A DNA stretch of 64,000 nucleotides from Rikenellaceae bacterium (GTDB lineage: Bacteria > Bacteroidota > Bacteroidia > Bacteroidales > Rikenellaceae), in NCBI GenBank assembly GCA_015059715.1, contig SUZV01000006.1, positions 1-64,000 of the forward strand. The letters run 5' to 3'. A model generated the notes under the pieces. The model was not told the DNA's origin, ran no database searches, and worked only from the letters and a program-made list of their open reading frames with translations. The position numbers and the translations under genes are program-made. This document shows positions 1-64,000 of this stretch, one piece after another. Positions within the stretch are counted from its first letter, which is position 1; each line of letters starts with the position of its first letter.

Positions 1-215
1 GCGTGATGAATATGGCTCAGCCAGACAATCGTATTTTTTCTTATCCATTGCCAATTCTCACGTGAGTTCTTCTTAAAGGTTTGATAATCATAAATTCTAT
101 ATCAAACTTCATCAAATATACAAAAAAGTATGTAATTTGTATCTATGTGGCCATAGTAGATGTGTCATTACACTCTATTTTTACCACATACGATTGTATA
201 TTTCGCTGAAACTAC

Positions 216-223
216 TACCTTTG
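216..223 (+). promoter_or_regulatory. Bacteroidota -7 promoter box TACCTTTG upstream of the dicarboxylate symporter
   Basis: TACCTTTG matches the TAnnTTTG consensus, about 20 nt upstream of the ATG at 244. Confidence 0.6.
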
Positions 224-243
224 CACAAAATATTATTATTTAG

Positions 244-1458
244 ATGAAAAAATTGCTAAAAAACCTTGGACTATGGATAATCATCGCGATGGTTGTCGGT
301 ATCATAGTCGGCGTATTTATGGGCCCCGAGGCCTCGATGTTCAAGCCATTGGGCGACCTCTTTATCCAGCTTATCAAGATGCTCGTAGTGCCCCTCGTAT
401 TAGTATCGATAATCAGTGGCGCATCGGCACTGGGCGAGACAAAGTCGGCAGGTCTTATTGGTGGACTGAGCATCGGCTTTATGATTGTAACAACGGTGAT
501 ATCTATCGTCATAGCCCTAATCCTCGGCGAGATTTTCCAGCCAGGAGCCTCTATCAGCCAGACAACAGTAGCTACCATAGTTGAGGGTTACGAGAGCACT
601 CCATCTGAGGCCGCACCTGCTATGGGATTCTGGGATACGGTGATAGGTATGATACCTGCCAACCCTATCGAGGCTTTAACCAGGGGCGATATCCTACAGA
701 TTATCATCTTTGGACTGTTTCTCGGCTTCGGCATCTCGGCACTATCAAGCGAGAAGCGTCAACGCATCTCTTCGGGTCTAAACATCATCCTCGATGCCCT
801 TATCTGGTGCATCGGCAAGGTTATGCTCGTGGCCCCCTTTGGTGTCTTTGGTCTTATCGCTGATGCTACAGGAACCTTCGGCTTCGACATCCTTCTTCAG
901 GTGGCAAACGTTCTATGGATAGATATTATCGCAGTGCTTATTATAGGCCTTGGTCTATACCCATTGTGCATATCTCTCTTCTCGCGTGTTAAGCTCAAAG
1001 ACTACTTCCGCGCAATGGTCAAGCCACAGGTTGTATCATTCTCTACGGCCTCGTCACTTGCCACACTACCTGTAAATATGAACGCCTGCGACGAGATGGG
1101 TATCTCGAAGCAGACATCTGGCTTCGTACTCCCCTTAGGTGCAACAATCAATATGGCGGGTAACGCTATCTACTACGCACTATTGGCCGTATTCTTTGCC
1201 CAGTTCTACGGCATAGACCTCACTATAGCAGACTATACATCTATCACCCTTGTCTGCTCACTTGGTGCTATAGGCCAAGCAGGTGTCCCTGGTCCTACGC
1301 TCTTAGCTGCTGCGGTGCTCGTAGCTGCCGACATACCTTTGGAGGGCCTTCCACTATTCTATGCCCTTGATAGAATTTTTGATATGATACGCACCACGCT
1401 TAACATTACAGGTGATGCTGCCTGTGCTGCTGTGGTTGACCGCTTCGCTCGAAAGTAG
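244..1458 (+). CDS. Dicarboxylate/amino acid:cation (Na+ or H+) symporter, DAACS family
   Basis: 404-aa ORF; GATINMAGNAIYYAL and GAIGQAGVPGPTLL motifs typical of the GltP/DctA fold. Confidence 0.93.
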   Translation: MKKLLKNLGLWIIIAMVVGIIVGVFMGPEASMFKPLGDLFIQLIKMLVVPLVLVSIISGASALGETKSAGLIGGLSIGFMIVTTVISIVIALILGEIFQPGASISQTTVATIVEGYESTPSEAAPAMGFWDTVIGMIPANPIEALTRGDILQIIIFGLFLGFGISALSSEKRQRISSGLNIILDALIWCIGKVMLVAPFGVFGLIADATGTFGFDILLQVANVLWIDIIAVLIIGLGLYPLCISLFSRVKLKDYFRAMVKPQVVSFSTASSLATLPVNMNACDEMGISKQTSGFVLPLGATINMAGNAIYYALLAVFFAQFYGIDLTIADYTSITLVCSLGAIGQAGVPGPTLLAAAVLVAADIPLEGLPLFYALDRIFDMIRTTLNITGDAACAAVVDRFARK

Positions 1459-1579
1459 AGCGTAGAGGATAATATAAGACTCGTTGTGGATGGTTAAGAA
1501 GCTGTAAAAATAGATACCAACTAATTATCCTATTTAAGACTGACCCACATCTTTCCATTCAACCACATATAACAAGTTG

Positions 1580-1606
1580 GGGTGACTATTTCCATTTTAG
1601 TCACCC
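1580..1606 (+). terminator. Hairpin terminator GGGTGACTA...TAGTCACCC followed by tattttt
   Basis: 9-bp perfect inverted repeat plus T-rich tail downstream of the symporter. Confidence 0.75.
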
Positions 1607-1665
1607 TATTTTTGTGGTATAATGTTTGTTATTTGGTAATGAAAACCATCAAATAACATACGACT

Positions 1666-2226
1666 ATGAAACGATTCTCAATTATCTCACTCGCCCTATT
1701 GGCCCTGTTGGTTGTGGGCGTGACTATAAGCCTCGATGCGCAGGGTGATGAGCAAGCATCGAAAAATGCAACACGTACTGCACAGCAGGAGGCACGACAG
1801 CAACGACGTGCCGAGCGTTTGGCCAACTACGAGAAGTATGTCGACTCGTTAGTCCTGTCGCATAACTACCGCTTCGTGCCACAGACTATGCAACAACTCC
1901 CAGCAGGTATGATGCGCAACTTGATGAATCCCGAATATGAGATTATAGTGTGGACACATGGGGCCGATGTATGTATACCATTCCTCAAGGGCTATACACC
2001 ACCCTACTACCCTGTAGTGTTTAACTATGTTGTATCAAACGTTACTGGGTACGTTGCCGAGCAGACCAACGACGGCTGGCACGTCACCTTTAGCTCTACG
2101 CTCTTCTCATCTACGGACTACACCTTCACATTCGAGATATATTCGCGCTACGGTGGTGCCACACTCACCATAAGCTCGCCATTCTACAACAGCGTGCAAT
2201 ATACGGGCAACCTCTTTGCAATATAG
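1666..2226 (+). CDS. DUF4251-type secreted hypothetical protein
   Basis: 186 aa with N-terminal signal peptide; overall pattern resembles Bacteroidota DUF4251 proteins. Confidence 0.65.
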   Translation: MKRFSIISLALLALLVVGVTISLDAQGDEQASKNATRTAQQEARQQRRAERLANYEKYVDSLVLSHNYRFVPQTMQQLPAGMMRNLMNPEYEIIVWTHGADVCIPFLKGYTPPYYPVVFNYVVSNVTGYVAEQTNDGWHVTFSSTLFSSTDYTFTFEIYSRYGGATLTISSPFYNSVQYTGNLFAI

Positions 2227-2276
2227 AGTATATATTAAGAGGCTGTTCTCTCCCTAAGGCGTGTGGAGATAATAAA

Positions 2277-2356
2277 GTTTAGGGAGTTTAAGGATTTAGC
2301 ATAGTTAGCGGCGACAACACAACCGCATATACCAGCCTAATCCCTAAACTCCCTAT
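2277..2356. terminator. Possible long-loop inverted repeat between convergent genes
   Basis: tagggagtttaaggatttag ... ctaatccctaaactcccta inverted repeat. Confidence 0.4.
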
Positions 2357-2391
2357 CTCGTCTAATACCCCTCTATGTGAAAGCTTTGCTC

Positions 2392-5214
2392 TTACAGCAC
2401 CTCGCGAAGATACCTACCCGTATAGCTTGCCTCCACCTGTGCGATATCCTTGGGCGTACCCTCAGCAACGACATATCCACCGCCACTGCCCCCCTCGGGA
2501 CCCATATCGATAATCCAGTCGGCCACCTTAATAACATCCAAGTTATGCTCGATGACTATAGCCGTATTTCCACAATCTACAAGGCGATTGATAACATCGA
2601 GCAGTTGACGTATATCCTCGAAATGAAGACCTGTAGTAGGCTCGTCAAGGATATATAGCGTGCGGCCCGTATCGCGCTTCGACAGCTCCGTAGCGAGCTT
2701 TATGCGCTGCGACTCGCCACCCGAGAGCGTAGTGCAGGGCTGACCCAACGTTAAGTAACCAAGGCCCACCTCCTGAATAGCTCGTAGCTTCTGGTATATC
2801 GAAGGTATATGCTCGAAGAACTCAACAGCCATATTGATAGTCATATTGAGCACATCGTTGATACTCTTACCCTTATACTTAACCTCTAAAGTCTCGCGGT
2901 TATATCTATTACCTCCACAAGCCTTGCACCTAACGTATACATCGGGCAGGAAGTTCATCTCTATAGTTTGGTGTCCTGCGCCACGACACTCCTCGCAACG
3001 GCCACCCTTAACATTAAACGAGAAGCGACCCGCCTTATATCCTCGTAGCTGGGCATCGGGAGTCTGCTCAAAGAGCTTACGTATATCGGCAAAAAGGTTA
3101 GTATATGTCGCAGGGTTGCTTCTGGGCGTACGACCAATGGGCGACTGGTCCACAACAACAAGCTTATCGATATGCTCGATGCCCTCCAACGAGGCGTACT
3201 TCAATGGCTGGTCATAAGAGCGGTATAGCTCGCGCGAAAGGATAGGGCGCAACGTGCCATTTATCAGCGATGACTTACCCGAGCCTGAGACTCCCGTAAC
3301 ACATACAAACTTACCTAACGGTATACTGACATCTACACCCTTGAGGTTATGACCCTCGGCACCACGTAGCGTAAGATACTCTCCACTACCCTTGCGATAG
3401 CTCTCGGGTAGTGCAATACGCCTGCGCCCTGTAAGGTAGTCGGCCGTAATGCTACTACTCCTGCAAATATCATCGAAACTTCCCGTAGCCACGATATTAC
3501 CACCACGACGGCCAGCCAACGGACCTACATCGACGATATAGTCTGCCGAGCGCATCATATCTTCGTCGTGCTCAACGACGATAACCGAGTTACCAGCATC
3601 GCGCAGACGCTTAAGACTATCTATAAGCCTGCGGTTATCCCTCTGATGAAGACCTATGCTCGGCTCATCGAGTATATAGAGCACGTTTACCAACTTCGAG
3701 CCAATCTGCGTAGCAAGACGTATACGCTGGGCCTCGCCGCCAGATATGGTACGCGAGGCACGCGATAGCGATAGATAACCGAGGCCTACATCGACCAGAA
3801 AGCCTGTACGCTCACGTATCTCCTTGACTATATCACGCGCTATGGTCTGCTCCTTAGGCGACATATAGGCATCGACACCATCTATCCACTCCTTAAACTC
3901 CGTAATTGACATCTGCGACACATCGGCAATACTCTTATCGCCTATACGAAACTGCAACGCCTCAGACTTTAGACGCGCACCACGACACTCTGGGCAACAC
4001 TCCATAACCAAGAACTGCTCGCGCCACTTATCACCCCTCTTCGACTCCTCGTCTTGGTTGCGCATAAGCCACTCCGAAAGACCCATCCACTGGCACATCT
4101 CCGTACCCCCTGACGACGAGAACTCCGACATATTGACCATCATAGGCTCTGCATCGCCATAGAGGATGGCGTTAAGAGCCTCCTGCGACAGGCTATCTAC
4201 AGGGTCGTCGATAGAGAAGTCGTAGCGGCGACCTAAGCTCTCCATCAAAGCAAAGAGCATATTGCGTCGATACTTACCCAGGGGTTCGATACCACCCTCG
4301 CGCAGCGACAACCTGCCATCGGGAATAATCTTGCGACGATCGAACACGGCACGCTCACCCAGACCATTACACGCTGGACATGCACCCTTGGGCGAGTTAA
4401 ACGAGAAGGTGTGGGGCTGAGGCTCCTCAAAGGCCTCGCCCGTAGTGGGACACATAAGGTTACGCGAGTAGTAGCGCACACCCTCGGTGGCGTAGTCGTA
4501 GAGCATCATAGTACCCTTACCCTGGCGCATGGCCTCACCCAACGAGGTCATCATACGCTCACGATGTTGCGAGCCTACAACAAGGCGATCTATGACCATA
4601 TCGATAGTGTGTATCTTATACCTATCGAGCTTCATACCTGGCGATATCTCGCACACCTTGCCATCGATACGAGCATATATATACCCCTTACGCGACATCG
4701 TCTCGAAGAGTTCGCGATAGTGACCTTTGCGCCCCTTAACCACAGGGGCCAGGAAGGCGACACGGCGGCCATCGAAACCCTCAATCATAAGGTCACATAT
4801 CTGCTCATCGCTATAGCGCACCATAGCCTCGCCCGTATATGGTGAGTAGGCCCTTGAAGCACGTGCATATAGCAGACGTAGAAAGTCGTTTATCTCAGTA
4901 ACAGTACCCACCGTCGAGCGCGGGTTTTTATTCGTTGTCTTCTGCTCGATAGCCACCACAGGACTAAGGCCTGTGATATGGTCTACATCGGGACGCTCCA
5001 TAGCCCCAACAAACTGACGGGCATAGGCCGACAAGGTCTCCATATATCGACGCTGACCCTCGGCATAGATAGTATCGAAGGCCAACGACGACTTTCCCGA
5101 ACCCGAGAGTCCCGTTATTACGACAAGCGAGTCGCGCGGAATAGTGACATCAACATTTTTGAGGTTGTGAACTCGGGCACCTGTAACCTCTATAACCCTC
5201 TTTACCATAGCCAC
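2392..5214 (-). CDS. uvrA: Excinuclease ABC subunit A (UvrA)
   Basis: 940 aa; two ABC ATPase halves ([18 protein letters not shown]), zinc-finger CxxC motifs, LSGGEAQRI signatures. Confidence 0.98.
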
Positions 5215-5223
5215 AGACTACCG

Positions 5224-6000
5224 TTATAATAGGTGAGAAAGGAGTGTCTGGAGCGATATCCACCCCATAAGGTCGATAAAGAATACAACGATGATAAAGA
5301 GCGTAAACCAGCGCACAAACTTAACGCCCCAGCTCATAGCCCAGTGCGATGCCATCACAGCACCAAGGATATTGCCCACACCATGTAGCAGGCCTGCCAC
5401 CCACTCTACCTGACCATTATAGATAAATACCGCAAGTGCAAAGGGTGTCGAGATAAAGATTACAAAGCCCTTAATCACATTTGCGGTGATAATATCGAGG
5501 TTCATAGTCCAAATGGTGATGGCTAAGATAAGAAAGCCAAGACCTATGTATATGTAACCACCGTAGAAGCCTATGATAAAGAACCATATATAGTGCCACC
5601 ACTTGATATCGAGGCCATGGCCGCCCGTAACAGTCTGCTTATCCTTACCAAGGAGTAGGTAGACGAGGATGATGGCCAACACCACACTAAGACATATCTT
5701 GAATATCGACTCGCTAACCTCCGATGCCACCATAGCACCGATGATATTACCGACAATGGCAGGTATCGACAATAGCAAGCCACTCTTGATATGCAGCATA
5801 CCCTTACGCAGGAACGACACCGTAGCCGATAGGTTTTGCAACAACACCGCTATACGATTCGTGCCATTGGCAATACTTATAGGCATACCCATAGCCATAA
5901 ATAGCGACATTGTAATTACCGAACCACCACCACCCAACGTGTTGATGATACCGACAATAACTCCAGATACCAAAAGCAGTACAATCTCATTTACACTCAT
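5224..6000 (-). CDS. TSUP-family membrane transporter (TauE/SafE-like)
   Basis: 258 aa, multiple TM segments; NTLGGGGSVITMSLFM motif. Confidence 0.88.
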   Translation of the reverse strand: MSVNEIVLLLVSGVIVGIINTLGGGGSVITMSLFMAMGMPISIANGTNRIAVLLQNLSATVSFLRKGMLHIKSGLLLSIPAIVGNIIGAMVASEVSESIFKICLSVVLAIILVYLLLGKDKQTVTGGHGLDIKWWHYIWFFIIGFYGGYIYIGLGFLILAITIWTMNLDIITANVIKGFVIFISTPFALAVFIYNGQVEWVAGLLHGVGNILGAVMASHWAMSWGVKFVRWFTLFIIVVFFIDLMGWISLQTLLSHLL

Positions 6001-6016
6001 ACATTCTCTCTCAATA

Positions 6017-6772
6017 TTATATCAGTTCAAAGTCATCGGCATCGCGACTCACGTTAAAACGCGAGCGAAATATAGCCAACGCCTCCATATCTATATCCGC
6101 AACGGCAACACCCTCCGACGAGCCCATATCGACTAACTCTACACCACGTGCATCGATAATTGCCGAGTCGCCAACATACTCCAACGTCGGCTCAGAGCCT
6201 ATGCGGTTAACCCCCACGACATAGGCCTGATTCTCTATGGCGCGAGCACGAAGCAAGGTGTACCACACCTCTCTGCGAGGCTTGGGCCACAAGGCCGAGT
6301 ATATCGCCACATCGTAGTCGCCACGCTGGCGGCTCCACACTGGAAAGCGTAGGTCGTAACACACCTCCAACAGATACCTTACACCTCGCCAGAGGACCAC
6401 CTTGCGCTCGCCACCTGCCGTATAGTTTAGAGCCTCGTCACCTACAGAGAAGAGGTGTCGCTTATCGTAGTACTCCACCCTGCCATCGGGCATCACAAAG
6501 TACATACGGTTGCGGTTCTCGCCATCGACACTCACCGCCACAGAGCCCACAACAGCGGCACCAAGGCGACGAGAAAGTCGCTGCATCCACTCTAATGTAT
6601 CACCCATATCTGCAACACCCTCGGGGTCGACAACAAAGCCTGTTTGAAACATCTCCGAGAGCACCACGACATCTGCCACTACGCCATCGAGCATACGCTC
6701 TATAGCCTGCTGGTTCGCTTTGATATCGCGCCACACAATGTCGCGCTGGAGTATGGCCACACGCTGTTTCAT
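6017..6772 (-). CDS. Nitrilase superfamily amidohydrolase (omega-amidase-like)
   Basis: 251 aa; E...K...C triad context (LSEMFQTGF, YDKRHLF, LEVCYDLRFP). Confidence 0.9.
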   Translation of the reverse strand: MKQRVAILQRDIVWRDIKANQQAIERMLDGVVADVVVLSEMFQTGFVVDPEGVADMGDTLEWMQRLSRRLGAAVVGSVAVSVDGENRNRMYFVMPDGRVEYYDKRHLFSVGDEALNYTAGGERKVVLWRGVRYLLEVCYDLRFPVWSRQRGDYDVAIYSALWPKPRREVWYTLLRARAIENQAYVVGVNRIGSEPTLEYVGDSAIIDARGVELVDMGSSEGVAVADIDMEALAIFRSRFNVSRDADDFELI

Positions 6773-7530
6773 AACTTTGTCGCTATATAAAAGAGGTCAA
6801 AACAGCTATCCGAGACCTCAGCGAGGCTATAATCCTCCATCGCAATGCCCTCGGTAAGCTCCCTATTGGCACTATGCAGACGACGACGATTAATTCTATT
6901 CATAATGTCGTATGGCATCTGCAATAGCCATCGTGGCAACCACCACTGCATATTAAGCACATCGAAGCGCATAATGCGACGCACCGACTCACGATTCTTC
7001 TCGTAGTAACGCCATACGCGCTCGTTACCGACCACGCCACACTCCTCGATACTACCAAAGCTACCGAGCAACTCCCTTAGCTCCTCGGGGTTATACTCCC
7101 TAACGTGCCAAGGGTTGCGCGTAAGCGACATAGGCCTATTTGGGGTGCTTACAATAAATCGTCCACCAGGCTTAAGCACTCGGCGCACCTCGCTGATAAA
7201 GAGCTTATCGCGCTTGATATGCTCAATCACCTGAAACGACACCACAAAGTCAAACGTAGCATCGGCAAATGGGAGTGGTGGCACCGTAGCTAAGATAAAC
7301 TCGACATTGGGGGCAAGCGAACCTGTGTCTATAGCACAGTACTTATCTAAGGTCACAAAGCGCGACGCATAAGGTGCTACGATATCTATACCGTAACCCG
7401 TACCCGTACCTATCTCAAGGACATCACCCGAGATACGCTTTGCCGCCTCATGATACGCCAAGCGTGAACGCTGAAAGACGTAGTTATCACTCGCCTCGCA
7501 CGATACCCTCTCCGCTGTGTTTATAGACAT
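6769..7530 (-). CDS. Class I SAM-dependent methyltransferase
   Basis: 253 aa; VLEIGTGTGYG motif I, FDFVVSFQVIEH. Confidence 0.9.
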   Translation of the reverse strand: MSINTAERVSCEASDNYVFQRSRLAYHEAAKRISGDVLEIGTGTGYGIDIVAPYASRFVTLDKYCAIDTGSLAPNVEFILATVPPLPFADATFDFVVSFQVIEHIKRDKLFISEVRRVLKPGGRFIVSTPNRPMSLTRNPWHVREYNPEELRELLGSFGSIEECGVVGNERVWRYYEKNRESVRRIMRFDVLNMQWWLPRWLLQMPYDIMNRINRRRLHSANRELTEGIAMEDYSLAEVSDSCFDLFYIATKL

Positions 7531-7539
7531 AACCTACTG

Positions 7540-8379
7540 CTACTTATTAATTTGCTCGATACCCGTCTCTGTTTGACGCACCTTGCCCTGCTTAAGCAAC
7601 ATACCCAAGGCGCGCTTGAACACCTTCTTGCTCATACCCGTAAGGCGCGACACATCCTTCGGGTCGCTCTTATCGTTTAGGCCCAGCTTGCCGCCACCCT
7701 TAGCCAACATCTCTTCGAGCTTAACTACCGAGGTCTCAACCTCGGCAAGGCCCTGTTGCTGGAGGCTTACATCGATCCGCATATCGTCGGTAATCTTACG
7801 CACCCAGCCACGACAACGCTCACCAATATGTATAGGTCTAAAGAGCTGATTCTTGTATATCATACCCCAGTGGCGATTGTCAATAACTACTCGATAGCCA
7901 ATAGGTGTCTCAAAGGCAACCAACACATCCACCTCATCGCCATACTTAACCGTAAGGGGGTCATCGTTGTATATAAAAGGCTTTATCTTGTTTGTCGCCA
8001 CGCATCGTCCTGTGCGCTCGTCGATATACATATATACCACCGTCAGCTGGCCTGCAACGACACCGCCCTGCTGATTACGATTGGGCAGGAAGAGATGCTT
8101 GCCCGAGAGTCCCCAATCGAGAAACGCTCCATGTATGCTTTTGTCTACAACCTTAAGCGCAGCAACCTCGCCAGCCCTGATAAGAGGCCTCTCGGTTGAG
8201 GCGACAAGACGGTCCTCCGAGTCGTGATATACAAAGACCTCTATAGAGTCCCCCTCCTTCATATCCAAGCGCGTAAAGCGGTTCGGAAGCAACACCTCAA
8301 CACCCTCATCATCAATAAGGTATAGTCCGAAATCCGATATTCGGCTCACCTTAAGTACCTGCATTTCACCAGTTCTCAT
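7540..8379 (-). CDS. S1-like RNA-binding protein, CvfB family
   Basis: 279 aa with tandem S1-like domains and C-terminal winged-helix-like region. Confidence 0.85.
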   Translation of the reverse strand: MRTGEMQVLKVSRISDFGLYLIDDEGVEVLLPNRFTRLDMKEGDSIEVFVYHDSEDRLVASTERPLIRAGEVAALKVVDKSIHGAFLDWGLSGKHLFLPNRNQQGGVVAGQLTVVYMYIDERTGRCVATNKIKPFIYNDDPLTVKYGDEVDVLVAFETPIGYRVVIDNRHWGMIYKNQLFRPIHIGERCRGWVRKITDDMRIDVSLQQQGLAEVETSVVKLEEMLAKGGGKLGLNDKSDPKDVSRLTGMSKKVFKRALGMLLKQGKVRQTETGIEQINK

Positions 8380-8439
8380 AACACCATTGTTTCACTTCGC
8401 TGCGCACATACCATACGCACACAGCAATATATAAGTGTG

Positions 8440-8447
8440 TAAAGGTA
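8440..8447 (-). promoter_or_regulatory. Putative -7 box TACCTTTA (minus strand) for the CvfB-like gene
   Basis: TAAAGGTA on + strand, about 60 bp upstream of the minus-strand start. Confidence 0.4.
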
Positions 8448-8688
8448 GGTATTTTCCACGACATTTCAAAGCGCAGCCGATATTTTCAACAAAACTTGCG
8501 AAGTTTATACAACCGAGGCGCGTGATAGCAGAGATATTGCTCTTGGCTATCCTTTTAGCTTGCACGTAAGATGGTGGCAACCCAAGTGCCTAAGAGGGCG
8601 CGCCTAAAGTCCTTTTTAGGGTGGGCGGTGGCGTTAAAGCGTAGCATCCTCTTTGTATTCACCCTTCACCGATAGACAAAAAAATCCC

Positions 8689-8733
8689 CAGTGTTATAAC
8701 TTCAATAGCTACGAACACTGAGGAATATAGTAA
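8689..8733 (-). terminator. Hairpin terminator downstream of histone-like gene
   Basis: Minus strand CCTCAGTGTT...AACACTGGGG followed by ATTTTTTT. Confidence 0.75.
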
Positions 8734-8763
8734 AGATAGACGCGCTATCTTACAGAAGCATTA

Positions 8764-8940
8764 CTACTTCTTAGACTCTGCTACAGATACCTGACGGAAC
8801 TCCTTCAAAAGCTTTGAAAGCTCCAATGCAGCCTTACGTGCGCGTGTACCCGCTGCCTTATTATTCTTCTCTACCTGCAATGCTGCATCCTTTGCAAACG
8901 CCTCGTACTTTGCTGCGATGTTTTCTACTAATGTCTTCAT
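8764..8940 (-). CDS. Histone H1-like (Hc1-type) small DNA-binding protein
   Basis: MKTLVENIAAKYEAFAKDAALQVEKNNKAAGTRARKAALELSKLLKEFRQVSVAESKK; start set at internal Met of track ORF 8764..9012. Confidence 0.85.
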   Translation of the reverse strand: MKTLVENIAAKYEAFAKDAALQVEKNNKAAGTRARKAALELSKLLKEFRQVSVAESKK

Positions 8941-8972
8941 ATCAATAAATGTATTAAAGGTTTTTCGTTTTG

Positions 8973-8980
8973 CAAAGTTA
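8973..8980 (-). promoter_or_regulatory. -7 box TAACTTTG for the histone-like gene
   Basis: CAAAGTTA on + strand, about 33 bp upstream of start. Confidence 0.5.
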
Positions 8981-9131
8981 TAAAATATTTTTGTTTTGCA
9001 AGTATTTTCCAAGTTTTTTTAAACATAATTCAGTGATTTACCGACAAATCGCCATTTTGACCACAACACAAAGATATCCCCAACTACGCAAATACCTAAA
9101 AGTGGGTATTGCACCTATGTTATATATTAAC

Positions 9132-9139
9132 TACCTTTG
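9132..9139 (+). promoter_or_regulatory. -7 box TACCTTTG for feoAB
   Basis: Consensus match 28 bp upstream of the ATG at 9168. Confidence 0.6.
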
Positions 9140-9167
9140 CGGACTAAATAATAAATTATACTGCACA

Positions 9168-11534
9168 ATGCGTCTAAGTGAACTTAAAACAGGTGAGAGT
9201 GCTACCGTAGTCAAGGTATTGGGCTATGGAGGCTTTCGCCGTCGTATCATGGAGATGGGCTTTGTGCGTGGACAGGAGGTTACCGTAATACTCGATGCTC
9301 CACTGAAAGACCCTATCGAGTACCACATCATGGGTTACGACATCTCGCTACGCCGCAAGGAGGCCGAGATGATTGTGGTGATGACACGCGAGGAGGCGGC
9401 AAAGATATCCGAGGTCGAGGCCTCGACACTCATAGATGGCGAAGATATTATGGTCGAGGCACTACGCAGTAGCCACAACCATATAACTATAGGCCTTGTA
9501 GGCAACCCAAATGCAGGCAAGACATCGCTATTTAACACGCTATGTGGCCGCAGCGAGCACGTGGGCAACTATAGCGGCGTTACGGTGGATGCCAAGCGCG
9601 GAGAGCTTAAATACAAGGGCTACACAATAGAGATTACCGACCTGCCAGGCACATACGCACTCTCGGCATACTCGCCCGAGGAGATGTACGTAAGACGACA
9701 CATTATCGACCACACGCCCGACATCATCGTTAATACCGTAGTAGCCTCCAACCTCGAACGCAACCTATACCTAACCACAGAGCTTATCGACATAAGCCCC
9801 AAGATGGTCATAGCTCTCAATATGTATGATGAGCTGGAGCGTAGCGGTGCCAAGTTCGACCACGAGGCCCTGGGAAAGATGATTGGTGTGCCCATAGTCC
9901 CCGTTGTAGCCACCTCAGAGAGGGGCATCGAGGAGTTTTTGGATACCATCATTGCCGTATATGAGAATCGCGACCAGAGCGTAAGACATATCCACATCGG
10001 CTACGGCTCGGTAATCGAAGAGCACCTCAAGGAGCTTAACGACGATATGCGACAGCATCGCAACGAGCTTACGGCACACTTCCCACCGCGATACTTTGCC
10101 CTTAAGCTTATTGAGGGCGACAAGGAGATTATATCGCTACTAAGCACTGCGCCCCACTTCGACCGCTGGAACGCTATGGCCGAGCATGCTCGCACATCTA
10201 TAGAGCAGGCCCTTGGCGAGGATATAGAGACAGCTCTTGCGGGGCAGAAATATGGCTTTATCTCGGGTGCGTTAAAGGAGACATATGCAGCCTCGGAGCA
10301 TAAGCGCAACACACTAAGTGACAAGCTTGATGCCATAGTCACACACCGCATCTGGGGCTTCCCGATATTCTTTGCCCTGATGTGGTTTATGTTCTACTGC
10401 ACGTTCACCCTTGGAGCATATCCTCAGGAGTGGATAGATATGGGTATCAGCTGGCTATACGACGCAGTTAAGCAGAGTATGGACGAGGGTCCCCTTCGAG
10501 ATATGCTCACCGATGGTGTAATAAGCGGTGTAGGTAGTGTGCTTGTCTTCCTGCCCAACATAATGATATTATACCTATTTATCTCACTACTTGAGGACTC
10601 GGGATACTTAGCACGTGCCGCCTTTATCATGGATAAGGTTATGCACCACATGGGTGTACATGGCAAGTCGTTTATCCCGATGATTATGGGATTTGGATGC
10701 AACGTACCAGCAGTTATGGCCTGTCGAACAATAGAGTGTACCACATCGAGGATTATAACCATAATGGTTGTGCCCTTTATGTCGTGTAGCGCACGTCTAC
10801 CTATATATATGATGATTGTAGGCACATTCTTTAAGGAGCACGCTGGCACGGCACTCTTCCTCCTCTACCTCTTCGGTATGATTATGGCCGTTATCTCGGC
10901 ACGTCTTATGCGACGCTTTATGTTCCGCGAGCAGGAGGCCCCCTTTGTTATGGAGCTCTCGCCATACCGCATACCTACGGCAAAGGCCACACTACGACAC
11001 ATGTGGACTAAGTGTGCGCAGTACGTAAAGAAGATGGGTGGTTTGATACTTATCGCATCGATAATCATCTGGCTACTGAGCTACTACCCACGTCCTCAGT
11101 ATAACGACACGATGGCCGAGGCCCCCAACTACGAACTCTCGTATATGGGCAAGATAGGCCAAGTCTGCGAGCCAATATTCGCACCTATGGATATGGAGTG
11201 GCAGGCCACCGTAGCCCTTATCTCGGGTATACCTGCCAAGGAGATTGTCGTGAGCACGATGAATGTGCTCTATGCGCAGCCTGGCGACGAGGCTCCCGAG
11301 AGTGACGAGGAGCTATCGCCGAGCGCAAGTGAGAGGATAGCGCGCAGTATGTCTATACCTACCGCCGTAGCATTCCTCATCTTCTCGCTGCTATACCTAC
11401 CCTGCATAGCTACGATTATAGGCATTGGCTCGGAGCTTAACTGGAAGTGGGCAGTAGGCTCGGCACTATACAATACGGCCTTAGCGTGGATAGTTGCGTG
11501 GATAGGCTTCCACCTAACAACACTAATCTTGTAG
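9168..11534 (+). CDS. feoB: FeoA-FeoB fusion ferrous iron transporter
   Basis: N-terminal FeoA SH3-like domain (MRLSELKTGESATVVKV), then GTPase (GNPNAGKTSLFN, DLPGTY) and FeoB TM domain. Start chosen at MRLSEL rather than the track start 8970. Confidence 0.95.
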   Translation: MRLSELKTGESATVVKVLGYGGFRRRIMEMGFVRGQEVTVILDAPLKDPIEYHIMGYDISLRRKEAEMIVVMTREEAAKISEVEASTLIDGEDIMVEALRSSHNHITIGLVGNPNAGKTSLFNTLCGRSEHVGNYSGVTVDAKRGELKYKGYTIEITDLPGTYALSAYSPEEMYVRRHIIDHTPDIIVNTVVASNLERNLYLTTELIDISPKMVIALNMYDELERSGAKFDHEALGKMIGVPIVPVVATSERGIEEFLDTIIAVYENRDQSVRHIHIGYGSVIEEHLKELNDDMRQHRNELTAHFPPRYFALKLIEGDKEIISLLSTAPHFDRWNAMAEHARTSIEQALGEDIETALAGQKYGFISGALKETYAASEHKRNTLSDKLDAIVTHRIWGFPIFFALMWFMFYCTFTLGAYPQEWIDMGISWLYDAVKQSMDEGPLRDMLTDGVISGVGSVLVFLPNIMILYLFISLLEDSGYLARAAFIMDKVMHHMGVHGKSFIPMIMGFGCNVPAVMACRTIECTTSRIITIMVVPFMSCSARLPIYMMIVGTFFKEHAGTALFLLYLFGMIMAVISARLMRRFMFREQEAPFVMELSPYRIPTAKATLRHMWTKCAQYVKKMGGLILIASIIIWLLSYYPRPQYNDTMAEAPNYELSYMGKIGQVCEPIFAPMDMEWQATVALISGIPAKEIVVSTMNVLYAQPGDEAPESDEELSPSASERIARSMSIPTAVAFLIFSLLYLPCIATIIGIGSELNWKWAVGSALYNTALAWIVAWIGFHLTTLIL

Positions 11535-11537
11535 GGT

Positions 11538-11684
11538 ATGAATTGGCAAGAGATAGCTGTTTATATCATAGGAGCATTGGCCGTAATAGCCGTACTACGC
11601 AAGCTGTGGCGGCTTATTGTCTGTCGCGACAGCGCGGGCTGCTCCGACTGTAGCAAGGAGTGTCCACACCGAAAGAAGAGTTAA
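11538..11684 (+). CDS. FeoB-associated Cys-rich membrane protein (48 aa)
   Basis: Hand translation: MNWQEIAVYIIGALAVIAVLRKLWRLIVCRDSAGCSDCSKECPHRKKS; one TM helix plus a CX5CX2CX3C tail immediately after feoB; too short for the ORF track. Confidence 0.85.
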   Translation: MNWQEIAVYIIGALAVIAVLRKLWRLIVCRDSAGCSDCSKECPHRKKS

Positions 11685-11686
11685 AA

Positions 11687-11728
11687 ATGGGTCGTGCAGG
11701 GGGTTAAATCCTTAGCACGACCCATTCT
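11687..11728. terminator. Bidirectional hairpin between feoB operon and cdaA
   Basis: ATGGGTCGTGC ... GCACGACCCAT inverted repeat between convergent genes. Confidence 0.7.
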
Positions 11729-11744
11729 GTTACGTACAACCCTA

Positions 11745-12554
11745 CTACTTTTTCTCTCTTGCATCGTCACGCTGGTCATTCTTATTCATAAGCTTACGAA
11801 TGGCCTGCTCAAGACTCTTAGGGTCTACATTACGCTTAATCTGCGAGTCATGAGCCAGAGATATCTGACCCGTCTCCTCAGACACTGCAATGACTATAGC
11901 ATCCGACACCTCACTCATACCGAGAGCAGCACGGTGACGCATACCATATGCCTTGGGGACCTCCTGACGTGTTGAGGGCAGCACACACTTAGCCGCAACC
12001 ACCCTATCGCCACTGATAATCATAGCACCATCGTGTAGAGGGGCATTCTTAAAGAACACATTCTCGATAAGTGGCGTAGACACCTTGGCATCTATGGCTA
12101 TACCACTCTCCTCGACAACACCGAGGTCATTAGACTGCTTAAGGATAATAAGTGCGCCCACCTTCTCCTGACCCATCTCCTGACACGCTGCGACTATAGG
12201 CTTGAGGTTAAAATCATCCTCACCCTTACGATTACGCAGGTTGAATATGCGCGTTAGCCACTCGAAACGCTCTCTCTGGCGACCTATGACCTGTAGGAAG
12301 TGGCGTATCTCGGGTTGGAAGATGATGAGTATGGCGATAACACCGACAGAGATTATCTGTCCGAGAATTGTCGAGAAGAGGACCAAGTTGAAAGTCTTAA
12401 CGAGTATCCATACTAAATAGATAACGAAGATACCCATCATAATATAGGGTGCGCTGGTACCCTTCATTGCTCGGTAAGCAGCATATAGTAGCGACGACAC
12501 CAAGACAATATCGATGACATCAACAAACGTAAATGGTATAAATCCCATTGTCAT
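11745..12554 (-). CDS. cdaA: Diadenylate cyclase CdaA (c-di-AMP synthase)
   Basis: N-terminal TM helices plus DAC domain with DGAMII and RHRAALG motifs. Confidence 0.95.
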   Translation of the reverse strand: MTMGFIPFTFVDVIDIVLVSSLLYAAYRAMKGTSAPYIMMGIFVIYLVWILVKTFNLVLFSTILGQIISVGVIAILIIFQPEIRHFLQVIGRQRERFEWLTRIFNLRNRKGEDDFNLKPIVAACQEMGQEKVGALIILKQSNDLGVVEESGIAIDAKVSTPLIENVFFKNAPLHDGAMIISGDRVVAAKCVLPSTRQEVPKAYGMRHRAALGMSEVSDAIVIAVSEETGQISLAHDSQIKRNVDPKSLEQAIRKLMNKNDQRDDAREKK

Positions 12555-12622
12555 AAACAGTTTAGTATAAGTAAGAAGGCAACACAGCCCATTGTTTACG
12601 GTGCGAAATTAGTTAAAAAAAT

Positions 12623-12646
12623 GCCGACTTGCAAGTGCAAATCGGC
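12623..12646 (-). terminator. Hairpin terminator downstream of OmpH-like gene
   Basis: GCCGACTTGCA AG TGCAAATCGGC flanked by A/T runs. Confidence 0.7.
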
Positions 12647-12667
12647 AATTTTTTACCCTTTTGTCGT

Positions 12668-13348
12668 TTACTCAAGTACACCAGCCTCGTAGAGAGCATC
12701 TACACTCTTAAGCACAATATCCGAAATATTGAGCGATGGATCAGCATCGACAACAGATACTGCATTGAGAATCATCTTATAACGTCTGTCGGCATTAATC
12801 TCGTCGAGAGCCTTGCGAGTAAGCTCCTGGAAGCGGTTCATAAGAACCATCTGCTCCTCGGCCAAAGCCTGCTCCTCGGCCTGAAGTGTCTGACTCTCGG
12901 TCTGCACAGTACTCTGTAGCGCAGTCATACGTGTCTGGATAGAGTCGCCCTTCTTCTGTAACTCCTCCTGCTTCTGCTGCGCATTGAGGGTTGTTATAAG
13001 ACCCTTCTCGTAGTCCTGCTGAAGCTTAAGAGCGTCGGCCTGAAGCTTGTTATACTCCGTAGCCAGGCTCTGCTCCTTCTTAGCCCATCCCTCCTGAGCT
13101 GCCGTAGCACGCTTCTGGAACTCCTGCATCTTGGTCTCAAGAGCCTTACCCTCAGCTGCAAAGAGCTTGCTCGATGCCATAATATAGTCGAGGTCTATAT
13201 ATACCACATCACCACTTGCCACACACTCTACGGTGCGCACCTCAGTGCTGTCGCTCAGGGTTGCTTCCTCCTTAGTATCGCTTGTTTTGCCGCCACAAGA
13301 TGCCAACAACATAGCAAGGGCAGAGATAAAGAAAAGTGACTTTTTCAT
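12668..13348 (-). CDS. OmpH/Skp-like lipoprotein
   Basis: Lipobox LLASC; long coiled coil with VVYIDLDYIMASSK Skp-like start. Confidence 0.8.
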   Translation of the reverse strand: MKKSLFFISALAMLLASCGGKTSDTKEEATLSDSTEVRTVECVASGDVVYIDLDYIMASSKLFAAEGKALETKMQEFQKRATAAQEGWAKKEQSLATEYNKLQADALKLQQDYEKGLITTLNAQQKQEELQKKGDSIQTRMTALQSTVQTESQTLQAEEQALAEEQMVLMNRFQELTRKALDEINADRRYKMILNAVSVVDADPSLNISDIVLKSVDALYEAGVLE

Positions 13349-13392
13349 AATTTTTTATACTTCGTTTTAGTTAAATTTCGAGTTTCGAAACA

Positions 13393-13400
13393 CAAAGGTA
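13393..13400 (-). promoter_or_regulatory. -7 box TACCTTTG for the OmpH-like gene
   Basis: CAAAGGTA on + strand, divergent from TACTTTTG at 13413. Confidence 0.55.
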
Positions 13401-13412
13401 AGAAAATTTATT

Positions 13413-13420
13413 TACTTTTG
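13413..13420 (+). promoter_or_regulatory. -7 box TACTTTTG for ruvA
   Basis: Match to TAnnTTTG 40 bp upstream of ruvA. Confidence 0.5.
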
Positions 13421-13459
13421 TAGAAATTTTAGAATATTTTTCATTTTTAGGGTTATAGT

Positions 13460-14059
13460 ATGTACGAATATATCAAGGGACAGCTATCCGAGGCCACACC
13501 TACATACGCCGTTATCGAGGCAGCAGGCATAGGATATTTCATAAATATCTCGCTTAAGACATTTAGCGACATTGAGCGCGCCACCGAGGCACTGCTATAT
13601 ACGCACTTTGTTGTGCGCGAGGACCAACAGGCACTCTATGGTTTCTCGACAAAGCTTGAACGCGAACTCTTCCGTCAGCTCATTAGCGTATCGGGCGTAG
13701 GTGGCAACACCGCACGTATGATACTATCGACATATACGGCACACGAACTGCAAAATATCATCGCTACGGAGAATGCCGTACTGCTCAAGAATGTCAAGGG
13801 GTTAGGCCTTAAGACCGCCCAGAAGATTATCGTCGAACTCTCGGGCAAGATGCTTGAGTTGGGAGCAAGCGATATCATGACACCACAACTGAGCAAGGGT
13901 GGCACACCAAATAACGAAGTCTACGACGAGGCTATGGCGGCCCTCTCGATGCTCGGATTCCAAAAGGCGGCATCAGACAAGGCTCTCAAGGCTATATTCA
14001 AGGAGAACCCTGCGATTTCTGTCGAGGAGGCCATACGCGCAGCCCTGAAGCGTATGTAG
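13460..14059 (+). CDS. ruvA: Holliday junction branch migration protein RuvA
   Basis: 199 aa; VSGVGGNTARMILS and VKGLGLKTAQKIIVEL HhH motifs. Confidence 0.97.
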   Translation: MYEYIKGQLSEATPTYAVIEAAGIGYFINISLKTFSDIERATEALLYTHFVVREDQQALYGFSTKLERELFRQLISVSGVGGNTARMILSTYTAHELQNIIATENAVLLKNVKGLGLKTAQKIIVELSGKMLELGASDIMTPQLSKGGTPNNEVYDEAMAALSMLGFQKAASDKALKAIFKENPAISVEEAIRAALKRM

Positions 14060-14133
14060 ACCACCACAAGCTCCAAGAGTGCGCTATAGCCCCACTTTTT
14101 GGCATAAAATATCGTAGGTTGCAAAATATTTAC

Positions 14134-14141
14134 TACCTTTG
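14134..14141 (+). promoter_or_regulatory. -7 box TACCTTTG for FKBP lipoprotein
   Basis: Consensus match 10-20 bp upstream of candidate ATGs at 14152/14161. Confidence 0.5.
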
Positions 14142-14151
14142 TGCGATATAT

Positions 14152-14778
14152 ATGTATATGATGAGTATAAGGAGAATATCTATATGTGTGGCCATGGCAT
14201 TTATAGCCATAGCTATGGTGGCGTGTAAGAACGACACCGACACCGTACTTACCAAGCAGCAGTCGTCGATAGAGAGCTATCTGACAGGAGGTCACAAGCC
14301 TCGCCTTATCGAGGAGAGCAAGGTGGGCGAATCGTTAGATGAGAACCCCCAGTTCTACACACGCTGGGATATGGATATATATCGCTACATATCGACCTAC
14401 TACGACGAGGGTCGCGAGGATAGAGCCGAGATATACAACGGCACTAAGTTCGACATGGTATATACCGCCTATATCTTCAATAACGGGGCCCCTGCGGTAG
14501 CCGATATGTTTGCAACAAACGACCCCGACTCCATTGAGCAGCTTAAGCAGGCAGGACTAAACACCTCGTACGAATGGTCTACCGAGCCTATGAGCATAAC
14601 CTTAGGTAGTAGCTCGCTTGTCGGTGGTCTTGAGACTGCATTAGAGGGGTGTCGCGAAGGTGACAGTGTCGAGATATACCTTACGTACATCGAGGCCTAT
14701 GGCAACAACTACATTGGCAAAGTTCCAAGTAAGTCCTCTGTCGTGTGGTTTATCGACATTGTGGATGTTAAGGAGTAG
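14152..14778 (+). CDS. FKBP-type peptidyl-prolyl isomerase-like lipoprotein
   Basis: Lipobox MVAC; FKBP-like core (VGGLETALEGCREGDSVEIYLTYIEAYG). Start adjusted from 14119. Confidence 0.75.
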   Translation: MYMMSIRRISICVAMAFIAIAMVACKNDTDTVLTKQQSSIESYLTGGHKPRLIEESKVGESLDENPQFYTRWDMDIYRYISTYYDEGREDRAEIYNGTKFDMVYTAYIFNNGAPAVADMFATNDPDSIEQLKQAGLNTSYEWSTEPMSITLGSSSLVGGLETALEGCREGDSVEIYLTYIEAYGNNYIGKVPSKSSVVWFIDIVDVKE

Positions 14779-14916
14779 CCGAGTAATTTTATAGTATTCA
14801 CAGCTTTAAGAGAAGAGATATAGTTAAGGTAGACTCTATAAATTATACAATTAACGGAGATAGAGTCTACTTACAACAGAGTTAAATTTTCACTAATTTA
14901 TTATAGACACCATAAG

Positions 14917-16470
14917 ATGAGACATCTATCCACGCTCACAATATTAACACTACTCCTTACTACACTCTTGTCGTGCGTCGAGGAGCCACAGCTTACGTAT
15001 AACGAGATTGAGCAACGCTCACTTAAGGCGTGGGTCGAGAAGTACCACCCCGAGTTAGTCGACAACTATCAGGAGGAGGGTGGCTACTACGTCGAGGTGA
15101 TAAATCGCGGCGTGCAGGACTCTGTAGCTATCTCGGGCAAGGATGTGTGGGTATGGTTTGACTTTACGGGGCGCGACCTTAATGGCACGATACACGAGAC
15201 ACGCAGCGCAGAGCTCGCCACACAACTTAATACATATACCAACTACACGCACTACATCCCAGCCTTCCGCTTCAGTGGTGCCGACCATCACACGCTTATG
15301 GAGGGCACGTATCTGGCTACGTTCAATAAGCTCAAGATTGGCGACGAGGAGCTTGAGGTGCGCTACGGCACCGAGCTACGTCTATACCTTCCATCCTCGG
15401 TTATCGGCAGCACCGTTGATACCAACGATGGTGGCTACGAGGGAGAGTTTGCATCGGATGGCACAAAGCCTATGATTGTAGATATGAAGATTTGGGGACA
15501 TGTAAATAACCCTGTAGCCTACGAGGGTGAGCGTGTCAACAGCTTTGCTAAGGCTAATGGCGGACTATGTAGCGACCATAAGAGCGTTACAGAGGATGAT
15601 GCAACGACTGAGGCGGTGCGTCGCCGCACTACACGCACCGAGAACGAGGAGAGTGGCGACGAGGAGGTTGACACACGCCCCTTGGAGTTCTTCGATGGAC
15701 GTTGGCACCAGCCCGTAGATACACTTGAGCAGCTACTTGTTAACTATGCATACTCGCCTGCACGTACCACGTTTGACTATCGCAATGCGTTAGGTAGCGA
15801 TACGCTTAAGTACCCCAACGAGACGCAGTACGATGCTGGACGCATATATGGCTCGGGGCAACTTGGCGATATTGACCGCCGTATTAACGAGGCTTTAGTT
15901 GAGCGTTTTGGCGCAGGCATAAGCTACGACGAGGTGTTGGAGGCCGACTCGATAAACGTAAAGAATGTTGCCAAGATATGGTATATAGGACGCTTCCTCG
16001 ATGGTTTTATCTTCGATACCAACATCGACGAGGTTAAGGAGATTGTGTATGGCAAGGTTGATGACGAGGGCGAGGCGTTGGAGTTTGAGACTACCGATCC
16101 GGAAGATAATGAGTATATATTAGCTTGGGAGCTGGCTATGCCCACGCTACGTTTAGGTCAGTGGGCGACGATACTTACAGTATCGACATACGGCTACGGC
16201 ATTGAGGGCAAGGCGGGTACGCACACCTCGACAACCACAACCGACAACTCCTACTACGACTACGCCAACTACTACAACTATATGAATTATATGAATAACT
16301 ACTACGGCTACGGCTATGGTAATATGTATAATTCTGGCTACTACGGCTATAACCCTTACTACTACGGTTATACGCCACCTACCACAGGCACTACGATAAC
16401 GACAACAACGACCTCGGCAGAGATACAATCATACGCTCCGCTGATGTTCCAAGTCTTTGTCGAGAAGTAG
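14917..16470 (+). CDS. Large FKBP-like lipoprotein with Tyr/Asn/Gly-rich insertion near the C-terminus
   Basis: 517 aa; lipobox LLSC; C-terminal YYDYANYYNYMNYMNNYYGYGYGNMYNSGYYGYNPYYYGY stretch followed by a final strand APLMFQVFVEK. Confidence 0.7.
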   Translation: MRHLSTLTILTLLLTTLLSCVEEPQLTYNEIEQRSLKAWVEKYHPELVDNYQEEGGYYVEVINRGVQDSVAISGKDVWVWFDFTGRDLNGTIHETRSAELATQLNTYTNYTHYIPAFRFSGADHHTLMEGTYLATFNKLKIGDEELEVRYGTELRLYLPSSVIGSTVDTNDGGYEGEFASDGTKPMIVDMKIWGHVNNPVAYEGERVNSFAKANGGLCSDHKSVTEDDATTEAVRRRTTRTENEESGDEEVDTRPLEFFDGRWHQPVDTLEQLLVNYAYSPARTTFDYRNALGSDTLKYPNETQYDAGRIYGSGQLGDIDRRINEALVERFGAGISYDEVLEADSINVKNVAKIWYIGRFLDGFIFDTNIDEVKEIVYGKVDDEGEALEFETTDPEDNEYILAWELAMPTLRLGQWATILTVSTYGYGIEGKAGTHTSTTTTDNSYYDYANYYNYMNYMNNYYGYGYGNMYNSGYYGYNPYYYGYTPPTTGTTITTTTTSAEIQSYAPLMFQVFVEK

Positions 16471-16641
16471 TTCCAGTATCACACCCAACGAATTGTATTC
16501 GACAATAAATGGGGTTAGATGGGGCGCGCTGTCGCTATCGTCCTTATCGACCCTTTAGCTCGCTTACTAAGAGAGCTACCCCACAGTTTTAGATGTCACC
16601 GCAAGGTGACATCTATTACTCATTACTAATTGGCATCGCCC

Positions 16642-17808
16642 CTACAGCCACTCTAATACTCTTTCGATAAGTACCCCGAAGTGGTTGCCCAAGGCGTAAC
16701 CTACGATACCTGCACCTAAGCCCGTAACCAAGGCACTGCGGTTGCGCATAACGCCTGCGGCCATAGGCACAAAGGGCGGAGAGTTGATAAAGGCGACAGA
16801 GGAGATGACCATAGAGTCGGCATCGACCTTAAGGATACGGCAGACAACGGCGTGTAACAGCAGTGATGCAAAAACAGCGAAGAGCATAAAGGCTATCTGG
16901 TTGAGTCCTGCGCTGATATCTATCTTCGAGAAGTCAGCCATGGTGGCTATCGCCAAGCTGAATATATATATAAGGTACATACCCACGTCATAGCTACGCT
17001 TAAGCTCCCTAATAGGGCGCACGAAGGATGCCGCTACGCCCAACGTAGTAATCATAAGGATAAAGACCACCATAAACCACGACTCGGGAAGCAGTATGGC
17101 CGTAACGCCCGAAATAGCGACTATTATGATGGTGACACCAAATATCTTACCCATCTGCTTAACCCCCTCACGAGTAAAGAGGCCTTCGTAGTCACTCACC
17201 TCGCTTACCGAGGCGGCAATATCGGCACTATCTATCGCATCGAGCATAGCGCGCTCTACAGGCTCGCCATAGAGACGGCGGAAGAGGCGTATGCCTATGC
17301 TAAAGAGAAAGACAAAATAGAGGAACGATATCACTATATCGTATGAGTTTATGAGCGTAAATGTGCTGCTCTCAGTCTGAAATATTGTTTGCAGGGCAGC
17401 GGCATTTACCGTACCTCCTGTATACATACCCGATATTATACCACCTATCTCCGCTCCCTCGTTTAGCTCTCGACCGAAGAGCATATAGCCTCCAGCTACG
17501 GCTATGGCTACTGATAGAAAACCGCTCACCGACACCTTAATCTGTAGGCCCAACTCCTCGCGCTTAAAGCGACATCCGTAGAGCATCATAGGTATAGCCA
17601 GGGGTACCATAACATTGGGTAACAGCTCCTGCCATAGTGCTATCTCAGAGGGCAGCGAGGGGATATTTCCAACAAGGATACCCACAGCATAGAGCACCAT
17701 AATAGGCCCTATCTTCGCAAGTAGCGAATATCGACGACATAGATATACTACAAGCGCAGGGGCAAGCAGATAGAACGCTAAGGTTAGGATATAGTAGAAA
17801 ACTTGCAT
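16642..17808 (-). CDS. DUF819-family integral membrane protein
   Basis: 388 aa, multiple TM segments; GILVGNIP and GGTVNAAALQTIF patterns. Confidence 0.82.
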   Translation of the reverse strand: MQVFYYILTLAFYLLAPALVVYLCRRYSLLAKIGPIMVLYAVGILVGNIPSLPSEIALWQELLPNVMVPLAIPMMLYGCRFKREELGLQIKVSVSGFLSVAIAVAGGYMLFGRELNEGAEIGGIISGMYTGGTVNAAALQTIFQTESSTFTLINSYDIVISFLYFVFLFSIGIRLFRRLYGEPVERAMLDAIDSADIAASVSEVSDYEGLFTREGVKQMGKIFGVTIIIVAISGVTAILLPESWFMVVFILMITTLGVAASFVRPIRELKRSYDVGMYLIYIFSLAIATMADFSKIDISAGLNQIAFMLFAVFASLLLHAVVCRILKVDADSMVISSVAFINSPPFVPMAAGVMRNRSALVTGLGAGIVGYALGNHFGVLIERVLEWL

Positions 17809-17831
17809 ATTGTGAAGGTTAGATTCTGCTA

Positions 17832-17839
17832 CAAAGGTA
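17832..17839 (-). promoter_or_regulatory. -7 box TACCTTTG for the DUF819 gene
   Basis: CAAAGGTA on + strand, 24 bp upstream of start. Confidence 0.5.
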
Positions 17840-17983
17840 CTAAAATTATGACCACAAATGCTACAATCGAGTGGTAAATAAGTAAGTATATATACCTATA
17901 AATATGCTTTATGATGCATATAATGTCTGAAAAAGTTCTTTTTTACTGAAAAAACTTTTATGTTTGTATGTCGTAATATGGCC

Positions 17984-18029
17984 TTCACGCCCCTTTGGCA
18001 GCCCACTCTTGCCACCATAATAGCGTGAA
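17984..18029 (+). promoter_or_regulatory. Structured leader hairpin upstream of bile-acid:sodium symporter family gene
   Basis: TTCACGC...GCGTGAA enclosing GGCAG...TTGCC; TATGTTTG -7-like box at 17959-17966 places it in the transcript. Confidence 0.4.
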
Positions 18030-18096
18030 TGATTATGCGAAACGGACGAATATATTAACTGTAAGGAGGGGAATATCCCCCACAAAACTACGTACT

Positions 18097-19059
18097 ATGA
18101 AGGAGCATTTGGCAAGTCTCGACACACTAAGCATCAATCTCGGAGCTGGTGAGATGGTCATCGTAAACATCATCCTCGCTATCGTTATGTTTGGCGTAGC
18201 TTTAGGTATCAAATTCCAAACATTCAAGGATATATTCAAGAATCCCAAGTCGGTAATTGTGGGCATACTACTACAGTGGGTACTCCTCCCTGCCGTAACC
18301 TGCCTCTTGGCAATAATACTCAACCCCTTCATAACACCTATGGTTGCTATAGGTATGCTACTCGTGGCATCGTGTCCTGGTGGCAATATCTCGAACTTTA
18401 TGTCGTCGCTATCGAAGGGTAATGTAGAACTATCGGTGTCGATGACGGCCATAACGACAGCCTTTGCGCCTATAGTTACACCACTAAACTTTTGGTTATG
18501 GGGCACGCTATACTGCCGCTTTGCTGCGGTACGCAACGATATCCCAACCCTCGATATTCCATTTATGGATATGCTTGAGCAGATACTCCTAATCTTGGGT
18601 CTACCCATCATCTTAGGCATGCTCTTTTCGCACTACTTTCCCAACGGTGCCAAGCGCATAATGAAGCCATTGCAGATACTCTCGATTCTTCTATTTATGG
18701 GTATGGTGGCGGTGTCGCTATCGCAGGTATTGGCGGCATTAGAGCCTCGCTGGGAGGTATATGCGAGCATCTTGTGTGCCTTGACGATAGTCATCATACA
18801 CAACGCCAGCGCACTCAGCACAGGATATACAGGTGCTACGCTTATGAAACTACCGAAGAGCGACCGCCGCTCGCTGACCATCGAGGTAGGCATCCAGAAC
18901 TCAGGTCTCGGCTTAGCCCTGCTCTTCAACCCTGCGATATTCGACCCCTCACTATGGAGTCACAACGGAGGTATGTTGCTTATCACCGCACTCTGGGGCG
19001 TATGGCACATCGTTTCGGGCCTTACCATATCCTACATATTCCGTCGCAGCGATAAATAG
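18097..19059 (+). CDS. Bile acid:sodium symporter (BASS) family transporter
   Basis: About 320 aa after start correction from 17995; SCPGGNISNFMSSLSKGNVELSVSMT and EVGIQNSGLGLAL motifs. Confidence 0.9.
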   Translation: MKEHLASLDTLSINLGAGEMVIVNIILAIVMFGVALGIKFQTFKDIFKNPKSVIVGILLQWVLLPAVTCLLAIILNPFITPMVAIGMLLVASCPGGNISNFMSSLSKGNVELSVSMTAITTAFAPIVTPLNFWLWGTLYCRFAAVRNDIPTLDIPFMDMLEQILLILGLPIILGMLFSHYFPNGAKRIMKPLQILSILLFMGMVAVSLSQVLAALEPRWEVYASILCALTIVIIHNASALSTGYTGATLMKLPKSDRRSLTIEVGIQNSGLGLALLFNPAIFDPSLWSHNGGMLLITALWGVWHIVSGLTISYIFRRSDK

Positions 19060-19068
19060 TAGAGATAT

Positions 19069-20403
19069 ATGGCACAGGAGAAGAGAATACAGGATTACGA
19101 CTCTCTATATAGCTTCCTACGACACTACGTCGACTTTATGGTCAAGATGTCGTATCGCGACCTGCGATACGTAGGTCGTGAGCGTCTGCCTAAGGATGGC
19201 GCGATAATATACGCTCCAAACCACACAGGAACACTCATGGACGCTCTGGTACTGCTCGCTATGGACCGCTCACCCAAGGTCTTTGTCGCCCGTGCCGATA
19301 TATTCAAGAAGCCACTCCTTAGAGAGATATTTACCTTCCTAAAGATTATGCCTATTATGCGTATGCGCGACGGCATAGAGGAGGTGAAGCGCAATAACGA
19401 GACCATAGAGCGTGCCGTAGATGTGCTCCGAGATAGAGTGCCCTTCTGCATCTTCCCCGAGGGTACACACCAGACGAAATACTCGTCACTACCCCTATCA
19501 AAGGGCATCTTCCGCATCGCCTTCCAGGCTCGCGAGCTGCTGGCAGAGACACCACTATATATCGTCCCCATAGGTATACGCTACGGCAGTTTCTTCCGCT
19601 TCCGCTCTACGGTACGTGTGCAGATTGGCACCCCGATAAACGTAGGTGAGTTTATCGACGAGCATAGCGACCTAAAGCAGCAGGAGCAGATGGGTCTGAT
19701 GCGCGAACTTCTGGAGGAACGCATGCGCGAGTCGATATTCTACATCCCTAATGACGAGGATTACGAGGCTACATACGAGATATGTGCTGCGGTAGTGTCG
19801 AAGCAGCGCGAGCACCTCGAAAGCGAGGCAAAGTATCGCCAGATGAGGGGTATGGATGTATACTTCGAGGCCAACAATATGACCGTCAAACACATCGAAT
19901 ATCTCAAGAGGGTAAATCCTGAGGTGGCTGCCGAGCTACTCACGTTAGGCCGCGAGGCCTCGGCGATGCGCCAAAGCGAGGGTATAACGCTTAAGTCAGT
20001 GGCTGTGCGCTACCCTATATTCTCGCGCATCGTTAAGCTTATCACCTTCCTCATAACACTACCCTACGCCATCGCCGCCTCGATAGCATCACTGCCTATA
20101 ACGCTCCTCGGAAACTTCATATTCAAGAGGTTCAAGGACCAGGCTTTCCGTAACTCGGTGCGCTACCTACTAAACCTTGTGGTATGGCCCTTAGTGATGC
20201 TCATATACACCATTACGGCCTTTATCGCAGCACCTTGGGAGGTGGCACTACCGATAACACTCCTACTTCTTCCCTCGCCCTTTGCTGCCGACGAGAGCTA
20301 CCGACTACTGCGCCTTATGGTATCGGACTACAAACTATGGCGCAACAAGGAGCTACGCGCCAAGTACGACAGGATAAGGAGTCTAATGTTCGAAGATAGA
20401 TAA
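19069..20403 (+). CDS. 1-acyl-glycerol-3-phosphate acyltransferase-like (PlsC domain) protein
   Basis: NHTGTLMDAL (NHxxxxD) and FPEGTH motifs. Confidence 0.9.
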   Translation: MAQEKRIQDYDSLYSFLRHYVDFMVKMSYRDLRYVGRERLPKDGAIIYAPNHTGTLMDALVLLAMDRSPKVFVARADIFKKPLLREIFTFLKIMPIMRMRDGIEEVKRNNETIERAVDVLRDRVPFCIFPEGTHQTKYSSLPLSKGIFRIAFQARELLAETPLYIVPIGIRYGSFFRFRSTVRVQIGTPINVGEFIDEHSDLKQQEQMGLMRELLEERMRESIFYIPNDEDYEATYEICAAVVSKQREHLESEAKYRQMRGMDVYFEANNMTVKHIEYLKRVNPEVAAELLTLGREASAMRQSEGITLKSVAVRYPIFSRIVKLITFLITLPYAIAASIASLPITLLGNFIFKRFKDQAFRNSVRYLLNLVVWPLVMLIYTITAFIAAPWEVALPITLLLLPSPFAADESYRLLRLMVSDYKLWRNKELRAKYDRIRSLMFEDR

Positions 20404-20433
20404 AAAATAGTAAATAACAGATAACAATAGCTT

Positions 20434-21879
20434 ATGAAGAGACTACTACACCTAATTATGATTATGACCTTGCTCGCGATTCCACAGCTACTCTTGGCCC
20501 AGAGCGAGAATACAGAGGATGTCAAGCAGGCTGACGAGAGAGCAAAGTCGAAGAGCGAGATTATAAAGACGGGACTAAACTTCGGACCACTCCCCGCCGT
20601 AGCTTTCGATGCAGACAAGGGTTTCCAGCTCGGTGCGCTGCTCAACATATACAACTATGGCGATGGCTCGACATATCCAAACCCTATGTCGCACTGGTAT
20701 ATGGAGGCCTCGTGGTTTACCAAGGGCTCTATGCAGATTATCTTCTGGTACGACAACAAGACCCTTATTCCTGGTGTACGTTGGTCATCAGCCGTAACAT
20801 TTACCAACGACAAGGCTATGGACTTCTACGGCTTTAACGGCTATATGTCACACTACGATGCCGAGATGGTCGCCCTGGGTAAGGATAAGAAGAATCACGA
20901 TAACTTCATCTACACACCTAAGTACCGTTTACAGCGTCTTCAGGTGCTCGCCAAGACCGACTTCGTGGGCAATATCTGGGATAACAAGTTCTTCTGGGAG
21001 GCTGGTTACCACTTCAGCTACTTTAAGCAGGGTTATAACGAGCAGCAGGCCATAAATCTCGATAAGATTAATAAGGGCAAGAAGGATTACAAGAAGTTCC
21101 CCGAGGGCGAGCCTACAATCTTCGATATGTATCGCCAGTGGGGTCTTATCTCCGAAGAGGAGGCATGGGGAGGCGTTAACAGCACTGTGCGCCTTGGTCT
21201 GTTGTTCGACACTCGCGATAAGGAGGGTGCTCCCTCACGCGGCATATGGGCCGAGGGCCACGTTATAGTAGCACCTAAGTGGCTCGGCACTACAAACCCC
21301 TATTATAAGTACTCGCTCACGTTCCGCCACTATGTGCCTATCGTCAAGAACGACATCCTCACGTTTGCCTATCGCCTTAATTACGAGGGTACATTCGGCA
21401 AGGATGCTCCATACTACATCCTTCCATATATCACCACCGTAGGTCAGGCCTACGACCGCGATGGTATGGGTGGCTACCGCACAATTCGAGGTATTATGCG
21501 CAACCGCGTACAGGGCCTCGACATGGCTTCGTACAATATGGAGTTTCGCTGGCGATTTGTCAGCTTCCCACTATGGAAACAGAATATAGCATTCGGTCTT
21601 AGCCTATTTAGCGATGGTACGATGGTGACTAAGGGACGTGATATGACTTTCCGAGGTGAGGAGAAGTATCGCGCTGACTATGACGCATATATGGCCGAGG
21701 GTACGGATGCCGACCGCCCACATATCACCATTGGTGCTGGTCTACGCTTTATTATGAACCAGAACTTCATCGTAGCCTTCGAGTATGGCATGCCCGTAAG
21801 CAAGTTTAGCAGTAACCCTCTGATTAAGAATCAGGATGGCAAGGGCGCGTTCTATATAAACACTGGTTACCTATTCTAA
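20434..21879 (+). CDS. Omp85/surface-antigen (BamA/TamA-like) outer-membrane beta-barrel protein
   Basis: Signal peptide; GYRTIRGI motif; C-terminal aromatic residue (INTGYLF). Confidence 0.82.
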   Translation: MKRLLHLIMIMTLLAIPQLLLAQSENTEDVKQADERAKSKSEIIKTGLNFGPLPAVAFDADKGFQLGALLNIYNYGDGSTYPNPMSHWYMEASWFTKGSMQIIFWYDNKTLIPGVRWSSAVTFTNDKAMDFYGFNGYMSHYDAEMVALGKDKKNHDNFIYTPKYRLQRLQVLAKTDFVGNIWDNKFFWEAGYHFSYFKQGYNEQQAINLDKINKGKKDYKKFPEGEPTIFDMYRQWGLISEEEAWGGVNSTVRLGLLFDTRDKEGAPSRGIWAEGHVIVAPKWLGTTNPYYKYSLTFRHYVPIVKNDILTFAYRLNYEGTFGKDAPYYILPYITTVGQAYDRDGMGGYRTIRGIMRNRVQGLDMASYNMEFRWRFVSFPLWKQNIAFGLSLFSDGTMVTKGRDMTFRGEEKYRADYDAYMAEGTDADRPHITIGAGLRFIMNQNFIVAFEYGMPVSKFSSNPLIKNQDGKGAFYINTGYLF

Positions 21880-21920
21880 GGAGTGGGTAGATAGTGTACC
21901 CCGATGGCATAAATAGTTTT

Positions 21921-21959
21921 ATAGCCTTAATGTCTTATTGTTAAGACATTAAGGCTATA
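21921..21959. terminator. Hairpin terminator between convergent genes
   Basis: ATAGCCTTAATGTCTTA...TAAGACATTAAGGCTAT near-perfect inverted repeat. Confidence 0.75.
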
Positions 21960-22007
21960 TGATTATAAGACGGTCGCGGATAAGAAGTATATACCTTACA
22001 CTTTCTA

Positions 22008-23030
22008 CTATATATCGTGCGAGAGAGGTGCTGGAACCACACTACGCATATCGAAATCTCCCCAACGCTCTGCCACATAGTCGAGCGTAGCGTTTATCTC
22101 GTCTGCATCAAACGATGTGACCAACTTAAGGCGTGTCTGCTTAAAGTCGGGCAACCCCTTAAAGTAGTTCGTAAGGTGGCGACGCATCTCAAGGATGCCT
22201 ACCCTATCGCCCTTAATCTCCAACGACTTGGCCAAGTGCTCCTTGGCTATGGCTACGCGCTCAATGACAGAGGGTTGCGGCAGTAGTTCTCCAGTCTCTA
22301 AGTAGTGTCTGCACTCTCGAAATATCCAAGGTCGTCCGTATGTAGCACGTCCTATCATCACACCATCGACTCCATATTGGTCAAACATCTGCTTACACCT
22401 CTCTGCCGAGTCGACATCGCCATTGCCGATAATCGGGATGGTTATGCGAGGGTCGTTCTTTATCTTGCCTATAAGCGTCCAGTCGGCCTGGCCACGATAC
22501 ATCTGCGAGCGTGTACGTCCGTGTATCGTCAATGCCGCGATGCCCACATCCTGAAGGCGTAGTGCCACCTCCTCGATATTCTTCATCTCGTCGCTCCAGC
22601 CAAGGCGTGTCTTTACAGTCACAGGCTTGCTTACGGCACGCACTATCTGGCGCGTCATCTCGACCATAAGGTCCACGTCGCGCATCATGCCCGAGCCAGC
22701 ACCGCGATTAGCTATCTTCTTTACCGGACAGCCAAAGTTGATATCTATGATGTCGGGGTTAGCACTCTCGGCAATACGCGCTGCCTCAACCATAGGCTCT
22801 ATGAGGTGACCATATATCTGTATCCCCACAGGACGCTCATAATCGGCAATATTGAGCTTGGCACGCGACTTCCACGCATCGCGTATTAGGCCGTCCGACG
22901 AGATAAACTCTGTATATACGACATCTGCGCCAAAACGCTTGCACATATAGCGAAACGAGGGGTCAGTGACATCCTCCATAGGGGCTAAGAATAGCGGCTT
23001 ATCGCCTAACTCGATATCTGCAATCTTCAT
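22008..23030 (-). CDS. dusB: tRNA-dihydrouridine synthase (DusB)
   Basis: APMEDVTDPSFR, NFGCPVKK, TVKTRLGW, HGRTRSQMY motifs. Confidence 0.95.
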   Translation of the reverse strand: MKIADIELGDKPLFLAPMEDVTDPSFRYMCKRFGADVVYTEFISSDGLIRDAWKSRAKLNIADYERPVGIQIYGHLIEPMVEAARIAESANPDIIDINFGCPVKKIANRGAGSGMMRDVDLMVEMTRQIVRAVSKPVTVKTRLGWSDEMKNIEEVALRLQDVGIAALTIHGRTRSQMYRGQADWTLIGKIKNDPRITIPIIGNGDVDSAERCKQMFDQYGVDGVMIGRATYGRPWIFRECRHYLETGELLPQPSVIERVAIAKEHLAKSLEIKGDRVGILEMRRHLTNYFKGLPDFKQTRLKLVTSFDADEINATLDYVAERWGDFDMRSVVPAPLSHDI

Positions 23031-23047
23031 ACTTCGATAATTTTGCC

Positions 23048-23055
23048 CAAAGGTA
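23048..23055 (-). promoter_or_regulatory. -7 box TACCTTTG for dusB
   Basis: CAAAGGTA on + strand, 18 bp upstream of start. Confidence 0.5.
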
Positions 23056-23322
23056 CAAAAAAGTGGGGAAATAACAAGGGGAAGGACCTTCAGCTAACTT
23101 TAACCCCCAACGTGTAAGCTGTCATAATCTCTCTTTAACTACTATTTAGCTCGCCCAAAGCGAGTACACTACCTTTTCAGCTTTAGCTATCACCGCACAA
23201 GGTGTATACATATTTTGCCATTTTCCACTTTTTCCTATCATTAGTACCATAATGACACTCCTAATACGACATCGTATTATAGAATATATCGTCACTTGTT
23301 ATGAAATTTAGATACTTTTTAT

Positions 23323-23330
23323 TATCTTTG
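23323..23330 (+). promoter_or_regulatory. -7 box TATCTTTG for pheT
   Basis: TAnnTTTG match 46 bp upstream of pheT. Confidence 0.55.
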
Positions 23331-23375
23331 TGCGATTATAGCTACTACTTCGACTAATACTAATAACTATATACT

Positions 23376-25841
23376 ATGAATATTTCATTCAACTGGCTAA
23401 AACGCTATCTCGACACCGACATCGCTCCTGAGCGTCTTGCGGAGATACTCACCGAGTTAGGACTCGAAGTCGAGGAGTTCGAGAAGATTGAGACAATAAA
23501 GGGCGGACTTAAGGGTGTCGTCGTGGGCGAGGTGCTTACCTGTGAGGAGCATCCCGACTCGGACCACCTACATATAACTACCGTAGATGTGGGCACAGAG
23601 GCTCCACTACAGATAGTATGTGGCGCAGCAAACTGTCGCAAAGGTCTTAAGGTGATGTGCGCAACAGTAGGTTCGGTGCTATACCCTATCGACTCAGACG
23701 AAGAGTTCAAAATCAAGCGTAGCAAGATTCGTGGCGTAGAGTCTCTCGGTATGCTATGTGCCGAGGACGAGCTTGGCATAGGCCGCAACCACGATGGCAT
23801 CATGGAACTTCCTACGGATGCCGTAGTAGGCACCCCTGCAAAGGAGTATCTTCACATTGCCGACGACTACCTTATCGGCATAGGCCTGACACCCAACCGC
23901 GTAGATGCAGCATCACACATAGGCGTAGCTCGCGATGTGGCAGCATATCTGAAGAGTCGCGGCGAGAGGGTTGAGTATCGTCTACCATCGGTCGAGGCGT
24001 TCCAGGTTGACGACACCTCACGCACCATAGAGGTCGAGGTGATTAATAGCGAGGCGGCACCACGCTATACAGGTATCACCGTAAGCGGTTGTAAGATTGC
24101 CCCATCGCCCGAGTGGATGCAGAACGAGCTTCGTGCCGCAGGCATTAACCCTAAGAACAACCTCGTAGATATCACCAACTACGTCCTCTTTGAGCTTGGT
24201 CAGCCACTCCACGCCTTCGATGCCGATAAGATTGAGGGAGGTAAGGTTGTGGTACGCTCGGCTGCCGAGGGTGAGAAGTTTATCACCTTAGATGGCGTAG
24301 AGCGCACGTTGACGGCTAACGACCTTATGATATGCTCGGCCGAGCGTCCTATGTGCATCGCAGGTGTCTACGGAGGTAAGGACTCGGGCATCAGCGACGA
24401 AACGGTGAATGTATTTATCGAGAGTGCATACTTCCACCCTGTCTGGGTGCGCAAGACAGCAAAGCGTTTCGGTCTTAACACTGATGCATCGTTCCGCTTC
24501 GAGCGAGGCATAGACCCCAACATTCAGGTATATGCCCTTAAGCGCGCAGCACTGCTTATGAAGGAGCTTGCTGGTGGTCGCATAACATCTGAGATTATCG
24601 ATATCAACCCCCGACCAGCCCAGCACTTCGAGTTTGACTTCTCGCTTGACCGCGCACGAAGACTTATAGGCAAGGATATCCCCGAGGATACCATTCTCAG
24701 TATCCTCGATGCTCTTGAGGTCGAGGTACGTGGCCGCGAGGGCGATACACTCAGGGTTGCAGTACCCCCATACCGCGTAGATGTACAGCGCGAGGCCGAC
24801 CTTGTTGAGGATGTGCTCCGCGTATATGGCTACAACAATATCGAGATTTCGGACCACGTAAACTCGACACTCTCATACGCACCAAAGCCCGACAAGAGCC
24901 GTCTACAGAACATCGCCTCAGACTATCTCTCGGCTAATGGATATACCGAGATTATGTCTAACTCGCTAACTAAGGCCTCGTACTACGAAGGCTGCACAAG
25001 CTACCCTGTTGAGCGTTGCGTAAGAATACTCAACCCACTCTCACAGGACCTTAACGTTATGCGTCAGACGCTGCTGTTCAACGCGCTGGAGGCTGTCGAG
25101 CTTAACGTAAATCGTCGTAATGGCAACCTAAAGATGTACGAGGTGGGCAACTGCTACGCCTACGCCGAGGAGAGAGCTTCGGAGGAGAACACCTTGGCCA
25201 AGTACGAGGAGAGCTTCCGCATAGGCATCACCGTAACAGGCCTATCGACACAGCTATCGTGGAATAGCAAGGCCGAGACATCGTCGTTCTTTACGTTGCG
25301 CGCTGCTGTCGAGCGTCTACTTAAGCGTTTCGGCATCGACATCTACGCATTGCAGTGCGAGAGCATCGACTCAGACCTATATGCCGATGCTATACTCTTC
25401 AAGCAAGGTCCTAAGGAGGTGTTACGTATGGGCGTAGTGTCGCCTATCGTGCGCAAGAGGTTCGATATCAAGCAGGAGGTATACTTCGCTGAGATAGACT
25501 TCGACCAGCTCATCAAGATGACCAAGAAGGCTAAGGTGCAGTTCAAGGAGCTATCTAAGTTCCCCGAGGTAAAGCGCGACTTGGCTCTTTTAGTAAACAA
25601 GAGTGTCACATTCTCGCAGCTACGCTCTATAGCCTTTGCTACGGAGAAGAAGCTACTCAAGTCGGTATCGCTCTTCGATGTTTACGAGGGCGACAAGCTC
25701 CCCGAGGGCAAGAAGTCATACGCCTTAAGCTTCATCCTTGAGGATAAGAACCAGACACTTACCGACAAGCAGATTGAGCGTACTATGGCCAACATACAGA
25801 CTCAGCTTGAGCAGAAGTGCGCGGCCGAGGTAAGAAAGTAG
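23376..25841 (+). CDS. pheT: Phenylalanyl-tRNA synthetase beta subunit
   Basis: 821 aa; MNISFNWLKRYLD, tRNA-binding EMAP-like domain, B3/B4, B5 and FDX-ACB domains. Confidence 0.98.
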   Translation: MNISFNWLKRYLDTDIAPERLAEILTELGLEVEEFEKIETIKGGLKGVVVGEVLTCEEHPDSDHLHITTVDVGTEAPLQIVCGAANCRKGLKVMCATVGSVLYPIDSDEEFKIKRSKIRGVESLGMLCAEDELGIGRNHDGIMELPTDAVVGTPAKEYLHIADDYLIGIGLTPNRVDAASHIGVARDVAAYLKSRGERVEYRLPSVEAFQVDDTSRTIEVEVINSEAAPRYTGITVSGCKIAPSPEWMQNELRAAGINPKNNLVDITNYVLFELGQPLHAFDADKIEGGKVVVRSAAEGEKFITLDGVERTLTANDLMICSAERPMCIAGVYGGKDSGISDETVNVFIESAYFHPVWVRKTAKRFGLNTDASFRFERGIDPNIQVYALKRAALLMKELAGGRITSEIIDINPRPAQHFEFDFSLDRARRLIGKDIPEDTILSILDALEVEVRGREGDTLRVAVPPYRVDVQREADLVEDVLRVYGYNNIEISDHVNSTLSYAPKPDKSRLQNIASDYLSANGYTEIMSNSLTKASYYEGCTSYPVERCVRILNPLSQDLNVMRQTLLFNALEAVELNVNRRNGNLKMYEVGNCYAYAEERASEENTLAKYEESFRIGITVTGLSTQLSWNSKAETSSFFTLRAAVERLLKRFGIDIYALQCESIDSDLYADAILFKQGPKEVLRMGVVSPIVRKRFDIKQEVYFAEIDFDQLIKMTKKAKVQFKELSKFPEVKRDLALLVNKSVTFSQLRSIAFATEKKLLKSVSLFDVYEGDKLPEGKKSYALSFILEDKNQTLTDKQIERTMANIQTQLEQKCAAEVRK

Positions 25842-25869
25842 GCCGCTACGACAAGAATAGCACAAGAGG

Positions 25870-25893
25870 GAGGGTGACTAAATAGTCACCCTC
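25870..25893 (+). terminator. Hairpin GAGGGTGACTA/TAGTCACCCTC
   Basis: 11-bp perfect inverted repeat downstream of pheT. Confidence 0.7.
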
Positions 25894-25909
25894 GCTTGTT
25901 TAAGGGGTT

Positions 25910-25955
25910 GAATAAAAAGTCTATTTTGTCGCTTGACAAAATAGACTTTTTATTC
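25910..25955. terminator. Perfect 21-bp inverted repeat (bidirectional terminator)
   Basis: GAATAAAAAGTCTATTTTGTC-gctt-GACAAAATAGACTTTTTATTC. Confidence 0.85.
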
Positions 25956-25987
25956 ACTCTCTTATTTTATTCGAGATAGATATCTCA

Positions 25988-26536
25988 CTACACCTCCATA
26001 CCTCGACGAGTACGAGAGAGTGTGTCGGCACCGACAAGGCGTGAGGCAACAGCCAAGGCAAACTCAACAGATAGACCAGCACCTGCGGCAGTGATGAGGT
26101 TTCCATCCTCAACTACCGAACCTCCGACATACTCATAATCGCCCATCTGCTCGATAACGGTGCTATGACACGTAAGTTGGCAACCACGCGCCACGCCTGC
26201 CGCAGCAAGCACCGTAGGAGCACCACATATCGCAGCCACAACTCTGCCCGAGGTGTAGTAGCTTTGGACAACACGACACACCTCATCGGAGCTACGCAGG
26301 TTTACGTAGCCAGGGTTACCACCAGGGAGAACCAGAGCATCGCCATCCGAAAAATCTGTCTCAGCGATAAGCCTATCGCACCTGAGCGTCACGATGTTGT
26401 GTGACGAGGTAACATCCAAGGAGCTACCCACAGCAACACGAACAACCGAAACACCAGCACGATTCATAACATCGATTGGGGCTACGGCCTCGACAGCCTC
26501 AAAGCCATCGGCAAGCAATATATAGACACGTTTCAT
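25988..26536 (-). CDS. DJ-1/PfpI family protein
   Basis: 182 aa; LPGGNPGY and AAICGAPTVLA nucleophile elbow. Confidence 0.93.
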   Translation of the reverse strand: MKRVYILLADGFEAVEAVAPIDVMNRAGVSVVRVAVGSSLDVTSSHNIVTLRCDRLIAETDFSDGDALVLPGGNPGYVNLRSSDEVCRVVQSYYTSGRVVAAICGAPTVLAAAGVARGCQLTCHSTVIEQMGDYEYVGGSVVEDGNLITAAGAGLSVEFALAVASRLVGADTLSRTRRGMEV

Positions 26537-26629
26537 ATTATTTAGTGATATTCTATAAATTAGTAAATATGCTATTCGTTGTCGGGAGTCTATAATTTAT
26601 AGTCCCCCTTAGTAATTAAGGTAACACTC

Positions 26630-27643
26630 CTAAAATAACCTCTCGAAATCCTCGATAGGCATCTTGCGCACCACGCAGCGACCTATGGCCTCGGGGATGA
26701 CTACACGCAGGAGATTATCTTCGCGCTTCTTATCGTGACGCACAGCACGCATAATGGCCGAGAGCGGCACCGAGGGCTCGGTAGCAAAACCCAATCGACA
26801 CAATAGGCTCTCGATGCGCTGAGCCTCGTAGGAAGAGAGCATCCCCCCCTTGGCAGCAGCCTTAGCTACCATAGCAAGTCCCATAGCCACCGCCTCGCCA
26901 TGATTAACCTCGCGCGTAGACTTCTCGACAGCGTGGCCTATGGTATGTCCCAAGTTAAGCAGACGACGTAGGCCTGCTTCGCGCTCATCAGCCTCGACAA
27001 TTGAGGCCTTAACCCTCACGGCACGCAACACAATGCTCTGCATCTGCTCCGTAGAGTGGTAAAGCTCATCTGTGGCGCAGCTATCGATATAATCGAAGAG
27101 CTCGGCATCGCCAATAATAGCACTCTTGACCACCTCGGCCATACCGGCACGCAGCTCGCGCATAGGTAGCGTGCGTAGCATCTCGACATCGGAGATGACG
27201 AAGCGCGGGTGGACTATGGTTCCCACCATATTCTTATAGTCGGCAACGTTGACCCCATTCTTACCCCCTATCGAGGCATCTACCTGACCAAGCAGCGTCG
27301 TGGAGATAAAGCCGAAGTCGAGACCGCGCATATATGTAGCGGCGACAAAGCCTGCAACATCTGTCACTATGCCGCCACCTATGCCGAGGATAAAGGTCGC
27401 CCTATCTACCCCCATAGCCATAAGCCTATCGTAGATAGTAGCCACCGTCGCGAGGCTCTTGTTGGCCTCACCACCACCGATAATTATATGCTCATATCGA
27501 CGCACAAGGTCTGGATAGAGCCTGTCGATATTGGCATCGGTGATGACCACCACACGACACTTAGGCAACACCTGCTCAATAATATCCCCAACTCGTCCGA
27601 TGTAGAGCCGCGTCTGCTCTCTTATGGTTATACAGCTATCCAT
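26630..27643 (-). CDS. aroB: 3-dehydroquinate synthase
   Basis: GGGIVTDVAGFVAATYMRG, LLGQVDASIGGKNGVN, NLGHTIGHAVE motifs. Confidence 0.97.
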   Translation of the reverse strand: MDSCITIREQTRLYIGRVGDIIEQVLPKCRVVVITDANIDRLYPDLVRRYEHIIIGGGEANKSLATVATIYDRLMAMGVDRATFILGIGGGIVTDVAGFVAATYMRGLDFGFISTTLLGQVDASIGGKNGVNVADYKNMVGTIVHPRFVISDVEMLRTLPMRELRAGMAEVVKSAIIGDAELFDYIDSCATDELYHSTEQMQSIVLRAVRVKASIVEADEREAGLRRLLNLGHTIGHAVEKSTREVNHGEAVAMGLAMVAKAAAKGGMLSSYEAQRIESLLCRLGFATEPSVPLSAIMRAVRHDKKREDNLLRVVIPEAIGRCVVRKMPIEDFERLF

Positions 27644-27935
27644 AGCTTAAGTATTAACTCTGCTTATTGGCAATATTCGCACCAATAAAATATCATTACA
27701 ATGCGTAAAGGTACAAAAAAAGTGGAAACTGTAGCCACTATTAGGGTGTATATCGCGCGTAAAACAAATTTTGTTTGCTAAAAAGTTGCAATATCATCGA
27801 ATGTTTCCTAAATTTGCGTGGCGTTTGCTCATCGTGTCACCATAGGCTGATGCAGGTGATAACATTAGCAAAATAGCTTTGTAGCGAATGTATTTATTAA
27901 TATAGTATAACAACTTAAAAAAAACGTTTAAAACT

Positions 27936-28928
27936 ATGGCTTTTCTTACAAACGACAAGCTCGTTATCGTTGGAGCTGCAGGAATGATTGGCTCTAACAT
28001 GGTTCAGTCAGCCCTTATGATGGGTCTTACCAACAACATCTGCCTCTACGACGTATTCTCACCAGAGGGCGTAGCTGAGGAGATGCGCCAGAGCGGTTTC
28101 GACAACGTAAATATCACAGCTACTACCGACGTAGCCGAGGCGTTCAAGGATGCTAAGTATATCATCTCATCTGGTGGTGCTCCACGTAAGGAGGGTATGA
28201 CACGCGAGGACCTTCTTAAGGGTAACTGCGAGATTGCCGAGCAGCTCGGTAAGAACATCAAGACATACTGCCCCGATGTTAAGCACGTGGTTATCATCTT
28301 CAACCCTGCTGACCTTACAGGTCTTGTAACACTCCTCTACTCTGGTCTTAAGCCAGGTCAGGTTACTACACTTGCAGGCCTTGACACTACACGTCTTAAG
28401 AGTGCCCTTGCTAAGAAGTTTGGCGTTATGCAGAGCGATATCGAGGGTTGCGCAACCTATGGTGGTCACGGTGAGCAGATGGCAGTATTCGGCAGCGCAG
28501 TGAAGATTGCAGGCCGTAAGCTTAGCGACATCATCGGTACCAAGGAGTTCCCTGCTGAGGAGTGGGAGCAGATGAAGAAGGATGTAACACAGGGTGGTGC
28601 AGCTATCATCAAGCTTCGTGGTCGCTCATCATTCCAGAGCCCATCGTACCTCTCTGTTGAGATGATTCGCTCGGTAATGGGTGGCGAGCCATTCCGTTTC
28701 CCTGCAGGTACATATGTATCAAACGAGAAGTACAACCACATTATGATGGCTATGGATACCGTACTCGACCAGAACGGCTGCTCATACAAGATGCCTGTAG
28801 GCACCGAGGAGGAGCTTGCTAAGCTTGACGCTTCGTATGCACACCTCTGCAAGATGCGCGACGAGTTGGTAACATTGGGTATCGTTCCTGCTATCGAGGA
28901 GTGGTCAAAGATTAACCCTAACTTGTAG
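27936..28928 (+). CDS. mdh: Malate dehydrogenase
   Basis: Rossmann GAAGMIGSNM; lactate/malate dehydrogenase fold; ATYGGHGEQM active-site His. Confidence 0.92.
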   Translation: MAFLTNDKLVIVGAAGMIGSNMVQSALMMGLTNNICLYDVFSPEGVAEEMRQSGFDNVNITATTDVAEAFKDAKYIISSGGAPRKEGMTREDLLKGNCEIAEQLGKNIKTYCPDVKHVVIIFNPADLTGLVTLLYSGLKPGQVTTLAGLDTTRLKSALAKKFGVMQSDIEGCATYGGHGEQMAVFGSAVKIAGRKLSDIIGTKEFPAEEWEQMKKDVTQGGAAIIKLRGRSSFQSPSYLSVEMIRSVMGGEPFRFPAGTYVSNEKYNHIMMAMDTVLDQNGCSYKMPVGTEEELAKLDASYAHLCKMRDELVTLGIVPAIEEWSKINPNL

Positions 28929-28974
28929 TCATTTACTGTAGGCATCGCACTTGCGACGCTTAGGACAAGATGGT

Positions 28975-29007
28975 GAATGGGATATACTTATAGGGTATCT
29001 CCCATTC
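28975..29007 (+). terminator. Hairpin terminator downstream of mdh
   Basis: GAATGGGATATAC...GGTATCTCCCATTC followed by gcttttt. Confidence 0.8.
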
Positions 29008-29118
29008 GCTTTTTATGGAGAGTGAGGCTGAAGTTACAACTTGCACAAGCGAACTAACCACTCAGCTTTAGCTCTCTACGCAAGGTAAAACTATTACTAA
29101 TTACTAATTGATATTGTT

Positions 29119-29475
29119 ATGAAGATAGCTGTTCCAACACGTGACGGACATATTGACGACCACTTCGGACACTGCGCCTACTACACCATCTTCGAAGTTG
29201 AGGAGGGCAACATCGTATCGCGCTCGCGCCTTGACTCGCCAGAGGGTTGTGGCTGTAAATCGGGCATAGCTGACCAGATGGAGAGTATGGGTATTGAGCT
29301 GATGCTCGCAGGTAATATGGGCGAGGGGGCAAAGAACAAGCTCGAAAGTCATAATATCAAGGTGGTACGCGGCTGTCGCGGCGATATCGAGATGGTCGTG
29401 CGCGCCTATATGTTAGGTCTTATAAAGGACTCGGGCGAAGGATGTAGCCACCACGAGTGTCACAGCCACGAATAG
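29119..29475 (+). CDS. NifB/NifX-type dinitrogenase iron-molybdenum cofactor-binding domain protein
   Basis: 118 aa; MKIAVPTRDGHIDDHFGHC; C-terminal His/Cys-rich tail. Confidence 0.9.
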   Translation: MKIAVPTRDGHIDDHFGHCAYYTIFEVEEGNIVSRSRLDSPEGCGCKSGIADQMESMGIELMLAGNMGEGAKNKLESHNIKVVRGCRGDIEMVVRAYMLGLIKDSGEGCSHHECHSHE

Positions 29476-29536
29476 GCCGACAAGGAGAGAGGATAAAAAA
29501 ATATCCCAAAAAGTTTGCAGATACGAAAAATTGTCG

Positions 29537-29544
29537 TATATTTG
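29537..29544 (+). promoter_or_regulatory. -7 box TATATTTG for tRNA-Leu
   Basis: TAnnTTTG match 24 bp upstream of the tRNA 5' end. Confidence 0.5.
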
Positions 29545-29568
29545 CACACCATTTCAGAGAAATCTGAT

Positions 29569-29652
29569 GCCCAGATGGCGGAATCGGTAGACGCGCTGGT
29601 CTCAAACACCAGTAGGTTCACCCCTGTGCCGGTTCGACCCCGGCTCTGGGTA
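29569..29652 (+). tRNA. tRNA-Leu (anticodon CAA)
   Basis: GCCCAGATGGCGGAATCGGTAGACGCG CTGGT CTCAAAC ACCAG ... GGTTCGACCCC ... TCTGGGTA; class II variable arm; acceptor stem pairs with a terminal G-U. Confidence 0.95.
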
Positions 29653-29658
29653 CTGAAG

Positions 29659-29687
29659 CGGGGAGGGAGTTATCCCTCCCCGTTTTC
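29659..29687 (+). terminator. Rho-independent-like terminator after tRNA-Leu
   Basis: CGGGGAGGGA gtta TCCCTCCCCG TTTTC. Confidence 0.85.
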
Positions 29688-29717
29688 TTGTATAGTAACC
29701 CTACGGAGTTTAAGGCT

Positions 29718-31538
29718 ATGAGTACGCAGATAGAGAAACATATCAAAGAGTTAGTCGCCGCACTACCCCACTCGCCTGGTGTATATCAATTTCTCAATCG
29801 CACAGGCGTGGTGATATATGTGGGCAAGGCTAAGGACCTGAAGCGTCGCGTAGCATCATACTTCATAGAGAACAACAAACACTCGGCAAAGGTCATAGTC
29901 TTAGTCCGTCAGGTCGTAGATATACGCCATATTGTAGTCGACAGCGAGCAGGATGCTCTACTATTGGAGAACTCGCTGATTAAGACCTTACAACCACGAT
30001 ACAACATACTCCTTAAGGACGATAAGACCTACCCCTGGATAGTCATACCTCGCGAGAGCTTCCCCCGAGTGCTATCCACACGACACTTAGTGCGCGATGG
30101 TTCACGTTACTTCGGTCCCTATGGGTCAATATCTACGCAACGCTCGCTACTTGAGTTTATACGCGAGGTGGTCCCCCTGCGCACGTGCAAGCTAAAGCTC
30201 ACCGCCGCCTCAATAAAGGCTGGCAAGCATAGCGTATGTCTACAATACCACCTCGGCAACTGCAAAGCACCCTGCGTAGGCTACCAGAGCGAAGAGGAGT
30301 ATGGGCGCACCATAAGTCTCGTAGAGTCGATACTCAAGGGCGACCTACGCCCCGTAAGAGAGTGGCTCGAAACGGAGATGATGCGTGCGGCCGAAGAGCT
30401 ACGCTTCGAGGCTGCCGAGCAGTATAAGCAGCGACTACGCTCGTTGGTAGACTACCAGTCGCGCTCGGTGATAGTAAGTTCAAAGATTGTCGACTGCGAC
30501 GTGTTCTCGCTACTTAGAGATGACGACATAGCCTACTGCAACTACCTAAGCATACGCCATGGCTCGATGGTCGCAGTGCAGACGATACGTCTAAGCATAG
30601 GTGTAGAGGCCACAGACGAAGATTTACTATCGCGTGCCATAGAACACATCGTAGATAGTATGGGCATAAGCCTTGCACGTGAGGTTATAGTTCCAGTGAT
30701 ACCCTCGGCAGCGATACTCTTCGATGGCGTGGTGTTCACCATACCCAAGCGCGGTGAGAAGGCCAACCTCGCCGAGTTCTCGCTACGCAGTGCCCGTATA
30801 TACCGAGCCGAGATGCTCAAAAATATGGAGATAAAGAACCCCGAGCGGCACACCGACAGACTTATGGAGGCTATGCGTCGCGAGCTACGCCTTGAGCACC
30901 AACCGCGCCATATAGAGTGTTTCGACAACTCGAACCTTCAGGGCACAAACCCCGTAGCCTCGTGCGTAGTATTTCGCGATGGTAAGCCCTCGAAGAGGGA
31001 GTATCGACACTTTAACATCAAGACCGTTGAGGGTCCCGATGACTTCGCCTCGATGCGCGAGATTATAGGTCGCCGCTACTCGCGCCTCATAGCCGAGGGT
31101 GCCGAGCTTCCAGACCTCATTGTTGTGGATGGTGGCAAGGGTCAGCTGTCGAGTGCCTATGCCATACTTCAGGAGTTGGGCATAGCCGACAGAGTGCCTA
31201 TCGTGGGTCTTGCTAAGCGTCTTGAGGAGATATTCTACCCGAATGACCCCGACCCCTACTATCTTAGCCGCACGGGCGAGCCGCTTAAGGTCATCTGCCA
31301 CCTAAGAGACGAGGCACACCGCTTCGGCATCACCTTTCACCGCCAGAAGCGCGACAAGGCACTCATAGATAGCGAGCTAAAGCATATCCCCACTATTGGC
31401 GACAAGAGTCTGGGGTTGCTGCTCAAGCACTTTAAGAGTGTTAGAGCTGTGCGCGAGGCATCGTATGAGGAGCTAAGCGCGGTGGTGGGTAACAGCCGCG
31501 CAAAAGCCATATTAGAGTACTTTAGCAACAAAAAATAG
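29718..31538 (+). CDS. uvrC: Excinuclease ABC subunit C (UvrC)
   Basis: GIY-YIG domain (SPGVYQFLNRTGVVIYVGKAK), UVR motif, RNase H-like ECFDNSN; start moved from 29688 to MSTQIEK. Confidence 0.97.
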   Translation: MSTQIEKHIKELVAALPHSPGVYQFLNRTGVVIYVGKAKDLKRRVASYFIENNKHSAKVIVLVRQVVDIRHIVVDSEQDALLLENSLIKTLQPRYNILLKDDKTYPWIVIPRESFPRVLSTRHLVRDGSRYFGPYGSISTQRSLLEFIREVVPLRTCKLKLTAASIKAGKHSVCLQYHLGNCKAPCVGYQSEEEYGRTISLVESILKGDLRPVREWLETEMMRAAEELRFEAAEQYKQRLRSLVDYQSRSVIVSSKIVDCDVFSLLRDDDIAYCNYLSIRHGSMVAVQTIRLSIGVEATDEDLLSRAIEHIVDSMGISLAREVIVPVIPSAAILFDGVVFTIPKRGEKANLAEFSLRSARIYRAEMLKNMEIKNPERHTDRLMEAMRRELRLEHQPRHIECFDNSNLQGTNPVASCVVFRDGKPSKREYRHFNIKTVEGPDDFASMREIIGRRYSRLIAEGAELPDLIVVDGGKGQLSSAYAILQELGIADRVPIVGLAKRLEEIFYPNDPDPYYLSRTGEPLKVICHLRDEAHRFGITFHRQKRDKALIDSELKHIPTIGDKSLGLLLKHFKSVRAVREASYEELSAVVGNSRAKAILEYFSNKK

Positions 31539-31807
31539 TCGACATTTCACCCCCTATTTTGGTCGGTTCACCCTAAGCAAGAATAGTGCGTTTAGGCCAC
31601 ATTATCCCTATAACACGCTGTGTGGCATACGTTTTGCTCATCCGAATGAGGAATTATGTTTTTGGCAGTGCAACGACGACAGGGAGTAAATATTTTGCAG
31701 TTTCGAAAATTATTTATATCTTGCATCCGAAATAATATATTAATTAACACTAAAAAGTACTGCCTATCGAAACAATTCTGCTCTTGAACACACTAAAATA
31801 GAAGAGT

Positions 31808-32392
31808 ATGAACGTGAATGTATTAAGCGACAAAGTATTGCTTAACAACTACCTTTTAGGTGATAGGAGTGCTATATCTGAACTTATAGAGCGTCATTCA
31901 AGGCGCGTGCGTAGTTATATCGGTATGATGGTCAAGGATGACGACATCGCCGATGATATCTTCCAAGAGACATTTATCAAGGCCGTAAAGGTCATTGACG
32001 AGGGACGCTATACCGACAGTGGCAAGTTCCTCTCGTGGGTACTTCGCATAGCCCATAACCGCGTTCTTGACCATTTCCGTCGCGTAAAGTCAAGCAAGCA
32101 GATTAATGAGTCGGAGGCTGGCTACGACGTTATCGGCACGCTACGTTTCTCCGAGCCTACGACCGAGGATGAGATGGTGCATGACGAGATAGAGGAGACG
32201 ATACGCTCGCTCGTAGAGCTTCTACCCGACGAGCAGAGGGAGGTTGTGCGCCTGCGTTACTACTCAAAGCTCTCGTTTCAGGAGATTGCCGAGCAGACCG
32301 AGGTGAGCATAAATACCGCACTGGGGCGTATGCGCTACGCGCTCATCAACCTACGACGAATGATTAAGGAGCGAAATATCGTATTAAATTAA
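31808..32392 (+). CDS. RNA polymerase ECF-type sigma-70 family factor
   Basis: 194 aa; region 2 (DDIADDIFQETFIKA) and region 4 (LPDEQREVVRLRYYSKLSFQEIAEQ). Confidence 0.93.
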   Translation: MNVNVLSDKVLLNNYLLGDRSAISELIERHSRRVRSYIGMMVKDDDIADDIFQETFIKAVKVIDEGRYTDSGKFLSWVLRIAHNRVLDHFRRVKSSKQINESEAGYDVIGTLRFSEPTTEDEMVHDEIEETIRSLVELLPDEQREVVRLRYYSKLSFQEIAEQTEVSINTALGRMRYALINLRRMIKERNIVLN

Positions 32393-32533
32393 CTCTCGGA
32401 CGCAATAATCTTAAGAGCATAGGCGTTATAGGTGTAAATCACCAAAGGGATGTTCTATAATTTAGGTCGAGCGACTGAACCAGAATATCTCGGTAGTGTT
32501 TAATTTGTAGAACAATCCTTAAATAGTTTGCCT

Positions 32534-32683
32534 ATGAGAGAACTTGACCCTCAAACCTTAAAGCTCTTCAGCGAAGAGCATCTGTTACTTAATGATGTGG
32601 TACAGGAGGATGCCGACCTACTCTTCTTAGACACCTACCTTACCGACATCTTCAAATGCCAAGCAAGGGTGACTAAAATGTAA
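32534..32683 (+). CDS. Small hypothetical protein (49 aa) downstream of sigma factor
   Basis: Hand translation MRELDPQTLKLFSEEHLLLNDVVQEDADLLFLDTYLTDIFKCQARVTKM; stop lies within a terminator hairpin loop. Confidence 0.4.
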   Translation: MRELDPQTLKLFSEEHLLLNDVVQEDADLLFLDTYLTDIFKCQARVTKM

Positions 32684-32696
32684 ATTAGTCACCCTT
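32665..32696 (+). terminator. Hairpin AAGGGTGACTAA/TTAGTCACCCTT followed by gtttt
   Basis: 12-bp perfect inverted repeat with T-rich tail. Confidence 0.8.
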
Positions 32697-32730
32697 GTTT
32701 TGTTTGAAGATGTAGAAGTGCTCAATGTAG

Positions 32731-33807
32731 TTAATTATGCCCTATCACAACACTCTCTATGGGTTGCTGCTGCACCTTATCGAGCGGATGTGATTGGTAG
32801 GCCACCTTGCCAAAGTCGATAGTTGCGAGGTCTATACACCTAATACTATTATTATATGCCGTCTTGTAGTATACACGACGATTCGTTAGGTCTATAGCCG
32901 AGGTCCACTGCGTAGCACTCGGCAATGAGTGCTCATCGGGATTCTCGACGGCTATGGGCACATCGAAATTATTGAGCAGATGAAGAGCCTGAAGCACCGT
33001 CTCAAAGCCCGTAGCACGCTGTGGTGCGGTGTTACGAAAGAGCGCGGCACGCACAAAGCGCGAAGGTGGCGTAAAGTCACCCGGTAGGCCGAGAAGTGCC
33101 GAGCTGCCACCCAAGGGCTCAAGCTCTACATCCCCAAGCATATAGTTCGGGGCACTCCCAGGACGTAGATTGACGTAGTTGTTCATATTGGCCATGTGCC
33201 ACTCGAAGCCTGGTGAGTTGGTCAGCACACCTATGGTGTTTTCATAGAAGTGTATCTGGCCATCCACAATCTCCATAACCACCTCTCTACCCGATGGTTC
33301 ACCGATGCGCCAATGCAACACGGCCGAGGGCTCCAAGGCCACGATATCTACGCTCTGTACCGCACGCTTAACATCGTCAATAGAGGCACACTGCGTGAGC
33401 ATCCACTGCACAACCTGCATATCGGCAAGCGTGGTGCTATCCTTCGCCGCGTCATAAGCCTCGTAGCCACCGTAGTGCGGAAAGAAGAATAGACCTGCCG
33501 AGAGGCCCAACTCGTTTATCCCCTCGGCAATAAACTCTCGCTCGACAACCGCAAGGCCCACAACGCCATAGCGCGCCTCAAAGCGCAGACCATTATCCCC
33601 CGTAGGGGTATACGACTGTAGTTTCGTACCTCGCGGAATGATGACATACTCGCTCTTAAGTTCACCCTTGGCCCACTCTATGGTACGCGCCTGCACGTAG
33701 CTGCCATCCGCAGCCGTAAGCGAGATACCTGTGCAGGCCAGCGAGCAGTAGGCTCCAGAGGCCATAGCCACAGCCCCGAGCAACAATACTTTAATAATCT
33801 TTCTCAT
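32731..33807 (-). CDS. Choloylglycine hydrolase / linear amide C-N hydrolase family protein (bile salt hydrolase or penicillin V acylase-like)
   Basis: Signal peptide ending before Cys of CTGISL; ARTIEW motif typical of Gram-negative members. Confidence 0.85.
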   Translation of the reverse strand: MRKIIKVLLLGAVAMASGAYCSLACTGISLTAADGSYVQARTIEWAKGELKSEYVIIPRGTKLQSYTPTGDNGLRFEARYGVVGLAVVEREFIAEGINELGLSAGLFFFPHYGGYEAYDAAKDSTTLADMQVVQWMLTQCASIDDVKRAVQSVDIVALEPSAVLHWRIGEPSGREVVMEIVDGQIHFYENTIGVLTNSPGFEWHMANMNNYVNLRPGSAPNYMLGDVELEPLGGSSALLGLPGDFTPPSRFVRAALFRNTAPQRATGFETVLQALHLLNNFDVPIAVENPDEHSLPSATQWTSAIDLTNRRVYYKTAYNNSIRCIDLATIDFGKVAYQSHPLDKVQQQPIESVVIGHN

Positions 33808-33973
33808 AATAGCAATGGTTTTATAGTGTAAACTCTTTACTGGCTAAGCATAAAAACCTGGCGTAATAATAAATAAGCAAGACCCATTATCGATGCCATT
33901 TTCACTCTGCACTGCCGAACAACGGCATAGCCTCATTACACTCTACATAAACCTCGCCACAGAGCATAAAAAA

Positions 33974-34001
33974 GGAGTGGCTAAAGTAGATTAGCCACTC
34001 C
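33974..34001 (-). terminator. Hairpin terminator downstream of M16 peptidase
   Basis: GGAGTGGCTAA...TTAGCCACTCC with A-run on + strand (U-run on the minus transcript). Confidence 0.75.
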
Positions 34002-34060
34002 CTCTCGCTCTGGAGGCCGAATAATCAGCCGACCAGATTATCTACATTGAATAGGTAGCG

Positions 34061-36892
34061 TTACTCAGCATCTGCTGCCTCGGGGCGCATAACAACCAAC
34101 GTACGGTTACCATCATTGAGCATCTTCTGAGCAAATGCCTTAACATCCTCCAAGGTCACGCTCTCCAATACACCAAGGTACTCCTCCTTGTAGTTGTAAC
34201 CCTCCTCGTACCAGCGAGTGATAGCCGACATCCAGCCACCGTTGTTCTCAAGAACATTGTTATAGTTCTTCTGCAAGAACTCCTTAGACTTAGCTACGTC
34301 ATCAGCCAAAGGACCCTCCTCGGCAATCTTCTTAATCTCCTTATCGCAAATCTCGATAAGCTCGTCAGCAAGCTGCTCGTTAGTATCGAATATGATAGCC
34401 ATCATATACTCCTCAGTTGGGTACTTCTCGATGCCACCCTGAACCGAAACACCATAGGTACCACCCTTCTCCTCGCGGATAGAGATCATATAGCGTGAAT
34501 CGAGTGCGCGGCTTAGAAGCTCAACAATCATACGATTCTTAGCGTTATTAGCCATGTCGCCAGAGTAAACAAGGCGTACAGATACCTTAGGCTGCTGCAT
34601 AGTAGTACGGAAGTCGTTAACTACATTGCCATCAACGAAACGTACACCATCATCTACTACAGCATACTCAACCTTCTTAGATGTAGGAAGTGAACCGATA
34701 TACTTCTCAACCAGAGGCTTCAAAGTCTCAAGATCTACATTACCTACGATAACAAAACGGAAGTCGTCAGCGTAGCCATAGAGCTTAGAGTGGATAGCCT
34801 GCAAAGTAGGAATGTTAAGAGCCTCAATCTGTGCTGCCGAGGTAATCTGACGACGTGCATGGTTACCATACATAGTCTTCTGGAACTCGCGGCCTACGAT
34901 GTAGTTAGGATCAGACTCCATGTTATTGAAGTATGGAACATACATATTCTTCATATTCTGAAGGTCTGTCTCGTCGAAACGTGGAGCAGTGAAGTTAAGG
35001 TAAACGAGCTGCAAGATAGTCTCGATATCCTTAGGCGAACCACCAGCATTTACACTATGCTCATACTCACCAGCACCCAACGAAGTGTAAGCACTCTTAC
35101 CCGAGAGCTGCTTAGCAAGCTCGGTAGCTGAGAACTTGCCGATACCCGACTGACCCATAACCATACCGAGGAATGCACCCTGATAGTACTCCTCATCGGT
35201 AAGCATTGAAAGACCACCCTTTGATGTAGCTGTCACGATTACCTCGTCAGCCTTGAGTGTCGAAGGACGTACAACAACCTTGATACCATTCTTGAGTGTC
35301 CACTCAGTGTAGCCAAGTGACTCATTCTCTACTGTAGACTTAACGACAGAGCCCTTGAACTTAGTAGCTGGGTCGATAAGTGGCTCGATAACGGTGTCAT
35401 CCTTGTAAGGCTCTACCTCAGCAGCCGATACCTCAGCGATGATAGCCTTAATCTGCTCCTCGGTAGGAACAACTACACCATCCTTCTTAGGCGAGCGCAC
35501 CAAGATTACAAGGTTCTCGTTAGGAGCAACCAACTGGCTGTAAGCCTGGTTAATCTGGTCTACAGTGAGGCTGTTGATAAGAGCCTGGTCGAGCTGCCAC
35601 TCTGTCTCGGCATCCAACATAGGAGTACCCTCAGCATAGTGGTCAAGGCAACGCTGTGCATACTCAGCATTCTTCACATCGTTGCGGTTGGTGTACTGAC
35701 GCTCAGCCCAACGAAGAATCTCCTGCTTAGCACGCTCAAACTCACCTACAGTAAAGCCGTGACGACGCATACGCTCCATCTCGGTATACATAGCACGGAA
35801 AGCCTCGTCTGTACGACCCTCGTGAGCTGTAACAGAGAACATCGTAGACTCCAAAGTAGGACAGATACCGATACTACCCTCTGACATACCGCCACCAAGG
35901 AATGGAGCATTAGCAGCCTGTGCAATCTCGTCGAAACGAGCACTCATCATCTGCATTACGAATGAGTAGATGTAGTTGTAGCTGATGCCAATCAACGTAT
36001 TCTTAAACTCCTTAGGCATAGCGTCACGACGTGCGAACATCATAACGCTTGACTGAGTAAGCTCCGGATCGGTAAATACAGAGATTATAGGCTCCTCAGT
36101 AGCAGGAACAGTGATAACATCCTTCTGTGCTGCATCAGCTGGCGATGCAGGGATGTCGGCCATAAGGGTCTTAATCTTAGCCTCTACCTGGTCAACATCT
36201 ACATCACCTACGATAACGATTGCCTGGTACTCTGGGCGATACCACTTCTTGTAGAAGTTCTCCAAAGCGGTGTGGTCGAATGACTTAAGGCCATCGAGGT
36301 AACCGATAAGATTACGATGCTCATAGAGTGAACCCTTGAAGAGGTTCTTAATCATATCGTTCTGAGCACGAAGACCTGCGCCATCACGTGTGCGGAGCTC
36401 CTCCATAATAACGCCACGCTCCGAGTCAATCTCCTCGGGCTGCAAAGCGATAAACTGCGACCAGTCGTGGAGGATAAGAAGAGCAAGGTCTACGTTCTCC
36501 TCGGTTACAGGAAGGTCCATAACCATATACTGGGTGCAATCCCACGATGTGAAGGCGTTGAGGTTGTTACCAAACTGAACACCGATAGTCTCAAGCTTCT
36601 CGATAATTGCCTTACCTGGAAGGTTCTTAGTACCGTTGAAGGCCATGTGCTCAAGGAAGTGTGCCAAGCCCTGCTGGTCATCATCCTCCTGAATAGCACC
36701 TACATCGTGGTAGATGTAGAAGCTCGCCTGACCCTTAGGCTTGTCATTGTGGCGAATAAAGTAGGTCATACCGTTATCCAGCACACCTACGCGAACTGCT
36801 GGGTCCAGCGGCAGTGGCTGCGTTGGATCCTGAGCGAAGATGCTCGATACTCCCACGAAGAGCACTACGAGCATAGAAAATAATTTCCTCAT
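34061..36892 (-). CDS. M16 family zinc metallopeptidase (secreted)
   Basis: Signal peptide; HFLEHMAFNGTKN (HxxEH) motif; two M16 repeats. Confidence 0.95.
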   Translation of the reverse strand: MRKLFSMLVVLFVGVSSIFAQDPTQPLPLDPAVRVGVLDNGMTYFIRHNDKPKGQASFYIYHDVGAIQEDDDQQGLAHFLEHMAFNGTKNLPGKAIIEKLETIGVQFGNNLNAFTSWDCTQYMVMDLPVTEENVDLALLILHDWSQFIALQPEEIDSERGVIMEELRTRDGAGLRAQNDMIKNLFKGSLYEHRNLIGYLDGLKSFDHTALENFYKKWYRPEYQAIVIVGDVDVDQVEAKIKTLMADIPASPADAAQKDVITVPATEEPIISVFTDPELTQSSVMMFARRDAMPKEFKNTLIGISYNYIYSFVMQMMSARFDEIAQAANAPFLGGGMSEGSIGICPTLESTMFSVTAHEGRTDEAFRAMYTEMERMRRHGFTVGEFERAKQEILRWAERQYTNRNDVKNAEYAQRCLDHYAEGTPMLDAETEWQLDQALINSLTVDQINQAYSQLVAPNENLVILVRSPKKDGVVVPTEEQIKAIIAEVSAAEVEPYKDDTVIEPLIDPATKFKGSVVKSTVENESLGYTEWTLKNGIKVVVRPSTLKADEVIVTATSKGGLSMLTDEEYYQGAFLGMVMGQSGIGKFSATELAKQLSGKSAYTSLGAGEYEHSVNAGGSPKDIETILQLVYLNFTAPRFDETDLQNMKNMYVPYFNNMESDPNYIVGREFQKTMYGNHARRQITSAAQIEALNIPTLQAIHSKLYGYADDFRFVIVGNVDLETLKPLVEKYIGSLPTSKKVEYAVVDDGVRFVDGNVVNDFRTTMQQPKVSVRLVYSGDMANNAKNRMIVELLSRALDSRYMISIREEKGGTYGVSVQGGIEKYPTEEYMMAIIFDTNEQLADELIEICDKEIKKIAEEGPLADDVAKSKEFLQKNYNNVLENNGGWMSAITRWYEEGYNYKEEYLGVLESVTLEDVKAFAQKMLNDGNRTLVVMRPEAADAE

Positions 36893-37200
36893 AGATTTGA
36901 TAATTAATAAGTTATATAAAGTTTATATTATAAAATTCACACTCACGCAAAGTAAACCAAGCAAAGATACACTTTTTTGCTTAAATCTACACTTTTTTTG
37001 TCATATTTTTTATCTATGTATCAATAAAAATATCCTATGCACACAATAAACCAACGTCAAGAAACGATAATTATTATACGTGTAGTCCCTACGCGCCTAA
37101 AATAAGTCACAAAACAGCTATATAATAATTTCGCAGACAAATTCCAACCGCTTCTGAATCATTTTTTGTACTACATGGCACAATATTACCAATAAATTTA

Positions 37201-37208
37201 TACCTTTG
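37201..37208 (+). promoter_or_regulatory. -7 box TACCTTTG for acyl-ACP thioesterase
   Basis: Consensus match 23 bp upstream of the ATG at 37231. Confidence 0.6.
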
Positions 37209-37230
37209 TGTAGTTAAACTATAAACGATT

Positions 37231-37959
37231 ATGGCGACAATATCGACCTACGAATACACCATTCAGCCACAGGATGTGGACTTTACGCTACGTGCCTCGG
37301 TACCATCAATCATAAGCTATATGCTCAACGTTGCAGGCCGCGATGCCCACATCAAGGGCTTCGGCGTAGATGCGCTGCAAAACAACTCATACACGTGGGT
37401 GCTCTCGCGCTTAGCCGTAGAGGTCAATGCCCAGCCTAAGCAGTATGACGACATAGCTGTAGAGACCTGGGTTAACGACTTTAACCGTCTATCCTCGACA
37501 CGTAACTTCCGCATACGCAGGGGCGACGACATCTTAGCTCAGGGCGTATCGCAGTGGTGTATGATAAATATGGAGACACGCCAAGCGGCAGATATGACTC
37601 TACTGAAGGATGTATACGAGAGGGCAATGGTCGCAGAGCCCTCGCCCATTGCTCAGCCAGCACGTCTTCGCGATATCGAGCCACAACAGAGCATCTCGCG
37701 TCCTGTGGTATACAGCGATATAGACTTCAACCGCCACGTCAACACCCTCCGATATATTGACCTGATGTTCGACCACCTCCCATTAGAGCTTATCGAGCAG
37801 GGGTGCGCACTGCGCATAGACCTAAACTTTATCGCCGAGGCACGCTATGGCGAGACTCTTGTATTGGGCATAGAGAACAACGCCAACGCATGGCAGTTTG
37901 ACATCGCCTCAGATGATGGTAGACGACTATGCCGAGCTAAAATTGTATTTAACGAGTAA
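37231..37959 (+). CDS. Acyl-ACP thioesterase
   Basis: 242 aa double hot-dog; DIDFNRHVNTLRYIDLMFD motif. Confidence 0.9.
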   Translation: MATISTYEYTIQPQDVDFTLRASVPSIISYMLNVAGRDAHIKGFGVDALQNNSYTWVLSRLAVEVNAQPKQYDDIAVETWVNDFNRLSSTRNFRIRRGDDILAQGVSQWCMINMETRQAADMTLLKDVYERAMVAEPSPIAQPARLRDIEPQQSISRPVVYSDIDFNRHVNTLRYIDLMFDHLPLELIEQGCALRIDLNFIAEARYGETLVLGIENNANAWQFDIASDDGRRLCRAKIVFNE

Positions 37960-37965
37960 CATTCT

Positions 37966-39123
37966 ATGGATAAGGTGAGCAGAGAGCTAAACATAGCCAT
38001 CGTAGGTCCAGCACACCCCTATCGAGGTGGTCTGGCAGCGATAATGGAGAGCATGGCACGCGAGTTTCAGTCGCGAGGCTACAAGGTCAACATCCTCACC
38101 TTCACACTACAATACCCCAAGCTACTTTTCCCAGGTAAGAGCCAAACGGTAGACACCCCTGCACCCGAGGACCTGAATATTCGCCGCAGAGTGTCGACCG
38201 TAAACCCACTCTCGTGGATAAGCGTAGGAGTTGAGCTGCGTAAGGCTCGCCCCGACATAGTGCTGATGAAGTACTGGACCCCATTTATGGCCCCCTGCTT
38301 CGGCACTATAGCACGCATAGCACGTAGCAATGGCCACACTAAGGTACTATGCCAGATTGACAATGTAGAGCCACACGAAAGCCATATTACCGACCGAATA
38401 TTTAACAACTACTTCCTAAGGTCGATGGATGGCTATATCTATATGTCCGAGCAGGTACACCGCGAGCTTAGAGAGTACACCGACAGCCCTGCACTCTTCT
38501 CGCCACACCCGATGTTCGAGAACTTCGGCATAAGGAGCACACGCGAAGAGGCCTGCGAGCGTTTAGGCCTCGACCCCAACACTCGATATACAATGTTCTT
38601 CGGCCTTATACGCGACTACAAGGGGTTAGATATCCTGCTCGAAGCTTGGCACGACTTTAAGCGCGAGGGACACAAGCTACTCATAGCAGGCGAGTTTTAC
38701 GCATCACGCAATAAGTATATCGACCTTATCGAGCGTCTGGGCCTTGAGAATGACATCGTACTACACGACTACTTTATCCCCGACCACAACGTGCGTCACT
38801 ACTTCTCGGCTGTCGAGTGCGTAGTACTACCCTACAAGACTGCGACACAAAGTGGCGTAACGCAGATATGCTACAACTTCTGCACCCCTGTTATAGTCAC
38901 CAACGTGGGTGGTCTGGCCGAGATAGTGCCCGATGGACGTGTAGGCTACGTATGCCCACCAACCAAGGAGGGGGTATTAGACTCCTTAGAGCGCATCTAC
39001 ACTGGCGATAGACTCCGCATATTCTCCGAGGCTATGGTCGAGGAGCGCAAACGCTTCTCATGGCGTGCTATGTGCGACAAAATCGAGGAGCTATACGACA
39101 CTACGCTACACATTAAGCGATAA
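37966..39123 (+). CDS. Glycosyltransferase family 4-like protein
   Basis: GPAHPYRGGLAAIMESMA N-terminus; C-terminal GT-B donor site (SGVTQICYNFCTPVIVTNVGGLAEIV). Confidence 0.88.
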   Translation: MDKVSRELNIAIVGPAHPYRGGLAAIMESMAREFQSRGYKVNILTFTLQYPKLLFPGKSQTVDTPAPEDLNIRRRVSTVNPLSWISVGVELRKARPDIVLMKYWTPFMAPCFGTIARIARSNGHTKVLCQIDNVEPHESHITDRIFNNYFLRSMDGYIYMSEQVHRELREYTDSPALFSPHPMFENFGIRSTREEACERLGLDPNTRYTMFFGLIRDYKGLDILLEAWHDFKREGHKLLIAGEFYASRNKYIDLIERLGLENDIVLHDYFIPDHNVRHYFSAVECVVLPYKTATQSGVTQICYNFCTPVIVTNVGGLAEIVPDGRVGYVCPPTKEGVLDSLERIYTGDRLRIFSEAMVEERKRFSWRAMCDKIEELYDTTLHIKR

Positions 39124-39185
39124 CCACAGCAAAGAGAGCGACACACAAGGCATGATAGACGACTTCGCAACGAGCCGAAAATTTC

Positions 39186-39229
39186 AATGGTTCCAAAGGT
39201 CCTAAAAAATAGTGACCAGTGGAACCATT
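39186..39229. terminator. Inverted repeat between convergent genes
   Basis: AATGGTTCCA...TGGAACCATT. Confidence 0.6.
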
Positions 39230-39263
39230 AAAACTTTTGGTGCTATACGTCGTAGCAACTACC

Positions 39264-40559
39264 CTACTCGATACCTACGCGGTCGAAGATAAAATCTACA
39301 TTCTTCAGATAGTACTCCAACGTAAAGCAAGCATCAAGCTCCTCGCGCGAAAGTACCTCCATAACAGCAGGTGTCTGGGCAAGAAGCTCCTGATAGTCGG
39401 CACGCTCGCTCATAGCACGCATAGCCACAGGCTGAACAGTGTCGTAGGCCTGCTCACGCGAGAAACCGCGCTCGATGAGGGCATTCATAACGCGCTGAGC
39501 AAAGATAACCTTACGTGTGCGATAGATATTCTCCATCATAACATCCTTAAACACCACGAGGTTCTCAAGGATGCCTCTGAAGCGGTTAAGCATATAGTCT
39601 AAGAGCATAGTAGCATCGGGGAGGATGATACGCTCGGTCGACGAGTGTGAGATATCGCGCTCGTGCCATAGGGCCACATTCTCGTAGAATGCCGCCATGT
39701 AGCCACGCATAACACGTGCGCAACCGCACATATTCTCCGACGAGATAGGGTTACGCTTATGTGGCATAGCACTCGAACCCTTCTGACCCTTGCCAAACGA
39801 CTCCTCGACCTCGTGGACCTCGGTACGCTGGAGGTTACGAATCTCCATAGCCATCTGCTCGATACTTGATGCTATGACAGCCAAGGTCGCCATATAATAG
39901 GCGTGGCGGTCGCGCTGGATGACCTGTGTCGAGATGTTTGCACTCTCGATGCCGAGCTTCTCGCACACATAATCCTGGATAAATGGAGGGATATTGGCGA
40001 AGTTGCCCACAGCACCCGAAATCTTACCTACCTCGACACCACGTGCTGCGGTGACAAAGCGTGTAAGGTTGCGCTTCATCTCCTCGTACCACAACGCCCA
40101 CTTAAGACCAAAGCAGGTGATGTCGGCATGTATACCATGTGTACGACCAATGCAAGGCGTAGACTTAAACTCTATAGCACGTGCTCGCAACACCTCAAGC
40201 ATCTTCTCGATATCCTCCAAGAGTATTGAGTTGGCCTGCTTAAGCAGGTAACCATTAGCCGTATCAACAACATCGGTACTGGTAAGTCCATAGTGTACCC
40301 ACTTACGCTCCTCGCCAAGGGTCTCGCTCACCGCACGGGTGAAGGCTACGATATCGTGACGTGTCTGCTGCTCAATCTCGTAGATGCGATTGATGTCAAA
40401 CGACGCGCTCTTCCACAACTTCTCGACATCCTCCTTGGGCACTACACCAAGCTGGCTCCAGGCCTCTGAGGCCAAAATCTCGACACGCAGGTAGGCATCA
40501 AACTTATTCTGCTCAGTCCACACCTTGCGCATAATCTCTCTGCTATATCTTTCAATCAT
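39264..40559 (-). CDS. purB: Adenylosuccinate lyase
   Basis: [12 protein letters not shown] signature; TSTDVVDTA. Confidence 0.97.
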
Positions 40560-40587
40560 AAGGCAGGTTAGTTAGGTTATATTATTA

Positions 40588-41439
40588 CTATTTGCTCATT
40601 CTGTTTACATACGCCTCTACGGTATTCTCCATAAGGCAGGCGATTGTCATAGGACCTACACCACCAGGCACAGGCGTAATGGCTGCTGCTACATACTGCG
40701 CCTCCTCGAAGTCTACATCGCCACATAGCTTACCAGTGCGTGTGTCGCGGTTTACGCCGACATCGATAACCACAGCCCCTGGCTTAATCATATCGGCAGT
40801 AACAAAACGCTCACGGCCTACAGCGACAACCAAGATATCGGCACGTCGTGCAATCTTATCGAGGTGCTTGGTCTTAGAGTGTGCTACGGTAACCGTTGCA
40901 TTAGCATCCAAGAGGAGCTTGGCAACAGGCTGACCCACGATATTGCTACGGCCGATAACTACAGCCTCCTTACCAGCGATATCGACACCTGCAAAGTGCA
41001 ACAACTTAATTATACCCTTAGGTGTACATGGGAGCATACATGGCTGCTTAAGCCACAGCTTAGCCACGTTCATAGGGTGGAAGGCATCTACATCCTTCTC
41101 GGGAGCTATGGCTGCGATAACCTTGTTCTCGTTGATATGCTTAGGCAGAGGCAACTGCACAAGGATACCATCAACATCGTCGTCATTATTGAGCTGGTCA
41201 ACAATATCCAAAAGCTCCGACTCGGAGATTGTAGCCTCACGACGTATCGTCGTATTGCGGATACCCACCTCGGTGGCTGCCTTAGCCTTACCCGTAACAT
41301 AAGAGACACTACCTGGGTCGTCGCCAATAAGCACAACGGCAAGGTTAGGCGTGCGACCATACTGCTCAGCAAGGACATTTACGCGCACCTTGAGAGCCTC
41401 CTTAATAGACACTGATAAATCTTTACCTTTTATAATCAT
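40588..41439 (-). CDS. folD: Methylenetetrahydrofolate dehydrogenase/cyclohydrolase
   Basis: GILVQLPLPKHIN, GRSNIVGQPVAKLL, PVPGGVGPMTIACLM motifs. Confidence 0.97.
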   Translation of the reverse strand: MIIKGKDLSVSIKEALKVRVNVLAEQYGRTPNLAVVLIGDDPGSVSYVTGKAKAATEVGIRNTTIRREATISESELLDIVDQLNNDDDVDGILVQLPLPKHINENKVIAAIAPEKDVDAFHPMNVAKLWLKQPCMLPCTPKGIIKLLHFAGVDIAGKEAVVIGRSNIVGQPVAKLLLDANATVTVAHSKTKHLDKIARRADILVVAVGRERFVTADMIKPGAVVIDVGVNRDTRTGKLCGDVDFEEAQYVAAAITPVPGGVGPMTIACLMENTVEAYVNRMSK

Positions 41440-41456
41440 TGTTTTACATTTTTTAA

Positions 41457-42707
41457 TTAACGGAATGCTTTATTACCTATATCGGTACGATGAAACAAAT
41501 TCTCGCACTCGATTTTTTCGATGTCGGCACGCGCCTTACTCTGTGCCTCCTTGAGCGTTGGTGCCGAAGCCACAACAATCATCACACGACCACCTGCCGT
41601 AACCAACTCATCACCACGCATCGCGGTACCCATGTGGTAGACCTTTGAATCCACACACTCCGTGCCGCGAATTGCGAAACCCTTATCGTAGCTACCTGGA
41701 TAACCCTTCGAGGCGAGGACTATACCCAATGTAGCCTCGCTGCTCCACTCCGTCTTGGGAGCCTCGTTGTTAGCTACCGCCATAAAGACATCTACAGCAT
41801 CGCTCTTAAGGCGTGGCAATACCACCTCTGTCTCGGGGTCACCAAAACGTGCATTAAACTCTATGACCTTGATGCCCTGCGGAGTCTTCATCAGACCACC
41901 ATAGAGGACACCCGTAAATGGAGTGCCTTCGGCCACCATAGCATCGGCCACACGCTGCATAATGTGCGACATAGCGTAGGCATGGTCCTCCTCGGTGATA
42001 AACGGAAGTTCGGTATATGCTCCCATACCACCAGTATTAGGACCCTCGTCGTTGTCGTAAGCTCGCTTGTGGTCCTGAGCTACTGGCATAGGCGATATCT
42101 TGTCACCCGCTACAAAGCACATAAGCGAGAACTCCTCGCCAGTAAGGAACTCCTCGATAACTACACGTCCCTGACCAAACTTGGTATCGAGAAGCATATC
42201 GCGCAGTGTAGCCTCAGCCTCCTCCATCGTCGTGGCTATAACTACACCCTTGCCAGCTGCCAGGCCATCATACTTAAGCACCGTAGGCAGCGAGCCCTTG
42301 CGTACATATGCCAAGGCCTCATCAAAGTCCGAGAAGGTGGCGTAATCAGCCGTAGGGACATCGTACTTCTTCATCAGACGCTTAGCGAAGTCCTTGCTCG
42401 ACTCAATCTCTGTAGCAGCCTTTGTAGGGCCAAATATCTTAAGTCCTGCCTCGCGGAAGGCATCTACAACACCTACAGCAAGTGCCGCCTCGGGACCTAC
42501 CACCGTGAGGTCAATGCTCTGCTCCTTGGCAAACGCGAGAAGAGCCTTAACATCGGTATCCTTTATGGCTACACACTCAGCCAACTGCGAAATACCTGCA
42601 TTGCCTGGTGCAGCATATATTTTTGGAGCTTTAGGCGAGCGCGACAACGCCTCTACAATGGCGTGGCAACGACCACCTGAGCCTATAACTAATACTTTCA
42701 TATTCAA
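41457..42707 (-). CDS. purD: Phosphoribosylamine-glycine ligase
   Basis: MKVLVIGSGGRCHAI; ATP-grasp; RFGDPETEVVLPRL. Confidence 0.97.
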   Translation of the reverse strand: MNMKVLVIGSGGRCHAIVEALSRSPKAPKIYAAPGNAGISQLAECVAIKDTDVKALLAFAKEQSIDLTVVGPEAALAVGVVDAFREAGLKIFGPTKAATEIESSKDFAKRLMKKYDVPTADYATFSDFDEALAYVRKGSLPTVLKYDGLAAGKGVVIATTMEEAEATLRDMLLDTKFGQGRVVIEEFLTGEEFSLMCFVAGDKISPMPVAQDHKRAYDNDEGPNTGGMGAYTELPFITEEDHAYAMSHIMQRVADAMVAEGTPFTGVLYGGLMKTPQGIKVIEFNARFGDPETEVVLPRLKSDAVDVFMAVANNEAPKTEWSSEATLGIVLASKGYPGSYDKGFAIRGTECVDSKVYHMGTAMRGDELVTAGGRVMIVVASAPTLKEAQSKARADIEKIECENLFHRTDIGNKAFR

Positions 42708-42770
42708 TTAGTACTTTTAATTATTAATTAGCATTTTTTAGGCCCTTGGGCCGCCATCACTCTCACGCCC

Positions 42771-43229
42771 TCAAGCCAGATGCCGTAAATAATACCTTAT
42801 CACTACAAAGACCCCAATTTACGGGTGTTCTCTATTTTGTTGTCAGAAGGCATTAGATGTGGTAGCTGGTCGCAGAGGGCAAAAGCGGAGTTTACTCAAG
42901 GTAAATGAGCATTTTGCACTCAAGCCAGATGCCGTAAATAAATAATACCTTATCACATCAAAGAGCCCAATTTTGTTGTCAGAAGGCATTAGATGTGGTA
43001 GCTGGTCGCAGAGGGCAAAAGCGGAGTTTACTCAAGGTAAATGAGCATTTTGCACTCAAGCCAGATGCCGCAGATGATGCCTTATCACTACAAAGAACCC
43101 AATTTTGTTGTTAGAAGGGTTGCAGATTTGGAGATTTGTCGTAGGCTGAAAAAGCGGAGCATACTTGACGTATGTGAGCATTTTTCAGACAAGCAAAGCT
43201 TAGAAGATGCACCCTTATCACAACAAAAT
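42771..43229. repeat. Tandem array (about 3.5 copies) of a 130-136 bp palindromic, structure-conserving element between purH and purD
   Basis: Copies begin attttgttgt(c/t)agaagg at 42834, 42970 and 43102, with a half copy from 42771; each has nested inverted repeats around an AGCGGAG..TGAGCA internal motif. Confidence 0.9.
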
Positions 43230-44758
43230 TAGTGTTTAAAATGACGCATCCCTGTTACCAACATCGTCATTCCAAACTCATTAGCCCTCTTTACAGAGTC
43301 CTCATCGCGCACTGAGCCTCCTGGCTGTACAAGTGCTGTAACACCATACTTCTCAGCAAGGGTAACAGTGTCGTCGAAGGGGAAGAAACCATCCGAGGCC
43401 AAGACCAACCCCTCGGTAAAGCCTGCTGCCTGAGCCTGCTTAAGTGCTATCTCGGCAGAACCTACTCGGTTCATCTGTCCAGCACCCACACCTACGGTAT
43501 GGCCATCCTTAACAACGACGATAGCATTAGACTTAACATGCTTAACGACCCTCCAGCCGAAGTTCATATCCTCAAGCTCCTTAGCCGTAGGCTTACGCTC
43601 CGTAACACACATATCGGCAACAACCTCCTTAGTCTCGGTATCGAGCTGCTGAACAAGCAGGCCTCCATTAACAGACACATACTGCGTCTGCGTTGTCGAC
43701 AACTGACCCATATCGACCTCAAGAAGTCGTAGGTTCTTCTTCGTGCAGAGCACCTCAAGAGCCTCAGCCGTAAACGATGGTGCCATGATAATCTCAAGGA
43801 AGATAGGCTTCATAAGCTCGGCAACCTCCTTAGTAACCTCGCGGTTGACGGCCACGATACCACCAAAGATGCTCACCTTGTCGGCCTCGTATGCCTTGGT
43901 CCACGCCTCGACAATATCAGCACCTATAGCCGCACCACAAGGGTTCATATGCTTAAGACCCACAGCAAAAGGCTCATTAAACTCACGCACGATATTTAGT
44001 GCTGCGTTAGCATCCTGTATGTTGTTATACGACATCTCCTTACCATTGAGCTGACGTGCTGTAGCCAGTGAGTAGGGCACGCGCTCCTCCGAGGCATAGA
44101 ACTTTGCCGACTGATGGGGATTCTCGCCATAGCGCAGACCCTGCACGAGGTCAAACGATGCAAACAGCTTCTCGCTAAGCTCGGCAGCACGACGCATATA
44201 TGTCGCTATGCACATATCGTACTCTGCGGTATGGGTATAAGCCTTAGCCGAGAGCTCAAGACGTGTCTTTGGCGTGGTATTACCACCCTCCTCTATCTCT
44301 GCAATGATGCGGCTATAATCCTCGGGGTCGCACACAACGGTGACATCGCGGTAGTTCTTTGCCGCAGAGCGCAACATCGATGGGCCACCAATATCGATAT
44401 TCTCGATGGCATCCTCCATCTTCACATCGGGCTTTGAGATGGTCTGGCGGAAAGGATAGAGGTTGACACACACCATATCTATAAACTCAATATTGTTGTC
44501 GCGCAGAGCCTGTAGGTGGCTCTCATCGTCACGGCGAGCCAAAAGACCTCCATGAACCTTGGGGTGGAGCGTCTTAACACGTCCATCGCATATCTCAGGG
44601 AAGCCCGTAACATCGCTGATACCTATGGTTGGCACACCACTATCGTCAAGGAGCTTCTGCGTACCTCCCGTAGCTATAATCTCCCATCCTAAGCGGCAGA
44701 GGTTCTGGCAAAACTCTACAACACCGCGCTTGTCGCTAACACTTACTAATGCTCGCAT
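43229..44758 (-). CDS. purH: Bifunctional AICAR formyltransferase/IMP cyclohydrolase
   Basis: MRALVSVSDKRGVVEFC; RYGENPHQSA; KHMNPCGAAIG. Confidence 0.98.
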   Translation of the reverse strand: MRALVSVSDKRGVVEFCQNLCRLGWEIIATGGTQKLLDDSGVPTIGISDVTGFPEICDGRVKTLHPKVHGGLLARRDDESHLQALRDNNIEFIDMVCVNLYPFRQTISKPDVKMEDAIENIDIGGPSMLRSAAKNYRDVTVVCDPEDYSRIIAEIEEGGNTTPKTRLELSAKAYTHTAEYDMCIATYMRRAAELSEKLFASFDLVQGLRYGENPHQSAKFYASEERVPYSLATARQLNGKEMSYNNIQDANAALNIVREFNEPFAVGLKHMNPCGAAIGADIVEAWTKAYEADKVSIFGGIVAVNREVTKEVAELMKPIFLEIIMAPSFTAEALEVLCTKKNLRLLEVDMGQLSTTQTQYVSVNGGLLVQQLDTETKEVVADMCVTERKPTAKELEDMNFGWRVVKHVKSNAIVVVKDGHTVGVGAGQMNRVGSAEIALKQAQAAGFTEGLVLASDGFFPFDDTVTLAEKYGVTALVQPGGSVRDEDSVKRANEFGMTMLVTGMRHFKH

Positions 44759-44760
44759 AT

Positions 44761-45342
44761 CTAAAATTTCTTGTTTATCAGTTTATTAATACTCTTTACA
44801 TAGAGGTTGTGCTCTATCTTATGAATCAAGTTCGTAAGCTCCTCGATATCGTTACCCTCATAGACAATAGCCCCCTGGTCAATGATACGACCACCATCAA
44901 GAGTCTCGTCTACAAAGTGTGTGGTGACACCAAAAATCTTGACACCATAGTCCACAGCATCCTGTATGGCGTGAGCACCCTTGAACGAGGGTAACAACGA
45001 TGGGTGGATATTGACTATGCGCTGCTCGAAGCTACCAAGCAGCACAGGACCTACGATGCGCATATAGCCCGCCAAGCAGATGTAGTCCACCTTACGCTCT
45101 TCGAGCATGTGTACCAACAGAGTCTCATACGCCGCCTTAGATTCATAATCCTTGGGGTTAAACACAAAACTCTCGGTACCAAAACGCTGAGCACGCTCTA
45201 AGACCTTAGCCCCCGGCTTGTCGCACACAAGCAACACAACCTCGGCATCTATCCTTCCATCGCGGCAAGCCTCGGCAATAGCCTCATAGTTGCTGCCACT
45301 GCCACTTGCAAATACCGCCAAACGACACTTCTTCATAACCAT
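44761..45342 (-). CDS. purN: Phosphoribosylglycinamide formyltransferase
   Basis: FASGSGSNYEAI; IVNIHPSLLPSFKGAHAIQDA; GVTTHFVDETLDGG. Confidence 0.96.
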   Translation of the reverse strand: MVMKKCRLAVFASGSGSNYEAIAEACRDGRIDAEVVLLVCDKPGAKVLERAQRFGTESFVFNPKDYESKAAYETLLVHMLEERKVDYICLAGYMRIVGPVLLGSFEQRIVNIHPSLLPSFKGAHAIQDAVDYGVKIFGVTTHFVDETLDGGRIIDQGAIVYEGNDIEELTNLIHKIEHNLYVKSINKLINKKF

Positions 45343-45363
45343 ACCAACGTGATTGTTATGTGT

Positions 45364-46392
45364 TTACAATATAGTCACACCCTCACCCTCAACAACACGA
45401 CCAATAATCGAGGCACGCTCACCACACTCCTCAAGGATAGCCACAGCCTTAGCTGCATCGGCCTCCGAAAGTGCGATAACCATACCTATACCCATATTGA
45501 AGATGTTAAACATCTCTCTATGTGCCACCTTGCCATACTTCTCCAAGAGTCTGAAGACTGGAAGTATCTCCCAGCTACCCTCCTTAATCTCAACACCCTG
45601 GCCCTCCTTAAGAATACGTGGAATATTCTCATCGAAGCCACCACCAGTGATATGGCTGATGCCATGAACATCGCACTCGGCAATGACCTTAAGCACCTGC
45701 TTAACATAGATACGTGTAGGGGTTAGGAGCACCTCACCAAGCTTGCGATTGCCAATCTCGGGATAGCTCTCATCGAGCTTAAGACCGTTATCCGACACCA
45801 CCTTGCGCACAAGGCTAAAACCGTTAGAGTGTACACCGCTTGAGGCGATACCTACCAACACATCACCCACCTTGACACGCTCACCAGCATCGATAAGCTT
45901 AGAACGCTCGACAACACCTACCGTAAAGCCTGCAATATCGTACTCTCCATCCTGATACATACCAGGCATCTCGGCAGTCTCGCCACCTACAAGGGCGCAA
46001 CCAGCCTGACGACACCCCTCTGCGACACCTGCAACGATAGCCTCGACCTTAGCAGGCTCGTTATGACCCACTGCAACATAGTCGAGGAACACCAAAGGCT
46101 CGGCACCCTGAGCCAACACATCGTTGACACACATAGCCACAGCGTCGATACCGATAGTATCGTGCTTATCCATCTCGAAGGCGAGCTTTAGCTTGGTACC
46201 TACACCATCGGTACCGCTGACCAACACAGGCTCCTTGATATTAAGCTCTGCAAGGTTGAACATACCACCGAAAGCTCCGATGTTACCCATCGAGCCACGA
46301 CGCTTAGTTGATGATACGTGCGACTTAATACGTCGTACTACTTCGTAACCGGCCTCAAGGTTTACACCGGCCTCTTCGTAACTTTTTGCCAT
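45364..46392 (-). CDS. purM: Phosphoribosylformylglycinamidine cyclo-ligase
   Basis: [42 protein letters not shown]-type motif. Confidence 0.97.
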
Positions 46393-46407
46393 ATCTATAT
46401 ATATTTT

Positions 46408-47811
46408 TTATTTATTACTCAACTTATTATCATACAGCGATGTTGGATAACAACCATTAAAGCAGGCCATACACAACTCCGAGCGTCCGCCAGCCTTAAG
46501 CAACGACTCCTCTGAGAGGAACTCCAACGAATCGGCCTCGATAGCCTTGCATGCCTCATCACGATTCATACGCGAACAGAGCAACTCCTCGCGCGTAGAC
46601 ATATCGATACCATAGAAGCAGGGGTTGGTGATAGCTGGACTGGCGATACGCACGTGTACCTCCTTAGCTCCAGCCTCCTTAAGCAGACGAACAATACGTA
46701 GCGACGTAGTACCTCGCACAATAGAGTCGTCGATAAGAACTACCGACTTATCCTTAACCAACGAGCGCACCGCCGAGAGCTTCATACGCACACCCTTCTC
46801 GCGCATCTCCTGCGATGGCTGGATAAACGTGCGCGCAATATACTTATTCTTAATAAGACCCATCTCGTAAGGTATACCACTCGCCTCGGAGTAGCCGATG
46901 GCAGCACTGATACTCGAATCAGGTACACCGATAACCACATCAGCCTTAATAGGCGACTGCTCATAGAGATAGCGGCCCGAGAGCTTGCGGAAAGCGTGTA
47001 CGTTACACCCCTCGATATCACTATCGGGACGAGCAAAGTAGATATACTCCATAGCGCACATAAGGTGTCGCTGGTAGAGAGAGTAGTTGTTTGAGCGTAT
47101 GCCATGGTGGTCAATAGTGACAATCTCACCAGGCTCGATGTCGCGGATAAACTCCGCACCGATGATATCGAAGGCACAGGTCTCCGAGCTTATGACATAA
47201 CCATCACCAAGCTTACCTATTGAGAGAGGTCTAAGACCATGCTTATCTCGACAAGCGTAGATACGATTCTTGGTCATAATGAGGAAGGCAAAGGCTCCCT
47301 CAAGCATATTGAGGGCCTCGATAATGTTATCTATACGCCTCTTCTCGCTCTTCTCCTTCTTGATAAGATGGGCCAACAGCTCGCTATCGCTCGACGAGTG
47401 AAAGAGGCTGCCTCGCACCTCAAGGTAATGTGCCAACTCCTTAGAGTTTACAAGATTACCATTATGGGCAAGGGCAAAGTCACCCGTATAGTGATTAAAC
47501 GAGAAGGGCTGCACGTTGTTGGCACCTCCGCCACCCGTTGTCGAGTAGCGCACATGGCCTATAGCTATGCGGCCCTTGAGGCGCGAGAGTTTCTGCTGAT
47601 TAAAGACCTCCGTAACCAAGCCTTCGCCCTTTACCGTATTGAGCTTGTCGCCATCGAATGCCGAGATACCACAAGCCTCCTGTCCGCGATGCTGCAGAGC
47701 GTGCAGACCGTAGTAGGCCAGATTTGGCGCATCGTCAACACCAAAGATACCAAACACTCCGCACTCCTCGTGCAGGTCATCGCCATATATATCTAATGAA
47801 TCCTTAAGCAT
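46408..47811 (-). CDS. purF: Amidophosphoribosyltransferase
   Basis: ECGVFGIFG Cys nucleophile; LQHRGQEACGI; VVLIDDSIVRGTT PRPP motif. Confidence 0.97.
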   Translation of the reverse strand: MLKDSLDIYGDDLHEECGVFGIFGVDDAPNLAYYGLHALQHRGQEACGISAFDGDKLNTVKGEGLVTEVFNQQKLSRLKGRIAIGHVRYSTTGGGGANNVQPFSFNHYTGDFALAHNGNLVNSKELAHYLEVRGSLFHSSSDSELLAHLIKKEKSEKRRIDNIIEALNMLEGAFAFLIMTKNRIYACRDKHGLRPLSIGKLGDGYVISSETCAFDIIGAEFIRDIEPGEIVTIDHHGIRSNNYSLYQRHLMCAMEYIYFARPDSDIEGCNVHAFRKLSGRYLYEQSPIKADVVIGVPDSSISAAIGYSEASGIPYEMGLIKNKYIARTFIQPSQEMREKGVRMKLSAVRSLVKDKSVVLIDDSIVRGTTSLRIVRLLKEAGAKEVHVRIASPAITNPCFYGIDMSTREELLCSRMNRDEACKAIEADSLEFLSEESLLKAGGRSELCMACFNGCYPTSLYDNKLSNK

Positions 47812-47817
47812 ACCTAT

Positions 47818-48537
47818 TTATTTATTAAGTGCGTTACACAGACGACTGGCCACCTCTTGATAGGTCTCCCTGACACGTCCTAAGTCGCGACGGAAGCGAT
47901 CCTTATCCATACACTCGCCCGTCTCGATATCCCATATACGGCAGGTGTCGGGCGTAAGCTCATCGGCAAGAACCAACTCACCATCTGACGAGCGGCCAAA
48001 CTCAACCTTAAAGTCTACAAGACGAATACCTACGCCTGCGTATAACTCCGTAAGCAGAGTGTTGACACGTGCCGATATCTCGTATATCTTAACCAACTCC
48101 TCGTATGTCGCCAAGCCCAACGCTACGGCGTGGTGGTCGTTGATAAGGGGGTCACCAAGCTCCTCATCCTTAAGGCAGAGGTCGAAAATCGTATTCTCGG
48201 GAACAACACCCTCGTCAATACCAAGACGCTTGGCCATAGAGCCTGCGATGACATTGCGGACGATAACCTCGAAGGGCAGGTGCTCAACAACCCTACACAG
48301 CTGCGAGGTCTCGTCTATCTGCTCGACAAAGTGCGTATTTATACCGTTAGCCTCTAAGAAGGCCAAGATATTTGACGATATCGCACAGTTCATCTTGCCC
48401 TTATTCTCAATCTTGGCACGTTTGATATTGTAGAATGCCGTAGCATCATCCTTGAAACGCACAACAACGCGCTCCGAGCAATCCGTAGCATATATCAACT
48501 TGCTCTTACCCTCGTAAAGCAACTCTAACTGTTTCAT
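47818..48537 (-). CDS. purC: SAICAR synthetase
   Basis: LLYEGKSKLIYAT; LVDFKVEFGR; DELTPDTCRIWD. Confidence 0.97.
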   Translation of the reverse strand: MKQLELLYEGKSKLIYATDCSERVVVRFKDDATAFYNIKRAKIENKGKMNCAISSNILAFLEANGINTHFVEQIDETSQLCRVVEHLPFEVIVRNVIAGSMAKRLGIDEGVVPENTIFDLCLKDEELGDPLINDHHAVALGLATYEELVKIYEISARVNTLLTELYAGVGIRLVDFKVEFGRSSDGELVLADELTPDTCRIWDIETGECMDKDRFRRDLGRVRETYQEVASRLCNALNK

Positions 48538-48546
48538 ACCCTATAT

Positions 48547-51500
48547 CTATCGCTTGGTAAAATAGTTAACGGCATTTGCGAAGATATCCTGAACCTTCTC
48601 GCCACTAATATTCTTCATCAAATCGCGCTCATAACGCTCCGTATGGCCCATCTTACCGAGAATCTGACCCGATGGGTCGATGATACCCTCGATAGCGAAG
48701 CTCGAACCATTAGGGTTATAGGGGGCATCTGTCGTAGGACGATTCTCGCTGTCTACATACTGGAAGGCCACCTGACCATTGTGGAATAGCTCCTCGGCCA
48801 GTTCGTCGCTAACGACAAACTTACCCTCGCCATGACTTACAGCGATAGAGTGAATATCGCCCACCTCGAATGATGACAACCAGGGCGATGCTACAGTGCC
48901 GACACGTGTCGATACAATCTGCGATATATGTCGGTTGATATCGTTACGGAAGAGCGTAGGCGATGCCTTGGTAACCATACCCAAGCGGCCATAAGGCAAA
49001 AGACCCGACTTGACCAACGCCTGGAAACCATTGCATATACCAAGCATCAGGCCACCACGCTCGAGCAGCGCATGAACAGCATCGCTGACACGCTTATTAT
49101 TGAGCACATTGGCGATAAACTTACCACTGCCATCGGGCTCATCACCCGCCGAGAAACCTCCACTAAGTGCCATGATATGGCATCGTGAGATATGCTCAAC
49201 CATCTCGTCGATAGAGGCGATAACATCATCGCCTGTAAGATTCTTAAATACCGACATCTCAACCTCGGCACCTGCGCGCTCGAAGGCTCGTTGCGTGTCG
49301 TAGTCGCAGTTCGTACCCGGGAATACAGGGATATAGACCTTAACCTTATCGACGCTCTCGCCCTTATAGGTGTACTGATGTATACGACCATCGCTGACGC
49401 GCGTAGGAACACCTGCAGCACCCCTATCGGCATATACCGATGTATACTTTACGGTATTGGCCTCAAGAAGCTCATCGAGAGTAAGACGTGTACCATTTAT
49501 AAAGATAGCCTCCTCGGATATGGTCTTACCAATAAGCTCCGCCGCAGGGAAGTTAAGCGTGCGGCGGCTCTCAACAACGATAGAGCCATAAGAGTAGTTG
49601 TAGAGCATCTGCTCATCGCACTCGACAGCAGCACCTACCCTATTACCAAACGACATCTTTGAGATAGCCTCGGCAACACCACCAAAGCCTACAGCCCACG
49701 CGGCTGTGATATCGCCCTCGGCAATCTTCGTACTCACAAAGTCGAAGTTACGCTTAAGCTGCTCGGTATCGGGCATATAGTTAGCCTCGGGCGTATGACG
49801 TATTACATATATCTTGCGCCCTGCTTGCTTGAACTCTGGACTAATGACCGTGCGAGCATCTACCGTAGTGATACCAAAGGCCATAAGCATTGGGGGAACG
49901 TTGATGTCGCGGAACGTACCGCTCATCGAGTCCTTACCTCCGATAGATGGTAGACCCAGGGCCACCTGCATCTTCAGTGCTCCAAGCAGAGCAGAGAGAG
50001 GCTTGCCCCACGACTGTGCATCGCTCATGCGCTCGAAATACTCCTGATACGAGAAACGCATATTGTCGTAACGAGCACCTGCCGCAACAACCTTAGCGCA
50101 TGCATCAACAACAGCGTATGCAGCACCATGATATGGACTCCACTTTGCGATATATGGGTTATAGCCATAGGCCATAATGCTTGCCGTATTTGTAAAGCCT
50201 ACGCCAACAGGCAACTTCTGCACCGATACCTGAGTCTCGGTTGTCTGCGTCTTACCACCGAAAGGCATAAGCACCGTAGAGGCTCCAATCGTTGAGTCAA
50301 ACATCTCGATAAGACCCTTCTGCGACACCACATTGTCGTCCGAAAGGATGGTCTTCATACGCTTCGTTATCGTAGCACCCTCAACATTACGCTCAAACGG
50401 ATTCTTCTCCTCAACACCACCGATACGAATCTTGGTGTAGTGCTTAGCACCTGCCGAGTCGATAAAGTCACGCGACAAATCCACAACGAGCTGACCTGCC
50501 GAGAACATACGCATACGGCGCGTATCCGTAACATCGGCAACATATGTAACCTCAACATTCTCCTCGTGACACAGAGCCATAAAAGCCTCCATATCCTTGC
50601 GCTCGATAACCACCGACATACGCTCCTGCGACTCGCTGATAGCAAGCTCCGAGAAGTTCAAACCCTTATATTTCGTTGGTACGCGGTCAAGGTAGATGTC
50701 CAAGCCATCGGTAAGCTCGCCAATAGCCACGCTGACACCACCAGCACCAAAATCGTTTGACTTCTTGATAAGACGTGTGACATCGCCACGACGGAACAGA
50801 CGAGCAAGCTTACGCTCCTCGGGAGCATTACCCTTCTGCACCTCCGAGCTACACTCCTCAAGCGAGCTGAGCGTATGCTCCTTAGACGAACCTGTAGCAC
50901 CACCTACACCATCACGTCCTGTGCGACCACCGAGAAGAAGTACCACATCGCCAGGCGCAGGACTCTCGCGGCGCACGTTTTCAGCCTTGACAGCACCTAC
51001 AACAGCACCTACCTCAAGACGCTTAGCAACATAGTCGGGATGGTATACCTCGCGCACATGTGTCGTAGCAAGACCTATCTGGTTACCATAGCTTGAGTAG
51101 CCTGCCGCAGCCTTTGTCGAGATGATACGCTGAGGAAGCTTACCTGCCATAGTCTCACTAACGGGCTTATAGATATCGCCAGCACCCGTAACGCGCATAG
51201 CCTGGTATACATAGCTACGGCCCGACAATGGGTCACGAATAGCACCACCAAGACATGTTGAAGCACCACCGAAAGGCTCAATCTCGGTAGGATGGTTATG
51301 TGTCTCGTTCTTAAACTGCAACAACCAACGCTCCATAACGCCATCAACATCGACATTTACAAAGATGCTGCATGCGTTATTCTCCTCGCTCTGCTCCATA
51401 TCATCGAGCTTGCCGAGCTTACGTAGATAGCGAGCTCCAATCGTAGCGAGCTCCATAAGACAGAGGCTCTTCTGCTCGCGCCCCAGCTCCTTGCGGATAT

Positions 51501-52254
51501 CGCGCATAAGCTCCAGCGACGACTCAAACTCGCCTCTCATGAAGGACTCGTCGATGGTTATCTCCTCAATCTCCGTTGTGAAGGTCGTATGACGACAATG
51601 GTCACTCCAGTAGGTATCCAATATACGGAGCTCGGTCTCCACAGGGTCGCGGCCCTCCTTACGGAAGTAGTTTACAACCTCGCGCAGGTCATCGGCATTC
51701 ATTGCCAAGCCATTGCGCTTGCAATACTCCGCAAGCTCCTCATCCTTCATCTGGCAGAAGCCTTCGAGGATAGCCACAGGCTTTATCTCGGCACTCTCAG
51801 CATCGCTGAGCACCTCAAGGTTCTTCTTACGCGACTCTACGGCGTTGATAAGATACTTCTCGATGCGAGCCATATCCTCCTCCGTAACACTCTTGTCGAA
51901 GATATATAGTCGCGACGACTTAATCTTCACCTCGGCATTAGGCTCGATAAGGTGTACGCAGTCGACAGCCGAAGCAGCACGCTGGTCAAACTGACCTGGC
52001 AGGAACTCAACAGCCAAGAATGGCATACCCTGCATATCGCACTCATCGGTAACGCTATCGGTAACCACCTCACCAAAGACTGTGTAGCGGCTACGCTCCA
52101 AGAGCTCATCGCTAAAGCCAAAGAGGTCGTATACGTTGACATAACGTAGCTGCTCGATGCCGAGCCCGAGATTAGTATTTAGTTCGTTGCGTAATGTGTC
52201 GGCCTCAACCTGAAAGCGAGAGTACTTCTCGACATATATACGGCGATTCTTCAT
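48547..52254 (-). CDS. purL: Phosphoribosylformylglycinamidine synthase (large single-chain)
   Basis: 1235 aa; SDHCRHTTF; FKNETHNHPTEIEPFGGA; C-terminal glutaminase VFPGTNCDYDTQ...GICNGFQAL. Confidence 0.98.
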   Translation of the reverse strand: MKNRRIYVEKYSRFQVEADTLRNELNTNLGLGIEQLRYVNVYDLFGFSDELLERSRYTVFGEVVTDSVTDECDMQGMPFLAVEFLPGQFDQRAASAVDCVHLIEPNAEVKIKSSRLYIFDKSVTEEDMARIEKYLINAVESRKKNLEVLSDAESAEIKPVAILEGFCQMKDEELAEYCKRNGLAMNADDLREVVNYFRKEGRDPVETELRILDTYWSDHCRHTTFTTEIEEITIDESFMRGEFESSLELMRDIRKELGREQKSLCLMELATIGARYLRKLGKLDDMEQSEENNACSIFVNVDVDGVMERWLLQFKNETHNHPTEIEPFGGASTCLGGAIRDPLSGRSYVYQAMRVTGAGDIYKPVSETMAGKLPQRIISTKAAAGYSSYGNQIGLATTHVREVYHPDYVAKRLEVGAVVGAVKAENVRRESPAPGDVVLLLGGRTGRDGVGGATGSSKEHTLSSLEECSSEVQKGNAPEERKLARLFRRGDVTRLIKKSNDFGAGGVSVAIGELTDGLDIYLDRVPTKYKGLNFSELAISESQERMSVVIERKDMEAFMALCHEENVEVTYVADVTDTRRMRMFSAGQLVVDLSRDFIDSAGAKHYTKIRIGGVEEKNPFERNVEGATITKRMKTILSDDNVVSQKGLIEMFDSTIGASTVLMPFGGKTQTTETQVSVQKLPVGVGFTNTASIMAYGYNPYIAKWSPYHGAAYAVVDACAKVVAAGARYDNMRFSYQEYFERMSDAQSWGKPLSALLGALKMQVALGLPSIGGKDSMSGTFRDINVPPMLMAFGITTVDARTVISPEFKQAGRKIYVIRHTPEANYMPDTEQLKRNFDFVSTKIAEGDITAAWAVGFGGVAEAISKMSFGNRVGAAVECDEQMLYNYSYGSIVVESRRTLNFPAAELIGKTISEEAIFINGTRLTLDELLEANTVKYTSVYADRGAAGVPTRVSDGRIHQYTYKGESVDKVKVYIPVFPGTNCDYDTQRAFERAGAEVEMSVFKNLTGDDVIASIDEMVEHISRCHIMALSGGFSAGDEPDGSGKFIANVLNNKRVSDAVHALLERGGLMLGICNGFQALVKSGLLPYGRLGMVTKASPTLFRNDINRHISQIVSTRVGTVASPWLSSFEVGDIHSIAVSHGEGKFVVSDELAEELFHNGQVAFQYVDSENRPTTDAPYNPNGSSFAIEGIIDPSGQILGKMGHTERYERDLMKNISGEKVQDIFANAVNYFTKR

Positions 52255-52289
52255 AATCAGCAGTTTGTAATTAGCAATTATTGATGTTA

Positions 52290-52757
52290 CTATAGCTCAG
52301 CCTGAAGCACCTTCTCGGTCTGAGCCTTGCGGAAGGCTACAAGACGCTCCTCAAGAGCCTTGTCCGTAAGAGCAAATATCGAAGCGGCGATAAGCGCAGC
52401 ATTCTTCGCTCCGTTGATAGCCGTAGTAGATACTGGAATACCACCAGGCATCTGCACGATAGAGAGCAAAGAGTCCATACCACCCAATGCCGAGGTCTTG
52501 ATAGGCACACCGATAACAGGCACTGTAGTTAAGGCTGCGGTGACACCTGCAACGTGTGCTGCACCACCAGCACCTGCGATGATAGCACCTATGCCACGCT
52601 CACGTGCCGACTTAGCATACTCAAACATTAGGTCGGGAGTGCGGTGCGCACTGATAACGCGCTTCTCGTACTCGATACCCAACTCCTCTAAAGTCTCGAC
52701 TGCGGCCTTCATAACATCCCAGTCGCTGGTAGAACCCATAATAACTGCTACTTTCAT
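52290..52757 (-). CDS. purE: N5-carboxyaminoimidazole ribonucleotide mutase
   Basis: [27 protein letters not shown]. Confidence 0.97.
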
Positions 52758-52803
52758 AATCTTGTATGTTTTAATTTCAAATATCTTCCTAAATCAAAAA
52801 AAA

Positions 52804-52929
52804 TCAGCAAGTGTCCACACACACATCAAAAAACAATGACCGCCAACACACTATCACAAACCTCCCAGCCTACATATCCTCAAAATTAGCGAGTGTCCAC
52901 ACACATCAAAAAACAAGGACCGCCAACAC
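52804..52929. repeat. Direct repeat (two ~44-bp copies, ~82-bp spacing) in the purine operon leader
   Basis: agcaagtgtccacacacacatcaaaaaacaatgaccgccaacac and agcgagtgtccacacacatcaaaaaacaaggaccgccaacacc. Confidence 0.85.
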
Positions 52930-53130
52930 CCTAAGTATCAGCGGCCTATAGCATATACACTACTATTTTTGCAATTTTGTACATCCACAGCACAAGCGTC
53001 CAACAACTTAATTACCTGCCCACAGCAAGCAACTTGTTCCAGCTCCTGAACAACAAACTCCGAATATATCCTGCACAGGTTGTCGTGCAACGTTAACTTA
53101 CAGTGGTGGACAATACTACAATTCATACGA

Positions 53131-53138
53131 CAAAGGTA
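53131..53138 (-). promoter_or_regulatory. -7 box TACCTTTG, candidate purine-operon promoter
   Basis: CAAAGGTA on + strand; gives a ~370-nt leader before purE. Confidence 0.55.
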
Positions 53139-53156
53139 GCACTAATTTCCCGATTT

Positions 53157-53181
53157 AAAAAGAGTGAAACGCTCTTTTTTT
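53157..53181 (-). terminator. Hairpin terminator between pnuT and the purine promoter
   Basis: AAAAAGAG...CTCTTTTT with flanking homopolymer. Confidence 0.6.
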
Positions 53182-53221
53182 AACTTTTTTTTAACAATCG
53201 GGCCACATCGTGCAAAATACC

Positions 53222-53794
53222 CTATGCCGCGACTCGTACCGAGCGTCGCCAACGCATATATCCTGCCACAGCGAGCACACAGTAGATTGCGTACAACCCT
53301 GCGGTGAGAGGTATCCCCTTGTAGAGGTACAATCCCACGCTTATCATATCGACAATAAGCCACACAAGCCACTGCTCGACAAGCTTACGCGAGAGCATCC
53401 ACATAGCCACAATGCTCAGTGCCGTAGACATCGAATCGAAGAGGGGCACACGACTATCAGTAAACTCAGTAAGCACGAAGTATATCGCCACGTGCAACAC
53501 AGCGTAACAGATGACAAGTGGCAATATCCACCCTCGTGGCGTATGCTTAATTGCCCCCTTGGGCGTATCCTGACGATTACGTAGCCACACCACCAAGCCA
53601 TAGATACCTGCAGCCACATAGTAGAGCTGCATGGCCGCATTGGCATAGATACCTGCCCTAAGATAGAGCAGACCATGAACCATAGGCATTATAGCACCTA
53701 TGACCCACACCCATATATTCGCCTTATACTCCAACCAAAGATAGAGCAGGCCGAGTGTCGTGCCGATAATCTGTAGTATCAATGACCAATCCAT
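53222..53794 (-). CDS. pnuT: PnuC-family transporter, likely PnuT-type thiamine uptake
   Basis: 190 aa, PnuC-like TM pattern; directly downstream of a TonB receptor with a TPP riboswitch. Confidence 0.85.
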   Translation of the reverse strand: MDWSLILQIIGTTLGLLYLWLEYKANIWVWVIGAIMPMVHGLLYLRAGIYANAAMQLYYVAAGIYGLVVWLRNRQDTPKGAIKHTPRGWILPLVICYAVLHVAIYFVLTEFTDSRVPLFDSMSTALSIVAMWMLSRKLVEQWLVWLIVDMISVGLYLYKGIPLTAGLYAIYCVLAVAGYMRWRRSVRVAA

Positions 53795-53841
53795 AACATC
53801 AGTGTTTTTAACTTAGAAGTTATCTTAATTTTTGTCAGAGG

Positions 53842-56091
53842 CTAAAAGTTGACAGTTATATTACCCAAAAAGTTAATCGGTGCTTGTGGAAAGTAGAAAG
53901 CCTCGTCATATCGCTCGCCATCCCACATATATGAGTAGCCATAACCATTTGATTCATACAGCGTTGAAAACAGGTTATTAATAGCCAATCCAAAGCGCAC
54001 GCTACCACCATTGCCTATAGCTATACGATAGCCCAGGTCGAGGTTGGTAACAGTGTAGGCATCGAGCGACAGAGCCTCAATCTCGTTATTCGTAAAGTAC
54101 TGTTTGCCAACATACTGCGTATGCCACAACAGCGAGAACCCTGCGACGTGAAAGTCTGCCGAGAGCGACCCAACGACCGAGGGCGAGTATGAGATAGTCA
54201 TATCACCGAGATTTTGACCAAAGGTTGGACTATCCTTCAGCTCATCAACATACTCCTCGATAACATTCTGCGAGAGCGTAGCATTTGCCGAGAGCGTGAG
54301 CCACTTTGTTGTTCTCCACGAGGCCATAAGCTCGACACCTCGACGATAGCTTCTGTCGACATTTACATTAAGCGCATCGTCACCATCGTTGACCATACCC
54401 GTAGCCACCAACTGATTATGGTAGAGCATATAGTATAGGTTTACGCCCACCGATAGACGTGGCGAGGTGTAGTTATACCCAAGCTCAAAGTCGTATAGAC
54501 GCTCCGACTCGGGGTAGCTATCATCTGCTGCAAACATATAGCGGTCCGTAAAGTCCGAGCGCGTAGGCTCGCGATTTGCAATAGCTGCCGAGACAAAGAG
54601 GTTGTGTCCACCGCGCTTATAACTCAAGCCCACGTGCGGATTGAGGAAGTGGTACTGCTTATCGACATCGATGGGCTGCATATATACCCCATCATCACCC
54701 CATATGGAGTTGTCGTTAACGCCCCACGCTTTATAGTGAACATAGCGGTACTGCATATCACCAAAGAGGTGGATGTTGTTACCCTTGTCGTCACTAAGCA
54801 CCCTCCACTCGGCTCGTACAAAGATGTTGGCATCCTGCTTGGTAACATCGTTGTCGTACCAGCGACCAGCGACATCGCCACTATCCATGCCATCGACCCA
54901 CGACACCGTTCCCCAGTGTGGACATGTATAGTAGCTCCACGAGCCGCCAAACGTAAGGTTTAACCTTGATGTGTTGTAGCTGGCGGCCATATTTGCTCCT
55001 CCGAGGTGGTTACGCATAAGCTTATGGCGTATAAGGTCAGCCTGCTCAGAGCTAACGCCCTTAAGGTTTGTATAACCCTCCAACCACGCATCATCTTTAT
55101 ACTGGTTATAGTAGCCATAGCCATAGGTATAAAATAGCGTAGCATTTAGCTGCCAGAGCCTATTAAAGCGGTGGTTTACAACTAAATGGTTATTAATTTG
55201 AAGATAGTTATCCGTCTCGTCGTCATGGTAGTCTACGTGCGTACCATCGGCTAGCGTATATGGGCCATCCGAGGTGGTATACTGTCCCGAAGTGTGGTAT
55301 CTGCGTCCGTAGAGTGCCATATCCTCGCGCGACACACCATTATACGTAAGATAGGTCTTTGCCGAGCCACCAAACGACAACAGCTTAATGCGCGTATTAT
55401 CGGCATAGTAACCCACCTGAGCCATATAACTCTTAAGATCCGTAGCACCACGCTCGATATAGCCATCCGAGCCGATATGCGAGAGGCGAGCATCCACAAC
55501 CCAATGGTCACGCATAAGTCCCGATGTAAGGTGTACGGCCTGCTTATTGGTGTTATACGAGCCATAGGAGAGCGACGCACCACCACGAAACTCCGTTGTC
55601 AGGGCATCGGTAGTCATCGATACCGCACCGCCAAAGGCCCCCGCGCCATTTGTCGAGACTCCTGCACCGCGCTGCACCTGGATACTACCTACCGACGATA
55701 TAAGGTCTGGCGTATCGTACCAATATACCGAGTGCGAATCGGGGTTATTCATTGCCACGCCATTTACCGTAACATTTATGCGCGTAGCATCCGTACCACG
55801 CAGACGAATAGATGTTGCACCGATACCGATACCCGTCTCATTGGTGGCTATCATCGAGGGTGTCAGTGCAAGAACAGATGGCAGGTCAAGTGCATAGCTT
55901 TTACTAATTATAGACTCCTTGTCTATATCGTTGTAGGCTACGGGTGCAGTACGCGATGCCGCTGTGGTAACCACCTCAACAACACCTACATCATAGATTT
56001 GTGTAGTATCAAGTCGCTCGCGATACTCCTTCGCCCCGAGTGAGGCAACGCCCAATACTGTGAGGGCCAAAAACGAAAAAATCCTTTTCAT
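53842..56091 (-). CDS. TonB-dependent outer-membrane receptor, likely thiamine (Omr1 type)
   Basis: 749 aa; plug domain RGTDATRINVTVNGVAMNNPDSHSVYW; terminal aromatic NITVNF. Confidence 0.93.
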   Translation of the reverse strand: MKRIFSFLALTVLGVASLGAKEYRERLDTTQIYDVGVVEVVTTAASRTAPVAYNDIDKESIISKSYALDLPSVLALTPSMIATNETGIGIGATSIRLRGTDATRINVTVNGVAMNNPDSHSVYWYDTPDLISSVGSIQVQRGAGVSTNGAGAFGGAVSMTTDALTTEFRGGASLSYGSYNTNKQAVHLTSGLMRDHWVVDARLSHIGSDGYIERGATDLKSYMAQVGYYADNTRIKLLSFGGSAKTYLTYNGVSREDMALYGRRYHTSGQYTTSDGPYTLADGTHVDYHDDETDNYLQINNHLVVNHRFNRLWQLNATLFYTYGYGYYNQYKDDAWLEGYTNLKGVSSEQADLIRHKLMRNHLGGANMAASYNTSRLNLTFGGSWSYYTCPHWGTVSWVDGMDSGDVAGRWYDNDVTKQDANIFVRAEWRVLSDDKGNNIHLFGDMQYRYVHYKAWGVNDNSIWGDDGVYMQPIDVDKQYHFLNPHVGLSYKRGGHNLFVSAAIANREPTRSDFTDRYMFAADDSYPESERLYDFELGYNYTSPRLSVGVNLYYMLYHNQLVATGMVNDGDDALNVNVDRSYRRGVELMASWRTTKWLTLSANATLSQNVIEEYVDELKDSPTFGQNLGDMTISYSPSVVGSLSADFHVAGFSLLWHTQYVGKQYFTNNEIEALSLDAYTVTNLDLGYRIAIGNGGSVRFGLAINNLFSTLYESNGYGYSYMWDGERYDEAFYFPQAPINFLGNITVNF

Positions 56092-56134
56092 ACTTCATTT
56101 TTTTTAAGTTGAAAAGGGGTTTAAGAAAAGATAT

Positions 56135-56900
56135 ATCCAATCCTGGTCTCAGCATTACCCGTATCCAGTTCAATGGGTCTAATCTCAGCCACTTCACTTC
56201 ACTTCGTTCGTTCGTGGCTTTGCCATTGACATTTACAATCCCTCTAAATCTCCCTTTGATAAGGGAGACTTTTAGGTAGTCATAGCGTCCCACTACGTTA
56301 CGTTTGTAGCTCAGCCATTGACATTTACAATCCCTCAAATCCCACTTTGATAAGGGAGACTTTTAGGTAGTCATAGCATCCACTACGTTCATCTGTGGCT
56401 CAGCCATTGACATTTACAATCCCTCTAAATCTCCCTTTGATAAGGGAGACTTTTGGGTAGTCATAGCACCCACGACGTTACGCTTGTGGCTTTGCCATTG
56501 ACATTTACAATCCCTCTAAATCTCCCTTTGATAAGGGAGACTTTTGGGTAGTCATAGCACCCACGACGTTACGCTTGTGGCTTTGCCATTGACATTTACA
56601 ATCCCTCAAATCCCACTTTAACAAGGGAGACTTTTGGGGAGTCATAGCATCCACTTCGTTACGTTCGTGGCTTAGCCATTGACATTTACAATCCCTCTAA
56701 ATCTCCCTTTGATAAGGGAGACTTTTGGGTAGTCATAGCGTCCACTTCGTTCATCTGTGGCTTTGCCATTGACATTTGGGTAGTCATAGCATCCACGACG
56801 TTACGTTTGTGGCTTAGCCGACAACATCTGTCAATTTACCACAATAACCACAGATTACTCTATCAATCTGCGAGGTAGTGAAGGAGTAGCACCCCCTAAT
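56135..56900 (-). promoter_or_regulatory. TPP riboswitch (THI element) with a very large insertion in the P3 arm
   Basis: Minus strand 5' half AGGGGGTGCTACTCCTTCACT at about 56897-56877; 3' half AGTGAAGTGGCTGAGATTAGACCCATTGAACTGGATACGGGTAATGCTGAGACCAGG at about 56196-56142; P2 GGGT/ACCC and P3 GCTACT/AGTGGC pair across the insertion. Confidence 0.78.
56190..56817. repeat. Tandem array, six ~90-bp units plus one 52-bp deletion unit and a partial unit, inside the riboswitch P3 arm
   Basis: Units start gccattgac at 56222, 56314, 56403, 56494, 56585, 56675, 56765; consensus gccattgacatttacaatccctctaaatctccctttgataagggagacttttgggtagtcatagcacccacgacgttacgcttgtggcttt. Confidence 0.95.
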
Positions 56901-56907
56901 TATGGCG

Positions 56908-56915
56908 CAAAGATA
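56908..56915 (-). promoter_or_regulatory. -7 box TATCTTTG for the riboswitch-omr1-pnuT transcript
   Basis: CAAAGATA on + strand with an upstream TTTTG (-33-like) on the minus strand; just upstream of the riboswitch 5' half. Confidence 0.6.
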
Positions 56916-56958
56916 GGTATTTTTTTTGCAAAATAGGTAATATCATCAACTTTTTTTA

Positions 56959-56966
56959 TACCTTTG
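56959..56966 (+). promoter_or_regulatory. -7 box TACCTTTG for the LRR lipoprotein
   Basis: Consensus match 32 bp upstream of the ATG at 56998, divergent from the riboswitch promoter. Confidence 0.55.
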
Positions 56967-56997
56967 TGTGGTTACAGATACTTCAATCACTAAACAT

Positions 56998-58476
56998 ATG
57001 AAACGCCTACCTATACTTTTGACTATAATCCTAATACTCACCTCATGTTTAGATGAGTCGATATTTGGCACTAAAACATCGAAGTACGAGATACACTACA
57101 CCACGTCGGATGGTCAACCAGTATATATACACTATAAACTTTTGAGCGGTTTTGGCCATGTCGTAGTATCGAACACCTACGAGAATGGGTTAGGCGTTAT
57201 AAAATTTAAGGAGGGTGTCGAGAGCATTTCCGACAATGCCTTTGCCAACTCCAACCTCGTAAGCATCAGCATACCCGAGTGCATAACCTCGATTGGTGAC
57301 CAGACATTTATGGGTTGTAGCGAGCTTGTGAGTGTGGAACTTTCGGAGAGCGTAACCGAGATAGGCACTGAGGCATTCAGTCGGTGTACAAGCCTAAGGG
57401 ATATCGTCGTACCAAGCGGCGTAAGCGTAATCAAGAAGGAGACATACAGCCATTGCACGGCACTCACATCAATATCTATCCCCGAAGGTATCACAGCCAT
57501 TAAGGCTGGGGCCTTTGAGGATTGCACAGGAGTAACCTCTGTGACGCTGCCCGAGAGTCTGACGACGATCGAGGAGGCTCCATTTTCAGGGTGCGACAAT
57601 CTCGCCGAGTTCTACGGCAAGTATGCCTCTAAGGATGGTAAATATCTCTGCGATGGCGACACGCTTTTGGCCACTGCCCCTGCAGGGCTGACAGAGCTTA
57701 CGATTCCCGAGGGCATAACCACCATAGGCGAGTATGCCGTAGGTGGATGTAAGCAGCTACTAAGCATAACCATTCCCGAGGGCGTTACAACGATAGGTAA
57801 AGGTGCATTTAGCAAGTGTGAGGAGTTAACCGAAATAAGTATACCGACGAGCGTTGCCTACATAGGAGCTGAGGCATTTCAACTCTGCTACAAGTTAACA
57901 GATGTCACTATACCCGAGGGCGTTACCACCATCGAGCCAAAGACATTCTTTAACTGTAACAGCTTAAAGAGCGTATCACTACCCGACACCATAACGACCA
58001 TAAGCGACAACGCCTTTAGCGTCTGCCCATCGCTAACCGATTTCACGATACCAGATAGCGTCACCGCGATAGGCCAAGGGGCATTCGGAGGATGTAAATG
58101 GTTAAAGGAGATTGCCATCCCTGAGGGCGTAACAGCACTCTACGACTACACTTTCAGCGGTTGTGAAAGGCTGAGTGCGCTATCGCTTCCGAGTACACTC
58201 ACATCGATAGGCAGTAGAACATTCTCCTCTTGTCGCGTACTAAAGGAGGTAACCATACCTCAATCCGTATCGACCATTGGCGACTCAGCCTTTGTCCACT
58301 GCAAATGGCTCGAAGCTGTGTACTGTATGCCTACCACACCGCCCACAATCAGCGACAACACCTTCTCGGAGTGTGCCGCAGAACTTACGATATACGTACC
58401 CAAAGGGTGCGGACAAAGCTACAAGAGTGCCGAGGGGTGGAGCAGCCACCAAGAGGCGATAGTTGAGAAGGAGTAA
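56998..58476 (+). CDS. BspA-type leucine-rich-repeat lipoprotein
   Basis: Lipobox LTSC; about 15 repeats of the form ITIPEGVTTIGxxAFxxCxxLxxV; start corrected from 56968. Confidence 0.9.
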   Translation: MKRLPILLTIILILTSCLDESIFGTKTSKYEIHYTTSDGQPVYIHYKLLSGFGHVVVSNTYENGLGVIKFKEGVESISDNAFANSNLVSISIPECITSIGDQTFMGCSELVSVELSESVTEIGTEAFSRCTSLRDIVVPSGVSVIKKETYSHCTALTSISIPEGITAIKAGAFEDCTGVTSVTLPESLTTIEEAPFSGCDNLAEFYGKYASKDGKYLCDGDTLLATAPAGLTELTIPEGITTIGEYAVGGCKQLLSITIPEGVTTIGKGAFSKCEELTEISIPTSVAYIGAEAFQLCYKLTDVTIPEGVTTIEPKTFFNCNSLKSVSLPDTITTISDNAFSVCPSLTDFTIPDSVTAIGQGAFGGCKWLKEIAIPEGVTALYDYTFSGCERLSALSLPSTLTSIGSRTFSSCRVLKEVTIPQSVSTIGDSAFVHCKWLEAVYCMPTTPPTISDNTFSECAAELTIYVPKGCGQSYKSAEGWSSHQEAIVEKE

Positions 58477-58531
58477 CACCTTGCCAATATTAAAGGGCAG
58501 CAGATAAAGTTGGTAATTGTCTTTTTTTTGT

Positions 58532-58539
58532 TACCTTTG
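58532..58539 (+). promoter_or_regulatory. -7 box TACCTTTG for rpe operon
   Basis: Consensus match 42 bp upstream of rpe. Confidence 0.6.
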
Positions 58540-58580
58540 CGCAATTATATAATCAAAGCCTAAAAAACCTCAAAAAAAGT

Positions 58581-59234
58581 ATGAAACGAATCATTGCACC
58601 ATCGGTACTCTCAGCCGACTTCGGAAACCTAAATCGTGACATGGAGATGCTCAACCGCTCGCAGGCCGAGTGGGTACACGTAGATGTTATGGATGGCGTA
58701 TTTGTGCCAAACATATCGTTCGGTTTTCCACTGATGAAGCCTATGCGCAAGGCTACGACCAAGATTCTCGATGTGCATCTGATGATTACCGCACCCGAGA
58801 AGTACGTTGCTCGCTTTGTCGAGGCAGGTGCCGACTATGTCACCTTCCACTACGAGGCTACGGAGAATATACAGGAGTGCATAGACCTCATCCGCAAGGC
58901 TGGGGCCAAGGTAGGCATATCGATAAAGCCTGGTACCGAGCCCGAGGTTTTGGATAAGTGGCTCACGCAGCTCGACCTTATCCTTGTGATGAGCGTAGAG
59001 CCAGGATTTGGAGGTCAAAAGTTTATGCCTTCGTCGATAGCTAAGTGCGAGTACCTCGCAGCAAAGAGGCAGGAGCTGGGGCTTAACGACCTTATCATAG
59101 AGGTAGACGGTGGTATCTCAGCAGCCAACTCTCGTCTGCTCTTCGATGCTGGTGCCGAGGCCCTTGTGGCAGGCAGCTCGGTATTTGGTGCCGAGAACCC
59201 CGAGCAGGCAATAGTAGATATGATTAACTCATAG
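58581..59234 (+). CDS. rpe: Ribulose-phosphate 3-epimerase
   Basis: APSVLSADFGNL; HVDVMDGVFVPN; SVEPGFGGQKF. Confidence 0.97.
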   Translation: MKRIIAPSVLSADFGNLNRDMEMLNRSQAEWVHVDVMDGVFVPNISFGFPLMKPMRKATTKILDVHLMITAPEKYVARFVEAGADYVTFHYEATENIQECIDLIRKAGAKVGISIKPGTEPEVLDKWLTQLDLILVMSVEPGFGGQKFMPSSIAKCEYLAAKRQELGLNDLIIEVDGGISAANSRLLFDAGAEALVAGSSVFGAENPEQAIVDMINS

Positions 59235-59235
59235 T

Positions 59236-61173
59236 ATGATTTCGTTAGATAACCTCTCTATAAGCTACGGAGGCTGGACCCTCTTCGACGGCATATCCTT
59301 TATGATTAACCCCAAGGACCGCATAGGCCTTGTGGGCAAGAATGGTGCTGGCAAGACGACGCTCCTGCGCGTGATTACAGGCGAGCAGCAGCCAACCGAG
59401 GGTGCTGTGACCATAAATGGCGAGTGCTCAATAGGCTACCTACCTCAGCAGATGAGAGTGGCCGACACCACGACACTCATCGAGGAGACGGCCAAGGCCT
59501 TCGACGTGGTACTACAGATAGAGGCCGACATCGAGCGTTTAACCACCGAGATAGCCTCGCGCACAGACTACGATAGTCCCGAGTACGAAGAGCTTATACA
59601 CCGCCTGAACGTAGCCAACGACCGCTACCACATTCTCGGAGGCGACACGCGCGAGGCAGACATCGAGCGCACACTCCTCGGCTTAGGTTTTAAGCGCACA
59701 GACTTTCAGCGTCCCACAAAGGAGTTCTCGGGAGGCTGGCGTATGCGCATCGAGTTGGCCAAGCTACTCCTTAAGCGACCATCGATATTCCTACTCGATG
59801 AGCCTACAAACCACCTCGATATCGAGAGTATTCAGTGGCTCGAAGAGTATCTTAAGAACTACAACGGTGCTGTGCTCCTCATCTCGCACGATAGGGCCTT
59901 TCTCGACAACGTGACAACGCGCACAATAGAGATATCTCTCGGCAAGGTATACGACTACAAGGTGCCCTACTCGAAGTTCGTGGTGTTGCGTGCCGAGCGC
60001 AGGCAGCAGCAGTTAGCGGCATACGAAAACCAACAGCGACTTATCGAAAAGACAGAGGAGTTTATCGAGAAGTTCAGATATAAGCCCACGAAGAGCAACC
60101 AGGTGCAGTCGCGCATCAAGCAGCTCGAAAAGCTTGAGCGCATAGAGGTCGATGAGGAGGACCTATCGCGCCTAAACATTAAGTTTCCCCCTGCCCCACG
60201 CTCGGGTCAGATAGTTGCCGACATCAAGGGCGTAGGCAAGGCCTTCGGCACCAAGCGTGTATTCTCTGGCGCAGAGTTTACCATTGAGCGAGGCCAGAAG
60301 ATTGCCCTTGTAGGTCGCAATGGCGAGGGTAAGACCACCTTCGCGCGTATGCTCGCAGGTGAGCTTGAACCTTCCGAAGGAGAGATTAAGCTCGGAGCTA
60401 ACGTCAACATAGGCTACTATGCGCAGAATCAGGATGACCTGATGGATGGCGAATTTACCGTATTCGACACCTTGGACCGCGTGGCTGTGGGCGACATACG
60501 CACACGACTAAGGGATATCCTCGGTGCCTTCCTCTTCAGAGGTGAGGACATAGAGAAGAGGGTTAAGGTGCTCTCGGGAGGTGAACGCTCACGTCTGGCT
60601 ATGGCACGCCTAATGCTCGAACCATACAACCTGCTCATCCTCGACGAGCCTACAAACCACATGGATATGCGCTCGAAGGATATCCTTAAAAATGCCATTC
60701 AGAAGTATGATGGCACGGTGGTCGTGGTGTCGCACGATAGAGAGTTTCTGGATGGCCTGGTAGACCGAATATACGAGTTCCGCGATGGTGGCCTAAGGGA
60801 GTACTTAGGCGATATATGGTACTTCCTGGAGAAGCGTAAGATAGAGTCGCTAAGCGAGATTGAGCGTCATGACAAGCCTCAAGCTACAGAGCAGCGTAGC
60901 ACCTCGGAGAGCACCTCGGGCAAGCTATCCTACGAGCAGAAGAAGGAGCAGGAGAAGCTACTGCGCAAGCTGCGCAAGGCAGTAGAGAGCATTGAGATAG
61001 AGTTGGCCGACGTAGAGGCAAAGATTGCCCAGTACGATGCTCGCTTTGCTGTGGCTACGGAGTATAACGCCGATGACTACGCCGCATATAACACGCTCAA
61101 GGAGCAATACGACCACCTTATGCACGAGTGGGAGAAGGCATCCTACGAGTTAGAGATTACCGAACAAAGTTAA
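59236..61173 (+). CDS. ABC-F family ATPase
   Basis: Two ABC domains without TM segments (GKNGAGKTTLL, GRNGEGKTTFA), LSGGERSRLAMA, LDEPTNHLD. Confidence 0.95.
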   Translation: MISLDNLSISYGGWTLFDGISFMINPKDRIGLVGKNGAGKTTLLRVITGEQQPTEGAVTINGECSIGYLPQQMRVADTTTLIEETAKAFDVVLQIEADIERLTTEIASRTDYDSPEYEELIHRLNVANDRYHILGGDTREADIERTLLGLGFKRTDFQRPTKEFSGGWRMRIELAKLLLKRPSIFLLDEPTNHLDIESIQWLEEYLKNYNGAVLLISHDRAFLDNVTTRTIEISLGKVYDYKVPYSKFVVLRAERRQQQLAAYENQQRLIEKTEEFIEKFRYKPTKSNQVQSRIKQLEKLERIEVDEEDLSRLNIKFPPAPRSGQIVADIKGVGKAFGTKRVFSGAEFTIERGQKIALVGRNGEGKTTFARMLAGELEPSEGEIKLGANVNIGYYAQNQDDLMDGEFTVFDTLDRVAVGDIRTRLRDILGAFLFRGEDIEKRVKVLSGGERSRLAMARLMLEPYNLLILDEPTNHMDMRSKDILKNAIQKYDGTVVVVSHDREFLDGLVDRIYEFRDGGLREYLGDIWYFLEKRKIESLSEIERHDKPQATEQRSTSESTSGKLSYEQKKEQEKLLRKLRKAVESIEIELADVEAKIAQYDARFAVATEYNADDYAAYNTLKEQYDHLMHEWEKASYELEITEQS

Positions 61174-61183
61174 TAGAGGAGAT

Positions 61184-61915
61184 ATGGAGAATATTATTTT
61201 TGGTATACGCCCCGTTGCCGAGGCTATCGAGGCTCGCAAACAGATTGAGCGTATATATATTAGAAAGGGTGCTGAAGGTCAGCTTATGGGCGACCTGAAG
61301 GACCTTATGGCACGTCACCACATACGTTGGCAGGAGGTTCCCGTAGAGAAGCTAAACCGTCTGACACGCGGCAACCACCAGGGTGTAGTGGCACAGATTG
61401 CAGCCATCGAGTATGTGACCGTCGAGGATATCCTTGAGCGCGTACCAGAGGACGAGACCCCACTTATCGTGGTCTTTGATGGTGTTACCGATGTGCGCAA
61501 CTTTGGTGGCATAGCTCGCTCGGCAGAGTGTGCAGGTGCTCACGGTCTTATCACCCCACTTAAGAACGCTGCCCCCGTAAATGGCGATGCCATACGCTCC
61601 TCGGCAGGTGCTTTGCAGAATATACCCGTCTGCCGCGTAGGCTCGATACGCAATACGCTCAAGGCGTTGCAGGCCGATGGCTTCCAGGTTGTTGCAGCAA
61701 CGGAGAAGAGTCGCAAGCTCCTCTACGATGCCGACCTGCGTAAGCCTACGGTGATAGTTATGGGTGCCGAGGATAAGGGTATCTCAAAGGAGGTGCTTAA
61801 GCTCTGCGACGAGCAGCTTGCCATACCTCTTATCGGCCATACAGAGTCGCTCAACGTATCGGCCGCAGCAGCGATTATGCTCTTTGAGGTTGTGCGCCAA
61901 CGTATAGGCGAGTAA
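61184..61915 (+). CDS. rlmB: 23S rRNA 2'-O-methyltransferase (RlmB/TrmH family)
   Basis: FGIRPVAEAI; DGVTDVRNFGGIARSAECAGAHG; SLNVSAAAAIMLFE. Confidence 0.93.
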   Translation: MENIIFGIRPVAEAIEARKQIERIYIRKGAEGQLMGDLKDLMARHHIRWQEVPVEKLNRLTRGNHQGVVAQIAAIEYVTVEDILERVPEDETPLIVVFDGVTDVRNFGGIARSAECAGAHGLITPLKNAAPVNGDAIRSSAGALQNIPVCRVGSIRNTLKALQADGFQVVAATEKSRKLLYDADLRKPTVIVMGAEDKGISKEVLKLCDEQLAIPLIGHTESLNVSAAAAIMLFEVVRQRIGE

Positions 61916-61957
61916 ATAGCCTCTTTTAGCACCTTCGCAAGGTGTAAAGCCGTCACA

Positions 61958-62770
61958 CTATAACCTCTCGATATGTACAAATAGCTCCTCGGCGAGGCTT
62001 AATACGGGGCGGTGGTCAAATAGTGCGAAGAGGGCAGAGCCTGAGCCAGACATCGAGGCATAGAGCGCACCATGGGCAATCAACGACTCCTTGATGCTCC
62101 TTATCGCAGGGTGTGAGGCGAATATATGTGGCTCAAAGTCATTCTTAACACTACCCTGCCAGCTCGCTATAGGCTCACCAAGCAGCTCCTGAAGGCCACG
62201 CTCGGGGATATGGGGCGTAACACCCCTATATGCCTCGGCCGTAGAGACACCCTCGTCGGGCTTGACCACAACGAGCCACAAACCCTCTAAACTAAGCTCT
62301 ATAGGCTGCATCACCTCGCCGCGACCACGACATAGCTCTGTATCGTTATATACGAAATAGGCAGTATCGCTGCCCAACGATGCAGCGACATCTACAAGCT
62401 CACGACTACTAAGGTTCAGTGCAAAAAGCTCGTTTATAGCCTTAACTACTGCCGTAGCATCCGAAGAGCCACCACCTAAGCCAGCACCAAAGGGTACACG
62501 CTTATCGAGGTGTATGGACAAGCCGCCTACGCCATAACGCTCCTGCATAAGGCGTGCAGCACGCACACATAGGTTATCCTCCGAGGCACAATCCACCGCG
62601 ATGCCCGAGGCCGAGAACGACACATCGCCACCCTCGCTACGCTCGACAGTTACTATATCGTATAGCTCCTTAACTGGTAGCATCACAGTTTCGAGGTCGT
62701 GGTAGCCATCGCTACGACGACGCAGGACATTAAGTCCTAAGTTTATCTTACAATTCGCCTTAAGCTGCAT
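61958..62770 (-). CDS. ispE: 4-diphosphocytidyl-2-C-methyl-D-erythritol kinase
   Basis: CKINLGLNVLRRRSDGYHDLETV; PFGAGLGGGSSDAT GHMP motif. Confidence 0.95.
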   Translation of the reverse strand: MQLKANCKINLGLNVLRRRSDGYHDLETVMLPVKELYDIVTVERSEGGDVSFSASGIAVDCASEDNLCVRAARLMQERYGVGGLSIHLDKRVPFGAGLGGGSSDATAVVKAINELFALNLSSRELVDVAASLGSDTAYFVYNDTELCRGRGEVMQPIELSLEGLWLVVVKPDEGVSTAEAYRGVTPHIPERGLQELLGEPIASWQGSVKNDFEPHIFASHPAIRSIKESLIAHGALYASMSGSGSALFALFDHRPVLSLAEELFVHIERL

Positions 62771-63131
62771 TTGACAAACCCATTATTAAGATAAATATAA
62801 GGAATATCACTATGGGTACAATTACCGCAATCATTGGAATCTTAACAAATTGCACTGACCAGCGGCCATACCTCTCGGCCTCGGCAGCATCGCCAGCACT
62901 CCAGCGAGCGTCGGACATAAGGTAGAAGATTATAGATATCAGTCCAAATAGTGGCACAAAGATAAGGCCTACGACAGACCATGCAAGGCTGTTATAGGGG
63001 TTTAGGCCACGTGCCTGCGTATACTTAGGTTCATCTTTAGCGTCGGCATTGAAGCGATAGCCACAATGGGGACAGATGTCAATTGTAGATGCCACAAGGC
63101 CATTGCATTCGGGACAATTACGTGCTGCCAT
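62760..63131 (-). CDS. Zinc-ribbon membrane protein of unknown function
   Basis: CPECNGLV...CPHCGYRF followed by two TM helices. Confidence 0.75.
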   Translation of the reverse strand: MAARNCPECNGLVASTIDICPHCGYRFNADAKDEPKYTQARGLNPYNSLAWSVVGLIFVPLFGLISIIFYLMSDARWSAGDAAEAERYGRWSVQFVKIPMIAVIVPIVIFLIFILIMGLSNAA

Positions 63132-63157
63132 AATGATAGTGTTATTGTTACTTAACG

Positions 63158-63165
63158 CAAAGATA
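63158..63165 (-). promoter_or_regulatory. -7 box TATCTTTG for zinc-ribbon/ispE pair
   Basis: CAAAGATA on + strand, 27 bp upstream of start. Confidence 0.5.
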
Positions 63166-63313
63166 GTAAAATATAGGTAATTTACATCTCTTGAGACGAT
63201 ATATTATCTATTGCTGTGCTGTAGTAGATGCATCATTATGATGCCGAAGGTGCGAAATTGAGAGATTTAAGCACTTGATAGGCAAAAAATTTGCATAAAT
63301 AAATAGGATTTGC

Positions 63314-63321
63314 TATCTTTG
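63314..63321 (+). promoter_or_regulatory. -7 box TATCTTTG
   Basis: TAnnTTTG match 33 bp upstream of the ATG at 63355. Confidence 0.5.
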
Positions 63322-63354
63322 CGTAATTGCAAAACTATTAAAACTAATATAATT

Positions 63355-63636
63355 ATGGCAAATCTTAGATTCTTAAAGAAGGAGATAGACTACCGTTTGG
63401 AGGAGTTCGTATTCGATTGTCAGATGACAATCTTCGTACAGCCTAACAAGGAGGAGCAGATTGTTGAGCTTATGCAGCGTGGCGTGGAGCTTCGTAACGC
63501 CCTCTACAAGAAGGCTATGAACCCTGCTGAGCCTAAAAACCCATCATTGGTAAGAAAGCACTATGCTGCTCTTCGCCGCGATATGGTTTCAAGCTTCGAG
63601 TCGCTCTTTAACGACCTTAGCGAGGTGTGCAAATAG
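63355..63636 (+). CDS. Conserved hypothetical protein (93 aa)
   Basis: MANLRFLKKEIDYRLEEFVFDCQMTIFVQPNKEEQ...; good promoter and terminator context; start corrected from 63310. Confidence 0.75.
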   Translation: MANLRFLKKEIDYRLEEFVFDCQMTIFVQPNKEEQIVELMQRGVELRNALYKKAMNPAEPKNPSLVRKHYAALRRDMVSSFESLFNDLSEVCK

Positions 63637-63674
63637 TCTACACTCCTCGAAAGGTTGCGAGGAGAGCATAACAA

Positions 63675-63717
63675 AGAGGTTGACTAAAAGTCTGTAAGGA
63701 TAGTAGTCAACCTCTTT
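63675..63717 (+). terminator. Hairpin AGAGGTTGACTA...TAGTCAACCTCT
   Basis: 12-bp inverted repeat after the 93-aa gene. Confidence 0.65.
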
Positions 63718-63733
63718 GCATATACCTCAGATG

Positions 63734-63948
63734 CTACTCAACAAGAGTAAACGCTCCACTATAGTAGAGTGCTATACCACCCTCCTCGGTATATAGGTTA
63801 AGATTGAGGCGCATATCTCCTTCCTCGGCATCGTACTCGGGGAATTGACCATTCATACCATAGCAATCACCCTATCGACACAAGCAAAGAGTGCTGCCAA
63901 GGCGAGCAACACAACACCAAGGCGTAGGCATCTATAGGTCAATTTCAT
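63734..63948 (-). pseudogene. Small lipoprotein gene interrupted by an apparent -1 frameshift
   Basis: MKLTYRCLRLGVVLLALAALFACVDR then, in another frame, GDCYGMNGQFPEYDAEEGDMRLNLNLYTEEGGIALYYSGAFTLVE*; adding one G in the GGG run joins them. Confidence 0.5.
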
Positions 63949-64000
63949 AGTCGTGTTAAGATGTTTAATCAATTTGAAGTAGGTCTATAAATTAGGCTAA

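Follow-up and report, generated by a model that had tools for sequence, protein, structure and literature searches.

Can the two halves of a TPP riboswitch aptamer lie some 700 nt apart and still belong to a single switch? The question is raised by the minus-strand leader of an omr1-pnuT operon in the window, that is, the whole 64,000-nt stretch of Rikenellaceae DNA analyzed here (Table 1). The first-pass annotation of this DNA had proposed a split aptamer, and each of the strings that it quoted for the promoter box, GGGGTGC, the P3 strands and the 3′ half is indeed present on the minus strand where it had been placed. GGGGTGC and GCTGAGA are separated by 699 nt, and the P4/P5 arm ends 51 nt before the start codon of the TonB receptor gene. 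A position matrix built from other genomes gives the 3′ half a score of 81.3, the rest of the window scoring -52.3 or less; the 5′ half scores 18.3 in a scan of the whole window. A rival 5′-half site at 23846 (score 18.6) lies antisense inside an ORF, lacks a 3′ half and was rejected. The leader, scanned from 57000 to 56050, contains no TAnnTTTG box and no GGGG beyond those first named; no exact promoter box thus intervenes between the array and GGCTGAGA, nor is there a second GGGG strand near GGCTGAGA from which a separate aptamer could be built.

Table 1. Features of the omr1-pnuT leader and operon (positions in the window)
Feature	Position	Strand	Basis or remark
Promoter -7 box TATCTTTG, Bacteroidota type TAnnTTTG	56908-56915	-	Sole exact match in leader
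GGGGTGC (P2 5′ strand and P3 start)	56889-56895	-	Sequence; P2 pairs standard in 87/87 leaders
P3 5′ strand GCTACTCCTTCACT	56877-56890	-	Predicted to pair with 56188-56203 (full-leader fold; probability 1.0 for the two core pairs)
P3 arm, non-array part with hairpin CGCAGATT..AATCTGTG	56820-56876	-	Common to G035
Tandem array in P3	56200-56777, plus partial copy reaching 56819	-	Period 91
P3 3′ strand AGTGAAGTGAAGTGGC (end of last array unit)	56188-56203	-	
GCTGAGA junction and ACCC (P2 3′ strand), GCTGAGATTAGACCC	56175-56189	-	3′-half matrix score 81.3
GGCTGAGATTAGACCC	56175-56190	-	String found as quoted
P4/P5 arm CTGGATACGGGTAATGCTGAGACCAG	56143-56168	-	P4 and P5 pairs standard in 87/87 leaders
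Start-codon hairpin CCCCTTTTC..ATGAAAAGG	56083-56119	-	-10.4 kcal/mol
omr1, TonB-dependent receptor	53842-56091	-	Pfam Plug and barrel families
pnuT-like gene, PnuC family transporter	53222-53794	-	PF04973, TIGR01528

The switch thus stands upstream of a TonB receptor and a PnuC-family gene, a layout also found in the Bacteroidota operons of PMC5613172, and the substrate is predicted; by likeness to those operons, omr1 is a predicted thiamine uptake receptor. The divergent gene adjoining the riboswitch promoter (56968-58476, plus strand) codes for a BspA-type leucine-rich-repeat protein. The same genome also carries an ordinary 91-nt TPP riboswitch (G000:C12:89883-89973, 64.4 bits), upstream of two ORFs which resemble thiD and thiE, as named by eye.

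The orthologous leaders of the genus settle, by sequence comparison, that the aptamer is split. Of 151 genomes in the genus, 116 encode the receptor, and a further receptor search, at a stricter cut-off, covered 180 genomes; those relatives that bear a taxon name are metagenome bins of Alistipes or Rikenellaceae, often from ruminant hindgut. Upstream of the receptor orthologues, 88 leaders (counting that of the window) show a THI core, such that the two halves proposed for the window recur in 87 others, and 84 of the 88 have a TAnnTTTG-type box ahead of GGGGTGC. In 43 leaders GGGGTGC and GCTGAGA lie 11-19 nt apart and in 39 others 34-131 nt (66 nt in G123), the remaining six gaps measuring 146, 160, 177, 182, 375 and 699 nt. 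A palindromic core within P3 is confined to these six longest-gap leaders: G044, G094, G114 and G082 have a single copy, G035 has three and the window has six. The nearest relative, G035, whose receptor is 93% identical, shows the same split with a 375-nt gap and three palindromic cores, while other related species have gaps of 51-104 nt without it.

The helices of the aptamer are conserved across this range. In a trimmed core alignment of 87 leaders, P2 pairs are standard in all sequences, as are those of P4 and P5, including one P4 pair changed on both sides (U-A in the window, C-G in G035) and P5 pair types of G-C, G-U or A-U. The first six positions of P3 form standard pairs in 87, 87, 85, 77, 42 and 75 sequences, respectively; several pair types occur at positions 4 and 6, and position 5 is often mismatched. 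No conserved register of a P1 helix was found among the omr1 leaders of the genus, the best common register being 49% paired, and across them transcription is predicted to begin some 10 nt ahead of GGGG.

Folding calculations predict that the distant halves can pair across the 699 nt via P3. In 44 long-P3 leaders, native P3 arms have a mean energy of -18.2 kcal/mol, versus -10.7 kcal/mol for species-swapped arms. The window's own value is unremarkable in this comparison (17% of swaps do as well), since its P3 sequence recurs in several relatives. In full-leader folds of the window (849 nt) and G035 (525 nt), the P3 core pairs reach a probability of 1.0. The P3 5′ strand of the window forms a duplex of -17.7 to -17.8 kcal/mol with its true 3′ arm, whereas the seven upstream copies of that arm bind it at -5.4 to -11.4 kcal/mol. 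P2 has a probability of 0 in the full-leader fold without ligand, and the penalty for imposing P2 and P3 together is 6.8 kcal/mol for the 849-nt leader and 1.7 kcal/mol with a shorter 3′ end.

These results bear on the alternative that the array broke the switch, leaving the two halves as relics whose P3 strands rarely meet and omr1 without thiamine control. The 3′ strand does appear only after 699 nt have been transcribed, and the units and the last arm can form local hairpins of -3.8 to -7.8 kcal/mol. The core is nevertheless intact in both the window and G035, with the two-sided difference in P4, and the P3 5′ strand is unchanged between them; furthermore, equilibrium folds of the growing transcript shift the 5′ strand to its true partner once nucleotides 716-720 appear, i.e., on completion of the true arm. 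A broken switch is thus considered unlikely.

The array itself comprises 6.4 copies (score 881), each unit consisting of a copy of the P3 3′ strand (GCCAC..AACGTAGTG) together with the dispersed palindromic core (TCTCCCTTATCAAAGGGAGATTTAGAGGGATT). In the window, G035 and G082, none of 1000 shuffles reaches the score of the P3 3′-strand copy; the copy is weaker in G094 (P 0.003) and G114 (P 0.022), and in G044 it is not significant against shuffles (P 0.29). The resemblance of GTGGATGCTATAGAC in the unit to GTGGCTGAGATTAGAC in the aptamer is suggestive only. The palindromic core (CTCCCTT..AAGGGAGATTTAGAGGGATTG) is REP-like and is found at nine further sites in the genome.

The first-pass annotation had further held that the array expanded within P3 while the core was kept. 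Array and core are both as described, yet positions 56820-56876 are ordinary P3 sequence and no part of the array. The 104-nt P3 of G083, which lacks the palindromic core, resembles by eye the first 100 nt of the window's arm, and the array therefore probably grew inside an arm that was already elongated. The 5′ end of the arm is identical in the window and G035, and their units differ. Mean unit identity is 0.87 and 0.88 within the two species and slightly lower, 0.82, between them, with overlapping ranges, a pattern compatible with separate expansion or homogenization.

The real leader might also carry fewer or more units than the sequence displays, the length of the array being an artefact of assembly. 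The genome is a draft of 20 contigs, 92% complete, and two neighboring units are identical over 91 nt. Against this stand the array at the same place in G035, a separate genome with a unit sequence of its own, and the fact that most units of the window can be told apart. We regard such an artefact as improbable, and it would affect the number of units only, the split itself remaining.

The palindromic core has a scattered distribution among the relatives. Three genomes lack it: G163, which is close to G082; G090, the sister of G094; and G170, the sister of the group formed by the window and G035. In G082, compared with G163, the P3 3′ strand flanks the core on both sides. Its presence in P3 demands at least four changes on the omr1 receptor tree, forced by well-supported branches, with which a single gain without losses is incompatible. 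The core may have entered repeatedly or been lost, or leaders may have been exchanged, and the clustering of the core on the tree does not exceed that of shuffled labels. Other peculiarities of P3 were seen in the genus: the 107-nt P3 of G021 includes a further GTGGCTGAGA, so that the aptamer 3′ strand is present twice; a decayed GGTTGAGATGATAAGC occurs in P3 of G114; and a second GGGGTG lies in that of G144. Copying of aptamer strands may often be the way in which P3 grows.

The window yields no RF00059 match over the gathering cut-off (best 34.1 versus 54.3 bits), which is a detection threshold rather than a biological feature. Several relatives that lack an array also fall below it, the short-P3 and un-arrayed leaders scoring 32-41 bits with matches that span the GGGGUGC strand. 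The local match in the window (56235-56124) uses part of the last array unit as its 5′ strand and breaks P2. A compact aptamer with GGCAAAGCCAC of that unit as its 5′ strand and nothing split, which is what this alignment and a comparable local match in G035 (44.4 bits) would offer, is very improbable, since its P2 includes non-standard pairs, its 5′ strand region lacks GGGG, and a promoter-linked GGGGTGC-type strand is kept in all 88 leaders.

The mode of control may be sought at the start codon, where a hairpin is conserved. In 95-nt extracts, CCCCTTTTC is kept in 84 of 88 leaders and ATGAAAAGG in 83, four of the exceptions being truncated by the limit of the extract. A run of five or more T follows the hairpin in 70 of 83 leaders, so termination by this hairpin is possible as an alternative to translational control; the same region presumably also provides codons of the signal peptide. 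In Prevotella, translation is repressed by start-codon structure (PMC3155529), and in the transport operons of B. thetaiotaomicron thiamine gave no significant change in transcript (PMC5613172). Translational OFF control at the start-codon hairpin is therefore favored over termination, as somewhat more likely than not. In a model where GGGG:CCCC pairing switches between P2 and the hairpin at the start codon, no clear difference emerged (start codon unpaired 0.32 vs 0.38).

Taken together, the locus is most probably a working TPP switch of the omr1-pnuT operon, with predicted OFF logic, whose P3 arm reached about 700 nt via tandem duplication. The intact core, its conservation and covariation, the predicted long-range P3 and the growth of the arm across species are all established by computation. 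Transcription would start just upstream of GGGGTGC, and the array would fold into local hairpins as it is made. Once the last unit has been transcribed, the P3 5′ strand would pair across 699 nt with its true partner, and this long-range pairing would join the two halves of the core. Binding of TPP would then fix P2/P3 against P4/P5 and keep omr1 off, most likely through the hairpin over its start codon, the array being carried as tolerated cargo. It is conceivable, albeit doubtful, that the copies of the P3 3′ strand serve as graded decoys for the 5′ strand during transcription; if so, copy number (0, 1, 3, 6) would tune the time window or the sensitivity for TPP between species.

The switch resembles the Bacteroidota OMthi/omr1-pnuT TPP riboswitch (PMC5613172) in its core strands, gene context and promoter-proximal leader, and differs from it in the 699-nt P3 gap with its tandem array and in the lack of a conserved P1. 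Long P3 arms are known from fungi (PMC11683625): their mean length is about 150 nt, 172 nt is quoted for Scedosporium, and RF00059 does not recognize the long ones. There, too, P3 exceeds the remainder of the aptamer in length and is missed by RF00059, yet the arm in the window is about four times longer, bacterial, and made of tandem units that combine an aptamer strand with a dispersed repeat. Riboswitch aptamers may accommodate long non-conserved stem-loops at fixed sites while the core is spared (PMC2258182); the insert in the window, in contrast, is a tandem array and not a single stem-loop. No equally long TPP P3 was found in the open-access literature, subscription journals lying outside the search. 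The longest TPP P3 found quoted is only about a quarter the length of this arm, and the locus thus represents a known riboswitch class that is new in size and in the make-up of its array.

Across species of this genus the P3 gap steps through 11, about 50, about 100, 146-182, 375 and 699 nt while the core is held fixed, which provides a natural test of how far apart the strands of a riboswitch may lie and still work. Rfam scanning misses such switches, and TPP control of thiamine uptake would therefore be undercounted in these gut Bacteroidota.
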